Source: Pseudomonas syringae
Lineage (GTDB): Bacteria > Pseudomonadota > Gammaproteobacteria > Pseudomonadales > Pseudomonadaceae
Assembly (NCBI RefSeq): GCF_021605415.1
Contig: NZ_WKEQ01000002.1
Span: 62,001 to 126,000 of the forward strand
Length of the DNA stretch: 64,000 nucleotides
Direction: 5' to 3'
Part shown: in pieces, positions 1 through 64,000 of the stretch
Layout: every line of letters starts with the position of its first letter
Position numbering within the stretch: position 1 is the first letter of the stretch
The notes under the pieces: model-generated
What the model saw: the letters and a program-made list of their open reading frames with translations, nothing else
Database searches by the model: none
What the model was told of the DNA's origin: nothing
Position numbers and translations under genes: made by a program

Positions 1-1489
<1,489 letters not shown>

Positions 1490-1508
1490 GATTCCCTGCG
1501 GGAACCCT

Positions 1509-1596
1509 GTGGGGGCGAGCCTGCTCGCGAAGAAGGCGTGTCAATGGCATCACTGTTCAATGACATACCGCCTTCGCGAGCAGGCTCGCTTCCACC
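1509..1596. repeat. REP doublet (GAGCCTGCTCGCGA type)
   Basis: Two inverted arms (GCGAGCCTGCTCGCGAAG and its near-complement CTTCGCGAGCAGGCTCGC) flank about 45 bases, able to form a long hairpin. It lies between yajQ and the mscS-type gene. The same arm type recurs at 21689, 31053, 40067 and, decayed, 42963. Confidence 0.85.
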
Positions 1597-1675
1597 CTTC
1601 GATTTTGTTTACCGGGCGAATTTTTGCCGCTGAATTTTTTACAGGCCCGGTTCGCCGGACATCAGGAGATGAACA

Positions 1676-2518
1676 ATGGACTTGAATGCTGAAGTGGATC
1701 ACCTGGTCAAGGCGTCCCAGGCGTGGATCCCGATGATCATGGAATACGGCAGCCGCGTGTTGCTGGCCGTCATCACTCTCGCCATCGGCTGGTGGTTGAT
1801 CAACAAGGTCACGCAAAAGCTTGGTGGCCTGCTGGCGCTGCGCAATGCCGACCTGGCGCTGCAAGGTTTCATCAGCAGCCTGGCGAACATCATTCTCAAG
1901 GTGCTGCTGATCGTCAGCGTGGCATCGATGATCGGCGTCGAAACGACTTCGTTTGTTGCGGCAATCGGTGCGGCCGGTCTGGCGATCGGTCTGGCATTGC
2001 AAGGCAGTCTGGCGAACTTCGCCGGTGGTGTGCTGATTTTGCTGTTCCGTCCGTTCCGCATCGGTGACTGGATCGAAGCGCAAGGTGTATCGGGTACTGT
2101 CGACAGCATCCAGATTTTCCACACCGTGCTGCGTACCGGCGACAACAAGACCATCATCGTGCCTAACGGCAATCTGTCGAACGGCATCATCACCAACACC
2201 AACCGTCAGCCAACCCGCAAGGTAGTGTTTGATGTCGGTGTGGATTACGAAGCCGATCTGCAAAAGGCCCGTGAGGTGCTGCTGGATCTGGCCAAGGATG
2301 AGCGTGTTCTGCAGGATCCGGCGCCACAAGCGGTCATTTCTACGCTGGGCGACAGTTCGATCACCGTTTCCCTGCGTGTATGGGTCAAAACTGCTGACTA
2401 CTGGGACTTGATGTTCATGTTTAACGAGCAATCCCGTGATCGTTTAAAAGCAGCCGGCATTGATATTCCGTTTCCGCAACGGGTTATTCGTGTAGTTCAG
2501 GAGCCGGCGGCGCAGTAA
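1676..2518 (+). CDS. Small-conductance mechanosensitive channel, MscS family
   Basis: This 280-residue inner-membrane protein is close in length to E. coli MscS (286). Membrane segments lie at about 27-44, 66-86 and 93-125. The third is the pore helix, rich in Gly and Ala, with GAAGLAIGLALQGSLANFAG followed by FRPFRIGDWIE, the hallmark of MscS. The soluble beta/alpha-beta domain follows. The family opens under membrane tension to release solutes after osmotic downshock. The start has AGGAG seven bases upstream. The gene stands alone and ends at a good terminator. Confidence 0.93.
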   Translation: MDLNAEVDHLVKASQAWIPMIMEYGSRVLLAVITLAIGWWLINKVTQKLGGLLALRNADLALQGFISSLANIILKVLLIVSVASMIGVETTSFVAAIGAAGLAIGLALQGSLANFAGGVLILLFRPFRIGDWIEAQGVSGTVDSIQIFHTVLRTGDNKTIIVPNGNLSNGIITNTNRQPTRKVVFDVGVDYEADLQKAREVLLDLAKDERVLQDPAPQAVISTLGDSSITVSLRVWVKTADYWDLMFMFNEQSRDRLKAAGIDIPFPQRVIRVVQEPAAQ

Positions 2519-2565
2519 CTTCGCTGTGATTGCTGGCTTCGAAGTCAGATAAGTTGATGTATTAA

Positions 2566-2596
2566 CCCAAGAGCTGTTCGCACTCTTGGGTTTTTT
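2566..2596 (+). terminator. Rho-independent terminator of the mscS-type gene
   Basis: An 8-bp stem CCCAAGAG/CTCTTGGG with a 9-base loop is followed by six T residues. Confidence 0.85.
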
Positions 2597-2684
2597 ACGG
2601 CCTCTGGAAATGTTTGCTAGCTAATAGATAGTCAACTAATGTTGTTCGTTTTCATTGGAATGTTGAAGATCAAAACATGTCCAT

Positions 2685-2723
2685 AAAAAAACCGCTCACC
2701 TGAATCAGGTGAGCGGTTTTTTA
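2685..2723. terminator. Bidirectional terminator, mainly for the oprD-type porin
   Basis: The inverted repeat ACCGCTCACCTGA/TCAGGTGAGCGGT is flanked by A6 on the left and T6 on the right, so it can work on either strand. It sits just past the porin stop codon on the minus strand. Confidence 0.85.
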
Positions 2724-2764
2724 TTAGAGCAATGCTCCAGACTTCGACCGTTTTACATCCTGGA

Positions 2765-4063
2765 TTACAGGATGCTCAGCGGATACTCAACGATGATACG
2801 TACGTCGTTGTTGTCTGCAGTGTAGTCGGCGTTGTAAGCATTGTTCGCACGATAGATCGCGCTACGCAGACGGAAAGACAGATCCTTGGCTGGACCTTCT
2901 TGCAGAACGTACTTGGTTTCGAAGTTGAACTCGTGCTCCTTGCCTTCGGTATCGGCGGAGGTGGTGATGTTGTCACCGTACACGTAACGCGTCATGAAGC
3001 TCAGGCCAGGAACGCCATAGTTTTTCATGTTCAGGTCGTAGCGAGCCTGCCACGAGCGTTCGTCTTGACCGATGAAGTCGGAGATCTGGATGGAGTTGGC
3101 TACGAAAATCGTGCCGTTGCCGTCCACGCCGTACAGGTAGTTGGTGTCGCCGGTCGAACGCTGGTGGGCGATCGTGAATTTGTGAGCGCCAATGCTGTAA
3201 GCGGCTGCAAGGCTCCACAGTTTGTTGTCAAGGTTGCCGTAAAGCGCCTGGCCCTGATCCTTGGTGCGATAGCCGTTGAAGTCGATGTTCAGCGACTGAT
3301 CGTCATTGATCGGGAAGGTGTAGTTGGCATTGATGTACTGCTTCTTGAAGTAGTCATCAACGTCGGACGCAGCGACACCGGCAACGAAGTTGTCAGTGAA
3401 CTGATAGGTCGCGCCAGCGATGTTGGCGCTGGTCAGGCCTGGCGTCGACTTGCCGTTGATGCTGTCCTTGCCCATGCCGGTTTGCGAGCTCAGCGCGGTG
3501 AAGCGACCGGCGCTCAGTTCCAGGCCTTTGATTTCCTTGCTGGTGATCACGGTGCCTTCAGCGACTTCTGGCAGCAGACGGCTGTCATCGGTAGCGAATA
3601 CAGGGCTGGCAACGAATTGACGACCGTATTTCAGAGTGGTGTCGGAAAGACGGAACTTGATGGCTGCGCCGCTTTTGCCCTGAGCGTCTTCTGGCTCATT
3701 ATCGCCGTTGCGTGCGAACAAGCCGTTGCCGGAACGACCTTCGCCGCCATCGAGTTTGGCACTGCCCATTACCATGGCATCGAGGCCGACACCGATAGTG
3801 CCTTGAGTGAAGCCCGACTCGTAAGTCAGCAGTTGGCTGATGCCGGTATCCTGGCGATAGCCGCTTTTGAAACTGCCGTCATCGCGTTCAATGTTGCCGG
3901 CGCCGTTACGGAAGTCGCGGTTCATGTATTGCAGACGGGTTTTCAGAGTCAGACTCTGATCTTCCACGAAACCTTTAGCGTCGTCCTGAGAGGACGCGAT
4001 TGCGAACTGCGAGGTGCCTGCTGCAACAGCCAGGGCGATCATGCTCCACTTCATCACGCGCAT
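2765..4063 (-). CDS. OprD-family outer-membrane porin
   Basis: This 432-residue protein has a signal peptide (MRVMKWSMIALAVAAG..., cleavage near residue 23) and a mature part that begins with FVEDQSLTLKTRLQYMNRDFRN, typical of OprD-family channels. It ends in a strand-like segment, VRIIVEYPLSIL, and contains many alternating aromatic beta-strand segments. OprD-family porins are 18-stranded barrels that take up small substrates such as basic amino acids, peptides or carboxylates; the substrate here cannot be read from sequence. A ribosome site (AAAGGAG) precedes the ATG. The neighbours (HIT, slyX, dps, aspS) are as around P. aeruginosa PA0958, which suggests an opdP/oprD-like orthologue. Confidence 0.92.
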   Translation of the reverse strand: MRVMKWSMIALAVAAGTSQFAIASSQDDAKGFVEDQSLTLKTRLQYMNRDFRNGAGNIERDDGSFKSGYRQDTGISQLLTYESGFTQGTIGVGLDAMVMGSAKLDGGEGRSGNGLFARNGDNEPEDAQGKSGAAIKFRLSDTTLKYGRQFVASPVFATDDSRLLPEVAEGTVITSKEIKGLELSAGRFTALSSQTGMGKDSINGKSTPGLTSANIAGATYQFTDNFVAGVAASDVDDYFKKQYINANYTFPINDDQSLNIDFNGYRTKDQGQALYGNLDNKLWSLAAAYSIGAHKFTIAHQRSTGDTNYLYGVDGNGTIFVANSIQISDFIGQDERSWQARYDLNMKNYGVPGLSFMTRYVYGDNITTSADTEGKEHEFNFETKYVLQEGPAKDLSFRLRSAIYRANNAYNADYTADNNDVRIIVEYPLSIL

Positions 4064-4958
4064 CGTGATTTGCTCCTTTGGTTTTTAGAAGAGTACTGCC
4101 GTCCCACCTGTTTTTTTATCTGGGCGGCTCTTTCTTTTTGTGTCGGCGCAAACTTATATCACGCTGACCATGTTGGCGATACTTGCACATACAACCTTTC
4201 AGCTTCTTTACGACCCTGTCGCAAATGGCTCGGTGAATGTCGCAAACTCACAGTTCCGATGCAGCCGGTTTGACAACTTCAACGCTGTTTTCCAGGCTTT
4301 ATGCATCAGTAAAAAAGAGTCCCTGGCAAAACACTTGAATCTCCGTCGGGCAATCCTGCCACTGTTATTATGGGGCTTAAGGCATCCACATCCAGTGGTG
4401 CGCTTACAGCCCATATGGGTATCAATGCAACAAGCGTGCTCAAATCGTAAAGCGTTTGTGAAAATTTTGTCGAAGGCCTGAGTTCTTCCGTAAAAAGCTT
4501 ATAAACGTTGGGGCTCAGGCACTCCCCACACCGGGGTTGACGCCTTTCTTCCTATGGTGTTGCCCCACTGGGTTACTCCGCGCGACAACACAAAACGTTA
4601 CCGGTTCACCCCAAGAGTGAGTATTCGGCGGATGCTGACGCAGTGAGCGTAGACGCACTGGGCGGTTTTGGTGCAAAAAAAAATCCGGATTTGCTGAATC
4701 CGTAGCGCTCGCTTACGCGCAAACCTCGGGCGGAAAAGGGCTTTTTGGTCACTTTGCACGCGTTCCCGTGAGCGTCGGGTGTCGCGACGGTGCGTTTTTT
4801 TCAAAAATGTCACATAACGGTGCGCGGGCAGGGTGCGGTGCGCTGTTCGATGTGAACGCTGCTGCAATCGCAGGTATGCTGCCGTCCTGTCGCTTGGCGC
4901 GCCTGCCTCAAGGGAGGCCGCTAAGCTGAATGTTAAAGATCTGCCGGGGGTACGCGCC
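4064..4958. other. Long intergenic region between the porin and the HIT gene
   Basis: These 895 bases hold no convincing gene. Short open frames here (for example 4140-4481 plus and 4598-5047 minus) lack ribosome sites and recognisable protein features. The porin promoter must lie in the left part. A minus-strand terminator-like hairpin occurs at 4675-4702 with no annotated gene feeding into it. Confidence 0.6.
4675..4702 (-). terminator. Isolated minus-strand terminator-like hairpin
   Basis: Read on the minus strand, CGGATT-CAGCA-AATCCG forms a 6-bp stem followed by GA and a run of nine T residues (A-run at 4675-4683 on the plus strand). No gene on the minus strand ends just before it, so it could end a small RNA or an antisense transcript of the HIT leader. 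Confidence 0.55.
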
Positions 4959-5384
4959 GTGTTTGCTTTAGATCCACAGCTTGAAAAGGACACATTGACG
5001 ATCGGTGACTTCCCGCTCAGTCGGTTGTTGCTGTCCAACGACGCCAACTACCCGTGGTTCATCCTGGTACCTCGTCGTGAGGCTATCAGCGAGTTGTTTC
5101 AGTTGGATGTCACCGATCAGCAGCAACTGTGGAACGAAACCACGGCGCTGGCCGAGTTGCTCAAGGATTTGTTCGAGGCGGACAAAATGAACGTCGCCAC
5201 GTTGGGCAACGTTGTCAGTCAGTTACACATGCATGTCATCGTTCGTAAGCGCGATGACGCCGCATGGCCCGCGCCAGTCTGGGGTAAGCACCCGGCGCGC
5301 CCTTACACGGCGGAACAGGTGACGGCGATTCGTGAGCGCCTGCGCCCGGTGATGATTGATCACTTCACTTTTCTGGAGGACTAA
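4959..5384 (+). CDS. HIT-family (histidine triad) protein
   Basis: A GTG start at 4959 gives 141 residues beginning MFALDPQLEKDTLTIGDFPL, as in Pseudomonas homologues. CCGGGGG lies eight bases upstream as a ribosome site. The upstream ATG at 4833 would add a low-quality Cys/Arg-rich extension and is rejected. The active-site region reads VSQLHMHVIVRK: the first His of the classic H-x-H-x-H-x-x triad is Gln, while the next two are kept. HIT proteins are nucleotide hydrolases or transferases; this subfamily has no settled substrate. It is three bases upstream of slyX and likely co-transcribed with it. Confidence 0.88.
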   Translation: MFALDPQLEKDTLTIGDFPLSRLLLSNDANYPWFILVPRREAISELFQLDVTDQQQLWNETTALAELLKDLFEADKMNVATLGNVVSQLHMHVIVRKRDDAAWPAPVWGKHPARPYTAEQVTAIRERLRPVMIDHFTFLED

Positions 5385-5387
5385 GTC

Positions 5388-5594
5388 ATGAATCTGGAAG
5401 ATCGCGTCACCGATCTGGAAAGCCGACTGGCATTTCAGGATGACACCATTCAGGCGTTGAACGACGTGCTGGTCGCGCAGCAACGGGTCGTCGAGCGGTT
5501 ACAGTTGCAGATGGCCGCGCTGCTAAAGCGCCAGGAAGAAATGGTCGGCCAGTTCGAGTCGTTCGAAGAGGAAGCGCCGCCGCCACACTATTGA
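5388..5594 (+). CDS. slyX: SlyX family protein
   Basis: This 68-residue protein is almost entirely a predicted coiled coil ([20 protein letters not shown], then [23 protein letters not shown]). It ends in the acidic tail EEEAPPPHY with the P-P-H-Y finish typical of SlyX. The gene follows the HIT gene by three bases, and a GGAGG ribosome site overlaps the HIT stop region. The function of SlyX is not known. A strong terminator follows, so HIT-slyX is a two-gene unit. Confidence 0.92.
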
Positions 5595-5624
5595 TGGCCC
5601 ATGCTGCTCTGTAACGACGGACAT

Positions 5625-5663
5625 AAAAAAACCGCGACCAGCCAGGCTGGTCGCGGTTTTTTT
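5625..5663. terminator. Bidirectional terminator between slyX and the membrane cold-shock gene
   Basis: The inverted repeat ACCGCGACCAGCC/GGCTGGTCGCGGT is flanked by an A-run on the left and T7 on the right, serving convergent genes. Confidence 0.9.
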
Positions 5664-5671
5664 GCTTTGGA

Positions 5672-6274
5672 TCAGCGACGCGGCAAAGCGGCGATGACGT
5701 CCTCGGCTTGCAGGCCTTTGTCACGGTTCATCACCGAGAACTCGACGCGCTGGCCTTCGACCAGAACGCGATGGCCTTCGCCACGAATGGCGCGAAAGTG
5801 CACGAAGATATCATCGCCGGAATCCCGGGAGATAAAACCGAAGCCTTTGGAGGTGTTAAACCACTTCACCGTGCCAGTATCGCGATTGGTCATGTCGTAG
5901 TTGGTGGCGGCGGCAGCGGGTGACGACTTATAGAAGCAGATGGCCAGATGAAGGGCGACGGCAACCAGAGCGATTGCCAGGCTGAACAGCACCGCTGGCT
6001 GGCCGGCAATTTCCGGCATCGGTGCGATCAGGGTCAAGGTTTGCAGGACGACGGTCAGCACCAGCAGGGCGCTCACCAGATTTTGCAGATGCTGACGGGT
6101 GCCTTTGTTCCAGTACGGAATGACCGGAGCGATCAGCAGGTTCAGCAGGCCGAAAAAGGCCAGGTACAGAGCATCGGGTTGTTGCAGGTAAGGAACGGCT
6201 TCGGATTGCAGGCTAGGTATGAAGGACAGCAGCAAAGCTGCTGCGCCCATTAGCAGGTGGACGATTTTCAACAT
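5672..6274 (-). CDS. Membrane protein with C-terminal cold-shock domain
   Basis: Of 200 residues, the first 115 hold four hydrophobic segments (about 4-22, 36-54, 66-86 and 94-115). Residues 132-197 are a full cold-shock domain with RNP1 (KGFGFI) and RNP2 (DIFVHF). The linker [11 protein letters not shown] joins them. An internal Met at residue 128 (5891-5893) begins [13 protein letters not shown], just like a free-standing Csp, but has no ribosome site, so the fusion looks genuine. Cold-shock domains bind single-stranded nucleic acid; a membrane anchor would place that activity at the inner membrane. The role is unknown. Confidence 0.9.
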
Positions 6275-6582
6275 TTTGATTGGCTCACGTTATGACGGCT
6301 CACAAGGAAGAGCTGAAGGCGCACGGTTCGCTTCGAAATAAAAAGAGGCGTTGGACACGTACACAGACATCAGCCTATGCGCAACGCCCGAAAAATGGGG
6401 CATAGCGACACACTGCCTATTTAACAGCAAAGCCTGCGGGTACTCAAATCAGGACGGCCAACGGCGCCGTATCGGTCGATTTGTCGCAGTTCTTGTTCCT
6501 ATCCGGGGCTGCGGCATCCCGGCAGCCTTGCTAGAGTGGGTCTGCACCTGTTGGATGAATCCAATCGCCTTTAGGGGGACAC
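6275..6582. other. Intergenic region upstream of dps
   Basis: These 308 bases contain no recognisable gene. A CTAGAGT at 6531-6537 resembles a stationary-phase sigma -10 box (CTATACT) only loosely. A short palindrome, TTGGAT-GA-ATCCAA, lies at 6551-6564 just before the AGGGGGA ribosome site of dps. Confidence 0.4.
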
Positions 6583-7053
6583 ATGGCAATCGATATCGGT
6601 ATCAGTGAAGAAGATCGCAAGTCCATCGTCGACGGTTTGTCGCGTCTGCTATCGGACACCTACGTGCTGTATCTGAAAACCCACAACTTCCACTGGAACG
6701 TGACGGGGCCGATGTTCCGTACGTTGCACCTGATGTTTGAAGAGCAATACAACGAACTGGCCCTGGCCGTGGACTCGATTGCCGAGCGTATTCGCGCTCT
6801 GGGATTCCCGGCGCCGGGCGCCTATGCAACCTACGCGCGGCTTTCCTCTATAAAAGAAGAGGAGGGCGTGCCGAGTGCCGAGGACATGATCCGCCAACTG
6901 GTCGCCGGCCAGGAAGCCGTCACCCGAACCGCGCGCGGGATCTTTCCTCTGTTGGATAAAGTCAGCGACGAACCCACCGCAGACTTGCTGACCCAGCGCA
7001 TGCAGGTACACGAGAAAACGGCCTGGATGCTGCGGGCCTTGCTGGAAGCTTGA
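6583..7053 (+). CDS. dps: Dps-family DNA starvation/ferritin-like protein
   Basis: This 156-residue protein belongs to the Dps/bacterioferritin-like family. [17 protein letters not shown] and the downstream [11 protein letters not shown] supply the His, Asp and Glu residues of the ferroxidase centre at the dimer interface. Dps dodecamers oxidise and store iron using peroxide and protect DNA in starved or oxidatively stressed cells. AGGGGGA lies five bases before the ATG. It is monocistronic. The length and motif fit the family fully; whether it binds DNA is less certain, since the N-terminus has only a short basic part. Confidence 0.93.
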
Positions 7054-7264
7054 AGCCCAGTCCGGGCTGCATTCGTGCGTTTGTTTTCTCCAGAGTCCGC
7101 ACCTCGCAGCCTGACTGCGTTGCGCGGACTCTTACCTGCATCGTTGGCTTATCCTACGCCGACGGTCAATAAGTCGTCTGGATATAACTTTGCGCCTGCG
7201 CTTTTATGGGGACACAGGATGTGGCCTTCATAACGAGCAGAGATGACAAAGGAGTGTCAACGAT

Positions 7265-7612
7265 ATGGTGGGTGAAGACAGGCGAAACGACAGGATTGTC
7301 GGCTCGCATCAGGACAAAACCGTCGATCCGGTTCTTGGCCGGTTCGACATGGCCTTGATTCGGCCGCTGTCGCGGTCGATCCGGTTGAACGGTTTTGCAA
7401 CGTGCATGCGGCTGGAGCAGGTTTACTGGGACATTCTCGGCAACATCGCCGAGGACAATTGTTGTTCCATCGGGACGCTTTTGTCCCACGTGGATCGCGA
7501 AGTGCACTTGCGCCACGGCGGGGTTAAGAATTTCAGCGGGCTGGTGCGTGTGGTCTGCGTGACGCACGGCCTCAGGAAATCGCCGACGACGGTGCCGCTC
7601 CTCGGTGAGTAA
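7265..7612 (+). CDS. Ribbon-helix-helix domain protein
   Basis: This 115-residue protein has a central segment, RSIRLNGFATCMRLEQVYWD, followed by LGNIAEDNCCSIGTLLSHVD. This strand-helix-helix pattern matches the RHH_4 type ribbon-helix-helix domain (Pfam PF13467). Such domains bind DNA as dimers, but no target is known. Some databases name members arylsulfate sulfotransferase-like, which the sequence does not support. It lies between dps and the fmdB-like gene and ends at a strong hairpin, so it is its own transcription unit. Confidence 0.75.
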   Translation: MVGEDRRNDRIVGSHQDKTVDPVLGRFDMALIRPLSRSIRLNGFATCMRLEQVYWDILGNIAEDNCCSIGTLLSHVDREVHLRHGGVKNFSGLVRVVCVTHGLRKSPTTVPLLGE

Positions 7613-7615
7613 GGA

Positions 7616-7657
7616 TGCGGCCTGTGCTGTCTTCCGGCTGCACAGGCCGCATTTAAT
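7616..7657 (+). terminator. Hairpin terminator after the ribbon-helix-helix gene
   Basis: An 11-bp perfect stem TGCGGCCTGTG/CACAGGCCGCA is followed by the short T-rich tail TTTAAT. The tail is weak, so it may only attenuate. Confidence 0.6.
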
Positions 7658-7660
7658 GGA

Positions 7661-7666
7661 TATAAT
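7661..7666 (+). promoter_or_regulatory. Possible -10 box for fmdB-aspS
   Basis: A perfect TATAAT sits right after the preceding terminator and about 60 bases upstream of the zinc-ribbon gene. No good -35 is visible. Confidence 0.4.
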
Positions 7667-7725
7667 CCCGCTCTTTCGCCGCACAGCCCTGCACGCGGTA
7701 GCAATCCGAACGCCGAGATCGCCCC

Positions 7726-7947
7726 ATGCCGATGTACGATTACCAATGTGCTTCCTGCAGTCATCAACTGGAAGCCATTCAAAGGATCAGCGATGCACCG
7801 CTGGTCGATTGCCCGGCCTGTCAGGCGCCGGCGCTGAAAAAGATGTTGTCCATGCCTGGCTTCCGCCTCAGCGGCAGCGGCTGGTACGAAACCGATTTCA
7901 AGACCGGCGCGAAGAAGAATCTGGCCGGTGGCGACAAATCTGACTAG
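7726..7947 (+). CDS. FmdB-family zinc-ribbon protein
   Basis: This 73-residue protein starts MPMYDYQCASC. Its paired motifs are C8-x2-C11 and C29-x2-C32, the zinc ribbon of the FmdB/CxxC_CXXC_SSSS family. The C-terminal part FRLSGSGWYETDFKTGAKK is also typical. The family was named after a regulator of formamidase expression, but most members have no proven role. In pseudomonads it sits just upstream of aspS, as here, and the two are probably co-transcribed. Confidence 0.9.
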   Translation: MPMYDYQCASCSHQLEAIQRISDAPLVDCPACQAPALKKMLSMPGFRLSGSGWYETDFKTGAKKNLAGGDKSD

Positions 7948-8058
7948 GGTTCAGGCCCAAGTCGCACGACACGCGCGAGTTTCCGGTTGCCGCATATCTG
8001 CTTGAATGCGACGGGATCTCCACCGAATTTTCGAATTACGAGAAGTGAATACACGACC

Positions 8059-9834
8059 ATGATGCGCAGCCATTATTGCGGCCAGTTGAACGAAAGCCTG
8101 GAAGGCCAGGAAATTACCCTTTGCGGATGGGTTCACCGTCGCCGCGACCACGGCGGGGTGATTTTCCTCGATATCCGTGATCGTGATGGTCTGGCTCAGG
8201 TCGTGTTCGATCCGGATCGCGCCGAAAGCTTTGCAGCCGCCGATCGCGTGCGTAGCGAATACGTCGTGAAAATCACTGGCAAGGTTCGCCTGCGTCCGGC
8301 CGGTGCCACCAACGCCAATATGGCGTCGGGCATGATCGAAGTGCTGGGCTACGAACTGGAAGTGTTGAACGAGTCGGAAACCCCGCCGTTCCCGCTGAAC
8401 GAGTTCTCCGACGTCGGCGAAGAAACCCGTCTGCGCTACCGCTTCCTGGATCTGCGTCGTCCGGAAATGGCCGAAAAGCTGCGTCTGCGTTCGCGCATGA
8501 CCACCAGCATCCGTCGCTTCCTCGACGAGAACGGCTTCCTCGACGTCGAAACGCCAATCCTGACCCGTGCCACCCCTGAAGGTGCGCGTGACTATCTGGT
8601 GCCTAGCCGCACTCACGCAGGCTCGTTCTTTGCCTTGCCGCAGTCGCCACAACTGTTCAAACAACTGCTGATGGTGGCCGGTTTCGACCGTTACTACCAA
8701 ATCGCAAAGTGCTTCCGTGACGAAGACCTGCGGGCCGACCGTCAGCCGGAATTCACCCAGATCGACATCGAGACCAGTTTCCTCGATGAAAAAGAGATCA
8801 TGGGCCTGACCGAGCAAATGATCCGCAACCTGTTCAAGGAAGTGCTGGATCTGGAATTCGGCGAATTCCCGCACATGACTTTTGAAGAAGCCATGCGCCG
8901 CTACGGTTCCGACAAGCCGGATCTGCGTATTCCGCTGGAACTGGTTGATGTTGCCGACCAGCTCAAGGAAGTCGACTTCAAGGTATTCAGCGGCCCGGCC
9001 AACGACCCGAAATGCCGTATCGCCGCACTGCGCGTTCCAGGCGGGGCGAGCATGCCGCGCAAGCAGATCGACGACTACACCAAGTTCGTCGGCATCTACG
9101 GTGCCAAGGGCCTGGCGTACATCAAGGTCAACGAGCGCGCTGCCGGTGTTGAAGGTCTGCAGTCGCCGATCGTCAAGAACATCCCGCTGGACAACCTCAA
9201 TGCCATCCTTGATCGCGTTGGCGCAGTGGATGGCGACATCGTGTTCTTCGGCGCCGACAAGGCCAAGATCGTCAGCGAAGCCCTGGGCGCGCTGCGCATC
9301 AAGCTGGGTCATGACCTGAACCTGCTGACCTGCAAGTGGGCGCCAATGTGGGTCGTTGACTTCCCGATGTTCGAAGAAAATGACGACGGCAGCTTCTCTG
9401 CGCTGCACCACCCGTTCACCGCGCCGAAGTGCTCGCCAGAAGAGCTGGAAGCCAACCCGGCCGGCGCTCTGTCCCGTGCCTACGACATGGTGCTCAACGG
9501 CACTGAGCTGGGTGGCGGTTCGATCCGTATCCACCGCAAGGAAATGCAGCAAGCGGTCTTCCGTCTGCTGGGCATCAACGAAGCGGAACAGGAAGAGAAA
9601 TTCGGCTTCCTGCTCGACGCCCTGAAGTACGGCGCACCGCCGCACGGTGGTCTGGCGTTCGGTCTTGACCGTCTGGTGATGCTCATGACTGGCGCCCAGT
9701 CGATCCGTGAAGTAATCGCCTTCCCGAAAACCCAGAGTGCTGCCGACGTGATGACGCAGGCGCCGGGTGTCGTGGACGCCAAGGCCTTGCGCGAGCTGCA
9801 CATTCGTTTGCGCGAAACGCCAAAGGCTGAGTAA
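8059..9834 (+). CDS. aspS: Aspartyl-tRNA synthetase (probably non-discriminating)
   Basis: This 591-residue class II synthetase has an N-terminal anticodon-binding OB fold (residues 1-105). The catalytic core carries motif 2 ([16 protein letters not shown]) and motif 3 ([14 protein letters not shown]), with the bacterial GAD insertion between them. ATG 8059 ([10 protein letters not shown]) matches known Pseudomonas proteins; the longer frame from 7987 has an unrelated tail. It charges tRNA-Asp with aspartate. His31 in the RRRDHGG loop is associated in P. aeruginosa with relaxed recognition that also charges tRNA-Asn, later amidated by GatCAB. That function is inferred from the family. Confidence 0.96.
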
Positions 9835-9844
9835 GACGGGCCTG

Positions 9845-9872
9845 AAGGCGCATCTTCGGATGCGCCTTTTTT
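9845..9872 (+). terminator. Rho-independent terminator of aspS
   Basis: A 9-bp stem AAGGCGCAT/ATGCGCCTT with a CTTCGG loop is followed by a T-run. Confidence 0.9.
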
Positions 9873-9967
9873 CTATCTGAAAGGTAGAAAGCAGGTCGCG
9901 ATTTTTTTGTTTGCCGGCCGCTGCAAAAGCAGGGCGGGCAATGTTTCAAGAGAATACGGAGCGAGTT

Positions 9968-10714
<747 letters not shown>

Positions 10715-10731
10715 AAGGGGCTAGTCTCCAG

Positions 10732-10821
10732 TGTGGGAGCTGGCTTGCCAGCGATGGCGTCGGCGCATCAAACGATGATGGCGCCTGACACACCGTCATC
10801 GCTGGCAAGCCAGCTCCCACA
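10732..10821. repeat. REP doublet (GGGAGCTGGCTTGCCAGCGATG type)
   Basis: Near-perfect arms TGTGGGAGCTGGCTTGCCAG and its complement enclose about 35 bases, between yebC and ruvC. The same arm type occurs at 32566, 38511, 47169, 55356 and 57833. The hairpin could reduce read-through into ruvC. Confidence 0.88.
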
Positions 10822-10871
10822 TTTGTTTTTTGTTGTATCGATTTTTTGCTCTTACCTGATTTGCAGGCGTT

Positions 10872-11396
10872 ATGACTCTAATTCTTGGTATCGACCCCGG
10901 TTCGCGCATCACCGGTTATGGCATTGTTCGCGATACCGGGCGTGGTTGTGTCTACGTGGCTTCGGGCTGTATCCGTACCGGTAGCGGCGAATTGCATGAG
11001 CGTCTGCAAATCGTTTATCGCGGCGTGCGGGAAATCATTCAGACCTATGGCCCTATCACGATGGGCATCGAAAAAGTGTTCATGGCGAAAAACGCCGATT
11101 CGGCGCTGAAGCTGGGGCAGGCGCGGGGTGCTGCGATTGTCGCTGGCGCCGAAGAAAGCCTGGAAATCGCCGAATACACCGCGACCCAGGTGAAACAGGC
11201 CGTGGTCGGCACCGGCGCGGCCAACAAAGAACAGGTGCAGATGATGGTCATGCACATGCTCAAACTGACCAGCAAGCCGCAAATCGATGCGTCCGACGCC
11301 TTGGCCATCGCCATTTGTCATGCACATACCCGTTCCAGCCTGCTTCCTCATGGTCTGGGAACCGCACGCAGTCGTGGCGGGCGCCTGCGTCTCTGA
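10872..11396 (+). CDS. ruvC: Holliday junction resolvase RuvC
   Basis: This 174-residue endonuclease starts [18 protein letters not shown]; the Asp in GIDPGS is the first catalytic acid. [20 protein letters not shown] supplies the next acidic residue and DNA contact. The C-terminal [14 protein letters not shown] carries the remaining acids. RuvC dimers cut Holliday junctions during recombination repair together with RuvAB. The gene precedes ruvA by 113 bases without a clear terminator, so a ruvCAB operon is likely. Confidence 0.97.
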
Positions 11397-11509
11397 TAGC
11401 ATCTGCAGTCAAATGTGCGCGATGCGGGTTTTGCGCCTGAACTGTCGGCCCGAAATTCCCATTCCAACCGTCGCCAGCCCCGGGCTGGCCAACGCTCAAG
11501 GATCTCAAC

Positions 11510-12118
11510 GTGATTGGACGCTTGCGCGGCACCCTGGCTGAGAAACAGCCGCCGCACCTGATTCTGGATGTAAACGGCCTCGGGTATGAGCTGGAAGTGC
11601 CCATGACCACGCTTTACCGCTTGCCGTCGGTCGGTGAACCGCTGACGCTGCACACCCATTTGGTCGTACGTGAAGATGCGCAGTTACTCTATGGCTTCGC
11701 CGGCAAGCGGGAGCGAGACTTCTTCCGCGAGCTGATTCGTCTCAATGGCGTCGGGCCAAAACTGGCGCTGGCGCTGATGTCGAGCCTGGAAGTCGACGAG
11801 CTGGTTCGTTGCGTGCAATCTCAGGACACGTCGGCCCTGACCAAAGTGCCAGGCGTGGGCAAGAAGACCGCCGAGCGTTTGCTGGTCGAGCTGAAAGATC
11901 GCTTCAAGGCCTGGGAAACCGTGCCGGCGATGTTTGCGCTGGTGCCAAACCAGCCGGACGGCCCGGCGCCGGTCAACACGGCGGAAACCGATGCGGTCAG
12001 CGCGTTGATTTCCCTGGGCTACAAGCCGCAGGAAGCGAGCAAGGCGATTTCCGCCATCAAGGATAAAGATTTGAGCAGTGAAGACATGATCCGCCGCGCG
12101 CTGAAGGGAATGATTTAA
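11510..12118 (+). CDS. ruvA: Holliday junction helicase subunit RuvA
   Basis: A GTG start preceded by AAGGA gives 202 residues, the usual length. The N-terminal OB domain starts [20 protein letters not shown]. Domain II has helix-hairpin-helix motifs ([13 protein letters not shown] and [16 protein letters not shown]). Domain III is at the C-terminus ([18 protein letters not shown]). RuvA tetramers hold the four-way junction and load RuvB. The stop codon directly abuts the ruvB start. Confidence 0.97.
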
Positions 12119-13180
12119 GTGATTGAAGCTGATCGTCTGATCGCCGCCACGCACAGTCCCCGTGAGCGCGAAGAAGTCCAGGATCGGGCGATTCGTCCTG
12201 TCAGCCTGGCCGAATACATTGGTCAGCCGACCGTGCGCGAGCAGATGGAATTGTTCATCCAGGCAGCTCGCGGGCGTAATGAATCACTCGACCACACCTT
12301 GATTTTCGGCCCGCCTGGCTTGGGTAAAACCACGCTGGCCAACATCATCGCCCAGGAAATGGGCGTTTCGATCAAGAGTACCTCTGGCCCGGTGCTTGAA
12401 CGTCCCGGCGATCTGGCGGCGCTGCTGACCAATCTAGAACCGCATGACGTGTTGTTCATCGACGAAATCCATCGGTTGTCGCCGATCGTCGAAGAAGTGC
12501 TGTACCCGGCGATGGAAGATTTTCAGCTCGATATCATGATCGGCGAAGGGCCGGCGGCGCGCTCGATCAAGCTTGATCTGCCTCCGTTCACGTTGGTAGG
12601 CGCCACCACGCGCGCGGGCATGCTGACCAATCCCCTGCGCGACCGTTTCGGCATCGTCCAGCGTCTGGAGTTCTACAGCACGGCGGATCTGGCGACGATT
12701 GTCAGTCGTTCGGCGAGTATTCTCGGTCTGCCGCTGGATCCGGAAGGGGCGTTCGAAATCGCCCGCCGTGCCCGAGGCACTCCGCGTATCGCCAACCGTT
12801 TGCTGCGCCGAGTACGGGATTTTGCCGAAGTTCGCGCCAAGGGTCACATCACCAAACCCGTCGCCGATCTGGCGTTGAACCTGCTGGATGTCGATGAGCA
12901 TGGCTTCGATCATCAGGATCGGCGCCTGTTGTTGACCATGATCGAGAAGTTCGATGGCGGTCCGGTCGGCATCGACAGTCTGGCGGCGGCGATCAGCGAA
13001 GAGCGCCATACCATTGAAGATGTGCTTGAGCCGTACCTGATTCAGCAGGGTTACATCATGCGCACGCCCCGTGGCCGCGTTGTGACACGTCATGCGTACC
13101 TGCACTTTGGTTTAAATATTCCGACACGAATGGGCGAAATGCCCGTGGCAGACGAGTTTCTCGACGCCGTCGACGATTAA
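12119..13180 (+). CDS. ruvB: Holliday junction branch-migration ATPase RuvB
   Basis: This 353-residue AAA+ ATPase has Walker [10 protein letters not shown] and Walker [10 protein letters not shown], then sensor [18 protein letters not shown] and a winged-helix C-terminus with [14 protein letters not shown]. It begins with GTG immediately after the ruvA TAA (no gap), which implies coupled translation. RuvB hexamers pump DNA through RuvA-bound junctions. Length and motifs match the family fully. Confidence 0.97.
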
Positions 13181-13265
13181 TACACATGATGTGCCGATTT
13201 ATTCTGGGAATGTGCTGTCCGACGTCGGTACTTTTCCTGTAAAGCCTTCACCCAATGAAAAAACA

Positions 13266-13287
13266 GTTGCCTGGCCGGATTGGCAAC
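13266..13287 (+). promoter_or_regulatory. Leader hairpin just upstream of the ybgC ribosome site
   Basis: GTTGCC and GGCAAC form a 6-bp stem with a 10-base loop, ending a few bases before the GAGGAG ribosome site of the ybgC-tol operon. Whether it affects translation is unknown. Confidence 0.4.
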
Positions 13288-13308
13288 CTGAGGAGTAAGC
13301 ACTAGAGT

Positions 13309-13776
13309 ATGCGCGCGCAAAACGGGCTTGAGCCGTTCGCACATCGTTGTCGCGTTTATTACGAGGACACCGACGCGGGCGGCATCGTGTATTACGTTAA
13401 TTACCTCAAGTTTATGGAACGGGCTCGAACCGAGCGGCTCCGACATCTGGGCTTTGCCCAATCGGAACTGGCCGGGGAGGATCTGTTGTTTGTCGTGCAT
13501 TCCAGCGAAGCGCGCTACCACGCGCCGGCGCGACTGGACGACGAGCTTCTGGTAAGTGCTGATGTCATCGAATTGAACCGTGCCAGCCTGCGTTTCAAAC
13601 AGCAGGTCAGGCGGGCAACGGATAATGTGCTGCTCTGCGAAGGGCAGTTTCTGGTGGCCTGTGTGCGCACCAACAGCTTGAAACCCCGGGCCATTCCAGA
13701 CGCCCTGCGTGCGGCCTTCGCCGACGCGGGCAGCCCGGGTACACACTCAAAGCAGGAGATAAAGCGTGGAAGCTAA
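13309..13776 (+). CDS. ybgC: Tol-Pal-associated acyl-CoA thioesterase YbgC
   Basis: This 155-residue hotdog-fold protein contains [21 protein letters not shown], with the catalytic Asp of the 4HBT/YbgC family, and [18 protein letters not shown]. YbgC hydrolyses short or phospholipid-related acyl thioesters in the cytoplasm. It is the usual first gene of the tol-pal operon. GAGGAG lies about 14 bases before the ATG. Its last 11 bases overlap tolQ. Confidence 0.94.
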
Positions 13777-14461
13777 CGTCGTCGACCATTCCTCCATGTG
13801 GAGCCTAGTCAGCAATGCCAGCATCGTGGTGCAGTTGGTAATGTTGACCCTGGTGGCCGCATCGGTCACTTCATGGATCATGATCTTTCAGCGCAGCAAT
13901 CTGCTGCGCGCCGGTCGACGTGCCCTGGAGAGCTTCGAGGAGCGCTTCTGGTCGGGTATCGATCTGTCCAAGCTGTACCGTCAGGCAGGCAGCAATCCGG
14001 ATCCGGATTCGGGCGTGGAGCAGATCTTCCGTGCCGGCTTCAAGGAATTCTCCCGTCTGCGTCAGCAACCGGGCGTCGATCCTGAAGCGGTGATGGAAGG
14101 TGTGGCCCGAGCCATGCGCGTGGCCATTTCCCGTGAGGAAGAGAAGCTCGAGCAAAGCCTGCCATTCCTCGCCACGGTCGGTTCCGTCAGCCCGTACATC
14201 GGTCTGTTCGGTACGGTCTGGGGCATCATGAACTCCTTCCGCGGTCTGGCCAGTGCCCAGCAGGCAACCCTGGCCACCGTCGCTCCGGGCATTGCCGAAG
14301 CCCTGATCGCTACCGCGATCGGTCTGTTCGCCGCGATTCCGGCGGTCATCGCTTACAACCGATTCGCTGCCCGCAGCGAAACCTTGCTGGGCCGTTACTA
14401 CACCTTCGCCGATGAATTCCAGGCGATCCTGCACCGCAAAGTGCACACCAGCGAAGAATAA
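13766..14461 (+). CDS. tolQ: Tol-Pal system proton channel subunit TolQ
   Basis: A GTG start inside the end of ybgC gives 231 residues. There are three membrane spans: about 17-37, then two after a cytoplasmic loop, including [20 protein letters not shown] and [20 protein letters not shown], the ExbB/MotA/TolQ signature regions. TolQ with TolR uses the proton motive force to drive TolA. The complex constricts the outer membrane at division. The overlap with ybgC suggests translational coupling. Confidence 0.96.
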
Positions 14462-14475
14462 GCAGGTATATCCCA

Positions 14476-14937
14476 ATGGCTTTAATCGCTCGAGCGCGCA
14501 AAAAGCGCAAGCCGGTCGCCGAGATGAACGTGGTGCCCTACATCGACGTGATGCTGGTGCTGCTGGTCATCTTCATGGTGACCGCGCCGATGCTCAATCA
14601 GGGCGTGAAAGTTGATCTGCCCAAGGTTTCCAGCGAAGCCTTGCCGCAGGACAACAACACTCAGGTTCTGACCATTTCGATCAAGGCTGACAAGACCTAT
14701 TACTGGAACCTTGGCAGCGAAGTCGATACCGAGAAACAGCAGGATCGGGCAATGACCCTGCCACAGATGACCGATGCGGTGACCAAGATCATTCGCGCCG
14801 GTACTGAAGGCGGCAAGCGTACCCAGGTCTTCATCCGCGGTGACAAGACCGTCGACTATGGTTCCGTCATGGGCGCCATGGGCGGTTTGCAGAAAGCCGG
14901 GGTCGGTAATGTTGGCTTGATTACCGAGGCCCCCTGA
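14476..14937 (+). CDS. tolR: Tol-Pal system protein TolR
   Basis: This 153-residue ExbD-family protein has a basic N-terminus (RARKKRKPVAEMN), a single membrane helix VPYIDVMLVLLVIFMVTAPM with the conserved proton-path Asp, and a periplasmic domain. It works with TolQ in the inner membrane. GCAGG precedes the start, and the stop overlaps the tolA ATG by one base (TGATG). Confidence 0.96.
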   Translation: MALIARARKKRKPVAEMNVVPYIDVMLVLLVIFMVTAPMLNQGVKVDLPKVSSEALPQDNNTQVLTISIKADKTYYWNLGSEVDTEKQQDRAMTLPQMTDAVTKIIRAGTEGGKRTQVFIRGDKTVDYGSVMGAMGGLQKAGVGNVGLITEAP

Positions 14938-16016
14938 TGCAGCAACAGCGAGAGCCGTCCGCCTCGGAAAGCTACTTCTGGCCTAGTGTTCTGGCAATTG
15001 TCCTGCACGTGCTGGTGTTCGGCATGCTGTTCGTCAGTTTTGCCTTCACACCGGAACTGCCGCCGGCCAAGCCGATCGTCCAGGCGACCTTGTACCAACT
15101 GAAATCGAAAAGTCAGGCAACCACCCAGACCAATCAGAAGATTGCGGGTGAGGCGAAGAAATCCGCCGCGCGTCAGACTGAAGTCGAGCAGATGGAGCAG
15201 AAAAAGGTCGAGCAGGAAGCGATCAAGGCTGCGGAACAAAAGAAAGAAGAAGCGGCTCAAAAGGCCGAGGATGCAAAGAAGGCCGATGAGGCGAAGAAAG
15301 CGGACGAGGCGAAAAAGGCTGATGAAGCCAAGAAGGCCGACGACGCGAAGAAAACCGCCGAAGCCAAGAAGGCAGAAGAGAAACAATTGGCTGATATAGC
15401 CAAAAAGAAATCCGAAGAAGAAGCAAAAAAGGCAGCTGAAGAAGAGGCCAAGAAAGCCGCCGCTGAAGAAGCCAAGAAGAAAATCGTCGAAGACGCGAAA
15501 AAGAAAGCCGCCGAAGACGCCAAGAAGAAAACTGAAGCTGAAGAGGCGAAGAAGAAAGTCGCCGAAGAAGCGAAGAAGAAAGCTGCTGCCGATGCTGCGA
15601 AGAAGAAATCGCAGGATGCGGCACGTAAATCCGCCGAAGACAAAAAGGCTCAGGCCTTGGCAGACTTGCTTTCCGACACGCCGGAGCGTCAGCAGGCCTT
15701 GGCCGATGAGCAGGGTGACGAAGTCGCGGGCAGTTTCGATGACCTGATTCGTTCGCGGGCAGCGGAAGGCTGGGCACGCCCACCTTCGGCGCGCAAAGGC
15801 ATGACGGTTGTGCTGCAGATCGGCATGTTGCCGGACGGTACGGTGACTACGGTCAGCGTGTCCAAGTCCAGTGGTGACGGTCCGTTCGATGCTTCGGCAG
15901 TGGCAGCAGTCAAGAATATTGGACGTTTGACAGAAATGCAGGGAATGAAGCCGAGCGATTTCGCTCCGTATCGTTCATTCAAGATGACATTCACACCTGA
16001 GGATTTAGCCTTGTGA
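14937..16016 (+). CDS. tolA: Tol-Pal system protein TolA
   Basis: This 359-residue protein has one membrane helix at about 15-37. A long Lys/Ala/Glu-rich helical domain II follows (about residues 75-255) and then the globular domain III that contacts Pal/TolB and colicins or phage. Domain II contains five-residue units such as AKKAD repeated in tandem; the corresponding DNA around 15270-15380 is a degenerate 15-base repeat. It spans the periplasm and transmits force from TolQR. Translational overlap with both neighbours supports one operon. Confidence 0.95.
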
Positions 16017-17314
16017 GAAACCTTCTTCGAGGAATGCTGGTTGTGATCTGCTGCATGGCAGGGATCGCGGCGGCAGATGAAAAGAACATTCTGGTCACTA
16101 GCGGCAGCGATCGGGCTACCCCGATCGCCGTTGTACCGTTCGGCTTGCAGGGCGGTTCGGTACTGCCGGACGACATGGCTGAAATCATTGGTAACGATTT
16201 GCGCAACTCGGGCTATTACTCGCCGATTCCAAAGCAAAACATGATCAGCCAGCCAAGCCAGCCGAGCGAAATCATCTTCCGTGACTGGAAGGCGGTGGGT
16301 GCTCAATACATGATGGTCGGCAGCATCACGCCGGCCGGCGGCAAGCTGCAGGTGCAATACGCACTGTTCAACGTCGCCACCGAACAGAACGTGATGAGCG
16401 GTTCGGTGTCGGGCAGCGTTGATCAGCTGCGCGACATGGCGCACTACATCTCCGACCAGTCGTTTGAAAAACTCACCGGCATCAAAGGTGCGTTTTCGAC
16501 CCGTCTGCTGTACGTGACGGCCGAGCGTTTTTCCGAGAAAAACACGCGCTACACCCTGCAGCGTTCGGACTATGACGGTGCGCGCGCCGTAACCCTGCTG
16601 CAATCGCGCGAGCCAATTCTGTCGCCGCGTTTCGCTCCGGATGGCAAGCGTATCGCTTATGTATCGTTCGAGCAGAAGCGTCCGCGCATCTTCATGCAGA
16701 ACATCGACACGGGTCGTCGCGAACAGATCACCAACTTCGAAGGCCTGAATGGTGCACCAGCCTGGTCGCCGGATGGCAATCGCCTGGCGTTCGTGCTGTC
16801 GAAGGATGGCAACCCGGATATCTACGTGATGAACCTGGGTTCGCGTCAGATCAGCCGCGTAACTTCTGGTCCAGGTATCAACACCGAACCGTTCTGGGGC
16901 AAGGATGGCTCGACCATCTACTTCACCTCCGACCGTGGTGGCAAGCCGCAGATCTACAAAACCAGCGCCAGCGGCGGTGGTGCCGAGCGTGTAACGTTCG
17001 TTGGCAACTACAACGCCAACCCGAAACTTTCGGCTGATGAAAAGACCTTGGTGATGATCCATCGTCAGGATGGCTTCACCAATTTCAAGGTGGCAGCCCA
17101 GGATTTGCAGCGAGGTAGTGTAAAGATCCTCACTGATAGCACTCTGGACGAGTCGCCTACTGTTGCGCCCAACGGCACCATGGTAATCTACGCCACCCGC
17201 CAGCAGGGCCGGGGAGTCTTGATGCTCGTGTCCATTAATGGGCGCGTTAGGCTCCCGCTTCCTACCGCACAAGGCGAAGTCAGAGAACCGTCCTGGTCCC
17301 CTTACCTGAACTGA
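16013..17314 (+). CDS. tolB: Tol-Pal system beta-propeller protein TolB
   Basis: This 433-residue periplasmic protein starts with GTG overlapping the tolA stop by four bases. The signal peptide [20 protein letters not shown] is followed by the N-terminal domain ([20 protein letters not shown]). A six-bladed propeller follows with repeated [10 protein letters not shown]- and [10 protein letters not shown]-type blades. TolB binds Pal and TolA and controls release of Pal from peptidoglycan. The family assignment is secure. Confidence 0.96.
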
Positions 17315-17366
17315 CGCGGCGCTACACGTTTTACTTAACACACTGGGGTTCATTAGGAGTTTCACG

Positions 17367-17864
17367 ATGGAAATGCTGAAGTTTGGTAAATTTGCTGCGC
17401 TGGCTCTGGCCATGGCTGTAGCTGTAGGTTGCTCGTCCAAAGGCGGCGACAACGCCGGTGAAGGCGCTGTTGATCCAAACGCTGGTTACGGCGCAAACAC
17501 TGGTGCCGTTGACGGTTCCCTGAGCGAAGAAGCTGCTCTGCGCGCAATCACCACCTTCTACTTCGAATACGACAGCTCGGACCTGAAGCCAGAAGCCATG
17601 CGCGCTCTGGACGTTCACGCCAAAGACCTGAAAGCAAACGGCGCTCGCGTTGTTCTGGAAGGCAACACCGACGAACGTGGTACTCGTGAGTACAACATGG
17701 CACTGGGCGAGCGTCGTGCGAAAGCCGTTCAGCGCTACCTGGTACTGCAAGGTGTTTCCCCAGCTCAGCTGGAACTGGTTTCCTACGGCGAAGAGCGTCC
17801 AGTTGCTACCGGCAACGACGAGCAGTCCTGGGCTCAAAACCGTCGCGTCGAACTGCGTAAGTAA
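17367..17864 (+). CDS. pal: Peptidoglycan-associated lipoprotein Pal (OprL)
   Basis: This 165-residue protein has a lipoprotein signal peptide ending AVAVGC, with lipidation at Cys22. Its OmpA-like C-terminal domain contains [11 protein letters not shown] and [19 protein letters not shown], where Asp and Arg bind diaminopimelate of peptidoglycan. It tethers the outer membrane to the wall as the outer part of Tol-Pal. AGGAG lies eight bases upstream. The codons look strongly optimised (many CTG, GGC and AAA), as expected for an abundant protein. Confidence 0.97.
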
Positions 17865-17870
17865 TTCGAT

Positions 17871-18707
17871 ATGCGAACGTGCCGTCGTGCTGTAACTGTT
17901 CTGGCTCTCAGCCTCGCGCCGCTTGCGGCGTGGGCTGCGGTTCCTGTAGTGGATGACAACTCCGGTTATAACAATAGCGGGAGCAGTAGTCCGCCTGCGG
18001 GTTACGGTACGAACGGCGCCTATGCCGGGGGAGGGGTTTCGGCCCCTGCCTCTGCGCAGGGCATGCTGTTCAATCAACTGCAACAAATGCAGGATCAGAT
18101 TTCGCGCCAGCAAGGCGTGATCGAAGAACTGCAAAATCAGGTTTCGCGCATGAAACAAGAGTCTCTGGAGCGATACCAGGATCTTGATCGGCGCATCGGA
18201 TCCGGCGTTGCACCTGCCGCGACTCCCGAGAATTCTTCAACCGGTGGCGATCTCAATGCCCCCGCAGCTGCTGCTGCAGGAGCTGGGGCTGCTGCCGCCC
18301 AGGCACCTGCCGCGAGTAGCGAACCGGCTGATCCGGCCAAGGAAAAGCTGTATTACGATGCCGCTTTCGACCTGATCAAAGCCAAGGATTTCGACAAGGC
18401 CAGCCAGGCATTTGCCGCCTTCCTGCGCAAGTATCCAAACAGCCAATACGCGGGCAATGCCCAGTACTGGTTGGGCGAAGTCAATCTGGCCAAAGGCGAT
18501 CTGCAAGGTGCGGGTCAAGCGTTTGCCAAGGTTTCGCAGCTGTACCCTAAGCACGCCAAAGTGCCTGACTCGTTGTACAAGCTCGCTGATGTAGAGCGCC
18601 GCCTCGGTCATACCGATAAGGTCAAAGGCATTCTGCAACAGGTGGTTGCCCAATATCCGGGCACGTCCGCTGCTCAGTTGGCCCAACGCGATCTGCAACG
18701 CATGTAA
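17871..18707 (+). CDS. cpoB: Cell division coordinator CpoB (YbgF)
   Basis: This 278-residue periplasmic protein has a signal peptide (cleaved near residue 22, LAAWAA). A coiled-coil region follows (LFNQLQQMQDQISRQQGVIE), then an Ala/Pro-rich linker, and TPR repeats at the C-terminus (AFDLIKAKDFDKASQAFAAF and following). CpoB links Tol-Pal to PBP1B during septal wall synthesis. It lies six bases after pal and ends at a terminator, so it is the last gene of the operon. Confidence 0.94.
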   Translation: MRTCRRAVTVLALSLAPLAAWAAVPVVDDNSGYNNSGSSSPPAGYGTNGAYAGGGVSAPASAQGMLFNQLQQMQDQISRQQGVIEELQNQVSRMKQESLERYQDLDRRIGSGVAPAATPENSSTGGDLNAPAAAAAGAGAAAAQAPAASSEPADPAKEKLYYDAAFDLIKAKDFDKASQAFAAFLRKYPNSQYAGNAQYWLGEVNLAKGDLQGAGQAFAKVSQLYPKHAKVPDSLYKLADVERRLGHTDKVKGILQQVVAQYPGTSAAQLAQRDLQRM

Positions 18708-18730
18708 AGCTGTTTGAATCGTTTTGAAGA

Positions 18731-18755
18731 AACCCGCACTTGATGCGGGTTTTTT
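18731..18755 (+). terminator. Terminator of the tol-pal operon
   Basis: An 8-bp stem AACCCGCA/TGCGGGTT with a 5-base loop is followed by T6. Confidence 0.9.
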
Positions 18756-18872
18756 CGTTAGAATTCACGCCCTTTTTCTGAACACGCTTCCTGGGGTCCA
18801 CGCGTTGGCGGGATTGCTTGAAGTGCCTGACGGAGGCGGACAGCCTGTTTAGCTGTTACGCCCGTGGCGACT

Positions 18873-19520
18873 ATGCAAGACACATTGAGAATCACCGAAG
18901 TTTTCTACTCGTTGCAGGGGGAAACACGGACTGCCGGGCTGCCCACGGTTTTTGTGCGCCTGACCGGTTGTCCGTTGCGTTGCCAGTATTGCGACAGCGC
19001 CTACGCCTTCAGCGGCGGCACGATCCGCACCCTCGACGACATCCTCGAACAAGTGGCCGGGTTTCGCCCGCGTTATGTCTGCGTCACCGGCGGTGAGCCG
19101 TTGGCGCAACCGAACGCCATTCCCCTGCTCAAGCAGTTGTGTGACGCCGGTTACGAGGTCTCGCTGGAAACCAGCGGTGCTTTGGACGTTTCGGCTGTCG
19201 ATCCACGGGTCAGTCGCGTCGTCGACCTTAAAACCCCGGGCTCGAAAGAAGCGCATCGTAACCGTTACGAAAATATCGAACTGCTGACGCCCAACGATCA
19301 GGTGAAGTTTGTCATCTGCTCGCGGGAAGACTATGACTGGGCGGTGTCCAAGCTGATCCAGTACGGTCTTGACCGCCGCGCCGGCGAAGTGCTGTTTTCG
19401 CCGAGCCATCACGATCTCAATGCGCGGGATCTGGCGGACTGGGTCGTGGCGGATAACTTGCCTGTACGCCTGCAATTGCAGCTGCACAAATATCTTTGGA
19501 ATGACGAGCCGGGGCGCTGA
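18873..19520 (+). CDS. queE: 7-carboxy-7-deazaguanine synthase QueE
   Basis: This 215-residue radical SAM enzyme has the cluster motif [10 protein letters not shown] (C-x3-C-x2-C), the substrate segment FYSLQGE near the start, and CVTGGEPL. It converts 6-carboxytetrahydropterin to 7-carboxy-7-deazaguanine in queuosine/preQ0 synthesis. ATG 18873 ([15 protein letters not shown]) gives the conserved start; a GTG nine bases earlier (18864) is a possible alternative. Neither has a clear ribosome site. It is followed one base later by queC. Confidence 0.94.
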
Positions 19521-19521
19521 G

Positions 19522-20214
19522 ATGACTGAACCACTGAACACTACCGAAAAACGCGCGGTCATTTTGTTGTCCGGAGGTCTGGACTCGGCAACGGTCGTGG
19601 CCATGGCCCGTGCCGAAGGCTACAGCTGCTATACGATGAGCTTCGACTACGGGCAGCGCTCCCATGCCGAACTGCACGCCGCCGCCCGCGTCGCCCGTGA
19701 CCTGGGCGTGATCGAGCACAAGGTGATCGGTCTGAACCTGAACGGCATGGGCGGGTCGGCCCTGACCGACACCCGCATCGACATCCCGGAAGAACTGGGC
19801 GAAGGCATTCCGGTGACTTACGTGCCGGCGCGCAATACCGTATTCCTGTCGCTGGCGTTGGGTTGGGCGGAAGTGCTGGGCGCGCGTGACATCTTCATCG
19901 GCGTCAACGCAGTGGATTATTCGGGTTACCCCGATTGCCGTCCCGAGTTCATCGAATCGTTCGAACGCATGGCCAACCTGGCGACCAAGGCTGGCGTGGA
20001 AGGCAACGGTTTCCGTATTCAGGCGCCGTTGCAGAACCTGAGCAAGGCGCAAATCGTCGAGGCGGGCGTGAAGCTGGGCGTCGATTATGGGCTGACGGTT
20101 TCCTGCTATCAGGCTGACGATGAAGGCCGTGCATGCGGTAAATGCGACAGCTGCCGCCTGCGTGCAGAAGGCTTCGCAGCGGCCGGCGTTAGCGACCCGA
20201 CACCTTATTTTTGA
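19522..20214 (+). CDS. queC: 7-cyano-7-deazaguanine (preQ0) synthase QueC
   Basis: This 230-residue ATP-dependent enzyme has the PP-loop [15 protein letters not shown] at the N-terminus and a C-terminal zinc site [14 protein letters not shown]. It turns 7-carboxy-7-deazaguanine plus ammonia into preQ0, the step after QueE. The GAG at the queE stop serves as ribosome site. The queE-queC pair next to tol-pal-cpoB is the standard pseudomonad order. Confidence 0.95.
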
Positions 20215-20232
20215 TTATTTTCAAATAAAGGG

Positions 20233-20260
20233 TTGAATAGTCGTTAAAAATCAGTATTAT
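20233..20260 (+). promoter_or_regulatory. Promoter of tRNA-Lys
   Basis: TTGAAT, 16 bases and TATTAT, followed by the GC-rich discriminator ACGCGCC, lie directly upstream of the tRNA, as expected for a stringently controlled stable RNA promoter. Confidence 0.65.
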
Positions 20261-20277
20261 ACGCGCCACCACGAAGC

Positions 20278-20353
20278 GGGTCGTTAGCTCAGTTGGTAGA
20301 GCAGTTGGCTTTTAACCAATTGGTCGTAGGTTCGAATCCCACACGACCCACCA
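20278..20353 (+). tRNA. tRNA-Lys (UUU anticodon)
   Basis: This is a 76-base cloverleaf. The acceptor arms GGGTCGT/ACGACCC are followed by encoded ACCA; the D-arm is GCTCAGTTGGTAGAGC and the T-arm AGGTTCGAATCC. The anticodon TTT is at 20311-20313. No integrated element or duplicated 3' end is seen downstream. Confidence 0.97.
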
Positions 20354-20374
20354 TATTTTGGCGGTTTAGAAAAT

Positions 20375-20415
20375 CCGGAAGGCCCACGAAAGTGAGGATT
20401 TCCGGGTTTTTTTTT
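20375..20415 (+). terminator. Terminator after tRNA-Lys
   Basis: CCGGAA pairs with TTCCGG across a 19-base loop, followed by G and T9. Confidence 0.65.
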
Positions 20416-20582
20416 GCCTGCGATTTGGCCTCGTGCCGTTGTGCGGCAACGCCTCGGTGATGCAGGTCAGAATCATCTTTTGCATCCACCGGATATTCTG
20501 TAGCCTTGCGCAGCCTCAACGCTGTCCGTGCCTGATAAAACTCATCCTCCCGGCGGTACCCTTAGCGGTCCGGAGCCGGGTG

Positions 20583-20588
20583 TATACT
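20583..20588 (+). promoter_or_regulatory. Possible -10 box of nadA
   Basis: TATACT lies 37 bases upstream of the nadA start; the -35 region is not convincing. Confidence 0.35.
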
Positions 20589-20625
20589 CGACTTTCGCGC
20601 GAATGCGCCTGCAGGTCTTGCGAAC

Positions 20626-21684
20626 ATGACGCAAATTTCCGAACGCCTTCTGGTTCAAGCCCACCTCGATGCCAAGCAGCCCAAACCGCTGACGACCGAG
20701 CAAGAGGCTTTTTACCGTGCCGCCATCGCCGCCGAGCTCAAAGCTCAGGACGCGGTGCTGGTTGCCCACTTTTATTGCGATCCGGTGATCCAGGCCCTGG
20801 CCGAAGAAACCGGCGGTTGTGTTTCCGATTCCCTGGAAATGGCTCGCTTCGGCAATGCCCATCCGGCCAAGACTGTCGTCGTCGCCGGTGTGAAGTTCAT
20901 GGGCGAGACTGCGAAAATTCTCAACCCGGAAAAACGTGTACTGATGCCGACCCTGGAAGCGACCTGCTCGCTGGATCTGGGATGCCCGGTAGACGAGTTT
21001 TCGGCTTTCTGCGATCAGCATCCGGAACGCACCGTGGTGGTGTATGCCAACACCTCGGCAGCGGTGAAAGCCCGGGCGGATTGGGTGGTCACTTCAAGCT
21101 GTGCGCTGGAAATCGTCGAAAGCCTGATGGATAACGGCGAAACCATCATCTGGGGCCCGGACAAGCACCTTGGCACCTACATCCAGCGCAAGACCGGCGC
21201 CGATATGCTGCTGTGGGACGGTGCCTGCATCGTTCACGAAGAGTTCAAATCCAAGCAGCTCGAAGACATGAAGGCGCTGTACCCGGATGCCGCGATTCTG
21301 GTGCATCCGGAATCGCCGACGTCGGTGATCGAGTTGGCGGACGCCGTGGGCTCCACCAGTCAGCTGATTGCAGCAGCGCAAACCTTGCCGAACAAGACGC
21401 TGATCGTAGCCACTGATCGCGGCATCTTCTACAAGATGCAGCAGCTGTGCCCGGACAAGGTCTTCATCGAGGCGCCCACGGCCGGTAACGGCGCGGCATG
21501 CCGCAGTTGCGCACATTGCCCGTGGATGGCCATGAACACCCTTGAGCGCACGCTGAAGAGCTTGAAGGAGGGGACGAACGAGATCTTTGTTGACCCGGCG
21601 TTGATCCCACAGGCGATTCGCCCGCTCAAGCGCATGCTGGACTTCACGCAGGCGGCACGGATGAAGCTGGCCGGTAACGCCTGA
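20626..21684 (+). CDS. nadA: Quinolinate synthase NadA
   Basis: This 352-residue enzyme condenses iminoaspartate with dihydroxyacetone phosphate to quinolinate in NAD synthesis. It uses a 4Fe-4S cluster. Cysteines likely to serve it include those in [12 protein letters not shown] and [31 protein letters not shown] and the [11 protein letters not shown] segment are family hallmarks. It is monocistronic and followed by a REP pair. The length agrees with the family. Confidence 0.96.
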
Positions 21685-21688
21685 GACG

Positions 21689-21772
21689 TGTAGGAGTGAG
21701 CCTGCTCGCGATAGCGGTGTGTCAGTTAATGTCGACTGATAAACCGCTATCGCGAGCAGGCTCACTCCTACA
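21689..21772. repeat. REP doublet (GAGCCTGCTCGCGA type)
   Basis: Arms TGTAGGAGTGAGCCTGCTCG and complement are nearly perfect over about 30 bases, located between convergent nadA and the RDD gene. Confidence 0.9.
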
Positions 21773-21793
21773 TTGGTATTTGCTGTATGGGGA

Positions 21794-22282
21794 TTATTTT
21801 GTTTTCTTTGGAATGCGCACCAGGCGGGTGCCGGAATACATGTCATGCCACGTACGTTTCTGCTTGTCGAACAATGACCAGAAGAACCCGAGCCCCACGC
21901 ACAGCCATGATGCAATCGACACCATAAACCGCAGCAACGCCTGCCACAGGCTGATCGCCGTGCCATCTGCGTTCTGCACGCGAACACCCCAGACTTGCAT
22001 GCCCAACGTCTGCCCGCCGTGTGTCCAGAATTTGGCGAAGAAGCCAAACAGCACCAATAACAAAACGGTGGAGTAGAGCGGGTCACCATCCAGTTTCCCG
22101 GCGTCAGTCATCACGCGCAGGCGCTCCTCACCGATGATTGCAGCCTGGATCATTTTGTAGATGCCGCCCGTGACAATCAGCAGGGCAGTGCATAGCAGAA
22201 AATCATAGAACATCGCCGCCAGACGACGACCCAGCCCAACGGCCGGGAAGTCGCCCTGAGGGGTGAGCAGGTTTTTCGACAT
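21794..22282 (-). CDS. RDD family membrane protein
   Basis: This 162-residue inner-membrane protein contains the RDD pattern LGRRLAAMFYDFLLCTALLI at the start, with Arg and Asp inside a hydrophobic segment. Further spans are LLVLFGFFAKFWTHGGQTLG and LRFMVSIASWLCVGLGFFWS. RDD proteins are a broad family; some act in Na+/H+ exchange, but most are uncharacterised. The C-terminus is basic. It is monocistronic and converges with nadA. Confidence 0.88.
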   Translation of the reverse strand: MSKNLLTPQGDFPAVGLGRRLAAMFYDFLLCTALLIVTGGIYKMIQAAIIGEERLRVMTDAGKLDGDPLYSTVLLLVLFGFFAKFWTHGGQTLGMQVWGVRVQNADGTAISLWQALLRFMVSIASWLCVGLGFFWSLFDKQKRTWHDMYSGTRLVRIPKKTK

Positions 22283-22332
22283 GGCAGCCTCTGGATGCTA
22301 AATAAAGCGCCATCTTACGGATTTGCGCCCAC

Positions 22333-22368
22333 AAAAAAGCCCCTGATATCAATATCAGGGGCTTTTTT
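22333..22368. terminator. Bidirectional terminator between the csp gene and the RDD gene
   Basis: AGCCCCTGATAT/ATATCAGGGGCT is flanked by A6 and T6. On the minus strand it ends the cold-shock gene. Confidence 0.88.
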
Positions 22369-22379
22369 GTAACTGCGGA

Positions 22380-22592
22380 TCAGGCTTCGGCTTGTACTTC
22401 GTCAGCCTGCATGCCTTTTTGGCCTTGCACAGCAACGAAGGTCACTTTCTGGCCTTCTTTCAGGCTCTTGAAGCCGTTGCCCTGAATGGCGCGGAAATGC
22501 ACGAACAGATCCGGACCGCTTTCTGGAGTGATAAAACCAAAACCTTTCTCGTCGTTAAACCACTTGACGGTGCCGCTCTGACGTGTGGACAT
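22380..22592 (-). CDS. CspA-family cold-shock protein
   Basis: This 70-residue protein is a single cold-shock domain with RNP1 KGFGFI and RNP2 DLFVHF. It binds single-stranded RNA/DNA and acts as an RNA chaperone or antiterminator. AAGGA lies eight bases before the start. The upstream 400 bases lack genes, leaving room for the long leader these genes often have. The nearest local relative is the cold-shock part of the membrane fusion at 5672. Confidence 0.95.
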
Positions 22593-22777
22593 TTCTTATT
22601 TCCTTTGACGCAATAATTAATGACAGTCTCCTTCTCGTGAAAGAGTACTGGGGCTGGTTGCAGGAGAGTAAGAAGACGTCGAACGGGATGTAGCTAACTT
22701 TGTAGGCTACTGCCCAGGTCACGATTCAAAGCTGACCCATGCAAACACAGTAGACAAACTCTACGCCAACTACGGGA

Positions 22778-22816
22778 GAAAAAACAAGCCCCGCGAAGCC
22801 CCCGGTTTCTCGGGGC
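22778..22816 (-). terminator. Probable terminator of the gcv operon
   Basis: On the minus strand GCCCCG and CGGGGC form a stem, helped by inner GC pairs, followed by TTGTTTTTT. It lies about 180 bases past the gcvT stop. Confidence 0.6.
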
Positions 22817-22920
22817 ATTGTGGCTATATGTCAGTTCATTAGTGGGGGCTTATGCGATTGCCTTGTTCCATTGTTTTCGAACGTTATAAGGCAAGTTCAT
22901 ATTCGAATCGAATGACCAGT

Positions 22921-22982
22921 AGTGCACTGTTTTATGGCGATTGCGTTACACATTAGTGCACGTTTAACGCAATCGCGTTACT
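22921..22982. repeat. Imperfect tandem repeat with internal inverted repeat
   Basis: Two units begin TAGTGCAC and end CGTTAC (22921-22950 and 22955-22982). Within them GCGATTGCGTTA (22938) and TAACGCAATCGC (22966) are perfect 12-base inverted repeats. It lies just past gcvT. It may be an operator or a processing hairpin; no known motif is recognised. Confidence 0.55.
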
Positions 22983-22997
22983 TATAGAAACAGTCAA

Positions 22998-24122
22998 TCA
23001 ACCGCGATAGTAGCGTTGCGGAACAAATGGCATTTTGCTTACAAGCATTTGCACCTTTTTCCCACGAACGATGGCCCATACCGGCGTATCAAGTGCGACG
23101 TAAGCGGTGTCCAGGTAACCCATCGCCAGCGGGCCACCCAGCGTCGGGCCGAAACCGCCGCTGCAGACGCTGCCGATCATCTCGCCGGCTTCGTTGACGA
23201 TCTCGGCGCCTTCACGCACGGGCGTGCGTTCTTGTGGCAGCAGACCGACGCGTTTGCGCTGCACGCCGCCCTGTTGTTGTGCGAAGACCTGCTCGGCGCC
23301 GGGGAAGCCACCGGCCCGCGCGCCATCGGCACGGCGTGGCTTGGAGATTGCCCACAGCAGGCTGGCTTCGATTGGCGTGGTTTCGGTGTTCATGTCGTGG
23401 CCGTACAGGCACAGGCCGGCCTCCAGACGCAGCGAATCTCGCGCACCAAGGCCGATGGCCTGGACTTCCGGTTCGGCCAGCAGGGCGCGGGCGATTTTTT
23501 CTGCGTCGGCGGCGGGCACGGAGATTTCGAAACCGTCTTCACCGGTGTAGCCCGAACGGCTGACAAAGCAGTCCACGCCCAACAGCGTCACACGGTTGAA
23601 CTGCATGAACGTCATCTGCGCGACTTCCGGCGCCAGGCGTGCCAGCGCAGTGACGGCAGCCGGGCCTTGCAGGGCGAGCAGGGCACGTTCTTGGAACAGC
23701 TCCTCAATGCTGCACTGATCACCGATGTGTTTTTGCAGGTGCGCCAGATCCTGATCCTTGCACGCGGCGTTGACCACCAGGAACAGTTCGTCGTTACCCA
23801 GATTGGCAACCATCAGGTCATCAAGGATGCCGCCCTTGTCGTTGGTGAACATCGCGTAGCGCTGCATGCCCACCGGCAGGTCGATGATGTCCACCGGCAC
23901 CAGGGTTTCAAGAGCCTTGGCGGCATTGGCGCCGGTGAGGCGGATCTGGCCCATATGCGAAACATCGAACAACCCGGCCTGCTCGCGGGTGTGCTGGTGT
24001 TCTTTCATCACGCCGAGCGGGTATTGCACGGGCATGTCGTAGCCGGCGAACGGCACCATGCGCGCGCCAAGTTCGATGTGCAGAGCGTGCAGCGGGGTTT
24101 TCGAAAGTTGTTCGGTGGACAT
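22998..24122 (-). CDS. gcvT: Glycine cleavage system aminomethyltransferase (T protein)
   Basis: This 374-residue folate-dependent enzyme has GLFDVSHMGQIRLTG, GYTGEDGFEISV and LGARDSLRLEAGLCLYG, all diagnostic of GcvT. It takes the aminomethyl group from lipoylated GcvH and makes methylene-tetrahydrofolate plus ammonia. It is the last gene of the gcvH-gcvP-sdaA-gcvT run. GGAG is six bases upstream. The P. aeruginosa counterpart is gcvT2, and a second copy elsewhere in the genome is likely. Confidence 0.95.
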   Translation of the reverse strand: MSTEQLSKTPLHALHIELGARMVPFAGYDMPVQYPLGVMKEHQHTREQAGLFDVSHMGQIRLTGANAAKALETLVPVDIIDLPVGMQRYAMFTNDKGGILDDLMVANLGNDELFLVVNAACKDQDLAHLQKHIGDQCSIEELFQERALLALQGPAAVTALARLAPEVAQMTFMQFNRVTLLGVDCFVSRSGYTGEDGFEISVPAADAEKIARALLAEPEVQAIGLGARDSLRLEAGLCLYGHDMNTETTPIEASLLWAISKPRRADGARAGGFPGAEQVFAQQQGGVQRKRVGLLPQERTPVREGAEIVNEAGEMIGSVCSGGFGPTLGGPLAMGYLDTAYVALDTPVWAIVRGKKVQMLVSKMPFVPQRYYRG

Positions 24123-24211
24123 GCGGAGCTCCTTTGAAAATGGTTAAGGAATAAGGATCAAAAGCCCCTCATTCCAGCCCTCTCCCGGAGGAAAGGGGGC
24201 TATAAGCGTGA

Positions 24212-25588
<1,377 letters not shown>

Positions 25589-25612
25589 GAGGGCTCCTGC
25601 GGAGCAGAGGTG

Positions 25613-25764
25613 AGCTTCAAGCGGCAAGCTGCAAGTTAAAGACGGATCGGCTTTTCCTTGCAGCTCGTGTTCACGCCGCAGTGCATGCAGAAAGATACAA
25701 GCCGCCAGTAAAAAGCAGATCAGCCCTTACTTGCAGCTTGTAGCTCAAAGCTCGCAGCTGCTTC
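25613..25764. repeat. AGCTTGCAGCT-type palindromic repeat between gcvP and sdaA
   Basis: The left arm GCGGCAAGCTGCAAGTTAAA and right arm CTTGCAGCTTGTAGCTCAAA can pair. It shares the core GCGGCAAGCTGC(A/G)AG...AAGTTAAA with the element between gtsA and gtsB (52331-52403). It fills almost all the 178-base gap. Confidence 0.7.
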
Positions 25765-25766
25765 CT

Positions 25767-28616
25767 TTAAGCATAGCTTTCGATCGACGGGCAAGCGCAG
25801 ACCAGGTTGCGGTCGCCGAACACGTTGTCGACGCGACCGACCGGCGGCCAGTATTTGCCTTCGATCAACGAGGCCACCGGGTAAACGGCTTGCTCGCGGC
25901 TGTACGGGTGAGTCCACTCGCCGACCAGTTCCGCAGCGGTGTGCGGCGCGTTCTTGAGCGGGTTGTCGTCCTTGTCCAGCGTGCCGTTTTCCACTGCGCG
26001 GATTTCCTCGCGGATGCGGATCATGGCGTCGCAGAAGCGATCCAGTTCTTCCTTGGATTCACTTTCGGTCGGCTCGATCATCAGCGTGCCGGCGACCGGG
26101 AACGACATGGTTGGGGCGTGGAAGCCGAAGTCGATCAGGCGCTTGGCAACGTCATCGACGCTGATGCCGCTGCTGTCTTTCAGCGGACGCAGGTCGAGGA
26201 TGCATTCGTGCGCCACCAGGCCGTTGCTGCCGGTGTACAGCACCGGGTAGTGCTCTTCGAGGCGACGGGAGATGTAGTTGGCGTTGAGGATCGCCAGTTG
26301 CGAAGCGCGTTTCAGACCGGCGCCGCCCATCATACGAATGTACATCCAGGTGATCGGCAGAATGCTTGCACTGCCGAACGGTGCCGCGCACACCGCGCCT
26401 TCCTTGCGTTCCATCTGGGCGTGGCCCGGCAGGAACGGGGTCAGGTGCGATTTCACGCCAATCGGGCCGACGCCCGGGCCGCCACCGCCGTGCGGGATGC
26501 AGAAGGTTTTGTGCAGGTTCAGGTGGGACACGTCGCCGCCGAACTTGCCCGGTGCGCAGAGGCCGACCATCGCGTTCATGTTGGCGCCGTCGATGTACAC
26601 CTGACCGCCGTTGTCATGAATGATGTCGCAGATTTCGCGAATGCCTTCTTCGAATACGCCGTGGGTCGACGGGTAAGTGATCATCAGCGCGGCGAGGTGT
26701 TCGCGGTGCTCGATGGCCTTGGCACGCAAGTCTTCGATGTCAACGTTGCCACGGGCATCGCACGCGGTCACGACCACACGCATGCCGGCCATGTTGGCGG
26801 TCGCCGGGTTGGTACCGTGGGCGGACGACGGGATCAGGCAGATGTCGCGACGGTCTTCGCCACGGCTCTGGTGATAGGCGCGAATCGCCAACAGGCCCGC
26901 GTATTCACCCTGCGAGCCGGCGTTCGGTTGCAGCGAGATCGAGTCGTAGCCGGTGGCGGCGCAGAGCATCGCTTCCAGCTCGTCGGTCAGTTGCTGATAA
27001 CCGGCGCTTTGCTCGGCTGGGGCGAACGGGTGCAGGGCACCGAATTCGGCCCAGGTCACCGGGATCATTTCGCTGGCGGCGTTGAGTTTCATGGTGCACG
27101 AGCCCAGCGGGATCATGGTGCGATCCAGCGCCAGATCCTTGTCCGCCAGTTTGCGCAGGTAGCGCATCAGCTCGGTTTCCGAGTGATAACGGTTGAATAC
27201 CGGGTGGCTGAGGATCGGCGACTGACGTACCAGCGCAGTCGGGATGGTGCTCTGCACTGTGGCTGCGAGGGCTGTGAAGTCCGGCAGGGTTTTGCCGTCG
27301 GCGAACACGGCCCACAGGGTTTCGATGTCGGCTTGCGACGTGGTTTCGTCCACCGACAAACCCAGGCGCTCGCCGTCGACCACACGCAGGTTGATCTGCT
27401 GGGCGCGAGCCTTGTCATGCAGCGCGGCGGTGTGTGCGCCGGTTGCCAGGGTCAGGGTGTCGAAGAAGTTTTCTTGTTCAACGTTCAGGCCCAGTGCGGT
27501 CAGGCCCTTGGCGAGAATCGCGGTCAGGTGGTGCACGCGGTTGGCGATCTGGGTCAGGCCTTTCGGGCCGTGGTAGACGGCGTACATGCTGGCAATGTTA
27601 GCCAGCAGCACTTGTGCGGTGCAGATGTTCGACGTGGCTTTCTCGCGGCGGATATGTTGCTCGCGGGTTTGCATCGCCAGACGCAGCGCCGGTTTGCCGA
27701 AACGGTCAACGGAGACGCCGACCAGACGGCCCGGCATGTCGCGCTTGAACGCATCTTTGGTGGAGAAGTAAGCCGCATGCGGGCCACCGAAGCCCAGCGG
27801 CACGCCAAAGCGTTGCGCGCTGCCGATGGCCACGTCGGCACCGAACTCGCCCGGCGGCGTCAGCAAGGTCAAGGCCAGCAAGTCAGCGGCCACGGCGACC
27901 AGCGCGTTGGCGGCGTGGAAGCGTTCGGTCAGTTCGCGATAATCGAAAACATCACCGTTGCTGGCCGGGTATTGCAGCAGCGCGCCAAAGAACGGCGTCA
28001 CGTCGGTCAGTTCGCGCTCATCGCCCACTACGACGTCGATGCCCAGCGGCTCGGCACGGGTGCGCAGCACGTCGAGGGTTTGCGGGTGGCTATGGATCGA
28101 AGCGAAGAAGGCGTGGCTGCCCTTGTTCTTGCTCAGGCGTTTGCAGAAGGTCATGGCTTCGGCAGCGGCGGTTGCTTCGTCGAGCAGGGAGGCGTTGGCG
28201 ATCGGCAGGCCGGTGAGGTCGCTGATCAGGGTCTGGAAGTTCAGCAGCGCTTCGAGACGGCCCTGGGAAATCTCCGGCTGGTACGGCGTGTAAGCGGTGT
28301 ACCAGGCCGGGTTTTCCAGCAAGTTGCGCAGGATCGGCGACGGCGTATGGGTGCCGTAGTAGCCCTGGCCGATGTAGGTCTTGAACAGTTGGTTCTTGCT
28401 GGCGATGGCTTTGATCAATGCCAGTGCATCGGCTTCGCTCAAGCCGTCTTCCAGGCCAAGCACGCTGGTGCCCTTGATGCTTTCCGGGATGACGCTGGCG
28501 CTCAGGGCTTCGAGGGAGTCGAAGCCGAGGCTGTTGAGCATGGCTTGCTCGTCACCAGCGCGCGGGCCGATGTGACGGGCGATGAATTCGTTGGCAGTGC
28601 CGAGAGTGGTGGTCAT
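25767..28616 (-). CDS. gcvP: Glycine dehydrogenase (decarboxylating), P protein
   Basis: This 949-residue single-chain P protein starts [17 protein letters not shown]. Its PLP lysine lies in [20 protein letters not shown], followed by the glycine-rich loop. It decarboxylates glycine and passes the aminomethyl group to lipoyl-GcvH. Both halves of the ancestral duplicated fold are present and full length is retained. Only 11 bases separate it from gcvH, so they are co-translated. The long frame on the opposite strand is a coding shadow. Confidence 0.97.
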
Positions 28617-28627
28617 GTCGGTGTTCC

Positions 28628-29011
28628 TCAGGCTTCGGCTTGGGCTTTGATCAGGCGGTCGTAAGCGTCCTGGTCGAGCAATTTGCCGACGGCGGTGGCG
28701 TCAGTTGGCTGGAAGCGGAAGAACCAGCCTTCGCCCAATGGATCTTCGTTGACCAGTTCCGGGCTGTCTTCCAGTGCCGGGTTCACTTGCAGCACTTCAC
28801 CGTCGAGAGGCATGTACACGCCGCTGGCGGCTTTTACCGATTCCACGGTCGCAGCTTCCGCGCCTTTGTCGTAAGCCTGCAATTCAGGCAGTTGCACGAA
28901 CACCACGTCGCCCAAAGCGTTCTGCGCGAAAGCGGTGATGCCGACTGTAACGCTGCCGTCAGCTTCGGTGCGCAGCCATTCGTGATCTTCAGTAAAACGC
29001 AACTCGCTCAT
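28628..29011 (-). CDS. gcvH: Glycine cleavage system H protein
   Basis: This 127-residue lipoyl carrier starts [16 protein letters not shown]. The lipoylation site is Lys60 in [13 protein letters not shown]. It shuttles the aminomethyl intermediate among P, T and L proteins. It is the first gene of the operon. A sigma-54 promoter and two palindromic activator sites lie upstream, consistent with control by the adjacent GcsR. Confidence 0.96.
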
Positions 29012-29094
29012 GGAAACTCCTAAGGGGCCAGACGTGTCTGGTGGACGCGATGGAAAGCTGGGGCTGCAAAGCCCTGGTTTATGAGCGGTTACTT

Positions 29095-29110
29095 AGCAAG
29101 AACGCGGCCA
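29095..29110 (-). promoter_or_regulatory. Sigma-54 promoter of gcvH
   Basis: On the minus strand the sequence TGGCCGCGTTCTTGCT has GG (-24) and GC (-12) at the obligatory spacing, close to TGGCACG-N4-TTGC. It is about 85 bases upstream of gcvH, and the neighbouring gene is a sigma-54 activator. Confidence 0.75.
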
Positions 29111-29174
29111 TCATTGAATTTATCGTTATAAATCAATTGATTAGCGTATTTCGTAGCGAGAGGGTTTATGGCCG

Positions 29175-29194
29175 CTGTAGCGAAATCGCTACAG
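29175..29194. promoter_or_regulatory. GcsR/TyrR-like binding palindrome, proximal
   Basis: CTGTAGCGA-AA-TCGCTACAG is a perfect inverted repeat of the TGTA-N-TACA type bound by TyrR-like proteins. It lies about 65 bases upstream of the sigma-54 promoter, a usual enhancer position. Confidence 0.65.
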
Positions 29195-29274
29195 CTCAGA
29201 GGCGAGATAAAAGCTGAACGGGATCAAAGCCTTGCGTGGCGGCGGCTGGGAGGGTGTGTATCGATATCGTTCCG

Positions 29275-29294
29275 CTGTAGCGCTTTCAGTACAG
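29275..29294. promoter_or_regulatory. GcsR/TyrR-like binding palindrome, distal
   Basis: CTGTAGCGCTTTCAGTACAG is a near match to the proximal site, starting exactly 100 bases farther upstream. Outer arms CTGTA and TACAG are kept. Confidence 0.55.
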
Positions 29295-29443
29295 GTGAGG
29301 GTCGTTTTCAACACAAATACCGAGCCTGCCAAACCCTGTGGAAGAGCTGGTTTGCTTGAATAAATGCCGGACCTGTACCAAACCCTGTGGGAGCTGCGGT
29401 GACGTCAGGACTCCAGCCAGCTCCGACAGGGATTTGTGGGGCG

Positions 29444-30952
29444 TCAGGGTTTGTTGGGAATGCCGTATTTGCGCAAGCGATGGGCGATGGCGGTGTGTGA
29501 GGTTTGCAGGCGGTTGGCGAGCTGGCGGGTCGAGGGATAGCTGACGTAGAGCTTTTCCAGCAGGGATCTCTCGAAAGCTTCGACCGCTTGTTCGAGGCTG
29601 TCGACGTCGTTGTCGCTCTGCCGCGCGACGGAAGTGCCAGCGATATCGAGGTCGCCGATGTCCACCAGCGAGCTTTCGCAAATCGCGGCGGCGCGGAAGA
29701 TCACGTTCTGCAATTGCCGCACGTTGCCCGGCCAGCGATTGCCGAGCAGCGCCGGGTACGTGCCCGGTGCCAGGCGGCAGACCGGACGCTGAATTTGCGC
29801 GCAGGCCTGCTGCATGAAATAGCGCGCCAGCAGCAAAATGTCCTGACCGCGTTCACGCAGCGGCGGCACTTCGACGTTGAGCACATTGAGGCGGTAGAAC
29901 AAATCTTCGCGAAACAAGCCTTCGCTGACCATGTTTTCCAGGTCGCGGTGAGTGGCGCTGAGGATCCGCACGTTGACCTTCACCTCACGATCCCCGCCGA
30001 CGCGGCGGAAGCTGCCGTCATTGAGAAAACGCAACAGCTTGGCCTGCAAGTACGGTGACATCTCGCCGATTTCGTCGAGGAATACCGTGCCTTGGTTTGC
30101 CAGCTCCATCAGCCCCGGTTTACCGCCCCGTTGCGCGCCGGTAAAGGCGCCGGGGGCGTAGCCGAACAGTTCGCTCTCGGCGAGGTTTTCCGGAAGCGCC
30201 GCGCAGTTCAGTGCGAGAAACGGCGCACTGTGCCGCGCGCTGATCGCATGGCAGGCGCGGGCGACCAGTTCTTTACCCGTACCGGTTTCGCCCTGGATCA
30301 GCAGCGGTGCATCAAGCGCCGCCACACGTTGCGCGCGCGCCTTGAGCGTGCGAATCGCCGGGGATTCGCCGAGCAACGCATCGAAACCTTCAGCGTGATC
30401 GTGGTGCAGCGCCGAGAGCTGTTCGCCGATACGATTGGGTTGATACAGCGTCAACAGAGCGCCGGCGTCGGTGATCGGCGTGGCGTCCAGCAGCAAGGTC
30501 TGGCCATTGACGGTGATTTCCCGCAGCGGCAGACGGAAGCCGTGTTCGAGCAAAGTGTCGAGCAGGCCTGGATCGGCGAACAGTTGATCGACGGTTTCAC
30601 CCGCCGGTTCGCGTCCGTACAACGCGATCAACGCCGGGTTGGCCAGTAACACCTTACCGGCGCTGTCGAGGGCCAGCACCGGGTCGGTCATGGCGGCGAG
30701 CAACGCGTCGAGCTGCAAGTGCCGGCGCTGGCCCGGCAGGATGTCGACCACCGTCACCGCTTGCACGCCGTGCACACTGAAAAGCGCATCGCGCAGCTCT
30801 TCGAGCACATCCGGGCTCAGGGTCGGGGCGTCGATGTAGACGTTCGGCGGCACCATTTCCACGGCATCAAGATTGAGGTTGCGCCCACCGAGCAGAGCCA
30901 GGACTTCCTGGGTGATGCCGACTCGGTCGATGAAACTGACGTGAATGCGCAT
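29444..30952 (-). CDS. gcsR: TyrR-like sigma-54 activator of glycine cleavage, GcsR
   Basis: This 502-residue protein begins with an ACT domain (residues 1-70, MRIHVSFIDRVGITQEVLAL), then a PAS-like domain (about 85-175). A sigma-54 AAA+ domain follows with Walker A GETGTGKE (221-228) and the contact loop GAFTGA (268-273). A C-terminal helix-turn-helix (STRQLANRLQTSHTAIAHR) binds DNA. In P. aeruginosa the orthologue GcsR senses glycine and activates gcvH2-gcvP2-glyA2-sdaA-gcvT2. The same orientation and neighbour are seen here, and matching palindromes lie between the two. Confidence 0.93.
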   Translation of the reverse strand: MRIHVSFIDRVGITQEVLALLGGRNLNLDAVEMVPPNVYIDAPTLSPDVLEELRDALFSVHGVQAVTVVDILPGQRRHLQLDALLAAMTDPVLALDSAGKVLLANPALIALYGREPAGETVDQLFADPGLLDTLLEHGFRLPLREITVNGQTLLLDATPITDAGALLTLYQPNRIGEQLSALHHDHAEGFDALLGESPAIRTLKARAQRVAALDAPLLIQGETGTGKELVARACHAISARHSAPFLALNCAALPENLAESELFGYAPGAFTGAQRGGKPGLMELANQGTVFLDEIGEMSPYLQAKLLRFLNDGSFRRVGGDREVKVNVRILSATHRDLENMVSEGLFREDLFYRLNVLNVEVPPLRERGQDILLLARYFMQQACAQIQRPVCRLAPGTYPALLGNRWPGNVRQLQNVIFRAAAICESSLVDIGDLDIAGTSVARQSDNDVDSLEQAVEAFERSLLEKLYVSYPSTRQLANRLQTSHTAIAHRLRKYGIPNKP

Positions 30953-31052
30953 GGGGCGGTTCGGTGTTCTGGGCTACGGAGGGTGGCAAGTATGCCTTGG
31001 CGCGGGGGCAATGGTGAAATCTGGCGCAGGTTTCCAGGCCAGACGAGGATCC

Positions 31053-31141
31053 TGTAGGAGTGGGCCTGCTCGCGATAGCGGTATGTCAGTGATGACGGTG
31101 TCGACTGAACAATCGCTATCGCGAGCAGGCTCACTCCTACA
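31053..31141. repeat. REP doublet (GAGCCTGCTCGCGA type)
   Basis: Arms TGTAGGAGTGGGCCTGCTCG and complement occur between gcsR and the DUF5064 gene. Confidence 0.88.
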
Positions 31142-31159
31142 AGGATATGGGGTGTTCCG

Positions 31160-31522
31160 TTATTCCAGATGCTCGGGTTTGACCGGCTCCCCGGATTTCA
31201 CATTCAATTGTTGCCGCACATCTTCAAACATCAGGTCGTAATGTTTATGCACCGAACCGATGCTGCTGTGAGTCTTGGGTATCCCGTATTTCTCGGCAAT
31301 TTTTGTCACATTGCTGGCGAAGTTGTAGGCCATGTCCTTGGGCAGGAAAAAAGCCTCCTTCATCTCTTTGCCCTGAATGCTGCCATGCATCGTGAACTGC
31401 ATCCCTTTGCCTTCTTTGGGATCGGTAAACACTTCGTAATCGAGGTTCACGTCGTAACTGACATCATCCGGCGTCAGCGCATGTCGCTCGATGTGCAGAT
31501 GACCGGGTTCAAACTGGGCCAT
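31160..31522 (-). CDS. DUF5064 family protein
   Basis: This 120-residue soluble protein starts MAQFEPGHLHIERHALTPDD and ends VKSGEPVKPEHLE. I recognise it as the pseudomonad DUF5064 family, which has no assigned function. No membrane helix or catalytic motif is visible. GGAG precedes the ATG. It lies 62 bases after arcC on the same strand, so it may be the last gene of the arginine deiminase operon, which would link it to arginine fermentation or low oxygen; that is inference. Confidence 0.8.
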   Translation of the reverse strand: MAQFEPGHLHIERHALTPDDVSYDVNLDYEVFTDPKEGKGMQFTMHGSIQGKEMKEAFFLPKDMAYNFASNVTKIAEKYGIPKTHSSIGSVHKHYDLMFEDVRQQLNVKSGEPVKPEHLE

Positions 31523-31584
31523 GGGTTTCTCCTTTCAAGACAGGGGCAAAGGGCAGACCGTCGATCTGCCACCGGAGTTTCCGA

Positions 31585-32514
31585 TTACCGATAAGTAATG
31601 CCCGGCTCGGCGGTGCTGACGCGAGTACCGGCGGTGCCCTGGACGATCGCTTCGATGTCCGAGAGTGAGCCGATCACGGCGACTTTGCCAGTGTGCCGTG
31701 CGAACTCGCAGGCCGCCTGCACCTTCGGCCCCATGGAACCCGCCGCAAAGCCGAGGCGTTCAAGTTCGTCCGGGTGAGCCTGGGCGATAGCTTTCTGGGT
31801 CGGTTTGCCGAAGTCGATGAACGCCGCGTTGACGTCGGTGGCAATCACCAGCAAATCGCTTTCCAGCTGTTCGGCCAGCAACGCCGAGCACAAGTCCTTG
31901 TCGATCACCGCTTCCACGCCTTTGAGCTTTCGGTCGGCTTCGTACATTGTCGGGATGCCGCCACCGCCAGCGCAGATCACGATGCTGCCCTTATCGAGCA
32001 GCCATTTGATCGGGCGGATTTCGAAGATGCGTTTCGGCCGGGGACTGGCGACTACGCGACGGTATTTGTCACCATCCGGGGCAATCGCCCAGCCTTTTTC
32101 GGCGGCGAGTTTTTCCGCTTCGGCCTTGTCATAGACCGGGCCGATGGGTTTGGTCGGGTTCTTGAACGCCGGGTCGTTGGCGTCGACTTCAACTTGGGTG
32201 AGCAGCGTGGCGAACGGCACTTCGAAGTCGAGCAGGTTGCCCAGCTCCTGTTCGATGATGTAGCCGATCATGCCTTCGGTTTCAGCGCCGAGCACGTCCA
32301 GCGGATAAGGGCTGACCGAGGTGTAGGCCGCCGCTTGCAGCGACAACAGACCGACTTGCGGGCCATTGCCGTGGGCGATGACCAGTTGGTTGCCGGGGTG
32401 GATCTTGGCGATTTGCTCGGTGGCGATGCGGATGTTGGCGCGCTGATTGTCAGCGGTCATCGGTTCGCCACGGCGGAGCAGGGCGTTACCGCCCAGAGCT
32501 ACGACGATACGCAT
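31585..32514 (-). CDS. arcC: Carbamate kinase
   Basis: This 309-residue enzyme starts [20 protein letters not shown], the amino-acid kinase family signature for carbamate kinase; [12 protein letters not shown] and the C-terminal [14 protein letters not shown] are also present. It makes ATP from carbamoyl phosphate, the energy-yielding last step of the arginine deiminase pathway. ATG 32514 is chosen; the longer open frame upstream only translates a REP element. A REP pair separates it from arcB. Confidence 0.96.
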
Positions 32515-32565
32515 GGTGCATGTCCTTTTAAAAACAGTGATATCTCGCAGGACGAATGCGGTCAT

Positions 32566-32656
32566 TGTGGGAGCCGGGCTTGCCCGCGATGGCGGTGGGT
32601 CAGTCAACATTGTTGGTATCTGACACATTGCTATCGCTGGCAAGCCAGCTCCCACA
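32566..32656. repeat. REP doublet inside the arc operon
   Basis: Arms TGTGGGAGCCGGGCTTGCCC and GGCAAGCCAGCTCCCACA are imperfect, lying between arcB and arcC. It could give differential mRNA stability along the operon. Confidence 0.85.
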
Positions 32657-32688
32657 GTAACCGAGTCGTGTCAGGGGAGCTTTATCAG

Positions 32689-33699
32689 TTACAAATCAGC
32701 CAAGGTCGAAACCAGGATCGCCTTGATGGTGTGCATGCGGTTTTCCGCTTGCTCGAAAGCGATGCAGGCCGGCGACTCGAACACGTCGTCGGTGACTTCG
32801 ATGCCGTTTTTCAGATGCGGATACTGCTCGGCGATCTGTTTGCCGATCTTGGTGTCGCTGTTGTGGAACGCCGGCAGGCAATGCATGAACTTGGTGCGCG
32901 GGTTGCCGCTGGCTTTCATCAGGTCGGCGTTGACCTGATACGGCAGCAGTTGCTGAATACGCTCGGCCCAGGCTTCCACCGGCTCGCCCATCGATACCCA
33001 GACGTCGGTGTGGATGAAGTCCACGCCTTTAACCGCTTCTTTCGGGTCTTCAGTGAGGGTGATGCGCGCGCCACTTTCTTCGCCGTATTGTTTGCAGCGA
33101 GCGACCAGGTCATCCAGCGGCCACAGCGCCTTCGGCGCACAGATGCGCACGTCCATGCCCAGTTTGGCGCCGATCAGCAGCAGCGAGTTGCCCATGTTGT
33201 TGCGCGCATCGCCCAGGTACGCGTAGCTGATCTCGTGGATCGGTTTGTCGGCGTGCTCACGCATGGTCAGCACGTCGGCGATCATCTGGGTCGGGTGATA
33301 TTCATCGGTCAGGCCGTTGAACACCGGCACCCCGGCGAACTTCGCCAGCTCCTCGACGATTTCCTGTTTGAAGCCACGGTACTCGATGGCGTCGTACATG
33401 CGACCCAGCACTCGGGCTGTGTCTTTCATGCTTTCCTTGTGGCCGATTTGCGAGGAGTTCGGGTCGATGTAAGTGACGTTGGCGCCCTGGTCATAAGCCG
33501 CCACTTCAAAGGCGCAACGGGTGCGGGTCGAAGTTTTTTCGAAGATCAGGGCGATGTTGTTGCCCTTCAAATGTTGCTGTTCGGTGCCGGTGTATTTTGC
33601 GCGTTTGAGGTCGCGGGAAAGATCGAGCAGATAGCGCAGTTCGCGAGGGGTGTGGTGTTCCAGGCTCAGCAAATTACGGTTGTGAATGTTAAAAGCCAT
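32689..33699 (-). CDS. arcB: Ornithine carbamoyltransferase, catabolic
   Basis: This 336-residue enzyme carries the carbamoyl phosphate loop [15 protein letters not shown] and the ornithine-site motif [10 protein letters not shown] (HCLPA). The usual length of catabolic OTCase is kept. It splits citrulline to ornithine and carbamoyl phosphate. ATG 33699 gives the conserved start [18 protein letters not shown]. The operon position between arcA and arcC supports the catabolic form over the biosynthetic ArgF. Confidence 0.95.
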
Positions 33700-33767
33700 G
33701 ATGGGTCTCCTTCGGTATCGGTTATCCCCCTGGCCGCGCTGGATAAGCGCTGGCCAGGGCGCAAAGA

Positions 33768-35024
33768 TTAGTAATCGATCGGGTCGCGAATGATCGGGCA
33801 GGTCATGCAGTGGCCGCCGCCACGGCCCCGGCCGAGTTCGCCGGCGCTGATGGTGATGACCTCGATCCCGGCCTTGCGCAGCAGGGTGTTGGTGTAGGTG
33901 TTGCGGTCGTAACCGATGACCACGCCCGGTTCCACCGCCACCACGTTGTTGCCGTCGTCCCATTGCTCGCGTTCGGCGGCAAAGCTGTTGCCGCCTGTTT
34001 CAACGACGCGCAGCTTCGGCAGGTTGAGGGCTTTGGCCACGGTGTCGAGGAAGGTGCCTTCTTCGCGGCGGATGTCGATGCCACCCTGTTTGCTTTCATC
34101 AGGGCGCAGGGTGAAGGCGACGATCTGACTGACCACTTCCGGGAAAATCGTGACCAGGTCGCGGTCGCAGAAGCTGAACACGGTGTCCAGGTGCATCGCC
34201 GCGCGGGACTTCGGCAGGCCAGCGACGATGACTTTTTCCACGGCTTTGTGCTTGAACAGGTTCAGCGCCAGTTGGCCGATTGCCTGACGTGATGAGCGCT
34301 CGCCCATACCGATCAACACCACGCCGTTGCCGATCGGCATCACGTCGCCGCCCTCAAGGGTGGAGCTGCCGTGATCCTTGTCCGGGTCGCCGTACCAGAT
34401 TTCAAACTCGGCGTTGGTGAACTGTGGGTGGAACTTGTAGATGGCGGTGGTCAACAGGGTTTCCTGTCGACGCGCCGGCCAGTACATCGGGTTCAGCGTC
34501 ACACCACCGTAGATCCAGCAGGTGGTGTCGCGGGTGAACTGGGTGTTCGGCAGCGGCGGCAGAATGAAGCTCGAATGGCCAAGGAAATCGCGGAACATCT
34601 GGATGGTCTTGCCGCCGAAACTGTCAGGCAGATCATCAGCAGAGACGCCGCCAATCAGGAATTCAGCGATGTGTCGCGGCTCAAGGCTTTTCAGCCAGGA
34701 CTTCACTTCGTGTATCAGGCCCAGACCGACCGAGTCGGCGGTGACCTTGCGCTCCAGAATCCAGTCCAGCGCTTCGGGGATGGCGACGATGTCGGTCAGC
34801 AGGTTGTGCATTTCCAGCACATCGATGCCACGCTCGCGCATCTTGGTAACAAAGTCGAAATGGTCGCGCTTGGCCTGAGCCACCCACAGCACGTCGTCGA
34901 ACAGGAGTTCATCGCAGTTGTTCGGGGTCAGCCGCTGGTGGGCCAGGCCTGGGGAGCAAACCATGACTTTGCGCAGTTTGCCGGCTTCGGAATGGACGCC
35001 GTACTTAACTTTTTCCGTGGTCAT
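33768..35024 (-). CDS. arcA: Arginine deiminase
   Basis: This 418-residue enzyme hydrolyses arginine to citrulline and ammonia. Visible active-site elements are [24 protein letters not shown] and the C-terminal [17 protein letters not shown], in which the nucleophile is Cys406. The length is identical to that of the P. aeruginosa enzyme. GGATC precedes the ATG. It follows arcD by 46 bases in the arcDABC operon. Confidence 0.97.
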
Positions 35025-35070
35025 TACAGTGATCCTCCAGAGGTAAAACGATCAGATTCTGCGTTGAAAA

Positions 35071-36498
35071 CTACAGCGTCAGGAATCCGTCGTAGAGACC
35101 GTAGGCAGCGGCGATGGCGCCCACGACGACTGCGGCGAAAATCAACTTTTCAAGGTTTGTAAAAACCGGTTTGTCGACTTCAAGCTTGGCCTTGGCGAAC
35201 AGGATCGCGCCCGGTGCATAGAGCAAGGCTGAGAGCAGCAAATACTTGGTGCCGCCGGCGTAGAGCAGCCAGACCGCATAGATGAAAGCGACAGCGCCAA
35301 TGAGCAGATCCTTGCGCCGCTCGGCCGCGAATCCTTCGTAGGTTTCGCCACGCACCGCGAGCAGCAGCGCATAGGCCGCCGACCACAGATAAGGCACCAG
35401 AATCATCGAAGTGGCGAGGTAGATCAGCGACAGGTAAGTGCTGGCGGAAAACAGGGTGATGACCAGAAACAGCTGCACCATCGCATTGGTCAGCCACAGG
35501 GCATTGACCGGTACATTGTTGGCGTTTTCCTTGCGCAGGAACGCCGGCATGGTGTGATCCTTGGCGGCGGCGAACATGATCTCGGCGCACAGCAACACCC
35601 ACGACAGCAGCGCCCCGAGCAGCGAGATGATCAGGCCGACGCTGATCAAGATCGCGCCCCATTCGCCGACCACGTGTTTGAGCACGGCGGCCATCGACGG
35701 GTTTTGCAGTTTGGCCAGTTCCGGTTGCGTCATGATCCCCAGCGACAGCACATTCACCAGCACCAGAAACAACAGCACCGTGATGAAGCCGATGACGGTG
35801 GCCTTGCCCACGTCTGAACGTTTCTCCGCCCGCGCCGAAAAGATGCTCGCGCCTTCGATGCCGATGAACACCCAGACGGTGACCAGCATCATGTTGCGCA
35901 CCTGGTTCATCACGCTGCCCAGATCGGGGTTTTTCAGGCCCCAGATGTCAGCGGTGAAGATATCGAGCTTGAAAGCGAAGATCGCAATCAGCACAAACAG
36001 AATCAGCGGCACGACCTTGGCGACCGTAGTCCCCAGGTTGATGAAAGCGGCTTCCTTGATGCCGCGCAGCACCAGAAAGTGCACGCCCCACAACAGCAGC
36101 GACGCGCCGATCACGGCGGCAACGGTATTGCCTTCACCAAATATCGGGAAGAAATAGCCAAGGGTGCTAAACAGCAAAACGAAGTAGCCGACGTTGCCCA
36201 GCCAGGCACTGATCCAGTAGCCCCACGCGGATGAAAACCCCATGTAGTCGCCAAATCCGGCCTTCGCGTAGACGTACACGCCGCCGTCCAGATCCGGCTT
36301 GCGATTGGCGAGGGTCTGGAACACGAAGGCGAGGGTGAGCATGCCGACGGCCGTGATCGCCCAGCCGATCAGCACCGCGCCGACATCTGCACTGGCCGCC
36401 ATGTTTTGCGGCAAGGAAAAGATCCCTCCACCAATCATCGAGCCAACTACCAACGCCACCAGCGCACCGAGTTTAAGTTTTCCGGGGGATTCAGACAT
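35071..36498 (-). CDS. arcD: Arginine/ornithine antiporter ArcD (operon copy)
   Basis: This 475-residue APC-superfamily transporter has about 12-13 membrane spans. It starts SPGKLKLGALVALVVGSMIG, the usual first-helix Gly motif, and contains YVYAKAGFGDYMGFSSAWGY. It exchanges external arginine for ornithine without energy cost. It is the first gene of arcDABC. An ANR/FNR-like box lies about 70 bases upstream. A paralogue of equal length is transcribed in the opposite direction from the other side of the intergenic region. Confidence 0.94.
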   Translation of the reverse strand: MSESPGKLKLGALVALVVGSMIGGGIFSLPQNMAASADVGAVLIGWAITAVGMLTLAFVFQTLANRKPDLDGGVYVYAKAGFGDYMGFSSAWGYWISAWLGNVGYFVLLFSTLGYFFPIFGEGNTVAAVIGASLLLWGVHFLVLRGIKEAAFINLGTTVAKVVPLILFVLIAIFAFKLDIFTADIWGLKNPDLGSVMNQVRNMMLVTVWVFIGIEGASIFSARAEKRSDVGKATVIGFITVLLFLVLVNVLSLGIMTQPELAKLQNPSMAAVLKHVVGEWGAILISVGLIISLLGALLSWVLLCAEIMFAAAKDHTMPAFLRKENANNVPVNALWLTNAMVQLFLVITLFSASTYLSLIYLATSMILVPYLWSAAYALLLAVRGETYEGFAAERRKDLLIGAVAFIYAVWLLYAGGTKYLLLSALLYAPGAILFAKAKLEVDKPVFTNLEKLIFAAVVVGAIAAAYGLYDGFLTL

Positions 36499-36933
36499 TG
36501 CATGACTCCATTGCAGGAGAAGAGAGACAACAGGTTAAAACTGTTGATCGTTCAATCATCTGATTTAGATCAGTGCATGGTGACATTCCATTGTTGAATG
36601 AATGACTTTTGAATCCACCGAAGGCAACGCGGAGCCGGCCTGTAAGCCCGTAACAGAGCCGTTGGGAAAATAAACGGGAATAACCCGTATTGCCCGGCAC
36701 TTTGAAGCTAGTTCCTATTTTTGATTTGGCAAATTTTTCAAATGTGTTTCGGGTGGTATTCAATTATTACGATATGCGCACACGAAACGATTTTCGTCAT
36801 AAGCCGTAGAGTGATCGGTTATATATAAGGCGGGCGTTAATTGGCGTTATTCAATAAACGTACTTACTCTTTATCCGTTTAGTTAATGTTGCTTGTATTC
36901 GGCGATGCCGCGCAGGAATCTGGAGACGCTGGA
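36499..36933. other. Divergent regulatory region between the two arcD genes
   Basis: These 435 bases contain no gene. An ANR-type palindrome serves arcD (36560), and an AT-rich stretch (36720-36880) includes the palindrome ACGAAA-CGAT-TTTCGT at 36782-36797, which may regulate the second copy. No ANR box was found near the second copy. Confidence 0.55.
36560..36573 (-). promoter_or_regulatory. ANR/FNR-type box upstream of arcD
   Basis: CTGAT-TTAG-ATCAG is a perfect palindrome differing from TTGAT-N4-ATCAA only at the outer base of each arm. It is centred about 68 bases before the arcD start. The known anaerobic control of arcDABC by ANR supports it. Confidence 0.65.
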
Positions 36934-38361
36934 ATGTCGCAACCGACGGAAAAACTGCGCCTTGGCGCGCTGATCGCCCTCGTGGTGGGCTCGATGATTG
37001 GCGGCGGGATTTTCTCTCTGCCGCAGAACATGGCGGCCCGCGCCGATGCCGGAGCGATTCTGATCGGCTGGGGCATCACCGCCATCGGCATGCTGACCCT
37101 GGCGTTCGTGTTCCAGACCTTGGCCAACCGCAAACCGGAACTCGACTCGGGGGTATACGCCTACGCCAAGGCCGGGTTCGGCGACTACATGGGATTCTCG
37201 TCGGCGTGGGGTTACTGGATCAGCGCGTGGCTGGGCAACGTCGGTTACTTTGTGCTGCTGTTCAGCACGCTTGGCTACTTCTTTCCGGTGTTCGGCCAAG
37301 GCAATACGCCCATTGCCATCGGCTGCGCGTCGGTGCTGCTGTGGGCCGTGCATTTTCTGGTAATGCGCGGGATCAAGGAGGCGACATTCATCAATCAGGT
37401 GACCACGGTCGCCAAGATCGTGCCGCTGATCATGTTCATCGTTATCGCGGCCGTGGCGTTCAAGGCTGACATCTTTACCCGGGACATTTGGGGCCGCAGC
37501 AATCCGAGCTTTGGCGGGGTGATGGATCAGGTGCGCAACATGATGCTGGTCACCGTGTTTGTGTTCATCGGCATCGAAGGCGCCAGTGTGTATTCGGCAC
37601 GCGCGCAGAAACGCAGCGATGTCGGCCGCGCCACGGTGATCGGGTTCGTCGGTGTGCTGGCGCTGCTGGTGCTGGTGAATGTGCTGTCGCTGGGGATCAT
37701 GTCCCAACCGCATCTGGCCGGTTTGCAAAATCCGTCGCTGGCGGCGGTGTTGGAACACATCGTCGGGCCATGGGGCGCGTTGTTGATCAGCATTGGTCTG
37801 GCGATTTCCTTGCTGGGGGCGCTGCTGTCGTGGGCGCTGCTCTGCGCTGAAATTCTCTTCGCCACGGCCAGGGACAACACCATGCCGGCGTTCCTGAAAA
37901 AGGAAAACGCCAACCATGTGCCAGTCAACGCATTGTGGCTGACCAACGTGATGATCCAGATTTTCCTGCTGATCACGTTGTTTTCCGCCGGCACCTACAC
38001 CAGCCTGATCTACCTCGCCTCGTCAATGATTCTGGTGCCGTATTTGTGGTCGGCGGCGTATGCGGTGCTGTTGAGCGGGCGGGGAGAGACCTATGAAGGA
38101 TTCGCGGCCGAGCGACGCAAGGATCTGCTGATCGGTGTCATCGCCCTGGTTTACGCCGTGTGGTTGTTGTATGCCGGCGGGATGAAATATTTGCTGCTGT
38201 CGGCGCTGCTTTATGCACCGGGGGTGCTTCTGTTTGCCAAGGCCAAGCGGGAGCAGGGCGAGCCGCTGTTTACCACGATTGAGAAGGGCATTTTCGCCTG
38301 CGTGATCGTCGGTGCGGGGCTGGCGGCGTATGGGTTGTATAGCGGGGTGTTGAGTCTATGA
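36934..38361 (+). CDS. Second arginine/ornithine antiporter (ArcD paralogue)
   Basis: This 475-residue protein closely parallels ArcD from start to end: both carry VVGSMIGGGIFSLPQNMAA, FSSAWGYWISAWLGNVGYF and FAAERRKDLLIG. It begins at ATG 36934 (SQPTEKLRLGALIALVVG), preceded by GGAG; the longer frame from 36886 is not conserved. It is divergent from arcDABC and has no enzyme gene following. The high similarity suggests a duplication; its substrate may be arginine, ornithine or another basic amino acid. Confidence 0.92.
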   Translation: MSQPTEKLRLGALIALVVGSMIGGGIFSLPQNMAARADAGAILIGWGITAIGMLTLAFVFQTLANRKPELDSGVYAYAKAGFGDYMGFSSAWGYWISAWLGNVGYFVLLFSTLGYFFPVFGQGNTPIAIGCASVLLWAVHFLVMRGIKEATFINQVTTVAKIVPLIMFIVIAAVAFKADIFTRDIWGRSNPSFGGVMDQVRNMMLVTVFVFIGIEGASVYSARAQKRSDVGRATVIGFVGVLALLVLVNVLSLGIMSQPHLAGLQNPSLAAVLEHIVGPWGALLISIGLAISLLGALLSWALLCAEILFATARDNTMPAFLKKENANHVPVNALWLTNVMIQIFLLITLFSAGTYTSLIYLASSMILVPYLWSAAYAVLLSGRGETYEGFAAERRKDLLIGVIALVYAVWLLYAGGMKYLLLSALLYAPGVLLFAKAKREQGEPLFTTIEKGIFACVIVGAGLAAYGLYSGVLSL

Positions 38362-38402
38362 AATTGCCATTGATCAAGATCTTTATTGGCAGTGCCGGCC
38401 TC

Positions 38403-38458
38403 TTCGCGGGCAGCCCGGCTCCTACGGGGGGCTGTGTACGCCGCGAAAGCTGTAGGAG
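38403..38458. repeat. Decayed REP pair after the second arcD
   Basis: TTCGCGGGCAGCCCGGCTCC and GCGAAAGCTGTAGGAG are partly complementary, with many mismatches. Confidence 0.5.
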
Positions 38459-38510
38459 ATTCTCTGTTGCAGAGGAACCCGCCAACATCAATGTCGCCTG
38501 AGCCGACGCT

Positions 38511-38602
38511 TTCGCTGGCAAGCCAGCTCCCACAGTGGATCTTCAGGGGACGCAAAATCGGATGCCAGCCTAGAATCCTGTGGGAGCTGGCTTGCCAGCA
38601 AA
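38511..38602. repeat. REP doublet before the CoA-transferase gene
   Basis: GCTGGCAAGCCAGCTCCCAC and GTGGGAGCTGGCTTGCCAGC are perfect complements over 20 bases, ending 13 bases before the CoA-transferase stop (convergent genes). Confidence 0.9.
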
Positions 38603-38615
38603 AGGGCCAGGACAG

Positions 38616-39950
38616 TCACTGCCACATCGGGCGATGCGAACCCAATTCCGTCGCCGGCAATGTCCATTTCAATGGCGTCCCGACAATTTTCAGCGGCACA
38701 TGCAACCTGTGCGCCGGCCCCCATGGCGTCTGTTCCACCCACGCGCTTTGATCGCGCTCATCCTCATCTCGCAATGTTTCACGTGTTCCCGGCCCTTGCT
38801 CAATCAGCAACTTCGCCGTGCGCGCCAATGATAGCCGCGCCGATCCGCCACCCCGACTCAACAACCGAATCGCACTGGCCGCCATCAAATACCCGGTCGC
38901 ATGATCCAGCGCCTGCACCGGCAGCGGCGTCGGCTTGTCGGCCTGTTTCCAGCGCTGGCCCGCCTCGGCGATGCCGCTGCTCATCTGCACCAGGCTGTCG
39001 AAGCCGCGACGGTTTTGCCAAGGGCCGCTCCAGCCGTAGGCGTTGAGGCAGACATCAATCAATCCGGGCGCGAGTTGCCGGCGTCGCTCAGCGCCGAAAC
39101 CAAGGTTTTCCAGGGCATCGGCGCGGTAGCCGTGGAGTAGGATGTCGGCATTCTGGAGCAAATTTTCGAGCACCGCGCGATCGGTCGAATCATGCAGATT
39201 GAGCCGCGCGCAGCGTTTGCCGAGGGTGACTTCCGGCACTACGCCCGGTTCGTTCCAGGTCGGCGGATCGATGCGTAACACATCGGCCCCAAGGCCAGCG
39301 AGAAAACGGCTGGCGGTTGGGCCGGCGAGGACGCGAGTGAGGTCGAGCACTTTGATGCCAGCCAGCGGTTGTGCCGCCGAACAGCGCCACGACCGGTTGT
39401 TGGCAACCGGATCCGCACTGAAATCAACCAGCGGCTCGGCATTCACTGCCATACCCTGCGGATGCTGCTGCCATTGCGCCCAACTGCGCATGTGGGCGGC
39501 GCAACCCTTGGCGTCGACCACGGCTTGCTCCAAATCAGCGCTGGCCCATTGCGCGACTTTCTCTGCCATTGCGGCGCGATCGGCGCAGGCCCCCAGTACG
39601 CTTTCGGCGGCGGTGCGGTGATGCGGGGCGTTGGTGTGCAGGCGAATCCAGCCGTCCTGCGTCGCGTAGTCACCGGCGACCGGATCCCACAAGGGCGGCA
39701 CGCTCCAGCCGATGGGACGGAGCGAGGTGGCGAACCAGAAGGAGGCCAGTCGGCGGTCGACTTCCAGTGCGGGCAAGCTTCCAGTCTGCTGATGGATCAG
39801 CTCGCCGACAGCCTGACCGGCAGCCGCCATGCTGGCGCAAGCCAGATCCGTGACGGCAAAGGCCGAGGGCAGGGCGCCCGTGCCGGTGAACGGGATTGGC
39901 GTAAGGGACAAGCCGAGCGCGGCTTGCATGGACGTGAGCAGATCAGACAT
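38616..39950 (-). CDS. CaiB/BaiF family CoA-transferase
   Basis: This 444-residue protein has the class III CoA-transferase core in its second half (GIKVLDLTRVLAGPTASRFL, GADVLRIDPPTWNEP, RGFDSLVQMSSGIAEAGQRW). The N-terminal half is less conserved, as in two-domain members of this group. Class III enzymes move CoA between carboxylic acids through an Asp-linked anhydride; the substrate cannot be told. The gene stands alone between REP-rich gaps. It starts at ATG 39950. Confidence 0.85.
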   Translation of the reverse strand: MSDLLTSMQAALGLSLTPIPFTGTGALPSAFAVTDLACASMAAAGQAVGELIHQQTGSLPALEVDRRLASFWFATSLRPIGWSVPPLWDPVAGDYATQDGWIRLHTNAPHHRTAAESVLGACADRAAMAEKVAQWASADLEQAVVDAKGCAAHMRSWAQWQQHPQGMAVNAEPLVDFSADPVANNRSWRCSAAQPLAGIKVLDLTRVLAGPTASRFLAGLGADVLRIDPPTWNEPGVVPEVTLGKRCARLNLHDSTDRAVLENLLQNADILLHGYRADALENLGFGAERRRQLAPGLIDVCLNAYGWSGPWQNRRGFDSLVQMSSGIAEAGQRWKQADKPTPLPVQALDHATGYLMAASAIRLLSRGGGSARLSLARTAKLLIEQGPGTRETLRDEDERDQSAWVEQTPWGPAHRLHVPLKIVGTPLKWTLPATELGSHRPMWQ

Positions 39951-40001
39951 CGAAGGCCCTCCGGGACGAGAGGCCGAGCATAAATCAAAAAACCGTCACG
40001 A

Positions 40002-40032
40002 GATCGTTCCCATGTGGAGCGTGGGAACGATC
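40002..40032. repeat. GATCGTTCCCA hairpin element
   Basis: GATCGTTCCCA and TGGGAACGATC form a perfect 11-bp stem with a 9-base loop. A related but weaker hairpin (CATTCCCA/TGGGAATG) is at 62053-62077, so this is a small dispersed repeat family. Confidence 0.7.
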
Positions 40033-40066
40033 ATCGGAGGGCCGCAGGGATCAACCTTTTGATCTG

Positions 40067-40163
40067 CCCTTGTAGGGGTGAGCCTGCTCGCGATTGCGGT
40101 GTGTCAGGCAACATAAATTTGACTGATCTATTGCCATCGCGAGCGGGCTCACTCTTACAAGGG
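40067..40163. repeat. REP doublet (GAGCCTGCTCGCGA type)
   Basis: CCCTTGTAGGGGTGAGCCTG and complement with few mismatches. The right arm overlaps the end of the chemoreptor operon region near its stop at 40179. Confidence 0.85.
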
Positions 40164-40178
40164 ATTTGCGGTGTCGTC

Positions 40179-42317
40179 TTATACGCGGAACTGATCCATC
40201 AATTTCATCTGCTGGCTTGCCAGGGCATTGAGCTGGCTGCTGATCGCCGCCGATTCGGTGGCTTGCTCGGTCAGGGTTTCGGTGACGGTGCGGATCGCCG
40301 AGACGTTGCGGTTGACCTCTTCGGCCACCGCGCTCTGTTGTTCGGCGGCGCTGGCGATCTGCAGGTTCATGTCGCTGATGACGGTCACCGCATCGCTGAT
40401 CTTGCTCAATGCGTCCACGGCATGGCGGATCTGTCCGGCATTGTTGTGCGCCTGAGTCTGGCTTGAATGCATGGTCGCGACCACGCCTCGGGTGCCGCTC
40501 TGGATGCGCTCGATGACCAGCCGAATTTCCTCCACCGAATCCTGCGTGCGCTTGGCCAGGTTGCGTACCTCGTCGGCGACCACGGCGAAACCGCGACCGC
40601 TCTCACCGGCGCGGGCTGCTTCAATGGCGGCGTTGAGCGCCAGCAGGTTGGTCTGTTCGGCGATGCTGCGGATCACTTCCAGCACCGAACCGATCTGCTC
40701 GCTATTGACCGCCAGCGCTTCGACTTCGGTCACCGCTTTGCTGACTTCATCGGCCAATTGATTGATGTCGCGGGTACTGCGCTCGATGATCGACATGCCG
40801 TCTTTGGCCGACTGATCGGCGCCCTTGGCCGCATTGGCCGCATTGGAGGCGCTGGCGGCGACGTCGTGGGCGGTAGCGCTCATTTCGTTGGAGGCCGTGG
40901 CGACTTGGTCGATTTCGCGGAACTGCACCTGCATGCCTTCGCTGGTCTGACGGGCGATCGCATTGGACTGATCCGCCGTGCCACGCGCTTCGGTGATGCT
41001 CTGTTTGATCTGGGCGATGGTCGGTTGCAGTTTGTCGAGGAAGCGGTTGAACCAGTTCACCAGTTCGCCCAGCTCATCCTTTTTGCTGTAGTCCAGACGC
41101 TGGGTGAGGTCACCTTCACCGCTGGCGATATTTTTCAGCATGGCGGCAACGCTGTTGATCGGCCGGGTAACGCCCGAAGCGGTGAGCCAGATCAGCAGCA
41201 GGCCGACGAGCCCGGCGACGACGGCCACCAGCAACGCAGTGAGTGTGCCGGTTGCTTGCGTATCGTCGAGCACCGCTTGCAGCTTGACCGAGTCGGCCAG
41301 CAGGACTTGTTTCGGCAGATCGATGACCACGCCCCAGGCCCGGGAGTTGCCAATCGGGTCGACCGGGTACACCGCGCGGATCAGGTCGCCCTGTTCAAGA
41401 ATTTTCGGCGTGCCACTGCCGAGCAGTTGCAGGATGTCCTTGCCGTCGGCGCCAAGGGTGTCGCCAATGTTTTTGCCGACCTTGGTTGCGTCGGCACTGT
41501 CGGCACCGAGTACGCCGCTAGCGGAGACGATCAGCATGTGCCCGGCGTTGTTGAACAGTTCACGTTGGGAACCCACCGCCGCCGCTTGCAGTGCGTCGAG
41601 GGCGATGTCGATGCCGACCACGCCGATGGCCTTGCCGTCCACCAGCAATGGCACGGAAATCGTGGTCATGAGCATTTCCTTGCCGCCGACGGTGTCGGCG
41701 TAAGGGTCGAGCAGGCAAGTGCGTTTGTTGTCGCGAGGGCAGGTGTACCAACTGTTGTACGGCGTGCCGCTGACACTCAGGGTGGTTTTGGTCATGTCCT
41801 CTTCGACCATGATTGTGTTCAGCGACGAACCGGCGGCGCGGCTCCAGTAGCTCGCAAAACGCCCGGCTTCGTTGGACTGACGCGCAGCGTCGTTGGCGAA
41901 CTCACTGTCCTTGCCGTCGAGGCCGTTGGGCTCGAAAGCGAGCCAGATACCGAGCACGCCGCTGTTGCGCTCGAACGCGGTTTTCAGGCTCTGGTTCAAC
42001 TCCTCACGCAAAGCGCCCGACTCTAGCGAGCGTTTGGCGGCCATGACGCGCATGTCCTTGATCTGATCCGCCAGCGCAGTAATCACCAAGAGGCTCTCGC
42101 CGAAGGTTTTCTGCACGCGCACCGCTTGCTCGGCCGCCTTGGCCTGCAACAGGTTTTGCACGCTGGCGGTGAGCATTTTGCTGCTGGAGTCGCTGACCAG
42201 GGCGTCGTTTTGATTGGTCTGGTAGATGTTCAGGCCGACAATCAGCGCAACCACGCCGATCAGGCACAGACCGGACAGCAGGACGATTTTCAGGCGGATG
42301 GAGAGGGAGTCGAACAT
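40179..42317 (-). CDS. Methyl-accepting chemotaxis protein with dCache-type sensor
   Basis: This 712-residue receptor has membrane helices at about 10-31 and 358-380, a large periplasmic domain between (about 325 residues, size and pattern of a double Cache domain), HAMP at about 381-433, and a long signalling domain. The hairpin tip [20 protein letters not shown] is present. There is no C-terminal CheR/CheB pentapeptide (ends DQFRV). Cys193 and Cys201 in the sensor could form a disulfide. ATG 42317 is preferred over the extended frame from 42425. The ligand is unknown; amino acids are common for this class. Confidence 0.92.
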
Positions 42318-42514
42318 GCAGGTGATCTCGCGAAGGGATTTGCCGGTGGTGTGGGCCAGGAACGACCCGCTTTGCCAAATCCATTCAGCGCCATGAATTG
42401 CCATCGGCGCACGGAGCATCGGCATGAGGGCGATGCCGACGAACGGTCACTGCAAAACGTTTGCGCGGAGAAAACTGCCGAAAGGTGAATAAAAACAGGG
42501 GAATAACGCGGTAG

Positions 42515-42910
42515 TCAGGCAGGGTTTTGCGACGCCTCCGGGCGTGACCAGATCCACAGATTGACCATCAGCATGCCGCCAAGCGCGAGGTAAATCGGCC
42601 AGCCGTGATCAAGCGTGAGCAACATGAGCGCGGCGCACAGCAACATGCTCACGGTCGCGCTGACCTTGGCCCGTCGCGCGATGATCTTGCCGTTGTGCCA
42701 GTTGACGAGGACTGGCCCTAACACGCGGTGGTTTTCCAGCCAGGCGCTCAGCCGCGGCGAACTGCGCGTCGCAGCCCACGCGGCGAGGAGGATGAACTCG
42801 GTGGTCGGCAGGCCAGGAATGACGATGGCGATCAAGCCGACGCCGAGGCTGACGTAGGCCAAAAGGCCGAACAGCGCACGGGCAAGTCTGGAGGAGGCGG
42901 GTTTCGGCAT
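42515..42910 (-). CDS. YbaN/DUF454 family inner-membrane protein
   Basis: This 131-residue protein contains the DUF454 core LGLIAIVIPGLPTTEFILLA-like segment near residues 24-43 and NHRVLGPVLVNWHNGKIIAR. Hydrophobic stretches lie at about 10-35 and 80-120. The function is unknown. ATG 42910 (MPKPASSRLARALFGLL) is chosen; the frame extending to 43000 runs into a REP repeat. Confidence 0.88.
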   Translation of the reverse strand: MPKPASSRLARALFGLLAYVSLGVGLIAIVIPGLPTTEFILLAAWAATRSSPRLSAWLENHRVLGPVLVNWHNGKIIARRAKVSATVSMLLCAALMLLTLDHGWPIYLALGGMLMVNLWIWSRPEASQNPA

Positions 42911-42962
42911 GGACTCGGCAAAGAGGGAGCGAAACGGGGATCTTACAGACTTATTCCGCTCC

Positions 42963-43051
42963 CTGTAGGACTGAGCAGGCTCACGATAACGGCGGGTCAA
43001 TCACATTAATGTGGAATGTGCTGCCGTCTTCGCGAGCAGGCTCGCTCCCAT
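42963..43051. repeat. Degenerate REP doublet
   Basis: CTGTAGGACTGAGCAGGCTC and CGCGAGCAGGCTCGCTCCCA pair only partly. Confidence 0.55.
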
Positions 43052-43074
43052 AGTCGCGCGCAATCACATAACGC

Positions 43075-43146
43075 CTGTAGGAACTGCCGCAGGCTGCGAT
43101 CCTCGATCTTAAGATCAAAAGATCGCAGCCTGCGGCAGCTCCTGCA
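43075..43146. repeat. GATCGCAGCCTGCGGCAGCTCCTGCA hairpin element
   Basis: TGTAGGAACTGCCGCAGGCT and AGCCTGCGGCAGCTCCTGCA arms, with GATC on the inner side, form a strong hairpin next to the gap stop. Single right arms recur at 49524-49545 and 62124-62157. Confidence 0.8.
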
Positions 43147-43158
43147 TGTAAGCGTTGC

Positions 43159-44160
43159 TTACTCGGCGTTGCACAGCGCCAGGCAGTTATCGAGCATGCG
43201 GTTGGAGAAGCCCCACTCGTTGTCATACCAGGCCAGCACCTTCAGCAATTTGCCGCTGGATTTGGTGTGGTTGGCGTCGAAGATCGACGACAGCGGGTTG
43301 TGATTGAAGTCGCTGGAGACCAGCGGCAGCGTGTTGTAGCCGAGGATTTTCGAATGTTGGCTCGCGGCTTTGAGCAGCGCGTTGACTTCATCGGCCGACG
43401 CTTCGCGTTTCAACTGCACAGTCAAATCCACCAGCGACACATTGATCACCGGCACACGCACGGCCATGCCGGTCAGCTTGCCGGCCAGTTCCGGCAACAC
43501 CAGACCAACGGCTTCGGCGGCGCCGGTTTTGCTCGGGATCATGTTCTGCGTGGCCGAACGGGCGCGGTACGGGTCGGTGTGGTAGACGTCGGTCAGGTTC
43601 TGGTCGTTGGTGTAGGCATGAATCGTGGTCATCAGACCGCTTTCGATGCCCAGTTCGCGGTGCAGCACTTGCGCCACCGGCGCCAGGCAATTGGTGGTGC
43701 ACGATGCGTTGGAAATGATCTGGTGCGATTGACGCAAAATGTCGTGGTTCACGCCATACACCACGGTGGCATCGGCGCCTTTGGCCGGGGCCGAGATAAT
43801 CACTTTGCGAGCGCCGGCCGTAATATGCGCGGCGGCTTTGGCGCGGTCGGTGAACAGACCGGTGCATTCGAACACTACGTCGATTTTTTCCGCAGCCCAC
43901 GGCAGTTCGGCCGGGTTGCGAATGGCGCTGACAGCGATACGGTCACCGTTGACCGTCAGGCTCTCGTTATCATGCTGAACGTCGGCATCGAAAGTGCCAT
44001 GAACGGTGTCGTACTTGAGCAAATGCGCGTTGATCGAGCTGTCGCCCAGATCGTTGATGGCGACGATCTGCAAGTCCTGACGATAGCCTTGGGTATACAG
44101 TGCGCGAAGGACATTACGGCCGATGCGGCCAAAACCATTGATTGCGATTCGAAGAGTCAT
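43159..44160 (-). CDS. gap: Glyceraldehyde-3-phosphate dehydrogenase, type I
   Basis: This 333-residue enzyme starts [20 protein letters not shown]. The catalytic Cys154 lies in [13 protein letters not shown]. It oxidises glyceraldehyde 3-phosphate to 1,3-bisphosphoglycerate with NAD, draining the Entner-Doudoroff triose. It is divergent from edd, with two HexR-like operators between them. ATG 44160 is chosen; the longer frame has no match. In pseudomonads this copy serves sugar catabolism, while another isoform serves gluconeogenesis. Confidence 0.95.
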
Positions 44161-44183
44161 GGAACAGCGCCGCCGTCGTTTTG

Positions 44184-44198
44184 TTGTTGGAATTACAA
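44184..44198. promoter_or_regulatory. HexR operator near gap
   Basis: TTGT-TGGAATT-ACAA fits the HexR consensus TTGT-N7-ACAA, lying 24 bases upstream of the gap start, where a repressor would block transcription. Confidence 0.65.
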
Positions 44199-44245
44199 GA
44201 TTATTCGCATAAAAATAGAAAACAAGCCTTTTTAATGGCAATATT

Positions 44246-44260
44246 TTGTTTTATCTACAA
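44246..44260. promoter_or_regulatory. HexR operator near edd
   Basis: TTGT-TTTATCT-ACAA fits TTGT-N7-ACAA. It is about 120 bases upstream of edd and 86 from gap. Confidence 0.65.
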
Positions 44261-44380
44261 CGAGTGACCTGAATCAACTGGTCCGAATGATCAAAAAAAC
44301 CGTCCGTCATCCCATCGACAGCGGCTTTTGATCAGCATAGACAATCAGGTCGCCACATCCGTTAGCCTGGAGTTCTACAC

Positions 44381-46207
44381 ATGCATCCCCGCGTCCTTGA
44401 GGTCACCGAACGGCTTATCGCCCGCAGCCGCGCCACACGCGAGGCTTATCTTGCATTGATTCGCGGCGCCGCCACTGACGGCCCGATGCGCGGCAAGCTG
44501 CAATGCGCCAACTTTGCCCACGGCGTGGCCGGGTGCGGCAGCGAAGACAAGCACAGCCTGCGGATGATGAACTCGGCGAACATCGCCATTGTGTCCTCCT
44601 ATAACGACATGCTCTCGGCGCATCAGCCGTACGAAGTCTTTCCTCAACAGATCAAGAATGCCCTGCGTGAAATCGGCTCGGTCGGCCAGTTTGCTGGCGG
44701 CACCCCGGCCATGTGCGATGGCGTGACCCAGGGCGAGCCGGGCATGGAGCTGAGCCTGCCAAGCCGCGAAGTGATCGCGCTGTCCACCGCAGTGGCGTTG
44801 TCGCACAACATGTTCGACGGCGCGCTGATGCTCGGTATCTGCGACAAGATCGTCCCGGGACTGATGATGGGTTCGCTGCGTTTCGGTCATCTGCCGACCA
44901 TCTTCGTGCCGGGCGGGCCGATGGTTTCGGGGATTTCCAACAAGGAAAAAGCCGACGTCCGCCAGAAGTACGCCGAAGGCAAAGCCACCCGCGAGGAGCT
45001 GCTGGAATCGGAGATGAAGTCCTACCACAGCCCGGGCACTTGCACCTTTTACGGCACCGCCAACACCAATCAACTGCTGATGGAAGTCATGGGCCTGCAC
45101 TTGCCGGGCGCCTCTTTCGTCAACCCGAACACGCCGCTGCGCGATGCCCTGACCCGCGAAGCCGCGCATCAAGTCACGCGCCTGACCAAGCAGAACGGCA
45201 ACTTCATGCCGATCGGCGAAATCGTCGACGAAAAATCGCTGGTCAACTCCATCGTCGCCCTGCACGCCACGGGCGGCTCGACCAACCACACCTTGCACAT
45301 GCCGGCCATCGCCATGGCTGCAGGCATTCAACTGACCTGGCAAGACATGGCCGACCTCTCCGAAGTCGTCCCGACGCTCAGCCACGTCTACCCGAACGGC
45401 AAAGCTGACATCAATCACTTCCAGGCGGCGGGTGGCATGTCGTTCCTGATTCGTGAACTGCTCGGCGCCGGCCTGCTGCACGAAGACGTCAACACCGTGC
45501 TCGGCCATGGCTTGAGCCGGTACACCAAGGAACCGTTCCTCGAAAACGGCGAACTGGTGTGGCGCGAAGGCCCGATCGATAGCCTCGACGAAACCATCCT
45601 GCGCCCGGTGGCCCGTGCGTTCTCGCCAGAAGGTGGCTTGCGGGTCATGGAGGGCAATCTCGGTCGCGGTGTGATGAAAGTGTCTGCCGTGGCGCTGGAA
45701 AATCAGGTTGTCGAAGCACCGGCGATGGTGTTCCAGGATCAACAGGATCTGGCCGACGCGTTCAAGGCCGGCTTGCTGGAAAAAGACTTTGTCGCGGTGA
45801 TGCGCTTCCAGGGGCCGCGTTCCAACGGCATGCCGGAACTGCACAAGATGACGCCGTTCCTCGGTGTGCTGCAGGATCGCGGTTTCAAAGTCGCCTTGGT
45901 GACTGACGGTCGTATGTCCGGCGCGTCGGGGAAAATTCCGGCGGCGATTCACGTCAGCCCCGAAGCCTACGTAGGCGGCGCTTTGGCGCGGGTGCAAGAG
46001 GGCGATATCATCCGCGTGGATGGCGTCCAAGGCATTCTAGAGCTTAAGGTGGACGCCGAAGAATTCGCAGCGCGCGAACCTGCCAAAGGCCTGTTGGGCA
46101 ATAACATCGGCAGTGGTCGCGAACTGTTTGGCTTTATGCGTATGGCCTTCAGCTCGGCGGAGCAGGGCGCCAGCGCGTTCACTTCTGCCCTGGAGACGCT
46201 TAATTGA
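44381..46207 (+). CDS. edd: Phosphogluconate dehydratase
   Basis: This 608-residue enzyme of the IlvD/Edd family has [39 protein letters not shown] and [20 protein letters not shown]. These provide Cys ligands of the iron-sulfur cluster. It dehydrates 6-phosphogluconate to KDPG, the first step of Entner-Doudoroff proper. It is the first gene of edd-glk-gltR-gltS. The end overlaps glk by four bases (TTGA). HexR is the likely repressor. Confidence 0.97.
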
Positions 46208-47154
46208 AACTGGCTTTGGTCGGTGACATCGGAGGCACCAACGCGCGGTTTGCGTTGTGGAAAAATCAACAACTGACCTCCGTGGAGGTGTTGGCGACCG
46301 CCGACCATGCCAGTCCGGAAGAGGCGATCAGCGTCTACATGGCCGGGCTCGGTCTGGCGCTGGGTTCGATCGGTTCGGTGTGCCTGTCGGTGGCCGGCCC
46401 CGTCAGCGGTGACGAATTCAAGTTCACCAACAATCACTGGCGTCTGAGCATCAAGGCGTTTTGCGACACCTTGCAGGTCGAGCAACTGTTGCTGATTAAC
46501 GACTTCTCGGCGATGGCGCTGGGCATGACCCGATTGCAGCCCGATGAGTTCCGCGTGGTCTGCCAAGGCGCGCCGGAACCGTTGCGCCCAGCCGTCGTCA
46601 TCGGCCCGGGCACAGGGCTTGGCGTCGGTACTCTGCTCAGTCTGGGCGAAGGCCTTTTCGCCGCGTTGCCGGGCGAGGGCGGTCACGTCGATCTGCCGCT
46701 GGGCAGTCCGCGTGAAACCCAGCTCTGGCAACACATCCACAGCGAGATCGGTCATGTCAGCGCTGAAACTGCGTTGAGCGGCGCGGGTTTGCCGCGCGTC
46801 TACCGGGCGATCTGCGCGGTGGACGGGCATGAACCGGTACTCGATACCCCGGAAGCGATCACGGCGGCAGGGCTTGCGGGCGACCCGATCGCGCTGGAAG
46901 TGCTTGAGCAGTTCTGCTGCTGGCTTGGCCGTGTAGCGGGCAACAACGTGTTGACCACGGGCGCGCGCGGCGGTGTGTACATCGTCGGCGGGGTGATTCC
47001 GCGATTTGCCGATTTCTTTTTGCAAAGCGGTTTCGCCCGTTGCTTCGCCGACAAGGGCTGCATGAGCGATTACTTCAAGGGCATTCCGGTGTGGTTGGTG
47101 ACAGCCCCGTATTCCGGGCTCGTCGGCGCCGGTGTGGCCCTCGACCAAGCATGA
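46204..47154 (+). CDS. glk: Glucokinase
   Basis: This 316-residue ROK/hexokinase-fold enzyme begins at a rare TTG overlapping the edd stop and starts [19 protein letters not shown], the phosphate-binding motif. [15 protein letters not shown] and [11 protein letters not shown] supply the glucose site. It phosphorylates cytoplasmic glucose delivered by GtsABCD. TTG is supported because the conserved [10 protein letters not shown] motif must begin within ten residues of the start. Coupled translation with edd is likely. Confidence 0.95.
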
Positions 47155-47168
47155 GACCGAGTCGCCTG

Positions 47169-47254
47169 CATCGCTGGCAAGCCAGGCTCCCACAGGATTG
47201 AAGACATTTTCTAGATGTGTACATGACCTTGTGGGAGCTGGCTTGCCAGCGATG
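47169..47254. repeat. REP doublet between glk and gltR
   Basis: CATCGCTGGCAAGCC and GGCTTGCCAGCGATG are perfect complements, separated by about 56 bases, inside the edd-glk-gltR run. Confidence 0.88.
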
Positions 47255-47332
47255 AGGCCAGAACAGGCAACAAATCTTCAAGCTTCATCAGGCATAATCC
47301 GCCCCAATTCCAACAACAAGGACGCCTTCGAA

Positions 47333-48064
47333 GTGAATTCAATCAACAAGTCGATTTTGTTGGTCGATGATGACCAGGAGATACGCGAGTTGCTGGAAAC
47401 CTACCTGACCCGCGCCGGGTTTCAGGTACGGGCCACGGCCGATGGTGCCGGGTTTCGTCAGGCACTCAACGAGGCGCCCAGCGATCTGGTGATCCTCGAC
47501 GTGATGCTTCCCGACGAAGACGGCTTCAGCCTGTGCCGCTGGGTGCGCCAGCATCCGCGTCAGGCGCAGGTGCCGATCATCATGCTCACCGCCAGTTCCG
47601 ACGAGGCCGACCGGGTCATCGGTCTGGAACTGGGCGCCGACGATTACCTCGGCAAACCCTTCAGCCCCCGCGAACTTCAGGCACGCATCAAGGCATTGCT
47701 GCGGCGTGCGCAATTCGCCCAGGAGCGCAGCAGCAGTGATGTGCTGACGTTCGACGATTGGCGGCTGGACATGGTCAGCCATCGTCTGTTCCACACCGAT
47801 GGCGAAGAAGTGATTTTGTCCGGCGCCGACTTTGCGTTGCTGAAACTGTTCCTCGATCATCCCCAGGAAATCCTCGACCGCGACACCATCGGCAACGCCA
47901 CCCGTGGCCGCGACCTGATGCCGCTCGACCGGATCGTCGACATGGCCGTCAGCCGTTTGCGCCAACGCCTGCGCGACACGGAAAAACCACCGCGTCTGAT
48001 CCGCACGGTGCGCGGCAGCGGTTATCAATTGGCAGCCAATGTGGTTGCCGGCAATGGCCACTGA
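47333..48064 (+). CDS. gltR: Glucose-responsive response regulator GltR
   Basis: This 243-residue OmpR/PhoB-type regulator has a receiver with phospho-Asp in DLVILDVMLPDEDGFSLCRW and a winged-helix effector in the second half (RTVRGSGYQL near the end). A GTG start (47333) gives MNSINKSILLVDDDQ; the longer frame reads through a REP. In P. putida, GltR-2 with GltS controls the gts transport genes, and the order glk-gltR-gltS-gts here agrees. It overlaps gltS by 11 bases. Confidence 0.92.
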   Translation: MNSINKSILLVDDDQEIRELLETYLTRAGFQVRATADGAGFRQALNEAPSDLVILDVMLPDEDGFSLCRWVRQHPRQAQVPIIMLTASSDEADRVIGLELGADDYLGKPFSPRELQARIKALLRRAQFAQERSSSDVLTFDDWRLDMVSHRLFHTDGEEVILSGADFALLKLFLDHPQEILDRDTIGNATRGRDLMPLDRIVDMAVSRLRQRLRDTEKPPRLIRTVRGSGYQLAANVVAGNGH

Positions 48065-49523
48065 GTTTCTGCGCAACCTCGCCGCCAAGGTGCCGATGCC
48101 GCGCTCGCTGCTCGGGCGCATGCTGCTGCTGACCTTGCTCGCGGTGTTGTTCGCGCAGACGTTGTCGAGCGTGATCTGGGTTTCGCAACTGCGCGCCACG
48201 CAACTTGAAGGCCTGGTTACCAGCGCCCGCAGCCTCGCCCATTCGATGACCGCCAGCGTCAGCTATTTCCGCTCGTTGCCGGTGGCCTATCGGCCGCTGG
48301 TGCTCGACCAGTTGCGCAGCATGGGCGGCACGCGCTTCGTCGTGACGCTCAACGACAGACCCCTGGGCATGGACGTGTTGCCCGTCACGCCACGCAAAGC
48401 GGCGGTGATGCAAGCGGTGGACGAGGTGTTGCGTCAATCCCTTGGCCACGACACCGATATTTCCGTGACCTTCGTCAGCCCTGAAGACCTGCGGATTTTC
48501 AACGCTGGCCTTAAGCTCGATGAGTTGCCGCGTTCCTGGGCGCATTACGCACTGACCCTCGAACCGGTGAATCCGCCGGTGCTGGTCACCCAAATTCAAA
48601 TGGCGCCGGGCGAATGGCTGTACATCGCCTCGCTGCTGCCCGAGCCTTACACCAGTCTGGAAGAACAAGGCCTGCCGGCGCAGCAAGTCTGGTTCATCGT
48701 GCTCACCAGCGGGTTTCTGTTGCTGTTCATCGGCCTGCTGGTGCACTGGCAAAGTCGCCCGCTCAAGCGTCTGGCGCGGGCGGCCCGGGATCTGTCGTTG
48801 GGTGCCGACGTCGAGCCGGTGGCCGAGGGCGGTGGTAGTGAAGTGGTCGAAGTGGGCCGCGCGTTCAACGCCATGCGCGAACGCATCAGCCGTTACCTGA
48901 CCGAGCGCAGCCAGTTGTTCAGCGCGATTTCCCATGACTTGCGCACGCCGATCACTCGCTTGCGCCTGCGGGTTGAGCTGCTCGAAGACGAGCAGATGCA
49001 AACCAAATTCGGTCGTGATCTGGATGAGCTGGAACTGCTGGTCAAGGGCGCGCTGCAATGCGTGAAAGACACCGACATCCACGAAAACATCGAGCCGGTC
49101 GATCTCAACCATGTGCTCGAATGCCTGGTGGAGCCGTATCTGGCGCCGGTCGGTAATGGGCGCGTGACCCAGCAGGGCAGAGCACTGGCGGCGTATCCGG
49201 GCAAGCCGTTGGCGCTGAAGCGGTGTATTGGCAACCTGATCGACAACGCTTTGAAATATGGTCAGAACGCCCATTTGCATGTTGACGATGATGAGAGTGC
49301 GTTTGTCCTGCACGTTGATGACGAAGGGCCGGGCGTGCCGGAGCAGCGGCTGGAGCAGGTATTTGAGCCGCATTTTCGACTGGCCGGGCAGAAACAAGGG
49401 TATGGGCTGGGGCTGGGGATTGCGCGCAATATTGCGCACAGCCATGGCGGCGAAGTCACACTGCAGAATTTGCGCGACGGCGGATTGCGCGTGACCCTGC
49501 AGTTACCGCGTTCCATGGATTGA
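48054..49523 (+). CDS. gltS: Sensor histidine kinase GltS
   Basis: This protein of about 489 residues has membrane helices near 22-43 and in VWFIVLTSGFLLLFIGLLVH, with a periplasmic sensor between. HAMP, then HisKA with FSAISHDLRTPITRLRLRVE (phospho-His) and an ATPase domain with NLIDNALKYG and DDEGPGVPE follow. It pairs with GltR. ATG 48054 is chosen, but a GTG at 48039 or ATG at 48096 are possible. The glucose-derived signal is inferred from the P. putida system. Confidence 0.92.
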   Translation: MATEFLRNLAAKVPMPRSLLGRMLLLTLLAVLFAQTLSSVIWVSQLRATQLEGLVTSARSLAHSMTASVSYFRSLPVAYRPLVLDQLRSMGGTRFVVTLNDRPLGMDVLPVTPRKAAVMQAVDEVLRQSLGHDTDISVTFVSPEDLRIFNAGLKLDELPRSWAHYALTLEPVNPPVLVTQIQMAPGEWLYIASLLPEPYTSLEEQGLPAQQVWFIVLTSGFLLLFIGLLVHWQSRPLKRLARAARDLSLGADVEPVAEGGGSEVVEVGRAFNAMRERISRYLTERSQLFSAISHDLRTPITRLRLRVELLEDEQMQTKFGRDLDELELLVKGALQCVKDTDIHENIEPVDLNHVLECLVEPYLAPVGNGRVTQQGRALAAYPGKPLALKRCIGNLIDNALKYGQNAHLHVDDDESAFVLHVDDEGPGVPEQRLEQVFEPHFRLAGQKQGYGLGLGIARNIAHSHGGEVTLQNLRDGGLRVTLQLPRSMD

Positions 49524-49547
49524 AGATCAAAAGATCGCAGCCTGCTT

Positions 49548-49613
49548 TGTCACGACACGGTGACAAAACCCGCCCCTTTCGTTACAAGCCACACCCGACC
49601 CGTTGTTTAGACT
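49548..49613 (+). promoter_or_regulatory. Promoter-operator module 1 (sugar regulon), before the mannose isomerase gene
   Basis: Ordered blocks: TGTCAC, 6 bases, GTGACA (49560-49565), 12 bases, TTCGTTAC (49578-49585), 19 bases, GTTTAGACT with -10 TAGACT at 49608-49613. The same blocks and spacings occur before gtsA. No good -35 is present at the usual distance, so an activator (GltR is the best candidate) may be needed. Confidence 0.65.
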
Positions 49614-49625
49614 GCCCGCAGTCAT

Positions 49626-49636
49626 AACAAAAAAAA
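49626..49636 (+). promoter_or_regulatory. A-rich Hfq/Crc-like site at the ribosome region
   Basis: AACAAAAAAAA immediately before GGG of the ribosome site resembles the AANAANAA motif used by Crc/Hfq for catabolite repression. Confidence 0.4.
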
Positions 49637-49645
49637 GGGTCATCC

Positions 49646-50905
49646 ATGGACACCTTCAACCCCGGCTTCAGCACCTGGCTGAACGCCCCGGCGCACCAGC
49701 ATTGGCTCGCCGCCGAAGGCCTGCGTCTGCTCGACTTCGCCAAGGCCTCACGACTTCCCGAAGGTTTCGGCAACCTCGACGAACGCGGCCAACTGACGGC
49801 CGATGCGCAAGCCGAAACCATGAACACCGCGCGCATGACCCACAGCTTCGCCATGGCCCATATTCAGGGCTTGCCGGGGTTCGCCGAACTGGTCGATCAC
49901 GGCATCGCAGCCCTGCGCGGGCCGCTGCGCGATGCGTTGCACGGTGGCTGGTTCGCCACGGCTGAACACCGCGATGGCAACACCGGCAAAAATGCCTACC
50001 TGCATGCCTTCGTCGCGCTGGCCGCCAGTTCCGCCGTGGTTGCGCAACGGCCCGGCGCCCAGGCGCTGCTCGATGACGCCGTCGACATCATCGACACGTA
50101 TTTCTGGAGCGAAGAAGAGGGCGCCATGCGCGAATTCTTCAGTCGCGACTGGCGCGAAGAAGAGGCCTATCGCGGCGCCAACAGCAACATGCACGCCACC
50201 GAAGCGTTCCTCGCCCTGGCTGATGTCACTGAAGATCCGCGCTGGCTGGTGCGAGCCCAGCGCATCGTCGAACGGGTGATCCACGGTCATGCCGCCGCCA
50301 ATGACTACCTGGTGGTCGAGCATTTCGACCGCAACTGGCAACCGCTGCGCGACTACAACCGTGACAACCCCGCCGACGGCTTTCGTCCTTACGGCACCAC
50401 GCCGGGCCACGGTTTCGAATGGGCGCGGCTGTTGCTGCACCTCGAAGCGGCTCGCGTGCAGGCCGGCATGTTGACGCCGGGCTGGCTGGCGACCGATGCG
50501 CAAAAACTCTTCGAACACAATTGTCGCCACGGCTGGGACGTCGACGGCGCGCCAGGCATTGTCTACACCCTCGACTGGGATAACAAAGCCGTGGTTCGCC
50601 ATCGCCTGCACTGGACGCACGCCGAAGCCAGCGCCGCCGCCAGCGCCCTGCTCAAACGCACCGGCGACGAGCAATACGAAACCTGGTACCGACGATTCTG
50701 GGAGTTTTGCGAAACACATTTCATCGACCGCTGTGACGGCAGTTGGCACCACGAACTCGATCCGCAAAACCGCCCGAGCGCCGATATCTGGCCGGGAAAA
50801 CCGGATCTGTATCACGCCTGGCAAGCGGTGTTGATTCCGCGTTTGCCACTGGCGCCAAGCATGGCCACTGCGCTGGCGCAGTCATCCCAAAGCGTTGCTG
50901 TGTAA
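49646..50905 (+). CDS. AGE-family epimerase/isomerase, probably mannose isomerase
   Basis: This 419-residue (alpha/alpha)6-barrel protein of the N-acylglucosamine 2-epimerase family contains ARMTHSFAMAHIQG, YRGANSNMHATEAFLALAD and GHGFEWARLLLHLE, with the His/Glu/Arg residues used by YihS and mannose isomerases. Pseudomonas mannose isomerases of this family interconvert mannose and fructose. It sits between gltS and gtsA and shares their regulatory module, so a role in sugar catabolism is likely. The exact sugar is inferred. Confidence 0.85.
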   Translation: MDTFNPGFSTWLNAPAHQHWLAAEGLRLLDFAKASRLPEGFGNLDERGQLTADAQAETMNTARMTHSFAMAHIQGLPGFAELVDHGIAALRGPLRDALHGGWFATAEHRDGNTGKNAYLHAFVALAASSAVVAQRPGAQALLDDAVDIIDTYFWSEEEGAMREFFSRDWREEEAYRGANSNMHATEAFLALADVTEDPRWLVRAQRIVERVIHGHAAANDYLVVEHFDRNWQPLRDYNRDNPADGFRPYGTTPGHGFEWARLLLHLEAARVQAGMLTPGWLATDAQKLFEHNCRHGWDVDGAPGIVYTLDWDNKAVVRHRLHWTHAEASAAASALLKRTGDEQYETWYRRFWEFCETHFIDRCDGSWHHELDPQNRPSADIWPGKPDLYHAWQAVLIPRLPLAPSMATALAQSSQSVAV

Positions 50906-50966
50906 CCATGCGGTGACATTTGCGCATCCCTTCGTTACCTGCGAAGGGAAATGCCCTGTTTAAACT
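50901..50966 (+). promoter_or_regulatory. Promoter-operator module 2 (sugar regulon), before gtsA
   Basis: TGTAAC, 6 bases, GTGACA (50913-50918), 12 bases, TTCGTTAC (50931-50938), 19 bases, GTTTAAACT with -10 TAAACT at 50961-50966. It has the same 66-base footprint as module 1. The left block overlaps the stop of the isomerase gene. Confidence 0.65.
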
Positions 50967-50999
50967 CCTGTGCAGCGCAAGCTTCAGACTTGCATGCAT

Positions 51000-51011
51000 A
51001 ACAACAAGAAA
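51000..51011 (+). promoter_or_regulatory. A-rich Hfq/Crc-like site upstream of gtsA
   Basis: AACAACAAGAAA overlaps the ribosome region (AAAGG). It fits the AANAANAA pattern for Crc/Hfq repression, consistent with glucose uptake being a catabolite-repressed function. Confidence 0.5.
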
Positions 51012-51023
51012 GGTACATCTCAG

Positions 51024-52325
51024 ATGAATGCGATTTCTCGCCTCGCTACTGTCATTTCTGTCGCCTCCCTGTTCCCGCTCGCCATTCTGCCGCTCAGCGT
51101 TTCTGCTGCCGATTCCAAAGGTTCGGTAGAAGTCGTGCATTGGTGGACATCCGGTGGCGAAAAAGCCGCTGTCGATGTGCTCAAGGCTCAAGTTGAAAAA
51201 GACGGTTTCACCTGGAAGGACGGCGCCGTAGCCGGCGGTGGCGGTTCGACTGCCATGACCGTGCTGAAAAGCCGCGCCGTTGCCGGCAACCCGCCAGGCG
51301 TGGCCCAGATCAAGGGGCCGGACATCCAGGAATGGGCCTCAACCGGCCTGCTCGACACCGACGTACTGAAAGACGTCGCCAAAGAAGAGAAGTGGGACAG
51401 CCTGCTCGACAAGAAAGTCTCCGACACCGTGAAGTACGAAGGTGATTACGTGGCTGTGCCGGTGAACATTCACCGCGTCAACTGGCTGTGGATCAACCCG
51501 GAAGTCTTCAAGAAAGCCGGCATCACCAAGAACCCGACCACCCTCGAAGAATTCTACGCGGCAGGCGACAAGCTCAAGGCTGCCGGCTTCATTCCGCTCG
51601 CCCACGGTGGCCAGCCTTGGCAGGACAGCACCGTGTTCGAAGCCGTCGTGCTCTCGGTCATGGGTGTCGATGGTTACAAGAAAGCCCTGGTTGATCTGGA
51701 CAACGGCGCGCTGACCGGCCCGGACATGGTCAAGGCCCTGACCGAGCTGAAAAAAGTCGCGACCTACATGGACGTCGACGGCAAAGGCCAGGACTGGAAC
51801 CTCGAAGCGGCCAAGGTCATCAACGGCAAGGCCGGCATGCAGATCATGGGTGACTGGGCCAAGTCCGAATGGACCGCCGCCAAGAAAGTCGCCGGCAAGG
51901 ACTACGAGTGCGTAGCGTTCCCGGGCACCGACAAGGCGTTCACTTACAACATCGACTCCCTGGCCGTGTTCAAGCAGAAAGACGCGGGCACTGCGGCCGG
52001 TCAGAAAGACATCGCCAAAGTCGTGTTGGGTGAAAACTTCCAGAAAGTTTTCAGCATCAACAAAGGCTCGATTCCGGTTCGCAACGACATGTTGAACAAC
52101 ATGGAAAAGCTCGGTTTCGACTCCTGCGCCCAGACGGCGGCCAAGGACTTCCTGGCTGACGCCAAGTCCGGCGGCCTGCAACCAAGCATGGCGCACAACA
52201 TGGCGACCACGTTGGCTGTGCAGGGCGCGTTCTTCGACGTCGTGACCAACTACATCAACGACCCGAAAGCCGACCCGGCCGACACCGCCAAGAAACTCGG
52301 CGCTGCGATCAAGTCGTCCAAGTAG
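51024..52325 (+). CDS. gtsA: Glucose ABC transporter, periplasmic binding protein
   Basis: This 433-residue protein has a signal peptide (cleavage near residue 28, SVSA-ADSKG) and a solute-binding fold of the carbohydrate class-1 type: [20 protein letters not shown] near the start, [21 protein letters not shown] in the middle. It captures glucose (in some strains also mannitol or other sugars) for GtsBCD. ATG 51024 gives the typical start [15 protein letters not shown]. It is the first gene of gtsABCD. Confidence 0.93.
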
Positions 52326-52330
52326 GCGTA

Positions 52331-52403
52331 AGCGGCAAGCTGCGAGCTACAAGTTAAAAGCTGTGCACTGTTGATCTTGCAGCTTGCAGCTTGTAGCTGC
52401 TCC
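52331..52403. repeat. AGCTTGCAGCT-type palindromic repeat between gtsA and gtsB
   Basis: AGCGGCAAGCTGCGAGCTAC on the left and CAGCTTGCAGCTTGTAGCTG on the right form a hairpin. The unit is shared with 25613-25764. It could stabilise gtsA mRNA and raise the binding-protein ratio. Confidence 0.72.
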
Positions 52404-52426
52404 TCCTCTTTTTTATGGATTTCCCC

Positions 52427-53335
52427 ATGAGTTCTGTTGCTGTGTTCAGCAAAGCCTCGCCGTTCGATGCACTGCAGCGCTGGCTACCGAAACTGGTGCT
52501 GGCGCCAAGCATGTTCATCGTTCTGGTGGGCTTCTATGGCTACATCCTGTGGACGTTCGTTCTGTCGTTCACTACGTCCACCTTCCTGCCGACTTACAAG
52601 TGGGCCGGTCTGGCGCAATACGAGCGCCTGTTCAACAACGACCGCTGGTGGGTGGCGAGCAAAAATCTCGCGGTCTTCGGCGGCATGTTCATCGGCATCA
52701 CGCTGGTGATCGGCGTGTTGCTGGCGGTTTTTCTCGATCAGCGCATCCGACGTGAAGGGTTCATCCGCACCATTTACCTCTACCCGATGGCGCTCTCGAT
52801 GATCGTCACCGGTACGGCCTGGAAATGGCTGCTCAACCCCGGCATGGGCCTGGACAAACTGCTGCGTGACTGGGGCTGGGAAGGCTTCCGTCTGGACTGG
52901 CTGATCGACCCGGATCGCGTGGTCTATTGCCTGGTGATCGCGGCTGTCTGGCAAGCCTCGGGTTTTATCATGGCGATGTTCCTCGCCGGCCTGCGTGGCG
53001 TCGATCAGTCGATCATCCGTGCCGCCCAGATCGATGGCGCAAGCATGCCGCGCATTTACTGGAAAGTCGTGCTGCCAAGTCTGCGTCCGGTATTTTTCAG
53101 TGCTGTGATGATCCTGGCGCACATCGCGATCAAGAGTTTCGACCTGGTGGCGGCAATGACAGCGGGTGGTCCGGGTTATTCCTCCGACCTGCCGGCGATG
53201 TTCATGTACTCCTTCACCTTCAGTCGCGGCCAGATGGGCATGGGCTCGGCCAGTGCGATTCTGATGCTCGGTGCGATCCTCGCGATCATCGTGCCTTACC
53301 TGTACTCCGAGCTGAGGACCAAGCGTCATGACTAG
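52427..53335 (+). CDS. gtsB: Glucose ABC transporter permease
   Basis: This 302-residue inner-membrane protein has six predicted spans (LVLAPSMFIVLVGFYGYILW first). The EAA-type loop is IIRAAQIDGASMPRIYWKVV, where the ATPase GtsD docks. ATG 52427 is chosen over 52415 because GGA lies seven bases before it. It overlaps gtsC by eight bases. Together with GtsC it forms the membrane pore. Confidence 0.93.
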   Translation: MSSVAVFSKASPFDALQRWLPKLVLAPSMFIVLVGFYGYILWTFVLSFTTSTFLPTYKWAGLAQYERLFNNDRWWVASKNLAVFGGMFIGITLVIGVLLAVFLDQRIRREGFIRTIYLYPMALSMIVTGTAWKWLLNPGMGLDKLLRDWGWEGFRLDWLIDPDRVVYCLVIAAVWQASGFIMAMFLAGLRGVDQSIIRAAQIDGASMPRIYWKVVLPSLRPVFFSAVMILAHIAIKSFDLVAAMTAGGPGYSSDLPAMFMYSFTFSRGQMGMGSASAILMLGAILAIIVPYLYSELRTKRHD

Positions 53336-54173
53336 TCTCGCTGCCAAATCGCCCATCAGCCTGAGTCGCATCGCGATCTACGCAGTGCTGATCCTCGCGG
53401 TTCTGCTTTATCTGGTGCCGTTGGTGGTCATGTTGTTGACCAGCTTCAAGACCCCGGAAGACATCAGCACCGGCAACCTGCTGAGCTGGCCGACCGTGGT
53501 CAGCGGCATTGGCTGGATCAAGGCCTGGGCCACGGTTGACGGTTACTTCTGGAACTCGATCAAGATCACCGTTCCGGCGGTGCTGATCTCCACCGCCATC
53601 GGCGCGTTGAACGGCTACGTGCTGTCGATGTGGCGCTTTCGCGGTTCGCAGTTGTTCTTCGGTCTGTTGCTGTTCGGCTGCTTCCTGCCGTTCCAGACCG
53701 TGCTGCTGCCAGCCTCGTTCACCCTCGGCAAAATGGGCCTGGCCAGCACCACCACAGGTCTGGTGTTCATCCACGTCGTCTACGGCCTGGCGTTCACCAC
53801 ACTGTTCTTCCGCAACTATTACGTGAGCATTCCCGATGCACTGGTGAAAGCGGCACGGCTGGACGGCGCGGGTTTCTTCACGATTTTCCGGCGGATCATT
53901 CTGCCAATGTCGACCCCGATCATCATGGTGTGCCTGATCTGGCAATTCACCCAGATCTGGAACGACTTCCTGTTCGGCGTGGTGTTCTCCAGCGGTGATT
54001 CGCAACCGATCACGGTGGCGCTGAACAACCTGGTCAACACCAGTACCGGGGCCAAGGAATATAACGTTGATATGGCGGCGGCGATGATCGCCGGGCTGCC
54101 GACCCTGCTGGTCTATGTGATCGCAGGCAAGTATTTCGTGCGCGGCCTGACGGCCGGCGCGGTCAAGGGGTAA
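53328..54173 (+). CDS. gtsC: Glucose ABC transporter permease
   Basis: This 281-residue inner-membrane protein has six predicted spans (IAIYAVLILAVLLYLVPLVV first). The EAA-type docking loop reads ALVKAARLDGAGFFTIFRRI. It is the partner of GtsB. The ATG lies inside the end of gtsB, and the stop is two bases before gtsD. Confidence 0.94.
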   Translation: MTSLAAKSPISLSRIAIYAVLILAVLLYLVPLVVMLLTSFKTPEDISTGNLLSWPTVVSGIGWIKAWATVDGYFWNSIKITVPAVLISTAIGALNGYVLSMWRFRGSQLFFGLLLFGCFLPFQTVLLPASFTLGKMGLASTTTGLVFIHVVYGLAFTTLFFRNYYVSIPDALVKAARLDGAGFFTIFRRIILPMSTPIIMVCLIWQFTQIWNDFLFGVVFSSGDSQPITVALNNLVNTSTGAKEYNVDMAAAMIAGLPTLLVYVIAGKYFVRGLTAGAVKG

Positions 54174-54175
54174 TC

Positions 54176-55330
54176 ATGGCAACGCTTGAACTTCGCAATG
54201 TAAACAAGACTTACGGCGCCGGCCTGCCGGACACCCTGAAGAACATCGAACTGTCGATCAAGGAAGGCGAATTCCTGATCCTCGTCGGCCCTTCGGGTTG
54301 CGGCAAATCGACCCTGATGAACTGCATCGCCGGCCTGGAGACCATCACCGGCGGCGCGATCATGATCGGTGACCAGGACGTCAGCGGCATGAGCCCGAAG
54401 GATCGTGACATCGCCATGGTGTTCCAGTCCTACGCGCTGTACCCGACCATGAGCGTGCGCGAGAACATCGAATTCGGCTTGAAAATCCGCAAGATGAAAC
54501 AGGCCGATATCGACGAAGAAGTCACCCGCGTCGCCAAGCTTTTGCAGATCGAACACCTGCTCAATCGCAAGCCGGGACAGCTCTCCGGTGGTCAGCAACA
54601 GCGCGTGGCGATGGGCCGTGCCCTGGCGCGTCGGCCGAAGATTTATCTGTTCGACGAACCGCTGTCCAACCTCGATGCCAAGCTGCGCGTCGAGATGCGT
54701 ACCGAAATGAAACTGATGCACCAGCGCCTGAAAACCACCACGGTCTACGTGACTCACGACCAGATCGAAGCGATGACCCTGGGCGACAAAGTGGCGGTGA
54801 TGAAGGACGGCATCATTCAGCAATTCGGTACGCCGAAAGAGATCTACAACGATCCGGCCAACCTGTTCGTGGCGAGCTTCATCGGTTCGCCGCCGATGAA
54901 CTTCATCCCGCTGCGCCTGCAACGCAAGGACGGCCGACTGGTTGCCTTGCTAGACAGCGGCCAGGCCCGTTGCGAGTTGCCGCTGGCCATGCAGGACGCC
55001 GGTCTTGAGGATCGCGAAGTCATCCTCGGCCTGCGCCCGGAGCAAATCCTGCTGGCCAACGGCGAAAGCCAGCCCAGCATTCGCGCCGAAGTACAGGTCA
55101 CCGAACCGACCGGTCCCGACACGCTGATCTTCGTCAACCTCAACGACACCAAAGTCTGCTGCCGTCTGGCACCGGACGTAGCACCGCAGGTGGGCGAAAC
55201 CCTGACCCTGCAATTCGATCCGGCCAAAGTGCTGCTGTTCGATGCCAAGACCGGTGAACGCCTGGGTGTTGCCAGTCATGAACAGGCAGAAACCCGAGCG
55301 CCGAATGTGGCGCAGTTCAAAGGGCGCTGA
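54176..55330 (+). CDS. gtsD: Glucose ABC transporter ATPase (MalK/UgpC type)
   Basis: This 384-residue ATPase has Walker A GPSGCGKST (38-46), signature LSGGQQQRVAMGRALA, Walker B IYLFDEPLSNLDAKL and switch His in TTVYVTHDQ. The C-terminal TOBE-like regulatory domain (about 245-384) is typical of sugar importers. It powers GtsABC. A short REP hairpin separates it from oprB. Confidence 0.95.
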   Translation: MATLELRNVNKTYGAGLPDTLKNIELSIKEGEFLILVGPSGCGKSTLMNCIAGLETITGGAIMIGDQDVSGMSPKDRDIAMVFQSYALYPTMSVRENIEFGLKIRKMKQADIDEEVTRVAKLLQIEHLLNRKPGQLSGGQQQRVAMGRALARRPKIYLFDEPLSNLDAKLRVEMRTEMKLMHQRLKTTTVYVTHDQIEAMTLGDKVAVMKDGIIQQFGTPKEIYNDPANLFVASFIGSPPMNFIPLRLQRKDGRLVALLDSGQARCELPLAMQDAGLEDREVILGLRPEQILLANGESQPSIRAEVQVTEPTGPDTLIFVNLNDTKVCCRLAPDVAPQVGETLTLQFDPAKVLLFDAKTGERLGVASHEQAETRAPNVAQFKGR

Positions 55331-55355
55331 GACACAAATGTGGGAATGCGGTCAG

Positions 55356-55381
55356 GTGGGAGCTGGCAAGCCAGCTCCCAC
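55356..55381. repeat. Short REP hairpin between gtsD and oprB
   Basis: GTGGGAGCTGGC-AA-GCCAGCTCCCAC is a perfect 12-bp stem with a two-base loop. It looks like two REP arms that lost their spacer, and could attenuate read-through into oprB. Confidence 0.8.
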
Positions 55382-55465
55382 AAATGCCCGGCCACAGTGG
55401 GGATCCGCAACGAATGGCCTGTCATTCGTCGCAACTGATGTAAACCGCGTTAGATAAAAACAGTT

Positions 55466-55478
55466 AATAACAATAAAA
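55466..55478 (+). promoter_or_regulatory. A-rich Hfq/Crc-like site upstream of oprB
   Basis: AATAACAATAAAA lies ahead of the oprB ribosome site and fits the AANAANAA repeat of Crc/Hfq targets. Confidence 0.5.
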
Positions 55479-55491
55479 CGAGGATGTAGGG

Positions 55492-56841
55492 ATGAAAAAG
55501 AAACACATCAATGCCCGGTTGATCTGCCAGGTGACAGTTGCGGCTGCGCTGGTCATGGCGGGCAATGCGATGGCCGATGATGCGTTCAGTGCCGACTCGC
55601 AGTGGATGACGGGTGACTGGGGTGGCGAACGGACCAAGCTGATCGAGCAAGGCATCGACATCAAAATGGACTACGTCGGTGAAGTGGGCGGCAACCTGCA
55701 CGGTGGTTACAACAACGACAAGACGGCACGCTACAGCGATCAGTTCGGTCTGGGCGCGGCACTGGACCTGCAAAAGCTGCTCGGCTGGGACAACACCCAG
55801 GCGAAGATCCAGTTGACCAACCGTAACGGTCAAAACATCTCCAACGACCGCGTGGGCGATCCGCGTGCCGGCACCTTGAGCTCGTCTCAAGAAGTCTACG
55901 GCCGTGGCCACATGGTTCGTTTGACCCAGTTGTGGATCAAGCACCAGTTCTTCGACAACAAGCTCGACGTCAAGGCCGGTTACTTCGGTGAAGGCGAAGA
56001 CTTCAACACCTTCCCGTGCGAGTTCCAGAACCTGGCGTTCTGCGGATCCCAAGTGGGTAACTGGGCCACCAACATCTGGTACAACTGGCCGGTCAGCCAG
56101 GCGGCCATTCGCCTGAAGTACAACTTCAACGACGAGTGGTATGCGCAGATCGGCGCCTACAACCAGAACCCGTCGCAGCTCGAACACGGCAACGGCTTCA
56201 AGCTCAGCGGCAGCGGCACCAAAGGTACGGTGATCCCGGTCGAACTGGTCTGGTTGCCTAACCCGAACAACCTGCCGGGCGAGTACCGTGTCGGTTACTA
56301 CAAAAGCACCGCCAAGGCTGATGACGTTCGCGAGGACGACAACGGCGCCGATGCAGCGACCAGCGGCAACGCCTATCGCAGCCACAGCAGCAAGAGCGGT
56401 TACTGGTTCGTCGCGCAGCAACAGCTGACCGACCACAACGGTGACAAGAGCCGTGGCCTGAACATCGCCGCCAACGCGACGTTCCACGACAAGGACACCA
56501 ACGTCGTCGACAACTACCAGTCGCTGATGTTCGTCTATAAAGGCCCGTTCGATGCGCGTCCGAAAGACGACGTCGGCATCGGTTTCTCGCGGATCCACGT
56601 CAACGATGACGTGAAGAAAAACGCCGAGCTGACCAACGCCGCCAACGGTGTGGCCGACTACGCCGATCCGCTGTTCTCGCCGCTGCGTGACACCGAATAC
56701 AACTACGAGTTGAACTACGGGTTCCACGTGACCAACTGGCTCACCGTGCGTCCGAACCTGCAATACATCACCCACCCGGGCGGTGTTGACGAGGTGGACA
56801 ACGCGCTGGTGGCCGGTCTGAAAATTCAGTCGGTGTTCTAA
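55492..56841 (+). CDS. oprB: Carbohydrate-selective porin OprB
   Basis: This 449-residue outer-membrane protein has a signal peptide ending AMA at residue 28. The mature start DDAFSADSQWMTGDWGGERT carries the GDWGG...R motif of the OprB family. It is a barrel with a C-terminal strand of hydrophobic/aromatic residues (LKIQSVF). It admits glucose and other sugars to the periplasm. It follows gtsABCD and ends at a strong terminator. Confidence 0.94.
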   Translation: MKKKHINARLICQVTVAAALVMAGNAMADDAFSADSQWMTGDWGGERTKLIEQGIDIKMDYVGEVGGNLHGGYNNDKTARYSDQFGLGAALDLQKLLGWDNTQAKIQLTNRNGQNISNDRVGDPRAGTLSSSQEVYGRGHMVRLTQLWIKHQFFDNKLDVKAGYFGEGEDFNTFPCEFQNLAFCGSQVGNWATNIWYNWPVSQAAIRLKYNFNDEWYAQIGAYNQNPSQLEHGNGFKLSGSGTKGTVIPVELVWLPNPNNLPGEYRVGYYKSTAKADDVREDDNGADAATSGNAYRSHSSKSGYWFVAQQQLTDHNGDKSRGLNIAANATFHDKDTNVVDNYQSLMFVYKGPFDARPKDDVGIGFSRIHVNDDVKKNAELTNAANGVADYADPLFSPLRDTEYNYELNYGFHVTNWLTVRPNLQYITHPGGVDEVDNALVAGLKIQSVF

Positions 56842-56879
56842 CGCTGTTGCGATAAGCTCCTCTCTATGTGCGCATATTT

Positions 56880-56909
56880 GCGGACAGCCAAGGCTGTCCG
56901 CTTTTTTTT
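56880..56909 (+). terminator. Terminator of oprB
   Basis: GCGGACAGCC-AA-GGCTGTCCGC is a 10-bp stem followed by T8. Confidence 0.92.
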
Positions 56910-56954
56910 GGGGAAGGCGCTGCCCAGGAACAGATGTTTTCAGGATTGCGACAC

Positions 56955-57809
56955 ATGCATGAGCATCCGCTGCAACGCTTCTTCAAATCCTTGCGTGAAC
57001 GACCGGTGTTCGCCTGGGATCGCTATCAGATGCGCGACGTGTTGGTGATCGATCATCCGCTGTGTCAGGCGGTGTTCAGTCGCCAGGGGGCGCAATTGCT
57101 GCACTTCCAGCCGCGCGAGCAAAAGCCGTGGTTGTGGTGCGCGGCGAAGTGGCCGCATGTTGGTGCCATTCGCGGCGGCGTGCCGGTGTACTGGCCGTGG
57201 TATGGGCGGCATCCGAGCGAAAACGCGTGGCCGTCCCATGGCTGGGCGCGGTTGCTCGACTGGAAACTGCTCGACAGCAGCAGTGCCGAAGACGGCGTGC
57301 GTTTGCACTGGCAGTTGCAGTTGTGCGACTGGCAGGTGGACTTGCATGCGCACCTGGGCGAACGCATGGAATTGCGCCTGAGCACCGAGCATCAGGACGA
57401 CATGCCGTGCCAGTTGAGCCAGGCGTTGCACGCTTACTGGCGTATTGGCGATGTGAGTGAGATAGCGCTGTCTGGGCTGGAGGGCGCACAGGGTTATGAC
57501 CAGTTGAGTCGTCAGGCGTGTCAGCAGGAAGGCGAATTGCGGGTAGAGGGCGCCTGTCAGCGAGTGTTTCAGCATGACGGCGAATTACAGCTCAAGGATC
57601 ACGCCTGGCAGCGGGAATTGTGCATCGACACGGGCGAGACGGCAGACACGGTAGTCTGGCATCCGGGCGCGCGGCCGCTGCTCGGTGTGAGCTGGGATGA
57701 AATTTCGGAATTCGTCTGCGTGGAAGCGGCGGCGGGGGGGACGGACAGTCTGCATCTGGCGCCGGGGGAAAAGGCGCACATCAGTTTGCAGGCACGATCT
57801 GCGGCTTAA
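56955..57809 (+). CDS. D-hexose-6-phosphate mutarotase (aldose epimerase family)
   Basis: This 284-residue protein of the YeaD family starts MHEHPLQRFFKSLRERPVFA. It contains SRQGAQLLHFQPREQKPWLW, GAIRGGVPVYWPWYGRHPSE and SQALHAYWRIGDVSE, with the expected His/Glu catalytic residues. It likely interconverts anomers of glucose 6-phosphate, which speeds its use by Zwf. An ATG at 56934 with AGGAA upstream is an alternative. It lies after the oprB terminator and converges with hexR. Confidence 0.88.
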   Translation: MHEHPLQRFFKSLRERPVFAWDRYQMRDVLVIDHPLCQAVFSRQGAQLLHFQPREQKPWLWCAAKWPHVGAIRGGVPVYWPWYGRHPSENAWPSHGWARLLDWKLLDSSSAEDGVRLHWQLQLCDWQVDLHAHLGERMELRLSTEHQDDMPCQLSQALHAYWRIGDVSEIALSGLEGAQGYDQLSRQACQQEGELRVEGACQRVFQHDGELQLKDHAWQRELCIDTGETADTVVWHPGARPLLGVSWDEISEFVCVEAAAGGTDSLHLAPGEKAHISLQARSAA

Positions 57810-57832
57810 ATATGCGGTGTTGCGACTGGCCC

Positions 57833-57924
57833 CATCGCTGGCAAGCCAGCTCCCACAGGTTTCATTCGCGTTCGCAAATTCCATGTTCGACGCGGACACT
57901 GTGGGAGATGGCTTGCCAGCGATG
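57833..57924. repeat. REP doublet between the mutarotase gene and hexR
   Basis: CATCGCTGGCAAGCCAGCTC and its complement with one mismatch, about 40 bases apart, lie between convergent genes. Confidence 0.9.
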
Positions 57925-57953
57925 AGGTTGGTTCAGGTAGCGGAAATTCCGGA

Positions 57954-58823
57954 TCAGTTGAACTCGTCTCCCACCGGATACCGGCTGGCATTCAGGCTCT
58001 CTTTGATCTTGCGCAGATGCGGCTGGAAATCCACCCCGCGACGCAAGGTCATCCCCGTCGCCAGCACATCCAGCACGGTCAACTGAATGATCCGCGAAGT
58101 CATCGGCATATAGATGTCGGTGTCTTCCGGCAACGGAATATTCAGGCTCAATGTACTGGCCTTGGCCAGCGGCGAGTTTTCGGCGGTCAGGCCCAGCACC
58201 GAAGCACCGTTCTCCCGGGCAATGCGCGCCACTTCCACCAGTTCGCGGGTGCGCCCGGTGTAGGAAATGATCACGAACAACTCACCGGTATGCGCCACCG
58301 AGGCAATCATTCGCTGCATCAATACGTCGGCGTGAGCGGTGACGGCGAGGTTGAAACGGAAGAACTTGTGCTGCGCATCCAGCGCCACCGGAGCCGAAGC
58401 GCCGAGGCCGAAAAAGTGGATCTGCCGCGCCTGAATCAACAGGTCAACGGCTCGGCTGATCAAATTCGGATCAAGTGCCTGGCAAGCGCTGTCCAACGAG
58501 GCAATGGCGCTGCCGAAAATCTTCTGGGTGTAAGCCTCGGGATTGTCGTCCGCTTCTACCGCCCGGCTGACGTAGGCCGCGCCGCTGGCCAGACTTTGGG
58601 CCAGTTGCAGTTTGAGTTCGGGGTAGCCGCTGACGCCGAACGAACGGCAGAAGCGGTTGACCGTCGGCTCGCTGACCGAAGCGGCCTGGGCGAGGGCGGC
58701 GATACTGAAGCGGGTGGCCTGCTGTGGATTGAGCAGGATCACCTCGGCGACTTTGCGTTCAGCCTTGTTCAGGTCTTCAAGGCGACTCTGGATCTGTTCC
58801 AGTAAATTGCGCACGCGATCCAT
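57954..58823 (-). CDS. hexR: HexR, KDPG-responsive repressor (RpiR family)
   Basis: This 289-residue regulator has an N-terminal helix-turn-helix (residues 1-77, with [20 protein letters not shown]) and a C-terminal SIS sugar-binding domain ([20 protein letters not shown]-like, [20 protein letters not shown]). In pseudomonads HexR represses zwf-pgl-eda, edd-glk-gltR-gltS and gap, and releases DNA on binding KDPG. It is divergent from zwf and converges on the mutarotase gene. The ATG is at 58823. Confidence 0.96.
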
Positions 58824-58959
58824 ATGGGTTTCCTGGTTTCACCTGCGCCGATAAGCGCGCGGCTATGCAAATTGGGCCTTTGATGAGACCCGTGACGGTG
58901 GCCTATCCTACTGATGGCTCCGGCCGACCACCACACGGAATCTGCATTTCGGGAAAATG

Positions 58960-58976
58960 TTGTGGTTATTACTACA
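58960..58976. promoter_or_regulatory. Possible HexR operator between hexR and zwf
   Basis: TTGT-GGTTATT-ACTACA fits TTGT-N7-ACAA except that the right arm is ACTA. It is a weaker match than the gap/edd sites, located between the divergent genes. Confidence 0.45.
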
Positions 58977-59026
58977 TTTTCCCTTGAGTGATGCCTTGAA
59001 AAAAGGTATTTGTAGCTTAACTTGAT

Positions 59027-59039
59027 AAAAGAACAAACA
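59027..59039 (+). promoter_or_regulatory. A-rich leader just before zwf
   Basis: AAAAGAACAAACA takes the place of a normal ribosome site. It loosely resembles a Crc/Hfq site and no Shine-Dalgarno is visible. Confidence 0.3.
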
Positions 59040-59041
59040 TC

Positions 59042-60511
59042 ATGCCTTCGATTACGGTTGAACCGTGCACCTTTGCCTTGTTCGGCGCTCTTGGCGATCT
59101 CGCCCTGCGCAAGCTGTTTCCTGCCCTTTATCAACTCGACGGCGCCGGCCTTCTGCACGAGGACACGCGCGTCATCGCCCTGGCCCGTGAGGCCGGCAGC
59201 GAACAAGAGCACCTGGCGTTCATCACCGCCGAACTGCGGCGTTACGTTGGTGAAAAAGATCTCGATGCCGCCGTACTCGAGCGATTTCTGGCGCGCCTGA
59301 GCTATCTGCACGTCGACTTCCTCAAATCCGAAGATTACGTCGCCCTGGCCGAAACCGCCGGCAGCGAACATTGCATGATTGCCTACTTCGCCACCCCGGC
59401 GGCGGTGTACGGCGCGATTTGTGAAAACCTGGCCAAAGTCGGTCTGGCGGAAAACACCCGCGTGGTACTGGAAAAACCGATCGGCTCGGACCTCGAATCG
59501 TCGCGCAAAGTGAACGACGCCGTGGCGCAGTTCTTCCCGGAGAACCGCACTTATCGCATCGACCACTATCTGGGCAAAGAAACCGTCCAGAACCTGATCG
59601 CCTTGCGTTTCGCCAACAGCCTGTTCGAAACCCAGTGGAACCAGAATTACATCTCCCACGTGGAAATCACCGTGGCCGAGAAGGTCGGCATCGAAGGCCG
59701 TTGGGGCTATTTCGACAAGGCCGGCCAACTGCGCGACATGATCCAGAATCACCTGTTGCAGTTGCTCTGCCTCATCGCCATGGACCCACCGGCCGACCTG
59801 TCCGCCGACAGCATCCGCGACGAGAAAGTCAAAGTGCTCAAGGCCCTGGCGCCAATCAGCCCGGAAGGCCTGACCACCCAAGTGGTGCGTGGCCAATACA
59901 TCGCCGGCTACAGCGAAGGCAAGCCGGTGCCGGGTTACCTTGAAGAGCCGAATTCCAACACCCAGAGCGACACCGAAACCTTCGTCGCCCTGCGTGCCGA
60001 CATCCGCAACTGGCGTTGGGCCGGCGTGCCGTTTTACCTGCGAACCGGCAAGCGTATGCCGCAAAAACTGTCGCAGATTGTCATTCACTTCAAGGAGCCG
60101 TCGCACTATATCTTCGCCCCTGAGCAGCGCTTGCAGATCAGCAACAAACTGATCATTCGCCTGCAACCGGATGAAGGCATTTCCTTGCGCGTGATGACCA
60201 AGGAACAAGGCCTGGACAAAGGCATGCAGCTGCGTAGCGGCCCGTTGCAGCTGAATTTTTCCGATACCTGGCGCAGCGCGCGGATCCCCGACGCCTACGA
60301 ACGGTTGTTGCTGGAAGTGATGAACGGCAATCAGAACCTGTTTGTCCGTAAAGATGAAATCGAAGCCGCGTGGAAGTGGTGTGACCAGTTGATTGCCGGT
60401 TGGAAAAAATCCGGTGATGCGCCCAAGCCGTACGCGGCCGGGTCATGGGGGCCGATGAGCTCCATTGCACTGATCACGCGGGATGGGAGGTCGTGGTATG
60501 GCGATATCTGA
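59042..60511 (+). CDS. zwf: Glucose-6-phosphate 1-dehydrogenase
   Basis: This 489-residue enzyme starts [20 protein letters not shown], an NADP-binding loop ([11 protein letters not shown]), and has the substrate motif [15 protein letters not shown] (the Lys and His are catalytic). It oxidises glucose 6-phosphate to the lactone, the entry to Entner-Doudoroff in this phosphofructokinase-lacking lineage. It is the first gene of zwf-pgl-eda. Its last 14 bases overlap pgl. HexR is the likely regulator. Confidence 0.97.
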
Positions 60512-61211
60512 TGTGAAACTGCCGACGGGCGTCCGCGCCCACGAATTCAAGAGCCCGGTGCTGCTGGCCGAAGGTCAGGCGCTGGCGGTGGCGAAGCAGT
60601 TGAGCGACGCGATCTCCGCGCGCGGCAAGGCTGTGCTGGTGGTCTCCGGCGGTCGCAGCCCGGTAGCGTTCTTCCAGCACCTGGCCAAGCAGGCGCTGGA
60701 CTGGTCGAAGGTCATCGTGACCCTGGCGGACGAGCGCTGGGTGCCGGTGGAGCACGCCGACAGCAACGCCGGTCTGCTCAAGCAATATCTGCTCAAGGGC
60801 CCGGCGGCCAAGGCGCAGTTTTTGAGTCTTTACAGCGCGGCAGCCAATCTGGAGCAAGCGGCGGAGCAGGCGGATCGTCTGCTCGGTGAGTTGCCGACGA
60901 TTGATGTGCTGGTGCTGGGCATGGGCGATGACGGCCACACCGCGTCATTGTTTCCCGACAGCCCTAACCTTTCCGAGGCGCTGCGAGCCGACGGCACACG
61001 TCGTTGCTGGCCGATGATGGCGCCGAGTGTGCCGCGTCAACGCCTGACCATGAGCCGCGCGTTGCTGGCTTCGGCCCGGCACAAGATTCTGTCGATTTCC
61101 GGTCAGTCGAAACTGACCACCCTGAATGCCGCGCTGGCCGGTGACGATGTCGCTGTCATGCCGGTTCGTGCATTTCTGCAACCTACGTTAGAGATTTACT
61201 GGTGCCCATGA
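60498..61211 (+). CDS. pgl: 6-phosphogluconolactonase
   Basis: This 237-residue enzyme contains [20 protein letters not shown] and [17 protein letters not shown], with the [13 protein letters not shown] motif for lactone hydrolysis. It makes 6-phosphogluconate. ATG 60498 is chosen, with GGGAGG ten bases upstream; the in-frame 60483 codon has none. The start lies inside the end of zwf. Confidence 0.95.
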
Positions 61212-61228
61212 GCCAAGGAACAGCCGCT

Positions 61229-61894
61229 ATGACAACCCCATCCCCGACCGTTTCCATGGCGGACAAAGTTGCGTTGATCGACAGCCTCTGCGCCAAGGCG
61301 CGGATCCTGCCGGTGATCACCATCGCGCGCGAACAGGACGTGCTGCCATTGGCCGATGCTCTGGCCGCCGGTGGCCTGACCGCGCTGGAAGTGACGTTGC
61401 GTTCGCAGTTCGGCCTCAAGGCGATTCAGATCCTGCGCGAACAGCGTCCGGAACTGGTGACCGGTGCCGGCACCGTGCTCGATCGCAACATGCTCGCGGC
61501 GGCTGAAGCGGCCGGCTCGCAATTCATCGTTACGCCGGGCATCACCCGCGATCTGCTCGAAGCCAGTGTCGCCAGCCCGATTCCGCTGTTGCCGGGTATC
61601 AGCAATGCCTCCGGCATCATGGAAGGCTACGGTCTGGGTTATCGCCGCTTCAAACTGTTCCCCGCTGAAGTCAGTGGCGGCGTGGCGGCAATCAAGGCAT
61701 TGGGCGGCCCGTTCGGCGAAGTGAAGTTCTGCCCGACCGGCGGCGTGAGCCCGGCCAATATCAAAAACTACATGGCGCTGAAAAACGTCATGTGCGTGGG
61801 CGGTAGCTGGATGCTTGATCCGGAATGGATCAAGCACGGCGACTGGGCCCGCATTCAGGAATGCACCGCCGAGGCTCTGGCGCTGCTGGACTGA
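61229..61894 (+). CDS. eda: KDPG/KHG aldolase (Entner-Doudoroff)
   Basis: This 221-residue class I aldolase has the catalytic Glu in LTALEVTLRSQFGLKAI and the Schiff-base Lys in GYRRFKLFPAEVSGGVAAI. It splits KDPG to pyruvate and glyceraldehyde 3-phosphate. ATG 61229 (MTTPSPTVSMADKVALID) follows AAGGA; ATG 61208 or 61202 would overlap pgl and are less likely. It is the last gene of the operon and ends at a terminator. Confidence 0.95.
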   Translation: MTTPSPTVSMADKVALIDSLCAKARILPVITIAREQDVLPLADALAAGGLTALEVTLRSQFGLKAIQILREQRPELVTGAGTVLDRNMLAAAEAAGSQFIVTPGITRDLLEASVASPIPLLPGISNASGIMEGYGLGYRRFKLFPAEVSGGVAAIKALGGPFGEVKFCPTGGVSPANIKNYMALKNVMCVGGSWMLDPEWIKHGDWARIQECTAEALALLD

Positions 61895-62248
61895 TTGTTA
61901 CCCGACACGTCGTTGTGTGTTCTACGGTTTTACGGTGCGCTTGGTCGGCGCACCGTTTTTTTATGCCCGAAATAAACTGATTCGCCTCACGAACGTATTC
62001 CCCCCATCCAGAAGCTGACGCAGGCCGCAACCTTTTGATCCTGTTCGTTGATCATTCCCAAGCCACGCGTGGGAATGCAGCCCGGGACGCTCCGCGTTCC
62101 CCCACAGAGTATTGAAACGACCAGATTAAAAGATCGCAGCCTGCGGCAGCTCCTGCACCTGATCTGTTACGCCGCGATACATAGTTACCACCCGGCGATT
62201 TTTTCGGGGCGCTAATCTGCGTTCATCTTATGGAAGAGAGAACGCGTC
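61895..62248. other. Intergenic region between eda and the dioxygenase gene
   Basis: These 354 bases contain no gene. They hold the eda terminator (61932), a CATTCCCA hairpin (62053-62077) related to the one at 40002, and a half element GATCGCAGCCTGCGGCAGCT (62132). The dioxygenase promoter must be in the last 90 bases but is not distinct. Confidence 0.65.
61932..61962 (+). terminator. Terminator of zwf-pgl-eda
   Basis: CGGTGCGC and GCGCACCG form an 8-bp stem with a 7-base loop, followed by T7. Confidence 0.9.
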
Positions 62249-62971
62249 ATGGATCAGGCCTCGAATGCTGCATGCACCGATGTTTACCAATTGGCCCCCG
62301 AGCAAGTCGCCGGGCCGTATTTTCGAAATCCCAAATTGCTGCGTCGCAACATCAGCGAGGGCGCCGAAGGCTTGCCCTTGCTGTTGCGCCTGAGCATTGT
62401 CGACGCCATGACCGGCAATCCGGTGACGGGCGCCCTGGTGGACATCTGGCACTGCAACGCCCGTGGTGCTTATTCGGGCTGGAGCCGGATCGATCCCGAT
62501 AAAGAAGTCGACGTCGAGGCAATCGGCTCGATCCCGCGCACCGACGACGACACCTACCTGCGCGGCAGCCAACTGACCGACAAAAAGGGTACGGTACGTT
62601 TCACCACGATCTATCCAGGTTTCTATGCCGGTCGCACGCTGCATATTCATGTGGCAGTGCGGATCGTCGGGGGCGGCGATTGCCTGGATGAGCGTCAGGT
62701 TGCCTGGGTCGGACAGATGTACTTTCCCGAAGTCACGTCCCGCGCCGTGCTCAATGCCAAGGGCTATCGCGGGCGCTCTGCTGTCGCGCTGAACAATGCC
62801 GAGGACGCTATCTACTCCGGGATGAACGGTGAAGCATCGACCCTGACGGTCTGGCCGGTCGGGCGCGCTTCCCATGAAGACGGCTACTTCGGCCATCTCA
62901 CCATCGGCATCGACACCTTTGCGGTGTCGACGCAGATCAAGCCCGAGGACTTTGACAAGTACACGGTTTAG
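62249..62971 (+). CDS. Intradiol ring-cleavage dioxygenase
   Basis: This 240-residue protein belongs to the non-heme Fe(III) intradiol dioxygenase family. Likely ligands are Tyr75 (GAYSGW), Tyr122 (IYPGFYAGRT), His132 and His134 (LHIHVAV). YLRGSQLTDKKGTVRFTTIY is a typical core. The family opens catechol or protocatechuate rings between the hydroxyls; the substrate here is not clear because there is no beta-ketoadipate cluster nearby. AGAGA precedes the ATG, and the gene stands alone. Confidence 0.85.
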   Translation: MDQASNAACTDVYQLAPEQVAGPYFRNPKLLRRNISEGAEGLPLLLRLSIVDAMTGNPVTGALVDIWHCNARGAYSGWSRIDPDKEVDVEAIGSIPRTDDDTYLRGSQLTDKKGTVRFTTIYPGFYAGRTLHIHVAVRIVGGGDCLDERQVAWVGQMYFPEVTSRAVLNAKGYRGRSAVALNNAEDAIYSGMNGEASTLTVWPVGRASHEDGYFGHLTIGIDTFAVSTQIKPEDFDKYTV

Positions 62972-64000
62972 GCGGGGTGGCGCAACTCGTCAATGGCGCG
63001 GATCAACAAGTTCATGTCTGCCGCCGTTGTGGTCAGCCCTGCGGTAATGCGGATACACGACCCGCACGCCGAGCCGTCGCGCGCCACGGTGAACAGGTTG
63101 TAGTCATTCAGTAGGCGTTCGACCATGGCCGGCTGGTCGTGATGGGTAAAGCGCATCGACGTGATGCCGCAGTAAAGGCGCGGATCATCCGGGGTCATGA
63201 CTTCAATGCCCGGCAGGTCGCGCACGGCACTCACCCACAAATTGCGCAAATAACTGACCCGCGCGCCCTTGGCTGCCGCACCACCGAGCGAACGGTGTTC
63301 CTCGAACACCAGCGGCAGCGTCATCAGCGCGGGAATGTTCGGCGTGCTGTGAGCCGTGCGCGAACGGATATCGCTGATCGGGAAGTGAGTTTCACCCATG
63401 TCCGGATCAATGTCGGCCAAGCGTTGCGGCGCAATATAGAGAAAGCCGAGGGTCAGTGGCCCCCCGATCCATTTGTGCAGGTTGTAGCCGGCGAAAGCGA
63501 TGCCCAGGTCTTCCAGATCGAATTCGATCTGGCCCAGGGCGTGGGCACCGTCGAGAATCACGTCGACGCCATGCTCCTTGGCCAGCGCGGCGATCGCCTT
63601 CACCGGCATGACCAGGCCAGTGCGGTGAGTGACGTGAGTCAGCACCATCAGCTTGATCTTCGGATGGCGAATGAACGCCTCTTCATAGGCCTCTACCAGG
63701 CTTTCAAAACTGGCCGGGTGTGCGTGTTCGATCTCGATCACTTCAACACCGCGATTGCGGCCGAGCCACTGCATGGCACCTTTGACGGTGCCGTAATCGA
63801 GGTCGCACACCAGCACCTGATCGCCGGGTTGCAGGCGGTTGTAGTTTCGGATCAGCGATTGCAGGCCATCGGTGGCGTTGCTTGTGAAAGCGACGCTGTG
63901 GGAGCGCGCGCCGATCAATTCGGCCAGTTGCGCGCGAATATCGAGGATATCGGTGGTTTCAAAGCGCTGACGCGCGTACAGCGAGTTGCTGCTGTTGATC
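62968..64000 (-). CDS. Class V aminotransferase-like PLP enzyme, 5' end cut by window edge
   Basis: The frame is open to the window edge and the N-terminus is missing. The PLP lysine lies in AGYNLHKWIGGPLTLGFL, preceded by VDVILDGAHALGQIEFDLED (Asp and His near PLP). SVAFTSNATDGLQSLIRNYN is also typical. It is similar to isopenicillin N epimerase/cysteine desulfurase-type proteins. The substrate is unknown. Its stop overlaps that of the convergent dioxygenase (plus TAG, minus TAA share bases 62969-62970). Confidence 0.85.
   Translation of the reverse strand, partial: INSSNSLYARQRFETTDILDIRAQLAELIGARSHSVAFTSNATDGLQSLIRNYNRLQPGDQVLVCDLDYGTVKGAMQWLGRNRGVEVIEIEHAHPASFESLVEAYEEAFIRHPKIKLMVLTHVTHRTGLVMPVKAIAALAKEHGVDVILDGAHALGQIEFDLEDLGIAFAGYNLHKWIGGPLTLGFLYIAPQRLADIDPDMGETHFPISDIRSRTAHSTPNIPALMTLPLVFEEHRSLGGAAAKGARVSYLRNLWVSAVRDLPGIEVMTPDDPRLYCGITSMRFTHHDQPAMVERLLNDYNLFTVARDGSACGSCIRITAGLTTTAADMNLLIRAIDELRHPA

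Follow-up and report, generated by a model that had tools for sequence, protein, structure and literature searches.

The window, i.e., the whole stretch of 64,000 nucleotides of Pseudomonas syringae DNA that was analyzed, contains a glucose catabolism locus with the gene order edd-glk-gltR-gtrS-manI-gtsABCD-oprB-like, with hexR and zwf further on. The genes and module elements described below are on the + strand. The first regulatory gene, gltR (47333..48064), encodes an OmpR-type response regulator (PF00072 and PF00486), and gtrS (48039..49523) encodes a sensor kinase with HAMP, HisKA, and HATPase_c domains. Compared to a P. aeruginosa-type genome, located with the published PAO1 sequence, GltR is 81% identical overall and 83% identical in its DNA-binding domain, while GtrS is 73% identical. 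The next gene, manI (49646..50905), encodes a YihS-like D-mannose isomerase of the AGE family (Pfam PF07221), and the solved structures nearest to ManI are YihS isomerases. ManI scored 736.7 bits against NCBIfam NF051846 (D-mannose isomerase), above the curated cutoff of 600, and its product is, according to this equivalog, a predicted mannose/fructose isomerase. It is followed by gtsA, also called gltB (51024..52325), which encodes a glucose-type substrate-binding protein, the glucose-binding protein of the GtsABCD transporter; gtsA orthologues in the same locus are 61 to 98% identical. Upstream in the window, the gap-edd interval contains two HexR-type sites (TTGT-N7/8-ACAA) at 44184-44260, an arrangement known for Pseudomonas.

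Both manI and gtsA are preceded by a 66-bp operator-promoter module, TGT(C/A)AC-N6-GTGACA-N12-TTCGTTAC-N19-GTTTA(G/A)ACT. It is matched exactly at 49548..49613 (copy 1, before manI) and at 50901..50966 (copy 2, before gtsA), where its start overlaps the manI stop codon (TAA, 50903-50905). The spaced pattern had been noticed in a preliminary description of this DNA, and the exact matches bear it out. That description had also called the two modules identical, which is wrong, as they agree at only 39 of 66 positions; the elements and spacings are common to both copies, and the spacer sequences are not. In the window, the full pattern had these two matches even with 3 mismatches (0 expected), compared with none in 100 dinucleotide shuffles (≤3 mismatches). 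Uniqueness at the genome scale was judged from pattern and profile searches. The core GTNAC-N6-GTNAC-N16-GTNAC was found exactly twice in the 5.67-Mb genome, at the two module copies. A 41-column, sequence-only profile built from relatives retrieved these two copies as its only convincing sites in the whole genome (E values of 1.6e-11 and 3.4e-7), the next match (E = 0.47) being the opposite strand of copy 1. A chance origin of the module was rejected on the basis of the window matches, the shuffles, and the genome-wide uniqueness of core and profile. The surrounding DNA also carries a repeat, AAAGATCGCAGCC, three times in the window (49530, 43118, and 62129), once just upstream of copy 1.

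The module can be read as an array of half-sites fused to a promoter. In copy 1, half-site 1 (GTCAC, 49549..49553), whose outer G, T, A, and C are unchanged on a 71-genome tree, is followed by half-site 2 (GTGACAAA, 49560..49567), which exactly matches the published GltR ChIP-seq consensus GTNACAAA, by a conserved last half-site (GTTAC within TTCGTTAC, 49581..49585), and by a partly conserved −10-like TAGACT (49608..49613). Copy 2 comprises half-site 1 (GTAAC, 50902..50906), conserved across relatives, half-site 2 (GTGAC, 50913..50917), equivalent to the footprinted GTGACAAA of PAO1 gltB, a conserved last half-site (GTTAC, 50934..50938), and the −10-like TAAACT (50961..50966), in which T60, A61, A63, and T65 are unchanged at gtsA. 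The longer GTGACATT at 50913-50920 is the GTNACAAA-type GltR sequence at gtsA, and the PAO1 footprint sequence occupies the same position in locus L239. A further element of copy 2, GCATC (50924..50928), is conserved at gtsA only, with no changes in columns C24, T26, and C27 of the module, and may represent a degenerate half-site 3. In the module frame, the half-sites thus start at +1, +12, +23 (GCRTC, gtsA only), and +33, i.e., with spacings of 11, 11, and 10 bp, which fits the 10 to 11 bp of the OmpR family. OmpR/PhoB-type boxes are arrays of half-sites one helical turn apart that stand in for a −35 element. No sigma-70-type −35/−10 pair was found at either module, in agreement with the lack of a good −35 noted earlier. 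With a transcription start about 7 bases downstream of TARACT, the operator would lie at about −70 to −35, which is an activator position. Two distant relatives, G051 and G086 (loci L101 and L107), have a stretch between half-site 2 and the promoter that is 10 to 11 bp shorter in the manI operator. In G051, 11 bases are missing between half-sites 2 and 4 and the phase is kept at 0, 11, and 21, and in G086 the third half-site is degenerate.

To follow the module across the genus, 119 genomes were sampled, in which manI adjoins gtsA in 75 evaluable genomes and lies elsewhere in 16. The preliminary description had suggested looking for the module before orthologous genes of related species; the exact triple of repeats was present before linked manI in 72/75 genomes and absent before all 16 unlinked manI genes. 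In a second set of 80 named loci, it preceded 61/61 evaluable linked manI genes, including those of P. putida, P. simiae, P. koreensis, and P. mandelii; one named locus begins inside manI and was not evaluable (L224), and another is cut by a contig end (L155). All 75 linked loci also carry the gtsA module, which is exact in 61 and deviates in its middle repeat (ATGAC or CTGAC) in 14 members of a single clade, and it was found in all 29 other gtsA promoters fetched, two of which have a spacer one base shorter. Since the manI tree accounts for manI-gtsA linkage with one change, the contrast between linked and unlinked genes corresponds to one event and not to sixteen independent ones. Some loci differ in their surroundings. 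In L071 (G006) and L199, a repeat-like insertion (TAGGAGCTGGCTTGCCGGC...) puts 220 to 290 bp between the module and manI, and the module is retained, in L199 at 287 bp upstream of manI. In L113 (G113), other DNA has taken the place of the region upstream of linked manI, with loss of the manI module and retention of the gtsA module. The unlinked manI genes of L098, L094, and L083 (P. syringae-type and relatives) share a neighbourhood of another kind, close to a LysR-type gene, and in two of these loci manI follows a chemoreceptor gene.

We compared how the parts of the module evolve by counting parsimony changes per column, using 71 genomes on the manI tree for the manI promoter and 74 genomes for the gtsA promoter. 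At manI, the 12 core bases had 0 changes, the 20 bases of the three elements 0.45, and the −10 region 4.8, compared with 12.9 in the spacers, 29.5 in the upstream 30 bases, and 15.6 at four-fold degenerate sites of manI. At the gtsA promoter, there were 0.08 changes in the core, 0.35 in the elements, 7.9 in the spacers, and 15.4 upstream. Spacer identity between the two copies was 0.362 within a genome and 0.367 across genomes, and recent duplication or gene conversion was therefore rejected, because sharing a genome does not make two copies more alike. With a frozen core, saturated spacers, and no excess similarity within genomes, the two copies are, as judged from their substitution patterns, old and separately maintained, which upholds the earlier proposal that selection, and not recent copying, is at work. 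Both promoters do have operator, −10, and CA motif (see below) in common, which suggests common descent, so that the manI copy could in principle be a passive remnant of gtsA promoter duplication, or be kept alike by gene conversion, without regulating manI. Given that core bases never change while spacers saturate, and that the copies show no excess similarity within genomes, we find this scarcely credible.

The adjacent GltR had been put forward as the candidate factor, and published work in P. aeruginosa together with its distribution supports this proposal. In P. aeruginosa, gltB (i.e., gtsA; PA3190) is the strongest GltR ChIP-seq peak, with the motif GTNACAAA, and its promoter is protected by GltR in DNase footprints; GltR phosphorylation raises binding, deletion of GTGACAAA abolishes glucose induction, and GltR-dependent expression has been published for gltB (PMC7927077). 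Before gtsA, the P. aeruginosa-type genome reads TGTAAC-N6-GTGACAAACCCGGATCGC-TTCGTTAC, which is the same module (TGTAAC-N6-GTGACA-N12-TTCGTTAC), and the footprinted sequence is its middle repeat. Placed on this sequence, the first published footprint (−44 to −13) would cover half-sites 1 and 2, and the second (−11 to +15) would cover GGATC and GTTAC. Furthermore, GltR is encoded in 104/119 genomes, and GltR and gtsA are jointly present or absent in 118/119, the 14 genomes without gtsA also being without GltR. The single exception, G051, has gtsA and no GltR at the threshold, and its assembly is 9% contaminated. About 15 genomes retain both modules with gltR at a distance from the block (~110 kb away in G004 and G017), so that mere hitch-hiking with the adjacent gltR-gtrS pair was rejected.

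The symmetry of the module does leave room for another regulator, such as a dimeric factor reading TGTMAC-N6-GTKACA, acting at both promoters alone or with GltR. The invariant T and A on the flanks of half-sites 1 and 2 speak for inversion of the first pair and make it symmetric (TGTMAC...GTGACA), a near-perfect inverted repeat, and copy 1 of the present genome carries GTNACAAA on both strands. This symmetry departs from the usual head-to-tail OmpR arrangement and is thus a counterpoint to GltR activation at manI. Since GTNAC is self-complementary, sequence alone fixes neither a direct nor an inverted orientation of the half-sites. However, it is GltR itself that was footprinted on the element in P. 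aeruginosa, where gltB gives the strongest peak, and the same 14 genomes lack both gltR and gtsA; we therefore regard control by another factor as improbable.

The sign of regulation has also been debated. Daddaoua et al. (2014) assigned GltR a repressor role and another consensus, tgGTTTTTc, and the start site they mapped would lie within the operator (PMC4081096). The start site used in the literature is likewise located in the operator, and this may explain the disagreement between repressor and activator models. According to the 2014 model, reported for the P. aeruginosa glk, edd/gap-1, oprB, and toxA promoters (PMC4081096), GltR would repress both promoters and leave the DNA when phosphorylated. 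In contrast, later work found activation, tighter binding on phosphorylation, and loss of induction on site deletion (PMC7927077). The GGTTTTTC core of the 2014 consensus occurs three times in the 39- to 61-kb part of the window (52726+, 59478−, and 47988−), and never before edd, gap, glk, manI, or gtsA in the window, so that this consensus was rejected as the operator here. Moreover, the module replaces a missing −35 upstream of a conserved −10, as expected of an activator, and repression at both promoters seems to us very improbable.

Taken together, these observations favour, with a probability of roughly 80%, the reading that each copy combines a GltR operator with an activator-dependent promoter that would provide glucose-induced expression of gtsABCD-oprB and, by extension, of manI. 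GtrS would detect glucose by way of GtsA/GltB in its glucose-loaded form, a mechanism shown in P. aeruginosa, and phosphorylated GltR would then bind the half-site array at whole-turn spacing (GTMAC at +1, GTGAC at +12, GCRTC at +23 at gtsA only, and GTTAC at +33). Bound GltR may place RNA polymerase on the −10 TARACT without a −35. The outcome would be glucose-induced transcription of gtsABCD-oprB, as shown in P. aeruginosa, and presumably of manI by the same mechanism, whereupon ManI could convert mannose imported alongside glucose to fructose.

Because manI immediately precedes gtsA on the same strand, with its stop codon reaching into the gtsA operator, the manI module might instead mainly serve gtsABCD by read-through, with manI as a passenger of a tandem promoter pair. 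The clade with a changed middle repeat at gtsA and an intact manI module would fit this arrangement. On the other hand, no linked locus lacks a module for gtsA itself, and manI persists at unlinked positions with no module before it, indicating that manI has a use of its own. We thus consider read-through unlikely as the main function of the manI module and favour GltR-dependent activation of manI itself.

Both genes may also be subject to posttranscriptional control. The A-rich manI leader AACAAAAA (49626..49633) places a degenerate Hfq/Crc CA motif over the ribosome-binding site; in the present genome this motif occurs in the degenerate form AANAANAA only, and AAYAAYAA is present in 55/75 linked manI leaders versus 2/16 unlinked ones. 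The gtsA leader carries the CA motif AACAACAA (51000..51007), a feature of 75/75 linked and 18/18 other evaluable gtsA leaders. Studies of crc in P. putida recorded a response of gtsA (PP_1015) and of oprB-1 (PMC3003667). Since both leaders usually contain the motif, manI and gtsA are probably silenced as long as better carbon sources are available. The AACAACAA motif also precedes the gltR start (47310-47335), and the regulator itself may be under Hfq/Crc control. We infer that GltR binds and activates at manI, that manI is controlled by Hfq/Crc, and that it has a role in mannose use. A broader and quite tentative picture is that glucose uptake and mannose isomerization form one glucose-sensed unit, in which GtsABCD would also import mannose and ManI would feed fructose metabolism, GltR would read a multi-half-site module with an inverted first pair, unusual for an OmpR-type regulator, and manI would have come under GltR and Hfq/Crc together upon its linkage to gtsA.

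The GltR operator was already known at gtsA, and its extension to the mannose isomerase gene appears new; no GltR-manI link, manI expression data, or paper on PP_1014 was found in the literature searched. Our analysis suggests that the GltR operator consists of several spaced half-sites and is more than a single octamer, and it predicts a new member of the glucose regulon, a mannose isomerase, in most Pseudomonas species sampled. The conserved −10 downstream of the operator also offers a handle for deciding whether GltR activates or represses.

Several known systems resemble the locus in part. One is the GltR operator of P. aeruginosa gltB (PA3190), which, as seen in a P. aeruginosa-type genome, has the same element and spacing, including the footprinted GTGACAAACCCGGA, the same adjoining regulator genes, and an orthologous target. 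Unlike in the present locus, gtrS and gltB of the P. aeruginosa-type locus are not separated by manI, and the published account names one 8-bp consensus and neither the multi-half-site module nor a manI target (PMC7927077). With OmpR/PhoB-type boxes, the module shares an OmpR-family regulator, helical half-site spacing, and the lack of a −35, whereas its first half-site pair reads inverted and these boxes are usually head-to-tail direct repeats. At the protein level, ManI matches the YihS-like aldose-ketose isomerases (sulfoquinovose isomerase; PDB 2rgk, 2zbl, and 7ag4) over its full length within the common AGE superfamily. Unlike YihS, it falls in the NCBIfam Pseudomonas D-mannose isomerase equivalog, which predicts its substrate from sequence. 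Finally, P. protegens Pf-5 converts mannose to fructose during growth on glucose plus mannose, an activity for which no annotated gene was found (PMC6293094). This mannose isomerase activity is what a GltR-controlled ManI would predict, and manI is a candidate for both its gene and its control logic.
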